Part shown: positions 1 to 33,417 of the stretch, in pieces
Position numbering within the stretch: the first letter of the stretch is position 1
Layout of the letters: the number at the start of each line of letters is the position of its first letter
Virus record (IMG/VR): IMGVR_UViG_3300027749_000319
Coordinates: 1-33,417 of that record
DNA length: 33,417 bases
Strand: one strand, 5' to 3'
Origin: a virus
Translations under genes and position numbers: made by a program
Notes under the pieces: model-generated
What the model was told of the DNA's origin: nothing
What the model saw: only the letters and a program-made list of their open reading frames with translations
Database searches by the model: none

Positions 1-38
1 GCCTCATCTTTTTGATCCATTCTTACTGCGTAGTTCAT
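1..38 (-). CDS. Start of a truncated unidentified gene
   Basis: Reading leftward, an ATG at 38-36 opens a frame (MNYAVRMDQKDE...) that continues off the window. It lies 10 bases after the stop codon of the next gene upstream and on the same strand, which fits the tight packing of this arm. Too little is present to name a product, and the call rests on context only. Confidence 0.4.
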   Translation of the reverse strand, partial: MNYAVRMDQKDE

Positions 39-48
39 AGCTTTAAAT

Positions 49-312
49 TTATTTGTTTAGTAATAGTTTTTCAAATCCATCGTATAGCCCAATCTTATAT
101 CCAATTGTGGCATACTTGAAATACTTCATTATAAAAATAGATATAGGACCACAATACCCCACCTCAATTTGAGTTAGGATATGCTCAAACGTATACCCAT
201 TGTATAGTGCGACAATAACTTCTCGCCTATTTTTTACCGGCACATCAAGAAAGACATTTGTCTTACGTGCTTTGATGTGAGCATCTGCTATTGTTTTTAT
301 ATTATGTCTCAT
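49..312 (-). CDS. Small phage protein of unknown function (87 aa)
   Basis: This 87-residue protein begins MRHNIKTIADAHIKARK. Its first half is basic. A more hydrophobic stretch follows around residues 50-75 (GPISIFIMKYFKYATIGYK), but it is interrupted by lysines and is not a convincing membrane helix. The ATG overlaps the stop codon of the upstream gene in an ATGA arrangement, so the two are probably translationally coupled. I do not recognise the family. Its place in a run of tightly packed minus-strand genes supports it being real. Confidence 0.7.
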   Translation of the reverse strand: MRHNIKTIADAHIKARKTNVFLDVPVKNRREVIVALYNGYTFEHILTQIEVGYCGPISIFIMKYFKYATIGYKIGLYDGFEKLLLNK

Positions 313-461
313 TGGTTTAATTGTTTATCAATGTTATCAATAACTACATCGTTATATCCTAAATCTTGATATACCCTAAGCAAATCATCTGCTTCTTTTT
401 TATTTAAGTAGTGGTCGTTAATCTCTACCCCACCTACCCATACTGAATATTTATTTTCCAT
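309..461 (-). CDS. Small unknown protein (50 aa)
   Basis: A 50-codon frame running from the ATG at 461-459 to a TGA at 311-309. It begins MENKYSVWVGGVEINDHYL and ends in a short acidic stretch (NDVVIDNIDKQLNQ). The stop overlaps the ATG of the next gene by four bases (ATGA) and the start lies 12 bases after the upstream stop, so it exactly fills what would otherwise be a gap between two genes. The residue pattern resembles small phage proteins that carry a short beta hairpin followed by a helix. No function can be assigned. Confidence 0.7.
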   Translation of the reverse strand: MENKYSVWVGGVEINDHYLNKKEADDLLRVYQDLGYNDVVIDNIDKQLNQ

Positions 462-473
462 TGGTTTAATTTT

Positions 474-833
474 TTATAGTTCTGCCGAAAAATTACACTC
501 GCCTTGATTTACTACACAATCCCTTATCTTTTTGCCCAACTCCAAGTCAGCATACTCCTCTATATCTTTGTGTGTTATCTTAGCCTCGTCCAACATAGTG
601 CCATTGTAGCTACCATTGGCGATAAAGAAATTGTTAATCACCTCAATCTGCCCACCCAAGCCCTTCTCAATTCTATCTATCTCAGCATTGATGTTATCTA
701 AATGTTCGCCATCAAAATAAAAGTCCACATAGTTTGGCTCAATAATCTCTCCACCAAATCGTTCTGCTGCCATACTTGATTGTACAGCAAACCAAAACTT
801 ACCCTCAATGTCTCCGTGATAATAACGTCCCAT
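474..833 (-). CDS. Conserved phage-type protein of unknown function (119 aa)
   Basis: The protein opens MGRYYHGDIEGKFWFAVQSS and continues with an acidic, aromatic-rich middle (NYVDFYFDGEHL). Two Cys near the C-terminus lie in CVVNQGEC. The opening signature (GRYY, GDIEGKFWF, QSS) is one I associate with small proteins scattered through unrelated phages; this is recall, not a search. No catalytic motif is apparent, and the length and lack of signal peptide suggest a soluble cytoplasmic protein. It sits in a same-strand array with short gaps. Family-level conservation is likely, but the function is unknown. Confidence 0.75.
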   Translation of the reverse strand: MGRYYHGDIEGKFWFAVQSSMAAERFGGEIIEPNYVDFYFDGEHLDNINAEIDRIEKGLGGQIEVINNFFIANGSYNGTMLDEAKITHKDIEEYADLELGKKIRDCVVNQGECNFSAEL

Positions 834-878
834 AAAATAATTACAGTTTTTAATCGTGGTGTCTCCACACTTTAGTGT

Positions 879-1400
879 TTATTTGTCTTTAAGTGCTGAT
901 AAATATATTCCTTCTATTCTTTTTATAAAGTCAGGGGAGTCGCACAATTCATCAATAGATTTAAAATTGGCTGAACTATTGTATTGTTCCCAATGCTTTA
1001 TATATCCAAATCCTTTTTTGACATTCATACCTGAGCCGTCAGGAAGTTGCTCATACTTTGAGTCAGAATAGTATTGTATATAAAAACTATTCAATCCATA
1101 TAGTCGACCAAAGAATATCTTTTGATCTTCCTCACTTACTGCTCTCGTGGCTGCCATACCCATAGGCAACAAGTCCTTGTTAAGCCTATCTATATCCTTA
1201 TCAATAAGGTCGCTTATATATCTTTCAGTTGACCTATTGATTGCATCAATCTCTGCCTTTCTCTTTATGGTATCATTAAACTTCTTGTCCATTAGCGACT
1301 TGTTAATAAGTCCACCACTCGTAGTTTGAATTGGCGTATTGATTTTTGTAAACTCAATTTTTAAATCATCAATGATTTTGATTTGTTTTTCTGTTAGCAT
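879..1400 (-). CDS. Unknown protein (173 aa), helical N-terminus
   Basis: A 173-residue protein starting MLTEKQIKIIDDLKIEF. The first 90 residues are highly charged and look helical, probably coiled-coil (IKRKAEIDAINRSTERYISDLIDKDIDRLNKDLL). The C-terminal half is richer in Tyr and Gly. There are no cysteines apart from one near the end and no recognised active-site motif. The gene is separated from the metallopeptidase gene upstream by only about 20 bases and is probably co-transcribed with it. I do not recognise it. Confidence 0.7.
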   Translation of the reverse strand: MLTEKQIKIIDDLKIEFTKINTPIQTTSGGLINKSLMDKKFNDTIKRKAEIDAINRSTERYISDLIDKDIDRLNKDLLPMGMAATRAVSEEDQKIFFGRLYGLNSFYIQYYSDSKYEQLPDGSGMNVKKGFGYIKHWEQYNSSANFKSIDELCDSPDFIKRIEGIYLSALKDK

Positions 1401-1420
1401 TGTTTATGTATTTATTTGGT

Positions 1421-2401
1421 TTAAAATAATTTTGGTGATGTAGCCGTGCCCTCGTACCACGAGTAACACGTTTGACATAGCCCATTGATTACTGCCTCAG
1501 CACCCCAACAATCTTGGCAGTATGTGTCTTTCTCGTACTTCATATTGTCGTACTTGTCCCAACATATTGTGTTGTTCTCCTTCTTAGGTGATGACCAATC
1601 CCAATTGTTTGAGGACTTGCTGTAACTTGTGTACGGCAAAGGTGCAGTCCATCTCGGCTTGTACTTGTGCTTGTAAGATTTGGTGCAATATCTAATGATA
1701 GTTTTGCACATATCTAAGCAATTCTCTACGTCCCAAACATTCACATACTCTTGTGGTGTATGAGGATTGTAATAACCACAGCTCATATTGGCTACGCTAC
1801 ACCTAATCCCATTCTCCTTGAGTGCCATTACATCAGTCATCATACCACTCGCAAACTTATACCCATACCCACTAATGATTGGTAACACGTCCCTTTGAAA
1901 GTCATCGGAGCTCAACTCTACTCCACTCGCTGAAGTAATAAAATCTCCGTCACCCTTCCTATCACATTGCAATACAAACTTGCAGTCAGTAAAGAAGTCC
2001 ATATGTGCCTCGTAACTACCCAAGCACCCCACTTCCTCATCTCGAAAGAACGCTACCTTTATATTGTCAAACTCCCTCAAGCACTCAAGTGCTATGTATA
2101 TCCCTACCTTGTCATCTCCACCAATACCCGTCTGCTCCATTGTAACACGATTAAAGCCTGTTATATTGCCGTCAATCTCCACAGGGTATAAGTCCTCGAC
2201 TATATCGTGAACCGTGTCCATATGGGCTACAATGCATGGATACTTACCAAATCCCTTACCTCTTTGCACGTACAAGTTACCATTGGTGGTATAATACTCC
2301 GTGTCGGGTATGTTTTGAAGTTGCCGTATTATGTAGGCAAACATTCGAAATTGTTCATAGCTACTTGTTTGTACCGATAGTACCTCTTTTAGTTTTTCCA
2401 T
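1421..2401 (-). CDS. Zinc metallopeptidase of clan MH (M20/M28-like) with C-terminal zinc ribbon
   Basis: The predicted role is a di-zinc aminopeptidase or dipeptidase acting on peptides in the host cytoplasm. Metal-ligand motifs appear in the usual order: VAHMDTVHD (His60, Asp62), GIGGDDKVG (Asp96), FFRDEEVGCLGS (Glu122-Glu123), QCDRKG (Asp147) and NPHTPQEYV (His214). Only about 65 residues separate Asp147 from His214, so the lid or dimerisation domain typical of M20 peptidases appears to be absent, which makes the core M28-like in length. After residue 250 comes a Trp/Ser/Lys-rich linker and then two CxxC knuckles (Cys295/298 and Cys309/312), an unusual zinc-ribbon tail. A GTCCGA palindrome lies 14 bases before the ATG. 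The catalytic fold is secure; the substrate is unknown. Confidence 0.85.
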   Translation of the reverse strand: MEKLKEVLSVQTSSYEQFRMFAYIIRQLQNIPDTEYYTTNGNLYVQRGKGFGKYPCIVAHMDTVHDIVEDLYPVEIDGNITGFNRVTMEQTGIGGDDKVGIYIALECLREFDNIKVAFFRDEEVGCLGSYEAHMDFFTDCKFVLQCDRKGDGDFITSASGVELSSDDFQRDVLPIISGYGYKFASGMMTDVMALKENGIRCSVANMSCGYYNPHTPQEYVNVWDVENCLDMCKTIIRYCTKSYKHKYKPRWTAPLPYTSYSKSSNNWDWSSPKKENNTICWDKYDNMKYEKDTYCQDCWGAEAVINGLCQTCYSWYEGTATSPKLF

Positions 2402-2415
2402 TGTTATATATTTGT

Positions 2416-2431
2416 GTCCGATATGTCGGAC
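2416..2431. repeat. GTCCGA-N4-TCGGAC palindrome, copy 1
   Basis: GTCCGATATGTCGGAC, with 6-bp arms around a 4-base centre. It lies between the 436-aa gene and the metallopeptidase gene, 14 bases before the latter's ATG. It is preceded on the plus strand by TTTGT and followed by AGTTAATTAATTA, context shared with copy 2. No U-tract follows, so it is unlikely to be a terminator. Confidence 0.9.
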
Positions 2432-2441
2432 AGTTAATTAA

Positions 2442-3752
2442 TTATGCTACCTTATTTACTACTGACTCGTGGAAGTAAGCACCTACCACCTCATACGACT
2501 CATCTTCTCTAATGTATGACTCGTGATGCTCAGAGTACACAACATCATCACTCAAGAAGTAATCCTCGTGATAATCTGAGTACTCGCAGTCGCTTTTTAG
2601 GTAGTTCTCGCCATCATGCTCCGAGTAGCATATGTCCTCATCGTTACAATGATAAGCCGTGTCATTTATCCACACAAGATCGTCGTCATCAGTCCTATAC
2701 CAATGGTCATCAACCTCCACTAAACAGCTATCGTTCTCATAGTACCTCAAGTTGTCAGTTTCACAATACACCGAGTGGTCTATATGTATGTACCTATCTG
2801 CATACGAGCCCCTCTCTATGTATACTGCGTCATCATCATCTATGAAATCTCCACTTACTGCACACTCTGTCCGATTGTCCCCCTCTCGACCTCCACCCGT
2901 ATCCGTGTACTCATACTGCCTACCACTCTCGTCCCAATTGTTACTGAGCCAACCATCTCCACCATACGTGAACGTATCGATATATGGGTAATAACTATAC
3001 TCAGTATTGCAGGGTATCTTGTAATAACACCCCTCGTGCATCTCACTACCTTTCCACCACACATTTTTATCTGCATACGTCTTGTACTTATGTTTTCTCC
3101 ACCACCCCTGTTCATTACAATAATCTATGAACATATCATAGTAGTGGTCTTGTGCCACGTATATTCTATCACAAAACACATCTCCATTTGGCAACGTCCA
3201 AAGTAGTGCCCTACCTGATAATCTGCCCTCAACATTTATAAGGGTAAGTATTCTGAGCCCTTTGATGTTCTCGTACATCTCAAGGTAGTCCGTGTCATCA
3301 TTCATACAACTATCTCCGAGTGTACCCCCATACTCTCTACCCATAGAGTACACATCGGGTATGTCGTGATTTGGTCTGATGACAAATGTCTTTTGCTCAG
3401 CGTCACACGCACTTTTGTACTGATTACAAAAAGCCTCAAAGTCAACATCTTTGAACAACTTTAGAGCCTTCTTCGTGAACACCTTTCGGATAATCTTACT
3501 CGGTGCACCCTCTTGCCGATTTTCCCTCGCCCACGAGCCCGAGTCGGTTAGAACGTGCGTTTTGCCCTTCGGCAGAAATGATAGTTTGCCATCTGACCTT
3601 AACGTCAGATAGTTTACTTCCTTATCCGTTATCATATAACGGACAGCAGAATAACCCCAATTCTCGTAGCGTAAAGCATTGTCTAAAAATGTCGCTACCC
3701 TACTTTCTGAACGTTGCAGAAAGTTTCTGAATGAACTTGATACGTGTAACAT
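2442..3752 (-). CDS. Large phage protein with Tyr/Asp-rich repetitive C-terminus (436 aa)
   Basis: I recognise no enzyme motif. The protein falls into two parts. Residues 1-220 look globular, and around 145-215 hold a block (GDSCM, YLEMYEN, GRALLW, DRIYVAQDH, GWWRK) that I associate with uncharacterised proteins in many phages. Residues 297-421 are strongly acidic and made of short irregular repeats in which a Tyr or Trp pair with Glu/Asp recurs every 10-20 residues (VYIERGSY, VYCETDNLRYYEND, WYRTDDDD, ICYSEHDGENY, VVYSEHHESY), with scattered Cys and His that could bind metal. The pattern suggests a repetitive beta structure, possibly a nucleic-acid mimic or an interaction surface; that is inference. 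It is one of the more GC-rich genes in the window. Confidence 0.75.
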   Translation of the reverse strand: MLHVSSSFRNFLQRSESRVATFLDNALRYENWGYSAVRYMITDKEVNYLTLRSDGKLSFLPKGKTHVLTDSGSWARENRQEGAPSKIIRKVFTKKALKLFKDVDFEAFCNQYKSACDAEQKTFVIRPNHDIPDVYSMGREYGGTLGDSCMNDDTDYLEMYENIKGLRILTLINVEGRLSGRALLWTLPNGDVFCDRIYVAQDHYYDMFIDYCNEQGWWRKHKYKTYADKNVWWKGSEMHEGCYYKIPCNTEYSYYPYIDTFTYGGDGWLSNNWDESGRQYEYTDTGGGREGDNRTECAVSGDFIDDDDAVYIERGSYADRYIHIDHSVYCETDNLRYYENDSCLVEVDDHWYRTDDDDLVWINDTAYHCNDEDICYSEHDGENYLKSDCEYSDYHEDYFLSDDVVYSEHHESYIREDESYEVVGAYFHESVVNKVA

Positions 3753-3785
3753 TTGATTTGGTTTTGGTGATTAATAAAGAATATG

Positions 3786-3959
3786 TCATTTGTTTTTAAT
3801 AGTGTCGACAGATATTGATAATGTATACTTCCTCGTTACCCTATACGTATTGCCACCTTTTTTGTATGTGCTTACTGAGGTATTAGAAATATTTTCCGAA
3901 CGATACGCTGTTACACAGCTTGATAATGATACGATTGCAATAAAAAGTATTTTTTTCAT
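3786..3959 (-). CDS. Small lipoprotein (57 aa)
   Basis: The ATG at 3959-3957 opens MKKILFIAIVSLSSCVTAYR: a basic N-region, a hydrophobic core and a lipobox-like LSSC, with Cys15 as the probable lipidated residue. The mature part is short, polar and probably beta-rich (STYKKGGNTYRVTRKYTLSISVDTI). An in-frame GTG 24 bases upstream lies inside a GTCCGA palindrome and would put charged residues ahead of the signal peptide, so the ATG is preferred. Phage lipoproteins of this size sometimes block superinfection at the cell surface, but nothing in the sequence proves that role here. A conventional small host-like lipoprotein is the alternative. Confidence 0.7.
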   Translation of the reverse strand: MKKILFIAIVSLSSCVTAYRSENISNTSVSTYKKGGNTYRVTRKYTLSISVDTIKNK

Positions 3960-3974
3960 TTTGATTTGATTTGT

Positions 3975-3990
3975 GTCCGACACGTCGGAC
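3975..3990. repeat. GTCCGA-N4-TCGGAC palindrome, copy 2
   Basis: GTCCGACACGTCGGAC, located 15 bases before the lipoprotein ATG and two bases from the stop codon of the upstream gene. It has the same TTTGT flank on one side and AGTTAATTAAT on the other as copy 1. Confidence 0.9.
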
Positions 3991-3992
3991 AG

Positions 3993-4217
3993 TTAATTAA
4001 TAATTTCAACTTGTTCTAAAAATGCATAGTTAGCGTGTGCACCTACCCATTCCTCATATTCTTTACCTTGCTCCTGTGCATTTTTTCTATCCTCCATCTC
4101 TTGTGCATCATTCCATAAACGTACTGCATTGGTCGCCTTCTCTTTGTCAAAGTATGCGAAGTCAGCCATTTGTTCTTGATTGTGGTTTATTGAAACCATA
4201 AGTAGATAGATTTTCAT
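3993..4217 (-). CDS. Small acidic protein of unknown function (74 aa)
   Basis: The protein begins MKIYLLMVSINHNQEQMADF, with a beta-strand-like start. A helical, highly charged middle follows (YFDKEKATNAVRLWNDAQEMEDR), and it ends FLEQVEIIN. The organisation resembles small phage proteins that display a strand-helix-strand unit. Its stop codon is followed, reading leftward, by a GTCCGA palindrome and the lipoprotein gene. No known motif is visible. Confidence 0.65.
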   Translation of the reverse strand: MKIYLLMVSINHNQEQMADFAYFDKEKATNAVRLWNDAQEMEDRKNAQEQGKEYEEWVGAHANYAFLEQVEIIN

Positions 4218-4228
4218 TTTAATTTAAT

Positions 4229-4333
4229 TTAATTGTGAAAAATAATGTAAGACAAGTGTGCAATTGCAATTACTGAAATAACGACAATTGACGTGATGAT
4301 TACCAATGCGATTTTGAATTTGATTTTTTTCAT
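4229..4333 (-). CDS. Tiny single-span membrane peptide (34 aa)
   Basis: The ATG at 4333-4331 gives MKKIKFKIALVIITSIVVIS, followed by a short tail ending SYIIFHN. The sequence is a basic N-terminus followed by about 20 hydrophobic residues, which would insert as one membrane helix. The frame stays open upstream to 4507, but that extension would cross a terminator hairpin and a tRNA-like stretch, so the internal ATG is preferred. The gap to the next gene is 11 bases. Function is unknown; small phage membrane peptides often modulate lysis or exclude other phages, which is only a family-level possibility. Confidence 0.5.
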   Translation of the reverse strand: MKKIKFKIALVIITSIVVISVIAIAHLSYIIFHN

Positions 4334-4352
4334 ATTGCTTGATTTTTTGGTT

Positions 4353-4427
4353 AGTGTCGCCTCGAGACTCGAACTCGATCGTCCGACGTGTCGGACAAAT
4401 CCCTGATGACGACTGAGCACACAACAC
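4353..4427 (-). other. tRNA-like sequence, not a complete tRNA
   Basis: On the minus strand, 4378-4362 forms a perfect 5-bp stem closed by the loop TTCGAGT, the classic T-arm signature. The following bases (4360-4354, GCGACAC) can pair with GTGTTGT at 4427-4421 as a 7-bp acceptor with two G-U pairs. Just inside is GCTCAG, as in many D-arms. However, the D-stem does not close properly, and the anticodon position holds a 6-bp GTCCGA palindrome with a 4-base loop, so no anticodon arm exists. It may be a decayed tRNA, a tRNA-like structure or chance. Confidence 0.3.
4381..4396. repeat. GTCCGA-N4-TCGGAC palindrome, copy 3
   Basis: GTCCGACGTGTCGGAC. The TTTGT-type flank lies on the opposite side from the other copies, so this one is in reverse orientation. 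It sits inside the tRNA-like stretch, where an anticodon arm would be expected, and is 47 bases from the ATG of the membrane peptide. Confidence 0.85.
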
Positions 4428-4480
4428 AAATCCTTGCCACATTGACCACATCGAGCGTGGTGGTGATGATAGTTTTGCAC

Positions 4481-4504
4481 AAAAAAAACAGGGGCGAACC
4501 CCTG
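4481..4504. terminator. Intrinsic terminator, probably bidirectional
   Basis: On the minus strand CAGGGG-TTCG-CCCCTG forms a 6-bp GC stem closed by a UUCG tetraloop and is followed by eight T. It comes just after the stop of the 4513-5097 gene. On the plus strand the same stem is followed by CATTTTT, so it may also stop rightward transcription. Confidence 0.85.
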
Positions 4505-4512
4505 CATTTTTA

Positions 4513-5097
4513 TTATGCATTCATCATCTTTTTCAATTCTTCAATAAGTAGTGTTAACACTTCTTTTTTGGCTGTACCTTTGATACTTATTTTATTATCC
4601 TTATTAACAGATATTTTTAAGTTTTCAACTTTTGGCTGTTTTTCGTTTGCGTCCGTTTCTTCGTTTGTGTCCGTTTCTTCGTTTGTGTCCGATATGTCGG
4701 ACGGACTCGCAAATTTGACTAAGTTTTTTAGCGACAATGTATCTTTGCTTTGTGCTTTATATTCATTAATTACATCAATATGAATATTACCACATTGAAC
4801 CAATAAATACATGTAACTTTTAGACATTTGCAAAATTTCGTTTGCATACATATCGGCATTCATTTTAAATTCGTGCAATTTTAGAATATCTTTGCAAATA
4901 CTACTTTTGTACCACTCAAAGCTATCTTTAACCTCAAAGGCTAAATTTATGCTAACATCAAATTGCTTTGTTGCTAAGCTATTAAATTGCTTTGTTAGTG
5001 CTTTAATAGTGTTTACTTTCGTACCCCTTACGAAATCTACATCATTTAATAATGTAGTAAAATTGCTGTTTGTTGTTGTTGTTTGTGTTTGTGTCAT
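4513..5097 (-). CDS. Unknown protein (194 aa) with acidic tandem repeat linker
   Basis: The first gene of the leftward arm. From the ATG at 5097-5095 it reads MTQTQTTTTNSNF; an earlier in-frame ATG inside palindrome copy 5 would add MSDKKPKK. Residues 10-130 look helical, with conserved-looking hydrophobics (FEWYKSSICKDILKLHEF, YMYLLVQCGNIHIDVINEYK). A hydrophilic linker with TNEETD repeats follows, then a short C-terminal domain with strands and a helix (VENLKISVNKDNKISIKG, VLTLLIEELKKMMNA). A strong terminator follows directly, so it may be expressed as its own transcript. The two-domain layout with a flexible acidic linker is seen in some single-stranded DNA-binding or regulatory proteins, but no signature supports either. 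Function unknown. Confidence 0.7.
   Translation of the reverse strand: MTQTQTTTTNSNFTTLLNDVDFVRGTKVNTIKALTKQFNSLATKQFDVSINLAFEVKDSFEWYKSSICKDILKLHEFKMNADMYANEILQMSKSYMYLLVQCGNIHIDVINEYKAQSKDTLSLKNLVKFASPSDISDTNEETDTNEETDANEKQPKVENLKISVNKDNKISIKGTAKKEVLTLLIEELKKMMNA
4643..4696 (-). repeat. Three tandem 18-bp repeats encoding TNEETD-like units
   Basis: Three consecutive copies of an 18-base unit (TCGTTTGTGTCCGTTTCT on the plus strand; the first has one change, and the last diverges into palindrome copy 4). They encode an acidic hexapeptide repeat in the C-terminal third of the protein. Confidence 0.85.
4687..4702. repeat. GTCCGA-N4-TCGGAC palindrome, copy 4 (inside a gene)
   Basis: GTCCGATATGTCGGAC, the same core as copy 1. 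It lies within the coding sequence of the 4513-5097 gene, where it is read as Ser-Asp-Ile-Ser-Asp next to a TNEETD tandem repeat. Confidence 0.85.
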
Positions 5098-5112
5098 TTT
5101 TTTTGGTTTTTT

Positions 5113-5128
5113 GTCCGACATGTCGGAC
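5113..5128. repeat. GTCCGA-N4-TCGGAC palindrome, copy 5
   Basis: GTCCGACATGTCGGAC, 15 bases before the preferred ATG of the 4513-5097 gene. The spacing matches copies 1 and 2. An ATG inside the palindrome is in frame with the gene and would add eight residues. Confidence 0.9.
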
Positions 5129-5284
5129 GTGTTAATAAATAATATTTAAAGTGCATATGTATCCCTTTACCGAATTGACTCATTTTTAAATATTGTAAAT
5201 ACTTTATATAGTATTTTTTTTAAATACCTAACTTAATCAGCTAAGTAAAGAGATGCAGTAAATAAAAGAACTAAATTGATATTG

Positions 5285-5292
5285 CAAACATA
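5285..5292 (-). promoter_or_regulatory. Possible leftward -7 box
   Basis: Read leftward this is TATGTTTG, matching the Bacteroidota -7 pattern TAnnTTTG. No TTTG is seen at the usual upstream spacing. It would give a leader of roughly 180 bases for the 4513-5097 gene. Weak candidate. Confidence 0.3.
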
Positions 5293-5320
5293 CAAACAAT
5301 ATTTGAATATTATGCTATAA

Positions 5321-5381
5321 TTTTACGAAATTTTTAGGCTATTTGTTGAATTTTTACGAATTTTTAAGGCTATTTGTTAGA
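5321..5381. repeat. Two-copy direct repeat, about 30 bp each
   Basis: Two adjacent near-identical units (5321-5350 and 5352-5381), each starting TTTTACGAA and containing GGCTATTTGTT. They differ mainly by a shifted A/T. They lie in the AT-rich half of the divergent region, as iterons or paired protein-binding sites would. Confidence 0.8.
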
Positions 5382-5414
5382 AAATATCTAATTTGTTGAT
5401 ATTCAATAGTTTTT

Positions 5415-5429
5415 TGCAACAATGTTGCA
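5415..5429. repeat. 15-bp palindrome
   Basis: TGCAACA-A-TGTTGCA, perfect 7-bp arms around a single A, located between the direct repeats and the CGTTAG array. It resembles an operator for a dimeric regulator. Confidence 0.75.
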
Positions 5430-5455
5430 GAAATAATAAATCGTCTATCCGTTGC

Positions 5456-5705
5456 CGTTAGTGGTAGCCTCCTTTGTCATCCTTTCTTCGTCTATGCGTC
5501 TGTTATTAAACGTTAGTTAACCTTCGTATATGCTTAATAGTTAGGCAGTTAGCGTGTAGGCGTTAACGTTAGTTATCAGCGTTATTCGTTGCCGTTAGTC
5601 CTATGATGATAAATTGTTATGCGTATATCTATTCAGCGTCTACCCCTCCCCGTTAGTGAGCCTCTACGAAAACGCCAAAAATTTCGGATACGCCTCGCCG
5701 TTAGA
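5456..5705 (+). repeat. Array of six CGTTAG motifs
   Basis: CGTTAG(T/A) starts at 5456, 5511, 5567, 5593, 5651 and 5699, all in the same orientation. Four gaps are between 48 and 58 bases and one is 26. Two copies share the longer context CGTTGCCGTTAGT. About 0.06 copies per strand would be expected in this length by chance with even base use. Confidence 0.7.
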
Positions 5706-5801
5706 CACCCCCACCCCCGAAAAAATAATCGACTTTCGGTTACGGGCCGGCCAACCATAAACGCTATAGAACCCAACTACTACGCATATCTAAAAAAACC
5801 T

Positions 5802-5809
5802 TAAATTTG
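5802..5809 (+). promoter_or_regulatory. Possible -7 box for the 79-aa gene
   Basis: TAAATTTG fits TAnnTTTG and lies 15 bases before the ATG at 5825. No good -33 TTTG is visible, so this is a weak candidate; the leader would be very short. Confidence 0.35.
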
Positions 5810-5824
5810 TAAAAACTTATAATT

Positions 5825-6064
5825 ATGAAACAACCTTTAAATTTGAGTAATAGTATCTACCAACGTAACGGTACTAAGATGGGATTAGATGTTAATGGCG
5901 GAATGTTAATTAACAATGCCCCTGACAGTAGAATGGGTATTACCAAGATGGCTGAGGCTAAGAAAGCTCTTAAGCGTGCAGAAAAGATTTCTGTTATGGC
6001 TGATGCAGTTGCAATTGGTACTATGAAATCAGAAATGGATGAGGGTATGATGGGTGGATGTTAG
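5825..6064 (+). CDS. Small unknown protein (79 aa), own transcription unit
   Basis: The protein begins MKQPLNLSNSIYQRNGTKMG and contains an N-terminal Gly/Asn-rich segment, a Lys/Ala-rich helix (KMAEAKKALKRAEKISVMADAVAIG) and a Met/Gly-rich end (MMGGC). It is the first rightward gene and is followed at once by a strong intrinsic terminator, so it is probably expressed alone and at a different level from the chaperonins. Its composition resembles that of the small proteins encoded at 9865-10268 (Met- and Lys-rich, short Asn/Ser-rich start), but no clear alignment is visible by eye. Function unknown. Confidence 0.7.
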   Translation: MKQPLNLSNSIYQRNGTKMGLDVNGGMLINNAPDSRMGITKMAEAKKALKRAEKISVMADAVAIGTMKSEMDEGMMGGC

Positions 6065-6084
6065 ACCATTTAGACCAAATTCAA

Positions 6085-6118
6085 AGAGGGGTAATTAATT
6101 TTACCTCTCTTTTTTTTT
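6085..6118 (+). terminator. Intrinsic terminator
   Basis: AGAGGGGTAA and TTACCTCTCT form a 10-bp stem with one G-U pair around the loop TTAATT and are followed by a run of T. It starts 20 bases after the stop of the 5825-6064 gene. Confidence 0.85.
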
Positions 6119-6134
6119 ATATAATACCATATAA

Positions 6135-6307
6135 TTGACATTTACTATTCTTTTTATGTCGTTTTTACGACGAAAATAAATAGATAACTAATTGATTATT
6201 AATACTAATGTCGAAAATGTCAATTTAGAAGTCAAATTTTAATGGGAGATTTTTATATAAATAGAAAGAGAGAGAGAGAGAGAGTAGGGAAGAAGAAGAT
6301 TGACATT
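6135..6307. repeat. Three copies of TTGACATT upstream of groEL
   Basis: TTGACATT occurs at 6135-6142 and 6300-6307, and inverted (AATGTCAA) at 6216-6223. The two direct copies extend further (TTGACATTtACT and TTGACATTACT). They may be regulator sites; the 320-base interval between the terminator and groEL holds no gene. Confidence 0.55.
6263..6299 (+). repeat. Purine tract with (AG)9 microsatellite
   Basis: Nine AG units at 6267-6284 lie inside a 37-base stretch that is all purine except one T. It is located between two TTGACATT copies, upstream of the groEL promoter. Such tracts are length-variable and could affect promoter structure. Confidence 0.85.
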
Positions 6308-6324
6308 ACTGCACATGTGCAGTA
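6307..6324. promoter_or_regulatory. Perfect 18-bp palindrome, candidate operator of groEL
   Basis: TACTGCACATGTGCAGTA is a perfect 18-bp inverted repeat that ends two bases before the -33 box of the groEL promoter. Position and symmetry suit a dimeric regulator; the regulator is unknown. Confidence 0.65.
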
Positions 6325-6325
6325 G

Positions 6326-6357
6326 TTTGGTTTGAATTGATAAAACCCTTATCTTTG
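6326..6357 (+). promoter_or_regulatory. Bacteroidota-type promoter of groEL
   Basis: TTTG at 6326-6329, a 20-base spacer and TATCTTTG at 6350-6357 match the Bacteroidota housekeeping promoter TTTG-N19-21-TAnnTTTG. The ATG of groEL lies 27 bases further on. This also argues for a Bacteroidota host RNA polymerase. Confidence 0.75.
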
Positions 6358-6383
6358 TTTTCAAATAATTAAATCTAATTAAA

Positions 6384-8000
6384 ATGGACTTTACAAACAA
6401 CACGGCATACATGCCAAAGGATCTACAGTTTGGTCAACAAGGTAGACAGAAGTTAATCAATGGTGTTATGAAGATGGCACGTGCAGTAAAGAGCACATTA
6501 GGTCCAAATGGTAATACTGTTCTGATTGAATCTCCCCAACACACACAAGGAATTACGGTAACTAAGGATGGTGTAACTGTTGCAAAAGCAGTTGACTTAA
6601 TTGATCCTATTGAGAACCTTGCAGTTAAGATGATGAAGGAAGCGGCGGAGCGTACAGCTACGAGTGCAGGTGATGGAACGACTACGGCAATTGTCCTTAC
6701 GGAGAAGTTAGTGCTTGGTGGTCTTGAGTATATTGATGAGACGCATAACAGGACGGAGGTGTTGAGACACCTATTGGACATAAGCAATTACGTGGTGGAG
6801 AACTTGAAAACTAAAGCGAAGGAAGTCACCAACGAAATGTTGTTAGATGTTGCCAGCATATCCGCAAATAATGACAAGGAGATAGGACGCATTATCTCAG
6901 AGGTGTATAATGACGTGGGTAAGAATGGTATCGTTACGGTTGAGAAAAGTCAGAGTGCTGAGACATATGCTGAGACAACTAAGGGATTGAAGTTTGACAG
7001 GGGATATTTAAGTCCTTTGTTTATAACTGACCAAAAGAAAGACGAGTGTGTGTTTGAGGACGTGATGATTATGGTTGCAGATATGGAGATAGCAAACATC
7101 TTGCAGTTAGAGAATGTGCTTAAGCCAATTATTAGTGAGGGTAAAAAGTTATTGATAATATCTCCGTGCAATGCGAATGTTGTGAATACATTGGCTGCGA
7201 ATGTTATGAAGGGGAACTTAAAGGTGTGTGCTGTTCCTCCTCCGGGATTTGGATATAAGCAACATGAGTTGATGCAGGACATTGCACTTAGTGTAGGTGC
7301 TACATACTTCAGCGAGAAGACAGGCGATGACTTGAGCATTATAAACTATGCTGATCTTGGACACGCTGCTAGAGTGATTGTAAGCAAGGACAAGACGGTT
7401 ATATTGAAATCTGATGCAAAGATCAAGCAAGACCTAATTGACGAAAGGGTTAAGCAGCTATGGGACGCTAACACATCTTCTACTAAGAAAGCAGACAAAG
7501 ACTTTTTATTGGAGCGTATTGCTTCATTAACAGGTGGAGTAGGTGTTATCTTTGTGGGTGGACAAACAGACCTTGAGCAAAAAGAATTATATGATAGAGT
7601 TGACGATGCAGTATGTGCAGTTCGTTCGGCATTAGAGGAAGGTATCCTTCCGGGTGCAGGGAAGGCGTTAGCCGAAATTCAGTTGCCTGAGAATAAGTCC
7701 GATAGTAAAGAAGAACAGGTGGCATTGAAAATAATGGTTGACGCCCTCCAAGCTCCTTTGTCACAAATATTAGAAAATGCGGGACTAAAAGCAACCGACA
7801 TTTATAGCGGTAGTGAGGAGTTGGGTTATGGATATAACCTTAAGACAGGACAGAAGGGTGACTTGATTAAGATGGGTGTTATTGATCCATTGAAGGTTAC
7901 GAGGTCTGCACTTCAGAATGCGGTGAGTGTAGCTACAACAATTTTATCTACTAATGCAATTATAACTTTAGCAAGAACATATGGGGCAGACTCTAAGTAA
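6384..8000 (+). CDS. groEL: Phage-encoded group I chaperonin GroEL
   Basis: This subunit would form a ring that folds proteins in an ATP-driven cycle with a GroES cap. At 538 aa it is close to bacterial GroEL. Core motifs are intact: STLGPNG (37-43), TKDGVTVAK (60-68), the nucleotide loop GDGTTT (96-101), and in the second equatorial half VDDAVCAVRSALEEGILPGAG, matching the region with the catalytic Asp. The apical domain has the usual start (GYLSPLFITD) and PPPGFGYKQHELMQDIA. The C-terminus ends ARTYGADSK without the Gly-Met tail common in bacterial GroEL. It has its own promoter and overlaps the next gene by 20 bases. It probably folds abundant virion proteins; whether it can work with host GroES is unknown. 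Confidence 0.97.
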   Translation: MDFTNNTAYMPKDLQFGQQGRQKLINGVMKMARAVKSTLGPNGNTVLIESPQHTQGITVTKDGVTVAKAVDLIDPIENLAVKMMKEAAERTATSAGDGTTTAIVLTEKLVLGGLEYIDETHNRTEVLRHLLDISNYVVENLKTKAKEVTNEMLLDVASISANNDKEIGRIISEVYNDVGKNGIVTVEKSQSAETYAETTKGLKFDRGYLSPLFITDQKKDECVFEDVMIMVADMEIANILQLENVLKPIISEGKKLLIISPCNANVVNTLAANVMKGNLKVCAVPPPGFGYKQHELMQDIALSVGATYFSEKTGDDLSIINYADLGHAARVIVSKDKTVILKSDAKIKQDLIDERVKQLWDANTSSTKKADKDFLLERIASLTGGVGVIFVGGQTDLEQKELYDRVDDAVCAVRSALEEGILPGAGKALAEIQLPENKSDSKEEQVALKIMVDALQAPLSQILENAGLKATDIYSGSEELGYGYNLKTGQKGDLIKMGVIDPLKVTRSALQNAVSVATTILSTNAIITLARTYGADSK

Positions 8001-8235
8001 AATAATAGAGGCTTATCCTGAGGATGAGTTTCTAACAATAGATGGATTCAGCGATGCTGTGATTGGAGTATGTTTAGATTCAAGAAGATTAATCTATTCA
8101 GTAAGCAAGTGTATTGACATCTTGGTTTACGATGATAAGATGATTTTTGAAGATGCTGTTGACTACTTTGAAAATACACTACGCAATTCTTTTGATGGTG
8201 ACGATTCACCTATATGGGCAAACATTGAATTTTAA
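7981..8235 (+). CDS. Small conserved phage protein between groEL and groES (84 aa)
   Basis: It starts with an ATG inside the last codons of groEL (20-base overlap), in another frame. The sequence MGQTLSKIIEAYPEDEFLTI has a helical start, then strand-rich DAVIGVCLDSRRLIYSVSKC, then an acidic helix (EDAVDYFENTLRNSF) and an end WANIEF. I associate the pattern (DGFDDAIIG, YSV.KCI, EDA.-YFE-N) with small proteins found alone in several phage groups; this is recall only. It has no catalytic motif. Lying between groEL and groES, it may be expressed with them, but a role in folding is not established. Confidence 0.75.
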   Translation: MGQTLSKIIEAYPEDEFLTIDGFSDAVIGVCLDSRRLIYSVSKCIDILVYDDKMIFEDAVDYFENTLRNSFDGDDSPIWANIEF

Positions 8236-8239
8236 TTAT

Positions 8240-8497
8240 ATGAAACCAATCGGTAAATACATTATTGTTAAAAACATTGACGAAGAGATTAAGACTAAGT
8301 CAGGACTTATACTATCGGGTGACGATACTAATCAGTTGAGATACAAGAAAGGTCTTGTAGTTGAGCCGGGTACTGACGTATCTGTTATTGAGAAGGATAG
8401 TGAGATATACTATGACAAAGGTCATAGCTTCACTATGCTAATCAATGATGAGCAGTATACGATTATTCGTGAGTCTGACGTCGTTGTTGTTTTATAG
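8240..8497 (+). CDS. groES: GroES-like co-chaperonin
   Basis: This would cap the GroEL ring. From the ATG at 8240 it is 85 aa, slightly shorter than bacterial GroES (about 95). It begins MKPIGKYIIVKNIDEE, as the first strand of Cpn10 does, followed by KTKSGLILSGDDTN, which matches the GroEL-binding mobile loop with its hydrophobic triplet (LIL in place of IVL). Then come KGLVVEPG (strand after the loop) and YTIIRESDVVVVL, equivalent to the end of GroES that normally reads like LIMRESDILAV. An earlier in-frame start at 8147 would overlap the preceding gene and add no GroES sequence. The gene follows groEL, the reverse of the common bacterial order, and its end overlaps a convergent gene by 35 bases. 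Confidence 0.9.
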   Translation: MKPIGKYIIVKNIDEEIKTKSGLILSGDDTNQLRYKKGLVVEPGTDVSVIEKDSEIYYDKGHSFTMLINDEQYTIIRESDVVVVL

Positions 8498-8906
8498 CAT
8501 CGTTCATTTCTATAATCATCTGTGCATATATCTTGTCGCCATATGACGCACTACTTTTAAATAGTGGGTTGTATTGAGGGCCGACTGAGATTTCCTCCCC
8601 ATTCAGTTTGTTATACATTTCGTGTATCATCCTTTGGGACTTATATGACAATTCATATAGGGGTTTACTCTTGGGGTGCTTAGCCCTGAAGGTTGAGAGG
8701 AACCCTCGCTCTAATAAACTATTGAATCTATTCTTATCCCAAGTAAGAAGTTTGTCGAACTTATCGAACTTCTTTCTTGTGAAGTATTGTTCTGAGTATA
8801 AGAACAACATCATGTCTAAATCAGCTTGGCTTATTTCGTACCTTGCCTTAATGTAATACCTAACTACTTTCCAATATTTCAGGAAGTCATTTCTTTTTGA
8901 TTTCAT
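8463..8906 (-). CDS. Probable winged-helix DNA-binding protein (147 aa)
   Basis: This is the only minus-strand gene to the right of 5100. It begins MKSKRNDFLKYWKVVRYYIK. Residues 20-100 have the helix-helix-turn-helix-wing rhythm of MarR/wHTH proteins: ISQADLDMMLFLYSEQ, then FTRKKFDKFDKLLTWDKNRF as a possible recognition region, then GFLSTFRAKHPKSKPLYELS as the wing, then a long helix SYKSQRMIHEMYNKLNG. I recall similar proteins in marine and Bacteroidota phages. Its promoter region faces that of the 8950 operon, so it may control that operon and itself. It overlaps groES at the 3' end. DNA binding is inferred from the pattern and not proved. Confidence 0.7.
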   Translation of the reverse strand: MKSKRNDFLKYWKVVRYYIKARYEISQADLDMMLFLYSEQYFTRKKFDKFDKLLTWDKNRFNSLLERGFLSTFRAKHPKSKPLYELSYKSQRMIHEMYNKLNGEEISVGPQYNPLFKSSASYGDKIYAQMIIEMNDAIKQQRRQTHE

Positions 8907-8928
8907 TTAACTAAATTTATTATCTTTG
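8896..8928 (+). promoter_or_regulatory. Rightward promoter of the small-protein operon
   Basis: TTTG at 8896-8899, a 21-base spacer and TATCTTTG at 8921-8928, matching TTTG-N19-21-TAnnTTTG. The first ATG is at 8950. Confidence 0.7.
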
Positions 8929-8929
8929 T

Positions 8930-8937
8930 CAAAGTTA
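8930..8937 (-). promoter_or_regulatory. Leftward -7 box of the winged-helix gene
   Basis: Read leftward this is TAACTTTG, matching TAnnTTTG, with the ATG of the minus-strand gene 24 bases on. It faces the rightward -7 box with one base between (CTTTG-T-CAAAG), so the two promoters should compete. No -33 TTTG is evident. Confidence 0.45.
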
Positions 8938-8949
8938 AAACATTTTCAT

Positions 8950-9291
8950 ATGGCAGACGATAAAAAAAAGAAAGGCGTAAAGCAAGAAGTTTATTCTGAT
9001 AGAGGAGATTTGTTATTTACAAGAGAGGTTAGTGATACTTCAGGATATGGTGCAGGTGCAAAGAAATTTGCTATGACTAAAACTTTAGCAAGGAATGAAA
9101 AAGTTAAATCAGGTACAGCAGATAGAAAAGATGTAGAAAACATTATTAGGAATCCTACATTCTACAAAGCTCCACCTGAAGGATTTGACAGAGGTTCAAG
9201 AGCTGAGAAAAGAGCATACCAAGAAAGTAAGACAGGAGGAAGGCCTGACACCCCATTAGCAACTACACCTGAACCAAAAAAAATAAAATAA
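8950..9291 (+). CDS. Small basic protein with RPDTPLA-type C-terminal tag (113 aa)
   Basis: From the ATG at 8950 the protein begins MADDKKKKGVKQEVYSDRGD; an upstream TTG lies inside the promoter box and is rejected. It is rich in Lys, Gly and Ser and looks largely disordered. The C-terminus ends RPDTPLATTPEPKKIK, which is nearly the same as the end of the next gene's product (RPDTPLAETPEPKKID), so the two are partial paralogues. It is the first gene of an operon of small proteins leading into lysis and virion genes. Candidate virion internal or scaffolding component; no known domain. Confidence 0.75.
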   Translation: MADDKKKKGVKQEVYSDRGDLLFTREVSDTSGYGAGAKKFAMTKTLARNEKVKSGTADRKDVENIIRNPTFYKAPPEGFDRGSRAEKRAYQESKTGGRPDTPLATTPEPKKIK

Positions 9292-9292
9292 T

Positions 9293-9598
9293 ATGGAAGA
9301 CGATAAAAAAAGAAAAAGTCTAAAGCAAAGAATGGAGGAGAATAAAAATCCTACATTTGATTTTAAGAAAAAATTTGGGAATAAAGGAAAAGAAAATCTT
9401 TATCAAACTGATACAACAGGATTAGCATCAGGGAAGAAAAATTTCGTTTACAGTAGGACGCTTGTGGATTCTGAAAATAAAAAACTAGAACGCATATATT
9501 CTCCTGTTAGTGCTAAACACGTAAAACAAGCAATAGCTAAATACGCTAGACCTGATACACCATTAGCAGAAACTCCTGAACCTAAAAAAATTGACTAA
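9293..9598 (+). CDS. Small basic protein with RPDTPLA-type C-terminal tag (101 aa)
   Basis: The start is one base after the preceding stop. The sequence begins MEDDKKRKSLKQRMEENKNP, resembling the MADDKKKKGVKQ start of its neighbour. The middle (FGNKGKENLYQTDTTGLASGKKNFVYSRTL) matches the neighbour's GAGAKKFAMTKTL region loosely. It ends RPDTPLAETPEPKKID. The pair probably arose by duplication, with conserved ends and a diverged middle. It is lysine-rich and likely disordered; its function is unknown. Confidence 0.75.
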   Translation: MEDDKKRKSLKQRMEENKNPTFDFKKKFGNKGKENLYQTDTTGLASGKKNFVYSRTLVDSENKKLERIYSPVSAKHVKQAIAKYARPDTPLAETPEPKKID

Positions 9599-9599
9599 G

Positions 9600-9845
9600 A
9601 TGCCTAAGGATAAAAACGTTAAAGATAAAGATAAGGAAGAGAAGAGGAAGAGTATTGCTGATACGTTAAATGAAATTACATTTAATAATAGGCAAGCTAA
9701 AGATGTAAGTGATCTTCAGGCTGAGAATACTAAATTAAAGGATATGATTATTGCACAAAGGAAATCAAAGAGAGGTCCAAGTGCATCAGGTCGTATACAA
9801 GGATTACAAACATTAAACCCTGCATTAGGGCAACAATTTTCATAA
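9600..9845 (+). CDS. Small coiled-coil protein (81 aa)
   Basis: The ATG at 9600 follows the upstream stop directly. The N-terminal 17 residues are almost all Lys, Asp and Glu (MPKDKNVKDKDKEEKRK). A short coiled coil follows (DLQAENTKLKDMIIAQRKSK, leucine-zipper-like spacing) and then a Ser/Gly/Leu-rich end (GRIQGLQTLNPALGQQFS). It may form dimers. An in-frame TTG at 9591 lies inside the preceding gene and is rejected. Function unknown. Confidence 0.7.
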   Translation: MPKDKNVKDKDKEEKRKSIADTLNEITFNNRQAKDVSDLQAENTKLKDMIIAQRKSKRGPSASGRIQGLQTLNPALGQQFS

Positions 9846-9864
9846 ACAATTAAAAACAAAAACA

Positions 9865-10044
9865 ATGGCGAAAGCAAAATCAACCCCAAGTTTACCAATG
9901 TCATCAAGAATGCAAATGCCTGCTGCAGCTAATAAGCCTGCAATGAAAGGTGCGATGAAAGGTGCTGTTAAAGGTGCTGTTAAAGGTTCAATGAAAGGTG
10001 CTGCAAAAGTTGCGGCAAAAACAATGATTAAGAAAAAATACTAA
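9865..10044 (+). CDS. Histone-tail-like Lys/Ala/Met repeat protein (59 aa)
   Basis: The protein starts MAKAKSTPSLPMSSRMQMPA and then consists of four-residue units of the type (M/V)KG(A/S): MKGA, MKGA, VKGA, VKGA, SMKGA, ending AAKTMIKKKY. It is strongly basic and contains no acidic residue, so binding to DNA or to an acidic partner is plausible, for example as a protein packaged with the genome. The stretch SSRMQMPA recurs in the next gene. It is preceded by an A-rich leader of about 15 bases. It is too short to be placed in a family; the repeat and its twin support it being real. Confidence 0.7.
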   Translation: MAKAKSTPSLPMSSRMQMPAAANKPAMKGAMKGAVKGAVKGSMKGAAKVAAKTMIKKKY

Positions 10045-10055
10045 AACTTAAAAAC

Positions 10056-10268
10056 ATGGCAAGCGTTAAAGCAATTCCAAATTTACCTGCTTCTTCAAGA
10101 ATGCAGATGCCTGCAGGATCTGACAATACTTCAAGTATTATTAGAGAAATGGGTGGTATGAAAAAAGGCAAAGCAACTGATTCTATAAAAGGCGGAGGTG
10201 TTGCATCTAAAATTACAGGTACTGCTAAAGGCAAAACCGGAATGAAAGGTAGCAATCCTTATTGTTAA
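10056..10268 (+). CDS. Small Gly/Lys-rich protein, twin of the preceding gene (70 aa)
   Basis: The N-terminus (MASVKAIPNLPASSRMQMPAG) aligns with that of the preceding protein across P-S/N-LP-SSRMQMPA. The remainder is different: EMGGMKKGKATDSIKGGGVA and a GTAKGKTGMKGSNPYC end with a single Cys. The common leader with a variable remainder suggests a conserved targeting or cleavage segment, which is inference. The same operon and spacing of 11 bases argue for co-expression. Confidence 0.7.
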   Translation: MASVKAIPNLPASSRMQMPAGSDNTSSIIREMGGMKKGKATDSIKGGGVASKITGTAKGKTGMKGSNPYC

Positions 10269-10285
10269 TTAATAAAAAGTAAAAA

Positions 10286-10474
10286 ATGGCAACAAGTAAA
10301 AAAGCAACTGCTGTTGAACAAACTGTAGATACAACTGTTGAGATGACATTTGTAGAAGCTCCTGTTGAAGAAACAACTGTTGAGGTGAAAAATACTGATG
10401 ATTTATTTACTGCTACGGTAACTGAGCAGGTTAGTCAGCAAGGTTATCCAAGTAGAGATTTTCGTTCAAAATAA
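10286..10474 (+). CDS. Small acidic Thr/Val-rich protein (62 aa)
   Basis: The protein begins MATSKKATAVEQTVDTTVEM, continues acidic and Thr/Val-rich (EAPVEETTVEVKNTDD) and ends QQGYPSRDFRSK, a basic Pro/Ser/Arg motif that I recall from the C-termini of other small phage proteins. The middle is probably disordered. In contrast to the neighbouring basic proteins it is net acidic, so it could pair with them. No further assignment is possible. Confidence 0.65.
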   Translation: MATSKKATAVEQTVDTTVEMTFVEAPVEETTVEVKNTDDLFTATVTEQVSQQGYPSRDFRSK

Positions 10475-10484
10475 AATTAGTCTT

Positions 10485-10775
10485 ATGGCTGATAAGTCAA
10501 AAATGAAATGCAATCGTCCTATTCCCTCTGATAAGGCAGGGAAGAAGATGATGGTGAAAGCTTGTTCCAATGGTGAAGAGAAACTTCTTCACTTTGGAGC
10601 AAAAGGTTATGGCAACAATTATTCTGCTGCGGCTCGTAAAAGTTTTCGTGCAAGACATGGCTGTGATGGTGCTACTGATAAGTTAACTCCTAAGCATTGG
10701 GCTTGCAGTTATCTTTGGGGTGGACCGGGAAAAGCAACAACAAGTAATCCAAAAGGTAGACAAGGTAAATATTAA
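10485..10775 (+). CDS. Small conserved Cys-containing phage protein (96 aa)
   Basis: The recognisable core is SFRARHGCDGATDKLTPKHW, followed by ACSYLW. The SFRARH-xC, D-K-TP-HWAC order is a motif I know from many small proteins of marine phages and some large viruses. Four Cys (at CN, ACSN, GCD and WACS) and two His could bind a metal. The start is MADKSKMKCNRPIPSDKAGK. It is encoded among small proteins upstream of the lysis genes and may be a virion component or a factor acting on the virion; its biochemical role is not known to me. Confidence 0.8.
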   Translation: MADKSKMKCNRPIPSDKAGKKMMVKACSNGEEKLLHFGAKGYGNNYSAAARKSFRARHGCDGATDKLTPKHWACSYLWGGPGKATTSNPKGRQGKY

Positions 10776-10778
10776 AAA

Positions 10779-11123
10779 ATGGCAGACTCATTAAAAGTAA
10801 AAAAGCTTACGCAAGAACAGCAAGATGAGCTTCGTCAAAAAGCGAAGAGATGGGATAATGTTAAGAATGAATATAGGCAAAATTCTGATGGTACAAGGTC
10901 TAGTCATAAAATGGCTTGGGGTACTACAGATAATGGAGCAATAGCATTCCCTACTGTCTATCCGAAAGAAAGAGCAGGCACTTCATCTCATGATCCTAAA
11001 GATTGGATTGAGTTGAAAGGTAGGGAAGCTCTTGATACTGCTAAGGCAAGAAGTGAAGTTTATCATTTTAAAAATCCAAAGAATGCTGCAAAGTGGTCTG
11101 AGGGAGAATACAAAAAAAACTAA
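10779..11123 (+). CDS. Conserved phage virion-associated-type protein (114 aa)
   Basis: The protein starts MADSLKVKKLTQEQQDELRQ. The region SSHKMAWGTTDNGAIAFPTV, then YPKE, DPKDWIELKG, EALDTAKARSEVYHFKNPKN and AAKWSEGEYKKN resembles a short module that recurs as a stand-alone protein or as part of larger structural proteins in many phages (order: H-M, AFPT, W, A...A...GEV..F, A..F..G.YK). That resemblance is from memory. The stop overlaps the next start (TAATG). It may be a virion or ejected protein. Confidence 0.75.
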   Translation: MADSLKVKKLTQEQQDELRQKAKRWDNVKNEYRQNSDGTRSSHKMAWGTTDNGAIAFPTVYPKERAGTSSHDPKDWIELKGREALDTAKARSEVYHFKNPKNAAKWSEGEYKKN

Positions 11124-11239
11124 TGAAAGATTCCTGTTATAAAAAAGTAAAAGCTCAGTATGATGTGTTCCCTTCGGCAAGGGCATCACAAGCAGAGAAG
11201 TCAAAAATAGGTATGGGAAAAAGAGTGTCAAAAATTTAA
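11123..11239 (+). CDS. Tiny conserved basic protein (38 aa)
   Basis: The ATG overlaps the upstream stop (TAATG). The sequence contains CYKKVKAQYDVFPSARASQA, a motif I associate with short phage and giant-virus proteins (C-kVK..Y-VFPSA-AS-A), followed by a basic tail ending GKRVSKI. It is intact but very short. Together with the Cys protein two genes earlier it belongs to a set of small motifs that travel together in many phages. No biochemical role is known to me. Confidence 0.7.
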   Translation: MKDSCYKKVKAQYDVFPSARASQAEKSKIGMGKRVSKI

Positions 11240-11251
11240 TATCTTTACAAA

Positions 11252-11377
11252 ATGAAAAAGAAGTTTCAATCAATCATAATTTCAATCACGTTATTATTTG
11301 ACAAGTGGTCAAAGGCGTGGGATAGTTTAATTAAAAATTTAATCATTAATAAAGATGGAGACAAATTACAAAAGTAA
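11252..11377 (+). CDS. Tiny unknown peptide (41 aa)
   Basis: ATG at 11252 encodes MKKKFQSIIISITLLFDKWS and a polar end (NLIINKDGDKLQK). The first half is basic and then hydrophobic, as in a membrane-targeted or amphipathic peptide. It overlaps the next gene by 23 bases in another frame. TATCTTTA at 11240-11247 resembles a -7 box, though it differs at the last base. A low-confidence gene, supported by position. Confidence 0.5.
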   Translation: MKKKFQSIIISITLLFDKWSKAWDSLIKNLIINKDGDKLQK

Positions 11378-11531
11378 AGGTCTTGGAGATACAATCGACA
11401 AGATAACAACAGTAACAGGTATAAAGAAAGTTGCAGAGAAAGTAGCATCAGCAATGGGTAAAGAAGATTGCGGATGTAAGAAGAGAAGAGAAGCTTTAAA
11501 CAAAATGGTTCCTTATCAAAATAAAAAATAA
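11355..11531 (+). CDS. Small Cys-containing conserved phage protein (58 aa)
   Basis: The sequence METNYKSKGLGDTIDKITTV continues with TGIKKVAEKVASAMGKEDCG, then CKKRREALNKMVPY. The core GLGDTI-K-T--TGIKK plus DCGCKKR-EALNKM-PY is a pattern I recall from many short proteins of Bacteroidota phages. The C-G-C pair could bind a metal or form a disulfide. The start lies inside the previous small gene. Function unknown, but the pattern makes it a confident gene. Confidence 0.75.
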   Translation: METNYKSKGLGDTIDKITTVTGIKKVAEKVASAMGKEDCGCKKRREALNKMVPYQNKK

Positions 11532-11536
11532 ATAGT

Positions 11537-12022
11537 ATGAGCGGATTTACATTAGTATATACAAGAGCATTAAGGGCACATCCTTCGGATAATGCAAATA
11601 TTGCGTTTCCTGCTGTAACAACAACAGGAACAAACACAACAGCAACATCACTTAAATTAATTGATTCTGCTGCAACATTTATTACAAGCCATGTCTATCC
11701 CGGAGATGTTATTCATAATGATACGGCATCAACAGCAGCAACTGTAGTTAGTGTGGATAGTGAAACTCAACTTACATTGAATGCCAATATCTTTACAACA
11801 ACAGCACAGACTTATACTATTTATGCTATGTCTCCACAAGCAGGATTAGGTAATACAGGTTGTTATCTTTATATAGGTGGGGCAGGTAACGTATCAGTTG
11901 TAACATTAGGTGGAGATACTATTACTTTTGCAGGTGTGCCTGCAGGAACAACGCTTCCTATTCAGGTTGTAAAACTTAGGTCAACAGGAACAACAGCAAC
12001 AGCAATTAATGCGCTTTGGTAA
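11537..12022 (+). CDS. Probable virion surface protein (161 aa), beta-rich
   Basis: The protein is rich in Thr, Ala and Val, with no charged helical segment. It starts MSGFTLVYTRALRAHPSDNA. Residues 35-96 form a module (LIDSAATFI, VYPGDVIHNDT, VVSVDSETQLTLNANIF, YTIY) that also appears in the connector-like protein encoded at 26620 and, more loosely, in the capsid protein. The last third (YIGGAGNVSVVTLGGDTITF, PAGTTLPIQVVKLRS, GTTATAINALW) resembles the trimeric decoration or tail beta modules of other phages. A structural or decoration role is inferred. It precedes the lysis genes. Confidence 0.7.
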   Translation: MSGFTLVYTRALRAHPSDNANIAFPAVTTTGTNTTATSLKLIDSAATFITSHVYPGDVIHNDTASTAATVVSVDSETQLTLNANIFTTTAQTYTIYAMSPQAGLGNTGCYLYIGGAGNVSVVTLGGDTITFAGVPAGTTLPIQVVKLRSTGTTATAINALW

Positions 12023-12032
12023 AATATATAAG

Positions 12033-12254
12033 ATGATGAATGTTCAGGTTGATGACATAAAGGTTGTTGGTGCTAATGTACTTTGCTTATTTATTCTTCA
12101 GGTACAAAGTATTAATACAGAATTACAAAGCATTTTATTTTTGTGTACAATAGGTTATACTTTAGTAAGGACCGTAAATGAAATTAAAAAATTCATAAGT
12201 AATAAAAATGGCAAAGCAAACATCAGTCCTGCCGACAATAAGGAAGAAGTCTAA
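12033..12254 (+). CDS. Small membrane protein, holin-like position (73 aa)
   Basis: Starting at the ATG of AGATGATGAATG (12033), it reads MMNVQVDDIKVVGANVLCLF and has two hydrophobic segments (VVGANVLCLFILQV and LQSILFLCTIGYTLV) separated by a polar stretch, then a basic tail (KKFISNKNGKANI). An upstream ATG at 12009 would overlap the previous gene by 14 bases and is less likely. Two membrane helices, small size and location just before the endolysin suit a holin or pinholin, but the typical motifs cannot be verified. Confidence 0.6.
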   Translation: MMNVQVDDIKVVGANVLCLFILQVQSINTELQSILFLCTIGYTLVRTVNEIKKFISNKNGKANISPADNKEEV

Positions 12255-12342
12255 GACTAAAGGAGTTCAGGCAAAGACTAAAACCTCTAAAATAAAGAGT
12301 AGTAAATTATATAAGAAATCTTATAAAGGACAAGGACGATAA
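12208..12342 (+). CDS. Tiny basic protein (44 aa)
   Basis: The frame begins inside the end of the preceding gene and its stop (TAATGG) overlaps the ATG of the endolysin by one base. The product MAKQTSVLPTIRKKSKTKGV ends SSKLYKKSYKGQGR. It is almost all Lys, Ser and Thr and has no acidic residue, so it should bind nucleic acid or a negatively charged surface. The C-terminal KKSYKGQGR is a pattern I recall from other small phage proteins. Its overlap with both neighbours supports co-translation. Confidence 0.6.
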   Translation: MAKQTSVLPTIRKKSKTKGVQAKTKTSKIKSSKLYKKSYKGQGR

Positions 12343-12758
12343 TGGTAACATCAGCACAAGCATTAAAAAAATACGGAGATCCCACGCTAGAGCATAGTAT
12401 GGTAGTATGGGATGTGCCTACTAATTTAGAAGTAGGCGTAATACCTAAGAAGCTTTATTGTAATAAGGATATGGTTGCTCCTTTATCTCAAGCATTTAAA
12501 AATCTTATAGACACAGGAAAGATAGCTGAGCTTAAAACATTTGATGGCTGCTTTAACATTAGAAATAAAAGAGGACTTAGTTCAATGAGTTTACACTCTT
12601 GGGGAATTGCGATAGATGTTAATGCTGCTTGGAATCAGTTGAATATGACTCCGGCATTATCTGCGGAGTTTGTGAAATGTTTTATAGATGCAGGATTTGA
12701 GTGGGGTGGTACTTGGCAAAGAAAAGATGGGATGCATTTTCAGTTAAAATCTATATAA
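12342..12758 (+). CDS. Endolysin, peptidase M15 family
   Basis: Predicted to cut peptide cross-links in peptidoglycan and release progeny. It is a single 138-aa domain of the L-alanyl-D-glutamate or D-Ala-D-Ala peptidase type. Zinc ligands are visible: SLHSWGIAIDVN (His85 and Asp92, the S-x-H-x-x-G-x-A-x-D signature) and GMHFQL (His132). FEWGG near residue 119 fits the region preceding the last ligand. There is no signal peptide, so it would rely on a holin for access. Its neighbours, two small membrane proteins and a holin-like gene, form a lysis block. The M15 family is clear; substrate specificity is not. Confidence 0.9.
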   Translation: MVTSAQALKKYGDPTLEHSMVVWDVPTNLEVGVIPKKLYCNKDMVAPLSQAFKNLIDTGKIAELKTFDGCFNIRNKRGLSSMSLHSWGIAIDVNAAWNQLNMTPALSAEFVKCFIDAGFEWGGTWQRKDGMHFQLKSI

Positions 12759-12759
12759 A

Positions 12760-13221
12760 ATGGATGACAAAAAGAAGTTTAAGGATACTAAAGTAGGTAA
12801 ATTTCTAAACGAAAAAGCTCCAAAAATATTAGATACCATTGGTGATGTACTCCCTGAAAGGGGAGTTTTAGGTATAGTAAAGAACCTAATCAGTAAAGAT
12901 GAGGAGATGACTCCTGAATCTAAGGCTGAAGCATTAATTTATTTAAAAGAAATATCTGATTTAGAAGTACAAGATAGGGATTCTGCAAGGAATAGGGAAA
13001 TTGAAGTAGCAAAAGTACACAAGGTTGATTTTCTTTTTTATTTAACAGGGTTTATAGGATTAGGACTTTTTTGTTTTATCGTATATGCAATCGTATATTT
13101 ACAAATACCTGCGGATAATAAAGAGATTTGGATGCAGTTGATTGGATTAGTAGAGGGAGTTGTATTGTCAATCTTTGGATATTACTTTGGAAGTTCAATA
13201 AAGAGAAATGTACATCCATAA
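12760..13221 (+). CDS. Holin-like membrane protein (153 aa)
   Basis: The N-terminal half is soluble and charged (MDDKKKFKDTKVGKFLNEKA), including DRDSARNREIEVAKVHK, a stretch I recall in Bacteroidota phage holin-like proteins just before the membrane part. Two hydrophobic helices follow: about residues 90-112 (VDFLFYLTGFIGLGLFCFIV) and 125-148 (IGLVEGVVLSIFGYYFGSS). It starts one base after the endolysin stop. A holin forming lesions in the inner membrane is the most likely role, since the gene follows the endolysin directly; another inner-membrane phage protein is the alternative. Confidence 0.75.
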   Translation: MDDKKKFKDTKVGKFLNEKAPKILDTIGDVLPERGVLGIVKNLISKDEEMTPESKAEALIYLKEISDLEVQDRDSARNREIEVAKVHKVDFLFYLTGFIGLGLFCFIVYAIVYLQIPADNKEIWMQLIGLVEGVVLSIFGYYFGSSIKRNVHP

Positions 13222-13227
13222 AAACAT

Positions 13228-13235
13228 TATCTTTG
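13228..13235 (+). promoter_or_regulatory. Possible -7 box
   Basis: TATCTTTG matches TAnnTTTG, 27 bases before the ATG at 13263, the same distance as in the groEL promoter. No TTTG is found at the proper upstream spacing, so it is only a candidate. Confidence 0.45.
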
Positions 13236-13262
13236 TATTATAAACCTTAAAAATCAAATAAA

Positions 13263-13502
13263 ATGGACACAAAAAAACAATTGACAGAAGAAGAACTTAA
13301 GAAGATTCAAGAAATGAGTGGAGAATTTAACAAGGCTAAGTTAGGTCTTGGAGATTTAGAATTGCAAAAGCAAGGATTGCTGAAGCACATAGAGTTGATT
13401 AGAGGAGATTTTTCTTCATACGAGATGATGTTGATAGAAAAATATGGTAAGGATTCAGTAATAAACATTCAAACAGGGGAAATAACAAATAAAATAGACT
13501 AA
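13263..13502 (+). CDS. Small helical protein (79 aa)
   Basis: The protein is MDTKKQLTEEELKKIQEMSG followed by a long helix with heptad-like hydrophobics (FNKAKLGLGDLELQKQGLLK, HIELIRGDF) and an end with strand character (VINIQTGEITNKID). It looks like a short coiled-coil protein. Small coiled-coil proteins of this type occur near phage tail and lysis genes. No function is recognised. Confidence 0.7.
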   Translation: MDTKKQLTEEELKKIQEMSGEFNKAKLGLGDLELQKQGLLKHIELIRGDFSSYEMMLIEKYGKDSVINIQTGEITNKID

Positions 13503-13503
13503 T

Positions 13504-13845
13504 ATGACACCGGGAAAATTCATTGGAACATTGTTCCATTCAAGAGACACAATGCACATTGCTCATCTTCAGACAACATCTTTTGCTGAGCATAAAGCTT
13601 TGAATGGATATTATGATGGTATTCTTGATTTGACTGATACTTTTACTGAGGCTTACTTTGGTAGATTTAAAAGAGTTGAGATTATTATCCCTGAATCAAA
13701 AGTAATGGATGCAACATCTCATTTAAAAGAGTTGCAATCAATTGTTGATACAGAAAGGATTAATTATCCATCTGAGATACAGAATATAATGGATGAGATT
13801 CTTGGATTGATAGATAAGACCTTGTATCTTTTGACTTTAAACTAA
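13504..13845 (+). CDS. Conserved phage protein, possibly ferritin-like helical bundle (113 aa)
   Basis: It starts MTPGKFIGTLFHSRDTMHIA with a conserved-looking core HLQTTSFAEHKALNGYYDGI and then DLTDTFTEAYFGR. The spacing of His, Glu and Asp over helices (H-x6-9-E-H, D..D..E) resembles ferritin-like or Dps-like bundles, and I recall this as a phage-specific family of unknown function. The remainder is two helices (SHLKELQSIVDTERINYP, EIQNIMDEILGLIDKTL). A metal-binding bundle is plausible but unproved. It lies between the lysis genes and the tail fibre. Confidence 0.7.
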   Translation: MTPGKFIGTLFHSRDTMHIAHLQTTSFAEHKALNGYYDGILDLTDTFTEAYFGRFKRVEIIIPESKVMDATSHLKELQSIVDTERINYPSEIQNIMDEILGLIDKTLYLLTLN

Positions 13846-13852
13846 AAAATAA

Positions 13853-14116
13853 ATGGCTAAGATTAGCACATATACATATGCTGCTCCTCCTAATTTGGAG
13901 GACTATGTTATAGGAACGGACACAAGTGATTTTTTGGCTACAAAGAATTATATTATTTCAGATATTATAACTCTTGCTACAACAACAAATCAGTTTGTTA
14001 CTCTTATTAATAATGATCTTCCAACTTATGCAACCAATGCTGCTGCCATTTCAGGTGGACTTGCAGTTAACTCAATATACAAAACAGCAACAGGAGAAAT
14101 CAGGATTGTTGTTTAA
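13853..14116 (+). CDS. Short paralogue of the tail-fibre N-terminus (87 aa)
   Basis: The start MAKISTYTYAAPPNLEDYVIGT and the following TSDFLATKNYIISDIITLA match the beginning of the next gene (MAKISTY, L-D-IGT, ATKNFSLGELLTL) over about 45 residues. It then ends with a short beta-rich part (AISGGLAVNSIYKTATGEIR). It is likely a minor fibre or baseplate-attachment protein that uses the same virion-binding segment as the long fibre. The two genes lie 17 bases apart. Partial duplication is a reasonable origin. Confidence 0.75.
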   Translation: MAKISTYTYAAPPNLEDYVIGTDTSDFLATKNYIISDIITLATTTNQFVTLINNDLPTYATNAAAISGGLAVNSIYKTATGEIRIVV

Positions 14117-14133
14117 TAATTAAAGATTATATA

Positions 14134-16932
14134 ATGGCAAAAATATCTACGTACGCTTTAGCAAATACTCCTTTATCATTAAGCGATAGGCTAATAGGTA
14201 CGGAGGCCGTTAGAGTTCCTGCATCTAAGACACCTCTTGCTACGAAGAACTTTTCATTAGGAGAGCTTTTAACTTTGTTTTCTTCAGAATGGACAGGTAA
14301 TAATCTTCAAGAAGTTCTTGATCAGGGTAATTCTGCTACGCAGAGTATGTATCTTACAGGTCAAATAACAACAACCTCAATTAAGGCTACCAATATTATT
14401 GATACTGTAAATAATTTTGGCAATACAGGTCAAGTATTATCAAATTCAGGAGCAGGGATTAGTTGGGTATATTTACAATATACATTACAAGATATATTAG
14501 ATCAAGGTAATACTGCTACGCAGAATATAAATCTTACGGGAACTATAACTGCAAGTACAATTAAACCTGTAAACATTACTGATACATTATCTTCTAATGG
14601 AAGTGTAGGTCAGGTATTAACTAAGGTGATAGGTGGAATACAATGGGCTGCTACTCCTGCAAGTACATTACAAGCTGTATTAACTGCAGGTAATTCTGCT
14701 ACTAATAATATAAATCTTACAGGCACTATAACTGCTGACAATATTCATTTAGGTAAAATAAGGGATTCTGCAAGTAGTTATGGTACGAGTGGTCAGATAC
14801 TTAAGAGTCAAGGCTCAGCAAGTGGGATACTTTGGTTCACACCGGCTGCTGCTACATTACAAAGTGTTCTTGATGCAAATAATGCTGCTGTACAAGATAT
14901 AACTCTTCAAGGACTTATAACTACTACATTAATTAAACCTGCAAATATTCAGGATTTTGCTTCAAGCATAGGTTCTGTAGGACAGGTATTAACTCGTAAT
15001 CCGGCAGGTATAGTATGGGCTACTCCTACAGGTGGTGGTGGAAGTCAAACTTTAGACCAAGTATTAAATGTAGGAAGCGATACTAATCATGATGCTACTT
15101 TTAATAGTCTTGTAAATATAGATGAACTTAAAGCTTTGACTATTAGGGATTATTATAATAGCGCAGGAACTGCAGGCCAAGTATTAAGTAAGGAAGTTGG
15201 AGGATTTATAAAATGGGCTACTCCTACTCCGGGAGGGGTTACTAAGATTACTGCAGGGACAAATGTGACAATATCTCCAATTGGAGGTACAGGTGACGTA
15301 ACTATAAATGCTACAGGTGGAGTTCAGAATTTACAAGAAGTAACTGATGAAGGTAGTATTACTACCAATGATATAAGTATTAATAGTTTAAATTTATATG
15401 ATGGGGCTTATGGGGGATATCAAAATATATCTATTGGAGACCATAGCATTGGGTTCATTCCTTCTGTAGCAGCTTCTTCTTATCCTTTTACTATAAGTTG
15501 GGATTCTATAAATGCAAGTCGTCAATATGATTTGCCTAATGCGTCAGGATTTTTTGCATTATCAGTTAATGGAGCAACTGCAGATAATACCGGGAATATA
15601 GTAATATCAACAAGTGGGAATCTTCAGCAAGTAACTGATGCAGGAAGTGTAACGACTAATGATATAAGTGTAAATAGTGTTTATTTTTATGATGATGCTG
15701 CAGGTGAATATGGAAGAATAACTCTTTCTGATAGGCAATGGCTATTTCATGATGCAGATGATATTGTAAGATGTTCTTTTCAAGAAGGATCGTTAAGTTT
15801 ATTTAATGGAACAGCAACATATACTTTTGTTGGAAATAATTTAACTGCAAGTAAGTTTCTTGAAGCTCCTAATTACTCAGGAACAGGAGCACGGACTTTG
15901 GCTATCTCTGTTAATGGTGTAACGGCAGATACTGCAGGTGATATAACAATAGCAAGTGGAGCTTTGCCTTCATTTGAAGTTGATTTAGATGGGGTTACTC
16001 AATATGATATTACAGCATCAGGTATATATACATTTATAAATTCTTATGAGCCATATAATGTAATTGCACTTCCTAATCCAACTTTACATACAGGAGAAAG
16101 GATAATTATTAGAAATCCAAATCCAATTAATTTATCTGTTGCTGCTACATATGAATTTATATATTCTGAAAGTGGAGGTTTAGTAGTAGATTTTATTCCT
16201 CAAAATAGTACTCTTGAGGTTATATCTACAGGAATTATTTGGACTACAATTTGTAGAACAGCAACAACTAGAAAAAATATAGATTTAACAAGTTCAGATT
16301 ATACAATCAATGATAAAGGAACATATGTTATTGATGTAGCCGGTACAGGTACTTTATTACTTCCTGCAGGCACTTCTTTTGTTGGAGAAAAAATAACAAT
16401 AATAAATAAGGATACTGTTAACCCTGCTATTCTTAATATTTTAACAACTGCATTTATTGGAGGCTCAAGCACTTATATTAAAAATATACCTCCAATGCAA
16501 ACATTAGAAGTTCTTTCTGATGGTAATTGGAGAACGATTTCTGATTTAAGACCTTATAGAGTATATACAGCTCAATTAAGTCAAGAGGATGTGAATGATC
16601 CTATTGCTATTGTACTTGAAAATACATTAGGATATGATTTAACTTGGGATTGTGGGGGAAATGATTGTGTTGAAGGGGATTTTAGATTTTATAATAGTAC
16701 ATATTTCCCTGATGAAAATTGGGATAAGTTCTATGTGTCTATAAGTATTGGAGGTTCTGCATCTGATCCTACACATTTTTATTACAATGCTCATGCTTGG
16801 TTTGATAAAACAAATAAAATAGCAGGAGTTTTTGCAGCTATTTTTGATGGAACAACAGCAGGTTCAGGGCAAGCATTATCAGGAGATAATCCTTATACTC
16901 CTGCTTCTTTTGAATTTAGAATATATAATTAA
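14134..16932 (+). CDS. Tail fibre protein with tandem repeats (932 aa)
   Basis: Likely a trimeric fibre that contacts the host. Residues 1-50 (MAKISTYALANTPLSLSDRL) resemble the preceding protein and probably attach to the virion. Residues 58-364 contain five repeats of 60-65 residues; each opens LQ-VLD-GN-AT, continues with LTG-ITT and IKP-NI-D and closes GQVL---GG/AGI-W. After TPGGVTKITAGTNVTISPIG come two shorter units beginning NLQEVTDEGSITTNDIS and NLQQVTDAGSVTTNDIS. The end (about 610-932) is beta-rich (GTGTLLLPAGTSFVGEKITI) and finishes PYTPASFEFRIYN. This layout, rigid repeated stalk plus distinct tip, is typical of fibres. The receptor is unknown. Confidence 0.85.
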   Translation: MAKISTYALANTPLSLSDRLIGTEAVRVPASKTPLATKNFSLGELLTLFSSEWTGNNLQEVLDQGNSATQSMYLTGQITTTSIKATNIIDTVNNFGNTGQVLSNSGAGISWVYLQYTLQDILDQGNTATQNINLTGTITASTIKPVNITDTLSSNGSVGQVLTKVIGGIQWAATPASTLQAVLTAGNSATNNINLTGTITADNIHLGKIRDSASSYGTSGQILKSQGSASGILWFTPAAATLQSVLDANNAAVQDITLQGLITTTLIKPANIQDFASSIGSVGQVLTRNPAGIVWATPTGGGGSQTLDQVLNVGSDTNHDATFNSLVNIDELKALTIRDYYNSAGTAGQVLSKEVGGFIKWATPTPGGVTKITAGTNVTISPIGGTGDVTINATGGVQNLQEVTDEGSITTNDISINSLNLYDGAYGGYQNISIGDHSIGFIPSVAASSYPFTISWDSINASRQYDLPNASGFFALSVNGATADNTGNIVISTSGNLQQVTDAGSVTTNDISVNSVYFYDDAAGEYGRITLSDRQWLFHDADDIVRCSFQEGSLSLFNGTATYTFVGNNLTASKFLEAPNYSGTGARTLAISVNGVTADTAGDITIASGALPSFEVDLDGVTQYDITASGIYTFINSYEPYNVIALPNPTLHTGERIIIRNPNPINLSVAATYEFIYSESGGLVVDFIPQNSTLEVISTGIIWTTICRTATTRKNIDLTSSDYTINDKGTYVIDVAGTGTLLLPAGTSFVGEKITIINKDTVNPAILNILTTAFIGGSSTYIKNIPPMQTLEVLSDGNWRTISDLRPYRVYTAQLSQEDVNDPIAIVLENTLGYDLTWDCGGNDCVEGDFRFYNSTYFPDENWDKFYVSISIGGSASDPTHFYYNAHAWFDKTNKIAGVFAAIFDGTTAGSGQALSGDNPYTPASFEFRIYN
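14305..15226 (+). repeat. DNA encoding five tail-fibre repeats
   Basis: Five units of about 180-195 bases starting near codons 58, 118, 179, 242 and 307. At the DNA level they share stretches such as AATCTTAC(A/G)GG and CAGGTATTA, so unequal crossover between them is possible. The protein repeats end in a Trp-containing turn. Confidence 0.75.
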
Positions 16933-16937
16933 ATAAA

Positions 16938-17165
16938 ATGGATATTAGAAAAATTTCTGTGGGACCTGACTATAAGAATGGTGCTATGCACTATATAGTT
17001 GGACAAAAAATATTTGGGGATACTAATGAAATACATCTAATAAAGTATAATCCCGACAATCAATCAATACTTGTTTATATAATAAATAAAAAGGAAGAGA
17101 TAGTTCTTTGGAAAGAATTTACCTCAACGATTCCAATTTCAATTGAATTTAATATAGATTATTAA
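16938..17165 (+). CDS. Small protein of unknown function (75 aa)
   Basis: Starts MDIRKISVGPDYKNGAMHYI and looks like a single small beta domain (IGQ-like YIVGQKIFGD, IHLIKYNPDNQSILVYIINK, IVLWKEFTSTIPISIEFNID). The alternation of hydrophobic strands with KYNP and NK turns suits a compact barrel. Its stop overlaps the start of the next gene (TAATG), so the two are probably co-translated. No family is recognised. Confidence 0.7.
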   Translation: MDIRKISVGPDYKNGAMHYIVGQKIFGDTNEIHLIKYNPDNQSILVYIINKKEEIVLWKEFTSTIPISIEFNIDY

Positions 17166-17728
17166 TGAAGTCACCATTCTATTTTATAGCTAAGCCTATA
17201 AATGGAAGAAGATATGACAATACAAAAGACATAGAGGGTACTGAAGTTATAGTAAGTACTTCTGAAGAGGACCACAAGTTCTCAAACAGATATGCTGAGG
17301 TTGTCGAGCTTCCATTAGGTTACAAAGGCCCAATTACTCCGGGCGATATACTACTTGTTCATCACAATGTTTTTAAGTATTATAATGATATGAAAGGCAA
17401 GCAGAAGAGCGGTAAGAGTTTTTTTAGAGATGACATATTCTTTATTGAGCCTGATCAGTTTTTTATGTATAAGAAAGGTTCCACGTGGAATGCATACGAT
17501 AGGTATTGTTTCATAAAACCTATATTGGCAACAGAGTCTTATATTAAAAAGCCATTCTCAGAAGAACCATTGATGGGTGTAATGAAATACTCAAATGAAT
17601 ATCTAATTAGTCAAGGCGTTAATGCAGGTGATATGGTTTGTTTCTCTCCTGATAACGAATATGAATTTACTGTTGATGGAGAAAAACTATATAGGATGTT
17701 TGACCATCAAATAACAATTAAATTATGA
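17165..17728 (+). CDS. Protein with two GroES-like (Cpn10) domains (187 aa)
   Basis: Two halves with the same order of elements. Half 1: FYFIAKPI (5-12), EVVELPLGYKGPITPGDILL (45-64), VHHNVF, then FFIEPDQFFMYK. Half 2: YCFIKPI (114-120), MGVMKYSNEYLISQGVNAGD (137-156), MVCF, EFTVDGEKLYRMFDHQITI. In Cpn10 the corresponding signature is a first strand, a mobile loop, then G-V--VG--G-V--GD-V-F and a DG-E-L-RM--I end, and half 2 fits closely. Half 1 has a long insertion with VHHN and KSGKSFF, resembling co-chaperonin-like proteins I recall from marine phages. It may cooperate with the phage GroEL or have become structural. It lies next to the oxygenase and terminase genes. Confidence 0.7.
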   Translation: MKSPFYFIAKPINGRRYDNTKDIEGTEVIVSTSEEDHKFSNRYAEVVELPLGYKGPITPGDILLVHHNVFKYYNDMKGKQKSGKSFFRDDIFFIEPDQFFMYKKGSTWNAYDRYCFIKPILATESYIKKPFSEEPLMGVMKYSNEYLISQGVNAGDMVCFSPDNEYEFTVDGEKLYRMFDHQITIKL

Positions 17729-18204
17729 ATATAACTTCATTTGATAACGTATTATCAAGTCCTGAATTGTACGTACAAGATATCTATGAGAATGGATTTC
17801 AAGATGTATTTGATGGAGAAAAAACATTTAAAAATATACAACCTCGTGAGAATGATGATGAGTTTGCTAAGTATGTATTATCTAAGTTTGATGGTTATAA
17901 AGTAAATTATAATTTTATAAGAAAGTCTCCACTTAATCAAGAAGAACCTAACTTTATACATAAGGATGATATGATGGGGGATATTACCTGTATATTATAT
18001 CTTAATGAGAATAAACCTGTTAGTGATGGTACTACTATTTACGATGAAAATAATAATCCAAAATGTGTATTATATTCTAAGTTCAATAGGATGATTTCAT
18101 TTAATGCAACATTGTTGCATTCTCGGAATATATATGAGAACTTTGGAGAAGGAGAATACTCAAGATTAATTCAAGTAATATTTTTAGGAAAAAATGACAA
18201 CTAA
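17725..18204 (+). CDS. Putative 2-oxoglutarate/Fe(II)-dependent oxygenase (159 aa)
   Basis: A candidate dioxygenase that would hydroxylate a protein or other substrate using 2-oxoglutarate, O2 and iron. The double-stranded beta-helix signature is visible: FIHKDDMMGDITCILYLNEN, giving His79-x-Asp81; the distal His132 in ATLLHSRNIYENF; and Arg147 in SRLIQVIF, the usual 2-oxoglutarate anchor after the distal His. The length and absence of other domains fit the small prolyl-hydroxylase-like group. It overlaps the previous gene by four bases (ATGA). Similar genes occur beside packaging genes in some large phages. The substrate is unknown, and the activity needs biochemical proof. Confidence 0.7.
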   Translation: MNITSFDNVLSSPELYVQDIYENGFQDVFDGEKTFKNIQPRENDDEFAKYVLSKFDGYKVNYNFIRKSPLNQEEPNFIHKDDMMGDITCILYLNENKPVSDGTTIYDENNNPKCVLYSKFNRMISFNATLLHSRNIYENFGEGEYSRLIQVIFLGKNDN

Positions 18205-18478
18205 AGAAACAAAACTAAAGATAATAGCTGCAGGGCATCGTGCAGTACAGGAGCTTATTAAAGTTGCTGAGGAGTCTATATTAAAACCTGACCAAGAAGG
18301 TGATGACTTGGCTGCTGACAAATTAAAGAATGCAGCAGCAACAAAAAAGTTAGCCATCTTTGATGCATTTGAGATATTAAATAGAATAGAATTAGAAAGA
18401 GAAAGTCTTGAGGCGATTGATAAAGGAGTAAGTAAAACAGATACAAAACAAGGATTTGCAGAAAGAAGGTCTAAATAA
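18194..18478 (+). CDS. Putative terminase small subunit-like protein (94 aa)
   Basis: The protein is helical: MTTKETKLKIIAAGHRAVQE, continuing as LIKVAEESIL, then an acidic turn (PDQEGDDLAADK), then a helical segment (KNAAATKKLAIFDAFEILNR). Its location directly before the large terminase, with an overlap, suggests a small terminase or a DNA-recognition partner, and I recall short proteins with the AIFDAFEIL stretch in this position in Bacteroidota phages. It lacks a clear helix-turn-helix. It overlaps the oxygenase by 11 bases and TerL by 23. Confidence 0.55.
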   Translation: MTTKETKLKIIAAGHRAVQELIKVAEESILKPDQEGDDLAADKLKNAAATKKLAIFDAFEILNRIELERESLEAIDKGVSKTDTKQGFAERRSK

Positions 18479-20705
18479 CGAATTATATAAGGTACTAACT
18501 GATTATGTACCTGCTACTACTTTATCTAAAAAGAATAAAGTAAGGTCTTGGATATATGGGTATAATGACGAGCATGATATGGTTATTATATCAAAGACAG
18601 GAGAGATAGGGCAGATAATAAATATCTCAGGATTAGTTATAGCATTACCTGCTGTTCCTAAGGAATGTAATAAAAGAAGTGATATAAAATCTGAGCAGTA
18701 TTGGGAAAGAATAAACTTCCCTAAAGAGTTGTCGTCTATACAATCAATATTTCATTGGAATGAAAGGCCATCACAGTTTAAGGATAGATGGGTTGATTAT
18801 ATTGAAAAGCAATTTGATTATAGGGATGAGGGGTATTGGTTTATGAACGAGGGTGCTCCTTGTTATATTACAGGAGCTCATTGGATGTATTTGCAATGGG
18901 CAAGTATAGATGTGGGATATCCTGACTTTCGTGAAGCTAATAGAATCTATTGGATATTTTGGGAGGCTTGTCGTGCAGATATAAGATCATTTGGAATGGT
19001 TTATCTAAAAATAAGACGTTCAGGATTTTCTTTTATGTCATCATCAGAGTGCGTAAACATAGGTACGCTTGCACGAGATGCAAGGGTAGGTATTCTATCA
19101 AAAACAGGAGCTGATGCTAAGAAGATGTTTACGGATAAGGTTGTGCCTATTAATAGTAGGTTGCCATTTTTCTTTAAGCCTATAATGGATGGTATGGATA
19201 AGCCTAAGACTGAATTAGCATTTAGGATACCTGCATCAAAGATTACCAAAAAAAATATGTATGACGTAAGTCAAGATGAGATTGATGGGTTGGATACTAC
19301 AATAGATTGGAAGAATACAGAAGAGAACTCATATGATGGAGAGAAGTTATTATTCTTAGCTCATGACGAGAGTGGCAAATGGATTAAGCCAAATAATATA
19401 TTAAACAATTGGAGGGTAACAAAGACTTGTTTGCGTTTAGGTAGTAAGATTATAGGTAAGTGTATGATGGGCTCAACATCAAATGCATTAAGCAAGGGTG
19501 GTGATAACTTTAAAAAACTATATGAAGATTCAAGAATAGGGTTAAGAAATGCTAATGGACAAACTAAAAGTGGACTATATGCTTTATTTATACCAATGGA
19601 GTGGAATATGGAAGGATTTATTGATATCTATGGTATGCCTGTGTTTAGAAAACCCGATACTCCAATTAAAGGGGTGGATGGTAACCTTATTAAAAATGGG
19701 GCATTGGATTATTGGGAAGCTGAGGTCGATTCTTTAAAGAATGATTCTGATGCCCTAAATGAATTCTATCGTCAGTTCCCAAGAACAGAATCGCATGCTT
19801 TCAGAGACGAGAGCAAACAGGCTTTATTTAATCTTACTAAGATATATCATCAGATTGATTATAACGATGGAATGATTAAAGAGCATTATATTACTCGTGG
19901 TTCTTTCTATTGGAAAGATGGGATAAAGGATACGCAGGTTATATGGACTCCTGAGAAGAATGGTAGGTTTTCAATTAGTTGGACTCCTCCAAAGCATGTA
20001 CAGAATAATGTACACGATAGATTAGGGACTAAATATCCCGGTAATGAGCATATAGGTTCTTTTGGATGTGACTCCTATGATATATCTGCAGTAGTTGGAG
20101 GCAGGGGTTCTAATGGAGCACTACATGGAATGACAAAGTTCCATATGGATGAAGGGCCTGTAAATGAATTTTTCTTAGAATATATTGCTCGTCCTCAAAC
20201 GGCAGAGATATTTTTTGAGGAAGTATTAATGGCTTGTGTGTTTTATGGTATGCCAATTTTAATAGAGAATAATAAGCCAAGATTGCTTTATCATTTTAAA
20301 AATAGGGGATATAGAGGATTCTGTTTAAATAGACCTGATAAGCAATATTCAAAACTTACAAAAACAGAACGTGAGCTTGGTGGTATACCAAACTCATCAG
20401 AGGACGTAAAGCAGGCTCATGCGTCAGCTATTGAATCTTACATAGAGAAACACATTGGATTAGACTTAGAAGGCAAGTATAGAGATCCTGAGGAGATGGG
20501 CACTATGCCATTTATGAGAACATTAGAAGATTGGGCAAAGTTTGACATAAATGATAGAACAAAGTTTGATGCTTGTATTAGCTCAGGCTTAGCTATAATG
20601 GCTAATCAGAAACATTTATATATGCCGGAAAAAAAAGATTCAAAAATTAGTATTAACTTCGCAAGGTACAAGAATGATGGAACAACAAGTCAATTGATTA
20701 AATGA
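18456..20705 (+). CDS. terL: Terminase large subunit
   Basis: The packaging motor and headful nuclease. At 749 aa it is somewhat long. The ATPase part has a degenerate Walker A (KIRRSGFSFMSSSE, about 185-198) and a Walker B (LLFLAHDES, about 298-306, with Asp-Glu), followed by GKCMMGSTSN, a coupling motif (about 335-343). The nuclease part begins near residue 530 (GSFGCDSYDISAVVGGRGSN), with an Asp that should bind metal, and continues LIENNKPRLLYHF and the FDACISSGLAIMA region. The best-supported start is a TTG at 18456, because the first 40 residues (LYKVLTDYVPATTLSKKNKV) look conserved and precede the first ATG codon (residue 42). The stop overlaps the portal start (ATGA). Confidence 0.9.
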   Translation: MQKEGLNNELYKVLTDYVPATTLSKKNKVRSWIYGYNDEHDMVIISKTGEIGQIINISGLVIALPAVPKECNKRSDIKSEQYWERINFPKELSSIQSIFHWNERPSQFKDRWVDYIEKQFDYRDEGYWFMNEGAPCYITGAHWMYLQWASIDVGYPDFREANRIYWIFWEACRADIRSFGMVYLKIRRSGFSFMSSSECVNIGTLARDARVGILSKTGADAKKMFTDKVVPINSRLPFFFKPIMDGMDKPKTELAFRIPASKITKKNMYDVSQDEIDGLDTTIDWKNTEENSYDGEKLLFLAHDESGKWIKPNNILNNWRVTKTCLRLGSKIIGKCMMGSTSNALSKGGDNFKKLYEDSRIGLRNANGQTKSGLYALFIPMEWNMEGFIDIYGMPVFRKPDTPIKGVDGNLIKNGALDYWEAEVDSLKNDSDALNEFYRQFPRTESHAFRDESKQALFNLTKIYHQIDYNDGMIKEHYITRGSFYWKDGIKDTQVIWTPEKNGRFSISWTPPKHVQNNVHDRLGTKYPGNEHIGSFGCDSYDISAVVGGRGSNGALHGMTKFHMDEGPVNEFFLEYIARPQTAEIFFEEVLMACVFYGMPILIENNKPRLLYHFKNRGYRGFCLNRPDKQYSKLTKTERELGGIPNSSEDVKQAHASAIESYIEKHIGLDLEGKYRDPEEMGTMPFMRTLEDWAKFDINDRTKFDACISSGLAIMANQKHLYMPEKKDSKISINFARYKNDGTTSQLIK

Positions 20706-23137
20706 AAAATGTAGCAATCAATATAACATCTACAGTATTCCCAAGTCAGTTAGCGACTGATGCTGAAAAAGCCTCTGAGGCATTTGGGCTTCAGATTGGT
20801 CAAGCTATTCAATATGAGTGGTTTAGGAAAGATGGTAATGCCTGTAGGTACTATAGTCAATGGAGGGAATTTCATAGACTTAGATTATATGCAAGAGGCG
20901 AACAGTCTGTTGCTAAATATAAAAATGAACTAGCTATTGATGGAGATTTGTCTTATCTAAATTTAGATTGGACTCCTGTTCCTATACTGCCTAAATTTGT
21001 AGATATAGTCGTTAATGGTATGTCTGATAGGTTATTTAAGGTTAAGGCTTATGCACAAGATGCTATGTCTCAATCTAAAAGGAATAAGTATCAGGACATG
21101 GTTGAGGCTCAAATGGCAGGCAAGGACGTACTTGAAAAGATACAAAGTGCTACAGGAGCAAATCCATTTATGATGGATCCTGACCAACTTCCTCAAACTG
21201 ACGAGGAATTAAGTTTATATATGCAGCTTAATTATAAGCCTGCAATTGAAATAGCTGAAGAAGAAGCTATTAATACTATGTTTGATGAAAACAAGTATGA
21301 CGATATTAGAAAAAGACTTGATTATGACAATACTGTAATAGGTATTGCTATTGCTAAGCACGAGTTCTTATTAGGTGAAGGAGTTAAGATTTCATACGTA
21401 GATCCTGCAAATGTGGTATATAGTTATACTGAAGATCCTTACTTTAAGGATTGTTTTTATTGGGGAGAGATTAAGACTATGGCTATGACCGAGTTATTAA
21501 AAATTGATCCTACATTAACAAAAGAGCAGCTTCAAGAGATATCAATGTATAGTAAAGGTTGGTACGATTACTATAACGTATCCCAATTTTACAACAATAG
21601 TATGTTCTCTAATGATACTTGCACATTAATGTACTTTAATTATAAAACTACTAAGAAGGTTGTATTTAAAAAGAAGTTGCTTGAAAATGGTGGTTCTCGT
21701 GTAATTGCAAAAGATGATACGTTTAACCCTCCTACAGAAATGATGGATGAGGGTAATTTTGAAAAAATACAAAAGACTATTGATGTTTGGTATGAGGGGA
21801 TAATGGTAATGGGTACTAATATACTTTTAAAATGGGAGATGTCTCAGAATATGGTTAGACCTAAGTCTGCTTCTCAACATGCATTACCAAACTATGTGGC
21901 TTGTGCTCCTCGTATGTATAAGGGGGTGATTGAGTCATTAGTTCGTAGAATGATACCATTTGCTGATTTGATACAAATAACTCACTTAAAGTTACAACAG
22001 GTAATCAATCGTGTTGTACCTGATGGTGTATTCATAGATGCTGATGGTCTTAATGAAGTTGATTTAGGAAATGGTAATGCTTATAATCCTGAGGATGCAT
22101 TGCGTCTTTATTTCCAAACAGGTAGTGTTATTGGTAGGAGTTTTACAGGAGATGGAGACTTTAACAATGCTAAAGTTCCTATTACTCAATTAACGTCAAA
22201 TTCAGGCGCAAGCAAGACTCAAATGCTTATAGCTAACTATAATCATTACATGGATATGATTAGGTCTGTAACAGGCTTAAATGAGGCCCGTGATGGTTCT
22301 ACACCTGATCCTAACTCATTGGTTGGATTGCAGAAGTTAGCTGCATTAAATTCAAATACAGCAACTCGACATATCCTTGAGAGTGGACTATATATGTATA
22401 GAGCATTAGCAGAAGCTATTACTTATAGAGTAGCAGATATATTAGAATACTCTGATTTCAAAGATGACTTTGTTAATAAGATAGGGAAGTATAATGTTTC
22501 TATACTAAACGACATATCTGATTTATATATTTACGACTTTGGTATATTTATAGAAATAGCTCCTGATGAAGAACAAAAATCTCAGCTTGAAGCTAATATA
22601 CAAATGGCATTATCTAAAGGTGATATTAATCTTGAGGATGCAATTGATATAAGAGAGATTAGAAATTTAAAACTTGCTAATCAGTTACTTAAGTCAAAGA
22701 GGATTAAGAAGCAAGAGCGTGAAGAAAAGATGGCTATGCAATCTCAATCTATAACTGCACAACAGCAGTTGAAATCTCAAGAATTAGCAGGACAAACTGC
22801 TATGCAAAAGATACAAGCAGAAACTCAGGCTAAGATGCAGATTAAGCAAGCAGAGATAGCATTTGAAATACAAAAGATGCAGCAAGAAGCTCAACTTAAA
22901 TCTCAATTAATGGCTGAGGAGTTCAACTATAAGTTAAAGATGGCTGAGATAGAAGGTGGTTCATTATCTGCTCGTGATCAATTAAAAGAAGATTCTAAAG
23001 CAAAACGTATTAGTCAACAAAATAGTGAGCAATCTAAGTTGATTAATCAGCGTAAAAATAATCTTCCTCCATTGAGTTTTGAATCAAATGAGGACAGCTT
23101 AGATGGGTTTGATTTATCAGAGTTTGAGCCTCGTTAA
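20702..23137 (+). CDS. Portal protein
   Basis: This subunit would build the dodecameric ring through which DNA enters the head. The size (811 aa), position straight after TerL and residue pattern fit: the start region has EWFRKDGNACRYYSQWREFH, then LDWTPVPILPKFVDIVVNGM and DRLFKVKAYAQD. The middle carries YVDPANVVYSYTEDPYFKD and a long mixed region. From about residue 670 it is a Gln/Ala/Lys-rich helical C-terminus (QQQLKSQELAGQTAMQKIQA, MQIKQAEIAFEIQKMQQEAQ), which probably forms the barrel or crown helices. The order TerL-portal-scaffold-MCP is that of crAss-like phages. Confidence 0.85.
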   Translation: MKNVAINITSTVFPSQLATDAEKASEAFGLQIGQAIQYEWFRKDGNACRYYSQWREFHRLRLYARGEQSVAKYKNELAIDGDLSYLNLDWTPVPILPKFVDIVVNGMSDRLFKVKAYAQDAMSQSKRNKYQDMVEAQMAGKDVLEKIQSATGANPFMMDPDQLPQTDEELSLYMQLNYKPAIEIAEEEAINTMFDENKYDDIRKRLDYDNTVIGIAIAKHEFLLGEGVKISYVDPANVVYSYTEDPYFKDCFYWGEIKTMAMTELLKIDPTLTKEQLQEISMYSKGWYDYYNVSQFYNNSMFSNDTCTLMYFNYKTTKKVVFKKKLLENGGSRVIAKDDTFNPPTEMMDEGNFEKIQKTIDVWYEGIMVMGTNILLKWEMSQNMVRPKSASQHALPNYVACAPRMYKGVIESLVRRMIPFADLIQITHLKLQQVINRVVPDGVFIDADGLNEVDLGNGNAYNPEDALRLYFQTGSVIGRSFTGDGDFNNAKVPITQLTSNSGASKTQMLIANYNHYMDMIRSVTGLNEARDGSTPDPNSLVGLQKLAALNSNTATRHILESGLYMYRALAEAITYRVADILEYSDFKDDFVNKIGKYNVSILNDISDLYIYDFGIFIEIAPDEEQKSQLEANIQMALSKGDINLEDAIDIREIRNLKLANQLLKSKRIKKQEREEKMAMQSQSITAQQQLKSQELAGQTAMQKIQAETQAKMQIKQAEIAFEIQKMQQEAQLKSQLMAEEFNYKLKMAEIEGGSLSARDQLKEDSKAKRISQQNSEQSKLINQRKNNLPPLSFESNEDSLDGFDLSEFEPR

Positions 23138-23156
23138 AAATATTGAGAATTTTGTA

Positions 23157-23164
23157 TAATTTTG
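23157..23164 (+). promoter_or_regulatory. Possible -7 box before the scaffold-like gene
   Basis: TAATTTTG fits TAnnTTTG and is 22 bases before the ATG at 23186. The only TTTG upstream is 30 bases away, so the promoter is doubtful, although the gap between portal and scaffold genes is unusually long for this region. Confidence 0.3.
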
Positions 23165-23185
23165 TAACAATTAAATTTAATAAAA

Positions 23186-24268
23186 ATGGAATTAAAAGTT
23201 AGACTCTTAGATGGAGCAGAAGAAAAAGGTGTAGCTCAAGTAGAACAAGAATTACTTGAAAAGCACGAACAAAGTTTAAATACAGAGCCACAAGAAACTA
23301 TAGTTGTTGAACAGCCAATAGCAGAACAAGCTCCTGAGTTAAATGAAGAACAAGTTCTTTCATATATAGGCAAAAGGTATAATAAACAAATTAATTCTTT
23401 TGACGAATTGGTTGCTGAAAGGAAAGAGTCAGAACCTCTACCTGAAGATGTTGCTACTTATATGAAATATAAGAAAGAGACAGGAAGGGGATTTGAGGAT
23501 TTTCTTGAATTAAAGAAAGATTATGATTCAATGAATCCTGACCAATTACTAAAAAGCTACCTTTCGTCTACGCAAGAAGGTCTTGATGCAGATGATATAG
23601 ATTCATTAATGGATGATTACAGATATGATGAGGATATTGATGATGAGTCAAAGATTAAGAGAGTTAAAATAGAAAAGAAAAAGATTGTTGCTGAAGCAAG
23701 AAAATTCTTCAATTCTCAAAAAGAAAAATATACGATACCACTTGAGTCAAGTTCGGTGCCTTTTTCTAATGACGAGAAAGAAGAGTTTGAATCGTACAAG
23801 CAATATACAAAACAAGCGAAGACTGTAGAAGAGGAGAACAATCGTAAGCGTCAATGGTTTGACCAAAAGACAGATGAAGTTTTTAATAAAGAATTCAAAG
23901 GTTTTGAGTTCAATGTTAATGAAAAGAAAATTACGTTTGCTCCGGGAGATGCTTCTGAATTAAAGAAAAACCAAGCGACACCTGCTAACTTTATTAATAA
24001 GTTTTTAGATGAGAATGGTTTGATGAAAGATGCGGCAGGATACCACAGGTCTTTAGCAATTGCAATGAATCCCGAAAGATTTGCTAAACACTTCTACGAA
24101 CAAGGATTAGCAGATGCAACTGAAGGAACAATGAAGGGCATAAAGAATATCAATATGTCTGAACAAAAAGCTCCCCAAGTTACAAAAATGACGGATGGAA
24201 TGCAGATTAGGGAAGTGAACCCTAGTTCCGGGAGGAGTTTAAAAATCCGAAGTATTAAAAAGATTTAA
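23186..24268 (+). CDS. Scaffold-like capsid assembly protein (360 aa)
   Basis: It is strongly acidic at the N-terminus (EEKGVAQVEQELLEKHEQSL, EQPIAEQAPELNEEQ) and helical and highly charged throughout (DDIDSLMDDYRYDEDIDDES, KIKRVKIEKKKIVAEARKFF). Towards the end it becomes Asn/Lys/Ser-rich with a short basic C-terminus (SSGRSLKIRSIKKI), which could bind capsid protein, as the basic ends of scaffolds do. The location between portal and MCP is the classic one for a scaffold, and the size and composition fit. No protease motif is visible. It may also have a virion role; the assignment is by position and composition. Confidence 0.65.
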   Translation: MELKVRLLDGAEEKGVAQVEQELLEKHEQSLNTEPQETIVVEQPIAEQAPELNEEQVLSYIGKRYNKQINSFDELVAERKESEPLPEDVATYMKYKKETGRGFEDFLELKKDYDSMNPDQLLKSYLSSTQEGLDADDIDSLMDDYRYDEDIDDESKIKRVKIEKKKIVAEARKFFNSQKEKYTIPLESSSVPFSNDEKEEFESYKQYTKQAKTVEEENNRKRQWFDQKTDEVFNKEFKGFEFNVNEKKITFAPGDASELKKNQATPANFINKFLDENGLMKDAAGYHRSLAIAMNPERFAKHFYEQGLADATEGTMKGIKNINMSEQKAPQVTKMTDGMQIREVNPSSGRSLKIRSIKKI

Positions 24269-24290
24269 TAACAATTTAAAAATTTAAAAA

Positions 24291-25715
24291 ATGGCGATAT
24301 TATCGACACCAACGTTTGCTTTACAACCGGCTCCGGAACAAGTAGCGTTACAAACAAACTATATTACTTCATTTGATTTCTTGAATCAGTATCTTCCTGA
24401 TACTTATGAGAAAGAATTCGAGCGTTATGGTAATAGAACTGTATCTTCATTCTTAAGAATGGTAGGTGCTGAAATGCCTTCTAACTCTGACCAAATTAAA
24501 TGGGCAGAACAAGGCCGTCTTCACATTAAGTATACAAGCTGTACTTCAACTCAAACATTAGCTGCAACTACTGCTACTTTTGTTGTTGGAGATTCAGGTG
24601 TTACTTATATAGCTGTTCGTGTAGGACAAACTTTGTTTATCCAAAACAACTCGACAGGAACTTTCAACAAGGCTATTGTTACTTCTGTAACAAATGCAAC
24701 TACTTTCGTAGTAGCTTATTACGAAACAGGTGGAGCTGCTTCTGCAGGAAGTGGTCAAACTTATACCATCTTCATTTATGGTTCTGAATTTAAAAAAGGA
24801 ACTAATGGAATGGTTGGATCTTTAGAAGCTGAAGATTCAATTTATTCTAACTCTCCAATTATCATTAAAGATAAATATGCTGTTAATGGTTCTGACATGG
24901 CTCAGATTGGATGGGTTGAAGTTACAACTGAGAATGGTGCTACAGGATATCTTTGGTATTTGAAATCTGAGCATGAGACTCGTCTTCGTTTTGAAGATTA
25001 TCTTGAGACTTCAATGATTGAAGCCGTGCCTGCTGCTGCTTCTTCAGGAGCATTAGCTGCAGGATACAAAGGTTCTGAGGGTGTATTCTATGTTGTAAAC
25101 AATCGTGGTAACGTATGGGGTGCAGGTACTCCAACTTCACTTTCTGATTGGGATTCAATTGTTGCTCGTTTAGATAAGCAAGGAGCGATTGAAGAGAACG
25201 TAGTGTTTGTAAACCGTGCATTCGGATTTGACATAGATAATATGTTAGCAGGATTGAATGGTTTGCCATCAGCAGGTACAGGTGGAACGAATGGTGCTCA
25301 ATCGGCTTCATTTGGTCTATTTGACAATGATGTAAACATGGCGTTAAATTTAGGTTTTTCAGGTTTCCGTAGAGGTTATGATTTCTACAAGACTGATTGG
25401 AAATACTTAAATGATCCAACTATGAGAGGTGGTTTAGTAGCTGCAGGTGCAGGATCAATTACAGGACTTATGGTTCCTGCAGGTTCTACATCTGTTTACG
25501 ACCAAATCATGGGTAAAAATGCTAAGCGTCCTTTCTTACACGTAAGATACAGAGCGTCTGAAGCAGAAGATAGAAAGTATAAAACTTGGATTACAGGTTC
25601 TGCCGGTGGTGCTGCTACAAGCGACTTAGATGCAATGGAGGTTAACTTCCTTTCTGAGCGTTGCGTATGTACACTTGGTGCAAATAACTTTGTATTGTTC
25701 CGTTACGGTGCATAG
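24291..25715 (+). CDS. Major capsid protein
   Basis: Probable HK97-fold shell protein, 474 aa, near the size of crAss-like MCPs. After an N-arm (MAILSTPTFALQPAPEQVAL) comes SFDFLNQYLPDTYEKEFERY and SSFLRMVGAEMPSNSDQIKW, then a beta insert (residues 80-168; TATFVVGDSGVTYIAVRVGQ, IVTSVTNATTFVVAYYETGG, YTIFIYGSE) that may be a surface domain. The spine and axial regions follow (KDKYAVNGSDMAQIGWVEVT, LKSEHETRLRFEDYLETSMI). It ends with the beta-rich FLSERCVCTLGANNFVLFRY. It has GC-balanced codons and T-ending preference as expected for a highly expressed gene. A strong terminator follows, which suits high output from one operon. Confidence 0.85.
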   Translation: MAILSTPTFALQPAPEQVALQTNYITSFDFLNQYLPDTYEKEFERYGNRTVSSFLRMVGAEMPSNSDQIKWAEQGRLHIKYTSCTSTQTLAATTATFVVGDSGVTYIAVRVGQTLFIQNNSTGTFNKAIVTSVTNATTFVVAYYETGGAASAGSGQTYTIFIYGSEFKKGTNGMVGSLEAEDSIYSNSPIIIKDKYAVNGSDMAQIGWVEVTTENGATGYLWYLKSEHETRLRFEDYLETSMIEAVPAAASSGALAAGYKGSEGVFYVVNNRGNVWGAGTPTSLSDWDSIVARLDKQGAIEENVVFVNRAFGFDIDNMLAGLNGLPSAGTGGTNGAQSASFGLFDNDVNMALNLGFSGFRRGYDFYKTDWKYLNDPTMRGGLVAAGAGSITGLMVPAGSTSVYDQIMGKNAKRPFLHVRYRASEAEDRKYKTWITGSAGGAATSDLDAMEVNFLSERCVCTLGANNFVLFRYGA

Positions 25716-25729
25716 TTTTAACTAAATAG

Positions 25730-25760
25730 AGCAGGGGGCATTAAAATCCCCTGCTTTTTT
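25730..25760 (+). terminator. Intrinsic terminator after the capsid gene
   Basis: AGCAGGGG (25730-25737) pairs with CCCCTGCT (25748-25755), followed by a T-run to 25760. It lies 15 bases after the MCP stop and should cut the supply of downstream transcripts relative to capsid. Confidence 0.9.
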
Positions 25761-25793
25761 AAATTATTTTTAAATTCAATTAAATTATATAAA

Positions 25794-26537
25794 ATGGCAA
25801 AAAGTATAACACCTACAAATAAGACATATAGATTAATAAATGGTAGTCCATTATCATATGTCTTACCTTCAAGAAACCATCCACGTTATCCTTTAATGTG
25901 GTATGATGAAAAGAATAATATCAATCGTGCACTTAGGTACGCAACAAATCAAAAGTCACCATTTGAAGATGAGCAAGATGGCAATGCTATTCTTGAACCA
26001 ATTATTTTTGAAGATGGCTTATTAGTTGTTGCAAAACAAAATCCTGCTTTACAAGAATTTCTTCATTATCATCCTCTTAATGGAACTTCATTTATAGAGG
26101 TTGATAAAGAAAAAGATGCTTCAAAAGAAGTAGAAGATTTGAATGTAGAGGTAGATGCATTAATAGAAGCTCGTCAGCTTACTATAGACCAAATAGAGAT
26201 GGTATCTCGTGTTATGTTTGGTAAAGATCCTTCTACAATATCTACTGCTGAATTAAAAAGAGACATATTGGTATTTGCCAAGAATTATCCTCAAGACTTC
26301 TTAGACATATTAAATGATCCTGAATTGAAATTTCAAGCTAAGGTTCGTATGTTTTTTGAAAATAGTTTATTAACTTTGAGGAATAACGACAAGGAGATTT
26401 GGTTTAATACTGCAACAAATAAGAAAAAAATGATGTCTATCCCATTTGGGGAAGAACCATATGACGCTGCAGCTTATTACTTACAAAGTGATGAAGGATT
26501 AGATTCACTTAAGATGTTAGATACTAATTTTGGATAG
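25794..26537 (+). CDS. Head-associated or accessory structural protein (247 aa)
   Basis: Begins MAKSITPTNKTYRLINGSPL. The first 90 residues have a strand-turn-strand pattern ending PLSYVLPSRNHPRYPLMWYD and LEPIIFEDGLLVVAKQNPAL, which I associate with a small beta domain in phage head or neck proteins. The rest is helical and charged (KDASKEVEDLNVEVDALIEA) with ELKFQAKVRMFFENSLLTLR and an end FGEEPYDAAAYYLQSDEGLD. Terminators precede and follow it, so it forms its own unit between the MCP and the connector genes. A head decoration, capsid-stabilising or connector role is inferred from position only. Confidence 0.65.
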   Translation: MAKSITPTNKTYRLINGSPLSYVLPSRNHPRYPLMWYDEKNNINRALRYATNQKSPFEDEQDGNAILEPIIFEDGLLVVAKQNPALQEFLHYHPLNGTSFIEVDKEKDASKEVEDLNVEVDALIEARQLTIDQIEMVSRVMFGKDPSTISTAELKRDILVFAKNYPQDFLDILNDPELKFQAKVRMFFENSLLTLRNNDKEIWFNTATNKKKMMSIPFGEEPYDAAAYYLQSDEGLDSLKMLDTNFG

Positions 26538-26567
26538 TAGTTTTATGTGTGATTAATAGTAGAAAAG

Positions 26568-26596
26568 GAGGGTACAATTTGTGCCCTCTTTTTTTT
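26568..26596 (+). terminator. Intrinsic terminator before the connector genes
   Basis: GAGGGTAC (26568-26575) pairs with GTGCCCTC (26581-26588), one T-G pair, around the loop AATTT, followed by eight T. It begins 30 bases after the preceding stop codon and overlaps the candidate promoter of the next operon. Confidence 0.9.
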
Positions 26597-26605
26597 GTAT
26601 ATTTG
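26578..26605 (+). promoter_or_regulatory. Candidate promoter overlapping the terminator
   Basis: TTTG at 26578-26581 and TATATTTG at 26598-26605 (a TAnnTTTG match), spacer 16 bases, shorter than the usual 19-21. It would restart transcription within the terminator, 14 bases before the ATG at 26620. A moderate candidate. Confidence 0.4.
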
Positions 26606-26619
26606 TAAAAAAGAAATAG

Positions 26620-27597
26620 ATGATAAACTCAGTAAGAAATACTGTATTGTCTGTGCTGAATAAGAATAACTATGGATATATCTCTCCATCAGACTTTAAC
26701 TTATTTGCAAAACAGGCTCAGTTAGAAGTTTTTGAGGAATATTTCAGTAATTTCAACAAGACTGTAAATGCTGAAAATGCTCGTACATCAGGTACGGACT
26801 ATTCAGATATCAATAAAGCTATAACTGAAACTATTGAAAGTTTTTTAGTTAGTGATTATTTATTTAATAAACCTACAGGTTACGATAATCCTACAAATAG
26901 ATTTTATATACCATCATTGACAACAACAAACAATGAGGCATATATGATTAATAAAGTTATATGCAATACAAAAGTATTAGCTTCACATTGGACTTCAGAT
27001 ACTTTACCATTTCAATTAATTGATTCTTCGGCTGATTTTATTGCAGATGGAGTTTCAGTTGGAGATATAGTAGTTAATTCATATACTTATAAAAATACTA
27101 CAGTTTCATTTGTTGAAGATGAAACAACTCTTTATCTTGAAGATGATATATTTCAAGATGTAAACTTTTTTGAAGATTACATAATATATTCTCAGTATGA
27201 TTTTGCTGAAGCAGATAAGGTATCAAGTGGTAAAATAACATTACTTAATTCTTCAAACCTTACAACACCATCTTTAATATATCCTTCATATTCTATATTA
27301 GGTGATATAATGAAAGTATATCCTGTAACTATAAATACTTACGGTGCAGTTAATGCTACATACTTTAGGTATCCAAAAGAACCTAAATGGACTTACATTG
27401 CATTATCAGGAGGAGAACCTGTATTTGACCAATCACAACTTGATTATCAGGATTTTGAAATGCCTCAAGAGGATGAGTTTAAATTGGTAATGAAGATATT
27501 ACAATACTGTGGTGTTTCTATACGTGAGAATGATGTTACATCATTTGCTATGGCTCAGGAACAACATGAACAACCAACATTTAGTCAACAACAATAA
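26620..27597 (+). CDS. Ring or head-tail connector protein (325 aa)
   Basis: The first 85 residues (MINSVRNTVLSVLNKNNYGY, ISPSDFNLFAKQAQLEVFEE) look helical, like head-tail adaptors that stack below the portal. Residues 126-190 carry the module LIDSSADFI, VSVGDIVVNSYT, SFVEDETTLYLEDDIF, YIIY, shared with the protein encoded at 11537 and resembling a loop insertion. The end (QPTFSQQQ) is Gln-rich. Position between MCP and the large tail protein fits the ring proteins of crAss-like phages. It is separated from them by a terminator and so has its own transcription start. The connector role is inferred from position. Confidence 0.6.
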   Translation: MINSVRNTVLSVLNKNNYGYISPSDFNLFAKQAQLEVFEEYFSNFNKTVNAENARTSGTDYSDINKAITETIESFLVSDYLFNKPTGYDNPTNRFYIPSLTTTNNEAYMINKVICNTKVLASHWTSDTLPFQLIDSSADFIADGVSVGDIVVNSYTYKNTTVSFVEDETTLYLEDDIFQDVNFFEDYIIYSQYDFAEADKVSSGKITLLNSSNLTTPSLIYPSYSILGDIMKVYPVTINTYGAVNATYFRYPKEPKWTYIALSGGEPVFDQSQLDYQDFEMPQEDEFKLVMKILQYCGVSIRENDVTSFAMAQEQHEQPTFSQQQ

Positions 27598-27606
27598 TTT
27601 TAGTTT

Positions 27607-28530
27607 ATGGCATATATGTCAGAATACCAATACTATGATAACTCAGGGGATAATCCTACCAATCAGAATTGGGGATCATATCAGTATGTAAGCCTTCAGG
27701 ATATTGTCAATAATTTTTTATTGATGTATTCAGGTAATCATTCATTGGTTAATAATGAAGAGAGATATAAAGTTATATTCCATGCTAAAAGGGCTATACA
27801 GGAATTAAACTATGATGCATTTAAAGAAATAAAAATATTAGAATTAACAGTTGGAGATTCATTAAGATTTGTATTGCCTCCTGACTTTGTAAATTGGGTT
27901 AGAATATCTTTATATAAAGATGGTTTCTTAAGACCTCTTACTGAGAACATTCAGGCAATATCATCTAATGCATATCTTCAAGATAATAATGCAAATGTTC
28001 TTTTTGATCAAGATGGAAATATACTTAGACCTGAGTATTCTAATATAGATTATCAAAGATTAATGGGTACTAAGAAAGATATCTATCTAAATAGGGATAG
28101 TCAATTCTATGGTCAAGAAGGTTGGGTTGTTGATGGGATGTGGTATTTCAACTATACCATAGGGGATAGGATTGGTTTAAATACAGAGACTGCAAACTTT
28201 AATCCTACATTTAAAATAGATAAGAAAGCAGGGGTTATAAACTTTGACTCTAAGATGTCAGGAGAGCTTTGTATTCTTGAGTATGTTTCTGATGGTATGG
28301 AGAATGGAGATAATTCATTAATTACTGTTAATAAATTATTTGAACAATATGTTTATGCGGCTATTAAATTTGAGATATTAAATTCTAAGTTTGGTGTTCA
28401 AGAGTATATAGTGAATCGTGCAAGAAAAGAAAGACAAGCCTTACTTAGAAATGCTAAAATAAGAATTAGTAATATTCATCCGGGAAGACTTTTAATGAAC
28501 TTAAGAGGAATGGACAAGATAATAAAATAA
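27607..28530 (+). CDS. Ring or head-tail connector protein (307 aa)
   Basis: The protein starts MAYMSEYQYYDNSGDNPTNQ. The following YVSLQDIVNNFLLMYSGNHS and RYKVIFHAKRAIQELNYDAF, then LRFVLPPDFVNWVRISLY, are a pattern I recall from ring/connector proteins in crAss-like and other podoviruses (first helices, then an LPPDFV-x-WVR strand). Later parts are beta-rich (WVVDGMWYFNYTIGDRIGLN, NFDSKMSGELCILEYVSDGM), then a helical, basic C-terminus (NRARKERQALLRNAKIRISN) that may contact DNA or the portal. It lies nine bases after the preceding stop and is co-transcribed with the 1468-aa gene. Confidence 0.7.
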   Translation: MAYMSEYQYYDNSGDNPTNQNWGSYQYVSLQDIVNNFLLMYSGNHSLVNNEERYKVIFHAKRAIQELNYDAFKEIKILELTVGDSLRFVLPPDFVNWVRISLYKDGFLRPLTENIQAISSNAYLQDNNANVLFDQDGNILRPEYSNIDYQRLMGTKKDIYLNRDSQFYGQEGWVVDGMWYFNYTIGDRIGLNTETANFNPTFKIDKKAGVINFDSKMSGELCILEYVSDGMENGDNSLITVNKLFEQYVYAAIKFEILNSKFGVQEYIVNRARKERQALLRNAKIRISNIHPGRLLMNLRGMDKIIK

Positions 28531-28531
28531 T

Positions 28532-31500
28532 ATGGCAAAAGATACAAGGACCTTTGTAGCAGGAAGGATGAATAAAGTTGTGGACCAACGTCTATTACCT
28601 GAAGGGGAATACGTTGATGCTATGAATGTGAGGATGGGAGATACAGAGAAATCTGAAGTAGGTGTTATTGAAAATACAAAAGGTAATATTCCATTATCTA
28701 CATTAAGATATATTGATGGTACTCAATTAAGTCTTAATGCAAGATGTATTGGAGCTATTGAGGATAGTGCAAATGAGACTATATATTGGTTTGTGCACGA
28801 CGATTCTTTCTTTGGACAAGATGATCAATTACATATCCTTGATATGATTGTGTCTCTTAATATAAATACAAATGCTTTGACGTATCATGTAATTAGTATT
28901 GGAGATATAAACAATAGACCTATATTAAATTTTAATTCAGGATATCTTATTACAGGCGTTAATAAGATTGAGGACTTATTATTCTTTACAGATGATTATA
29001 ATCCTCCAAGAGTTATTAATGTAACAAGGAACTATCCAAATCCTATATCATATGTGGATCAAATTACAGCAGAATCAATTCTTGTAATAAAGAAGCCACC
29101 AATGGAGTCGCCTGTAATACAACTTATAAGGACTGCAGGATCTTCTAACTATATGGATACAAGATTCATTTGTTTTGCATATAGATACAAGTATGCAGAT
29201 GGCGAATATTCTGCTACATCTCAATGGTCAGAACCTGCATTTTCTCCTAAGCAATTCAACTTTAGTATAAATAGTTTACTAAATGAGGGGATGGAGAACT
29301 TTTATAATGCTGCTATAATTAATTATAATTCAGGAAGTGAATTAGTTGTTGCTGTTGAATTGTTGTTTAAGCAGTCTAATAATAATGTAATAAAAGTTAT
29401 AGAGGTTATTGATAAAGCTGATTTAGGAGACGACCAAATATATCAATATACTTTTTCTAATAGTAAGATATTTACAATACTTCCTGATTCAGAATTATTA
29501 AGACTATATGATAATGTGCCTCGTTTTGCAAAAGCGCAAACGATTATGGGAAATAGGTTAATGTATGGTAATTATGTTGAAGGATATAACTTGATCGATA
29601 AAAATGGTCAAGATGTTTTGTTTGATTATTCTACAACACTTATATCTGAGCCTGTAGGAGAAGAATCATTATTATATATTCCGGGATCGGGTGATTATAA
29701 TTTAGAAGGTAAAGCTGCTTCTGTACCTAATGCATCAGTTTATGTAGATTTATCAAATGTTGATTTAATAGCAGGTTCGTCATTAAATATATCATTTACA
29801 TTTGTTCATTATAGTTTTGTAGGAACAAATGTCCCAACACAAACAACTGATACAACAAGGGTTTCGTTTACTTTCGTTTTACCTACTTCCTATAATTCTC
29901 CATACGAAATGGTTAATAGTACGGAGTTTATAAATGCTGTAGGTTATGGATCTTTATTTTTTGGAAATATAGAGCCAATGGCAACATCATGTGATGGTAT
30001 TACATTTACAGATCAAATAAACTGCTTAACTCCTACTAATTTAACAAATGCTACAACAACATATACTAAACAATATAGTGGAGTTAATGTAAACTTTTTT
30101 ACAAGAAATTATGGGTGTGCTATATTGTCGGATCCGGGAACTAATGTTATTGGATTGCAGGTAATAGGAACTTTATATAAAGATGATGCTAGTGCAAATA
30201 CTGTTGCTGAATTTTACACAATAAATTTTGCTGAGATAACATATCAAAAAATAGCAAGTCCAAGTAGCTTGCATAGTAATCGTGGGTATGAAGTTGGTAT
30301 TGTTTATATGGATGATTTTAATAGAGCGTCTACAGCATTAGTTAGTAAGAATAATACTGAGCATATTCCTTGCGGATATTCTATATACCAAAATTCAATT
30401 CAGGTAAATATTCCTGTTTCTCAAAGAGCTCCTAATTGGGCTTCAAGATATAAGTTTGTAATAAAACCTGATGAAGCAGGATACGAAACAATATATAGCA
30501 ATATATTCTTTATAGATAAAGACACAAATGATGCTTACTTTTTGCTTGAAGGAGAAAATGCAAGAAAAGTTGAAGATGGAGATAGGTTTATTGTAAAAAG
30601 AGATTCAGATGGTCCAACTTCCGCTTGTATATATGCTACTGTTCTTGAAAAAAAATCTCAACAATCAGCATTTATAACTACTGTATCAGGAGCTGTTCCT
30701 CCTACAGGAGTGTATATGAAAATCAATCCAAGTTCATTTAGTGCTGTTCAAGATCCAAATTCTATAATAGCATATGGCAGACAAGGAGGATATGTAGATG
30801 CAGCAAGAACTTGTCCTGTGTTTTATTATCCAATGAGCTATCCTACTCCTGATGGAGGTGGAATGTATACAGATTATGATGTCCCTGCAGGTAGTAGGAT
30901 TGTAATTAATATACTATTTGATAGAGGAGGAAGAGGATGTTCTTGTGAAAAAAGAAGATATGAATTAAATAAAAGCCTTACTGCTTCTTCTAATTATGCT
31001 AATATGGAAGATTGGTTTCTTGGAGATAATGTTCAAGCAATATTAGGAGATGGTGATTGGCAAGGAAGTTGTGGAGCTGCTGCACCTGCTAATGTATTTC
31101 AAACAGGACATGGAGCTCCTTCTTGTGCATTAGATACCAATTATTATAGATTTAATAGAGATGCAAATAATAGGTTATATTTTCAAGGAAGTGGTACTTG
31201 GGCTTGTTCAGGAGCAGGAACTGCAGGAAGGCGTTCATTTGCTTATGCAACAATAACTGTTTATCGTGCAGATAGTCTTTTTATATTTGAAACAGAGCCT
31301 GCAGATGCACTACCTGATGTATTTTTTGAAAATGATTTATCATTTGCTATTGATGAGGATGGAAATCATATGGGTAATGTTCAAGACCAAGATATAAATA
31401 TGGGAGTTCCTGCTATAGTAAATACAGGATTCTATAATTGCTTTTCATTTGGCAATGGGGCAGAGAGTTATAAGATTCGTGATTCAATTGTTGGAAGGCA

Positions 31501-32938
31501 ATTTGATTTAGGACAAAGAGTTACATCGGTATCTGCTCAACAATACAAAGAAGCGAGTAGATTTTCTGATATAACATATAGTGGTATATACAATCCTGAA
31601 TCTAATATAAATAAGTTAAATGAGTTTAACTTAGGCTTATTAGACTATAAGCATTTAGAGGCTTCTTTTGGAGATATATATTTAATGGATGGAAGAGAAA
31701 CAGATGTGCTTGTTTTGCAAGAAGATAAAATATCTTATGTATTAGCAGGTAAGAATTTGCTTTCAGATGCTGCTGCAGGTAGTGCTATTACTTCAGTTCC
31801 TGAAGTATTGGGCACGCAGATAGCTCGTACTGAAAAGTATGGCATTAGCTTTAATCCTGAGAGTTATGTTCAATGGGGATTTAATAGATTCTTTACTGAC
31901 GCTAAACGTGGAGCTGTAATACAACTTATGGGAACGTCATATGCTAATGATGATTTGGGTGTTATATCAGATGCCAATATGAGGACATGGTTTAGAGATG
32001 AGTTCAATAATTCATTTAATACTCAAAAACTTGGAGGATTTGATCCTTATATGAATGAGTATGTATTGTCTTCAAATACTATAAATATACCTGCTAAAGT
32101 ACAATGTATTGCTTGTGGTGTTACTCAGAATTTAAAAGTATCAGGAAACACTCTTTTTGAATATTGCGTTAATTTAGGTAGTGCTGTTGGAGATAGTAAT
32201 ATTTCTTGGGTAGTAGAAGGAGAAGATTCAGTTTTTAGAATATTTGTAACATATGATGGTAATGAGTTTGAATCAGAACCACAAACAGGTTCAGGAAGTT
32301 TTAGTTTTTCAAAAAATTCAATAGCTGAGCAGACTGCAATAATAGGGATTAACAATAATCAAGGAGCTTCACTTGATATAAGTATTACCGTAGATTGCCC
32401 TGAGCCTGAAATTGTCAATGTAGTTCAAGTTGTTGTAACCAATGATTCAGATTCAGGAGATACTGTTCATGCAGAATATAGATATACAAGTGGCATATTT
32501 GTATCACCATTGCAATCTAACTTAGTTACATTTGCAAGCGGTACAACCAATCCTTTGGTATCAAGGTATAATATAACCACAGGAGCTGCAGGTACAGGCG
32601 GATTTCCTATAGCAGGAAGTACATTAACGATTCAGTCAAACCAAATCCCACCTGATACGTTTGTATTTAATCCTGCACTTGATAAATTTAGATATTTACG
32701 TAGCAATACATTATACAATAATAATGCAATAGATATATCAACATTACTTGCTTCATCTACTTTAGTAACAGGAGTTATAGGAAGCGGAACACTTTACTCA
32801 GGAGATTTTACAGTTCCAAGTACAGCAAGTGGAAGTTATATTTATTTAATTTGGGATTTTAGAAAATCTTATCCTTTATCTTTATGTTATTCAGACGAAT
32901 CAAATACAGACGCTTGTTGTAATTGTGATGTTTATTAA
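28532..32938 (+). CDS. Very large tail or stabilisation protein (1468 aa)
   Basis: The N-terminus reads MAKDTRTFVAGRMNKVVDQR, then GEYVDAMNVRMGDTEKSEVG and VIENTKGN, a signature I recall from large stabilisation or tail-tube-B-type proteins in crAss-like phages and relatives. The first 350 residues look like beta-propeller-like blades (CIGAIEDSANETIYWFVHD, KIEDLLFFTDDYNPPRVINV, FICFAYRYKYADGEYSATSQ). The central part is long beta-rich sequence with repeated Thr/Ser. Near residue 800-890 is a Cys/Gly-rich insertion (RGGRGCSCEKRRYEL, GDGDWQGSCGAAAPAN, APSCALD). Around 1030-1200 a helical/beta segment resumes (VEASFGDIYLMDGRETD-like pattern). The C-terminus has several Cys (NTDACCNCDVY). It is probably the largest tail component. 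Confidence 0.75.
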   Translation: MAKDTRTFVAGRMNKVVDQRLLPEGEYVDAMNVRMGDTEKSEVGVIENTKGNIPLSTLRYIDGTQLSLNARCIGAIEDSANETIYWFVHDDSFFGQDDQLHILDMIVSLNINTNALTYHVISIGDINNRPILNFNSGYLITGVNKIEDLLFFTDDYNPPRVINVTRNYPNPISYVDQITAESILVIKKPPMESPVIQLIRTAGSSNYMDTRFICFAYRYKYADGEYSATSQWSEPAFSPKQFNFSINSLLNEGMENFYNAAIINYNSGSELVVAVELLFKQSNNNVIKVIEVIDKADLGDDQIYQYTFSNSKIFTILPDSELLRLYDNVPRFAKAQTIMGNRLMYGNYVEGYNLIDKNGQDVLFDYSTTLISEPVGEESLLYIPGSGDYNLEGKAASVPNASVYVDLSNVDLIAGSSLNISFTFVHYSFVGTNVPTQTTDTTRVSFTFVLPTSYNSPYEMVNSTEFINAVGYGSLFFGNIEPMATSCDGITFTDQINCLTPTNLTNATTTYTKQYSGVNVNFFTRNYGCAILSDPGTNVIGLQVIGTLYKDDASANTVAEFYTINFAEITYQKIASPSSLHSNRGYEVGIVYMDDFNRASTALVSKNNTEHIPCGYSIYQNSIQVNIPVSQRAPNWASRYKFVIKPDEAGYETIYSNIFFIDKDTNDAYFLLEGENARKVEDGDRFIVKRDSDGPTSACIYATVLEKKSQQSAFITTVSGAVPPTGVYMKINPSSFSAVQDPNSIIAYGRQGGYVDAARTCPVFYYPMSYPTPDGGGMYTDYDVPAGSRIVINILFDRGGRGCSCEKRRYELNKSLTASSNYANMEDWFLGDNVQAILGDGDWQGSCGAAAPANVFQTGHGAPSCALDTNYYRFNRDANNRLYFQGSGTWACSGAGTAGRRSFAYATITVYRADSLFIFETEPADALPDVFFENDLSFAIDEDGNHMGNVQDQDINMGVPAIVNTGFYNCFSFGNGAESYKIRDSIVGRQFDLGQRVTSVSAQQYKEASRFSDITYSGIYNPESNINKLNEFNLGLLDYKHLEASFGDIYLMDGRETDVLVLQEDKISYVLAGKNLLSDAAAGSAITSVPEVLGTQIARTEKYGISFNPESYVQWGFNRFFTDAKRGAVIQLMGTSYANDDLGVISDANMRTWFRDEFNNSFNTQKLGGFDPYMNEYVLSSNTINIPAKVQCIACGVTQNLKVSGNTLFEYCVNLGSAVGDSNISWVVEGEDSVFRIFVTYDGNEFESEPQTGSGSFSFSKNSIAEQTAIIGINNNQGASLDISITVDCPEPEIVNVVQVVVTNDSDSGDTVHAEYRYTSGIFVSPLQSNLVTFASGTTNPLVSRYNITTGAAGTGGFPIAGSTLTIQSNQIPPDTFVFNPALDKFRYLRSNTLYNNNAIDISTLLASSTLVTGVIGSGTLYSGDFTVPSTASGSYIYLIWDFRKSYPLSLCYSDESNTDACCNCDVY

Positions 32939-32949
32939 AATAAATTAAT

Positions 32950-33417
32950 ATGGCAGTATCAAGTTTATATTATCTAAATGGTTCAACCCTAAGCTCTTCA
33001 ACGGCTGTTTTTACAGATTCGTCTATGATAACGTGTGCTCCTGATGGATGGTATTCAGATGGGAGTGTATCAAGGCAGCAAGTAGACTGTGTTTTACTTG
33101 CTCAACAGGTATGCAATTGCGAGTATGCGTGTCCGGGTCCAAAATCAAAACAAGCCCCCCCTGATAATCAAGCAAAAGGAATATTTGAATTTAGTTATGA
33201 TTCAGGAAATGATGATACATCAATAGGAGCTATAGAAATACGTATTAATATAGAACCCGGAAATATTATAGGAGTAAAAGCAGTATTAAATTCAGTTGTA
33301 TATAGTTCTGTAGTTAGTGCTAATTGGGGATACTTATCAACTACTTCAGGAGATATTACATTCTTAGGAAACAATACCGAAAGCGTTTGTAGTGTAGTTT
33401 CGAGTGGTGGATGGTCC
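32950..33417 (+). CDS. Start of a Cys-containing structural protein (partial)
   Basis: The frame opens at ATG 32950, 12 bases after the previous stop, and remains open to the window edge (156 codons). It begins MAVSSLYYLNGSTLSSSTAV, continues with a Cys-containing part (CAPDGWYSDGSV, VCNCEYACPGPKSK) and then becomes beta-rich with Gly/Ser/Thr (GIFEFSYDSGNDDTSIGAIE). The early Cys pairs echo the CCNCD end of the large protein just upstream. It is likely a tail or fibre-type structural protein in the same operon; the remainder is outside the window. Confidence 0.65.
   Translation, partial: MAVSSLYYLNGSTLSSSTAVFTDSSMITCAPDGWYSDGSVSRQQVDCVLLAQQVCNCEYACPGPKSKQAPPDNQAKGIFEFSYDSGNDDTSIGAIEIRINIEPGNIIGVKAVLNSVVYSSVVSANWGYLSTTSGDITFLGNNTESVCSVVSSGGWS

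Follow-up and report, generated by a model that had tools for sequence, protein, structure and literature searches.

The window analysed here, that is the whole stretch of 33,417 nucleotides, covers positions 1 to 33,417 of the IMG/VR record IMGVR_UViG_3300027749_000319, a 33-kb viral record that is probably a fragment. Its plus strand carries a groEL gene without GGM tail (6384-8000; 538 aa; assigned by Pfam, PHROG and clade comparison), a gene for an 84-aa accessory protein (7981-8235; PHROG 13182) with a 20-base overlap with the end of groEL, and a groES gene (8240-8497, stop codon included; 85 aa; assigned by Pfam, PHROG, relatives and a structural model). The first-pass annotation had described these as a complete chaperonin cassette, and all three genes are real, the start of the 84-aa open reading frame overlapping the groEL 3' end. 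For groES we chose the ATG at 8240 and not the mechanical TTG start at 8147, because its relatives share length and N-terminus (nearly all 83-87 aa with an MKPIGK-type start).

A Bacteroidetes-type promoter-like element (TTG...TATCTTTG; 6327-6357, plus strand) precedes groEL. Such elements were found within 250 bp upstream of groEL in 37/82 relatives, compared to 87/1780 random pieces. Just 5' of this element lies a perfect 16-bp palindrome, ACTGCACATGTGCAGT (6308-6323), the sole exact match within the window and an uncertain candidate for an operator upstream of groEL. Five near-identical palindromes of another type, GTCCGACATGTCGGAC, are found in the leftward gene block (2416-2431, 3975-3990, 4381-4396, 4687-4702 and 5113-5128), where 0.02 would be expected by chance; they are candidate operator sites of the minus-strand genes.

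Profile searches revealed that the window also encodes a terminase, a portal protein, virion structural proteins and an endolysin-like peptidase. The host of the virus is a Bacteroidota-type bacterium. A tblastn search with the large terminase subunit (TerL) matched 87 phage records, namely phages of Flavobacterium, Cellulophaga (including Calle), Tenacibaculum and Maribacter as well as ctfjg026, whose terminase is 80% identical. By these matches the phage appears closer to Elemovirus and Callevirus than to Crassvirales. Its earlier description as crAss-like is not supported, since the TerL matches are Elemovirus-type Bacteroidota phages and ctfjg026, and since Pervagoviridae, the family of Calle, has no placement under Crassvirales in the taxonomy.

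The groEL product matched Pfam Cpn60_TCP1 (E=1.3e-58) and, over its full length, PHROG 5725 'chaperonin groEL' (E=1e-135). The prediction of a full-length GroEL with intact ATP-binding motifs was borne out: the Cpn60 domain is complete and the ATP-site residues are kept. Residues D52, D87, D398, T89-T91 and D495 are present in all 32 clade GroELs compared, substitutions in the ATP site are minor (e.g. G415A), and ATP-site positions show a mean of 0.55 changes among 78 viral GroELs. The absence of a Gly-Met tail was likewise confirmed in the window and across the clade, with GGM-like tails in 0/82 viral sequences versus 25/30 from Bacteroidota. Canonical bacterial GroEL is defined here by the NCBI equivalog TIGR02348 with its curated cut-off of 582 bits, a score exceeded in 39 of the 41 Bacteroidota genomes drawn; the window GroEL scored below it (464 bits). 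The protein thus has the features of a group I chaperonin, with a full Cpn60 domain, ATP/catalytic residues and a GroES-type lid encoded alongside, and departs from canonical bacterial GroEL in its TIGR02348 score, its missing GGM tail and its otherwise conserved contacts at 105/109/452/461/463/464.

The short GroES suggested by the first-pass annotation is also genuine, as its 85 aa matched Pfam Cpn10 (E=5.8e-11) and PHROG 3188 (E=6.3e-13). The structure predicted for the single chain reached a pLDDT of 92 and aligned with the GroES of 4pko over 82 residues (Z 10.7, rmsd 2.8). The mobile loop SGLILSG is present and keeps its hydrophobic triple LIL. The mobile loop of viral GroES is longer by two residues than the bacterial one, and the roof segment is shorter than in most bacterial GroES. 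We considered the deletion in the roof loop as a sign of a bigger chamber and dropped this idea; no claim is made from the short roof loop because several Bacteroidota GroES are likewise shortened.

The gene order is reversed relative to bacteria, in agreement with what had been noticed in the window: all 84 viral loci have groES behind groEL, on the same strand, whereas in bacteria groES comes first in each of the 31 loci that yielded both genes. A full pair in a crAss-like-looking phage had been called unusual, which overstates the case. A search of 50,697 phage records gave GroEL-like hits in 255, a few of them bacterial contigs; a 2017 study described 36 genomes of marine Bacteroidetes phages with GroEL (PMC5332604); and GroEL/GroES pairs are already annotated in the Bacteroidota phages immuto, Calle and elemo and in ctfjg026. 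Carrying such a pair is as such not new. In IMG/VR, 403 stretches were confirmed to encode relatives of the window GroEL; as these were collected by similarity to the window, the clade represents its own neighbourhood and not a sample of all phage GroELs. In the genome collection this GroEL type was found only in four short MAG contigs, which we read as misbinned phage DNA. The Aliivibrio MAG Ust_30 (G035) contains eight GroEL matches, none above the GroEL cut-off, at least two of which group with the viral clade; this bin seems to be rich in phage contigs.

Residues that hold the two rings of GroEL together have relaxed in this clade. We selected 355 sites with at most three changes in Bacteroidota and counted changes by parsimony in 78 viral GroELs; these share ancestry, an effect that parsimony counts reduce and do not remove. 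The mean was 4.6 changes per site, compared to 25 for K105, 21 for A109, 23 for R452, 18 for E461, 30 for S463 and 17 for V464. None of 20,000 random six-site sets was as variable as these six inter-ring sites, in a test that ignores the spatial closeness of interface residues. The excess variability also holds against equatorial-domain sites alone when measured as entropy, and the contact patches 104-111 and 445-469 rank near the top in variability among sites that are conserved otherwise. The alignment in the inter-ring region is gapless between the anchors APL.QI..N.G and TTTA.VL...GL. The engineered single-ring mutant SR1 carries R452E/E461A/S463A/V464A (PMC5653362), so that R452, E461, S463 and V464 are exactly the SR1 positions. 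V464 is replaced by D, E or N in 72/78 viral GroELs, and the window protein has S452, K461, T463, D464 and E109. As a plain count of changed conserved sites gave a weak inter-ring signal (P=0.10, three sites passing the strict filter), the single-ring argument rests on within-clade variability and the substitution count. From this loss of constraint on the ring-ring contacts we infer that the window GroEL may work as a single seven-membered ring.

Alternatively, the GroEL and GroES of the phage could be a cognate pair that is still double-ringed, with the rings meeting through a different interface. The canonical contacts would then be free to vary, having lost their role. Phage EL, whose double ring has in-register contacts, provides a precedent, and in the window K105E together with E434K could keep one salt bridge. 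However, a working interface should be conserved somewhere, and both canonical patches are among the most variable; moreover, most members have an acidic residue or proline in place of V464 and A109, and these would be expected to repel across the two-fold axis. We regard a double ring of this kind as unlikely.

A different pattern was found on the apical face, where GroES docks. In GroEL, L234, L237 and V264 touch the GroES mobile (IVL) loop (PMC3514286). All 30 Bacteroidota GroELs have L234, L237, V264 and E238, whereas the 78 viral proteins have E at 234 (76/78), L at 237 (77/78), A at 264 (78/78) and K at 238 (76/78). Changed sites are no more frequent on the apical face than in the background (P=0.21); the informative point is solely which new residues became fixed. 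Docking residues that changed and were then frozen are the pattern expected of a new, dedicated interface. We therefore predict a private interface between this GroEL and its lid, and host GroES probably fits the changed apical surface poorly.

These residues also bear on whether the phage proteins pair with host partners, phage GroES with host GroEL or phage GroEL with host GroES, in which case the cassette would serve as a dose booster. T4-type lids do replace host GroES, as with gp31 of T4, and the window GroES keeps LIL in its mobile loop. Against this stand the replaced and frozen GroEL docking residues (L234E, V264A, E238K) and the finding that groEL and groES are always kept together, which leave pairing with host partners quite improbable.

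The distance between groEL and groES ranges from -4 to 2616 bp with a median of about 283, and is below 30 bp in 14/84 loci. This slot contains at least ten unrelated gene families across loci, among them Tad2-like (PF11195, E=1.8e-24), RyR, class-II tRNA-synthetase-like and PD-(D/E)XK proteins, a crAss001_48-related protein and a pyrophosphatase-like family; by our reading it also holds a putative HNH-like and a putative two-transmembrane protein, both unscored. The unrelated families between the two genes point to a slot where accessory genes come and go and the chaperonin genes stay. Tad2-like (anti-Thoeris) slot proteins were seen at four loci (L015, L017, L023 and L048; one representative was scored against PF11195), possibly a small anti-defence site in these phages. 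Three slots (L073, L076 and L077) contain a class-II tRNA-synthetase-like protein of 281-283 aa (PHROG 29758). In three contigs a small slot protein is fused in frame to the GroES N-terminus (159 aa; L060, 7592-8071; L066, 1839-2318; L068, 7100-7579). The fused part looks two-transmembrane in all three, and the fusion would represent a membrane-anchored lid or else start-site ambiguity.

The 84-aa protein matched PHROG 13182 (E=1.8e-11), its residues 3-82 aligning with positions 72-152 of the 166 in the profile. Its predicted fold (pLDDT 83) gave no Foldseek match better than E 1 against the PDB, with a best VIA-align Z of 2.5, and matched essentially only uncharacterised viral proteins in BFVD. 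Its family is the commonest slot occupant, with 36 copies in 35/83 loci. At one locus (L079, 2507-3075) two members stand in tandem in one slot. The first-pass annotation left open whether the middle gene is a partner of the chaperonin or a passenger, and the evidence favours the passenger. A genuine partner, either a third subunit or a substrate adaptor, would accord with the overlap with groEL, with the family being the commonest slot gene and with its restriction to the slot in these phages (36/36 copies). But fewer than half of the relatives have the gene, its presence changed about 15 times by gain or loss on the GroEL tree (15 changes among 74 sequences), and unrelated genes can stand in its place. 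The wider family comprises at least 480 confirmed stretches in phages; 70 of 80 loci examined in the viral collection have no groEL nearby, and in Bacillus phages the relatives adjoin an XRE-type regulator with no chaperonin gene annotated nearby. Among 33 records the family occurs at most once per record and is present in 14. L070 and L072 encode a fusion of the domain with a zinc-ribbon-like domain, and in L034 the ribbon is a separate neighbour, which points to a partner other than GroEL. The patchy distribution, the frequent gains and losses and the many family members away from groEL weaken the idea of a chaperonin partner to the point where we consider it highly improbable; the observations favour an accessory passenger, carried in a cargo slot and foreign to the chaperonin itself. 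From the company that it keeps one may guess at an accessory or counter-defence role.

In a tree of 80 sequences the window GroEL groups with viral proteins only (SH-aLRT 99). A long branch divides this clade from the 30 GroELs of Bacteroidota, to which the window protein is 37.5-40.1% identical, and places it outside these hosts; the deep position of the clade rests in part on long branches. The phylogeny suggested at the outset as a check for simple host capture thus argues against a recent one. Phages do capture host GroEL, as those of Bacteroides phage DAC16 and of a 735-kb phage nest within Bacteroidota in the same tree, yet recent capture of a host groE operon is ruled out here by the tree and, given the low identity, the separate viral clade, the reversed order and the missing tail, has a negligible probability. 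GroEL with its intact ATP site and GroES form an old viral unit, found together in 84/84 relatives.

We propose that the window encodes an old viral, cognate GroEL/GroES pair with its own promoter, which works as one ring capped by a private lid and folds phage proteins, and with the 84-aa gene as a passenger (probability about 0.6). The two proteins would be mutually adapted and made from their own promoter, with virion proteins as the most likely clients. GroEL would act as a single seven-membered ring, and the lid would dock via the altered apical face (L234E, V264A and E238K). A weaker, private contact may let GroES leave a single ring that has no second ring to expel it, which would explain lid release.

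A more far-reaching reading can be put forward only tentatively, at somewhat less than even odds. It holds that a widespread clade of Bacteroidota phages has evolved an obligate single-ring GroEL with lid, that E234/K238/A264 form a code orthogonal to host GroES and allow the lid to leave without a second ring, and that exchangeable accessory and counter-defence genes settle at the groEL-groES junction. How the lid is released from a natural single-ring chaperonin has long been asked, mostly with mitochondrial Hsp60 and engineered GroEL as the objects of study. If our reading is correct, many natural single-ring GroEL sequences with their GroES would become available, i.e. dozens of variants to compare; they might provide cells with an orthogonal folding chamber, and the reason why phages carry chaperonins could be tested directly. 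The slot is a place to seek new phage accessory genes, as Tad2-like genes are already there. Besides this cargo slot, the relaxed inter-ring interface in combination with a frozen new GroES-docking surface is of most interest; we found no earlier report of the slot or of a single-ring prediction in the open-access literature.

The closest known system is that of ctfjg026 (MW202828, Manatee Spring), which shares the groEL-groES order and the same replaced docking residues and has 61% identical GroEL and 59% identical GroES besides the related terminase; unlike in the window, only 4 bp separate its groEL from groES, leaving the slot empty. Elemovirus (Flavobacterium phage vB_FspP_elemo) resembles the window in gene order, short GroES, lack of a GGM tail and a related terminase, but its GroEL is only 37% identical and keeps L234, its docking residues differ and its slot is empty. 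Callevirus (Cellulophaga phage Calle) and Immutovirus are also Bacteroidota phages with their own GroEL plus GroES; however, groES comes first as in bacteria and GroEL is 37-40% identical. Among further phage-encoded GroEL relatives, OBP gp246 and AR9 gp228 are reported to be single rings and EL gp146 to separate into rings, none needing a co-chaperonin. A linked GroES is in contrast always present in the clade described here, and the AR9 protein is about 25% identical over part of its length. The OBP and AR9 single rings work without co-chaperonin, so that combining a single phage ring with GroES would be novel, which makes the prediction less certain. Mitochondrial Hsp60/Hsp10 is of the single-ring type with a specific, weakly binding lid (PMC3514286), and the window system is predicted to work alike, although the mitochondrial proteins belong to another lineage and use other docking residues. 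Finally, T4 gp31 and RB49 CocO are phage lids of the GroES fold, and the window GroES model aligns with gp31 at Z 8.2; T4-type phages encode the lid alone, and T4 uses host GroEL, whereas the window encodes both.
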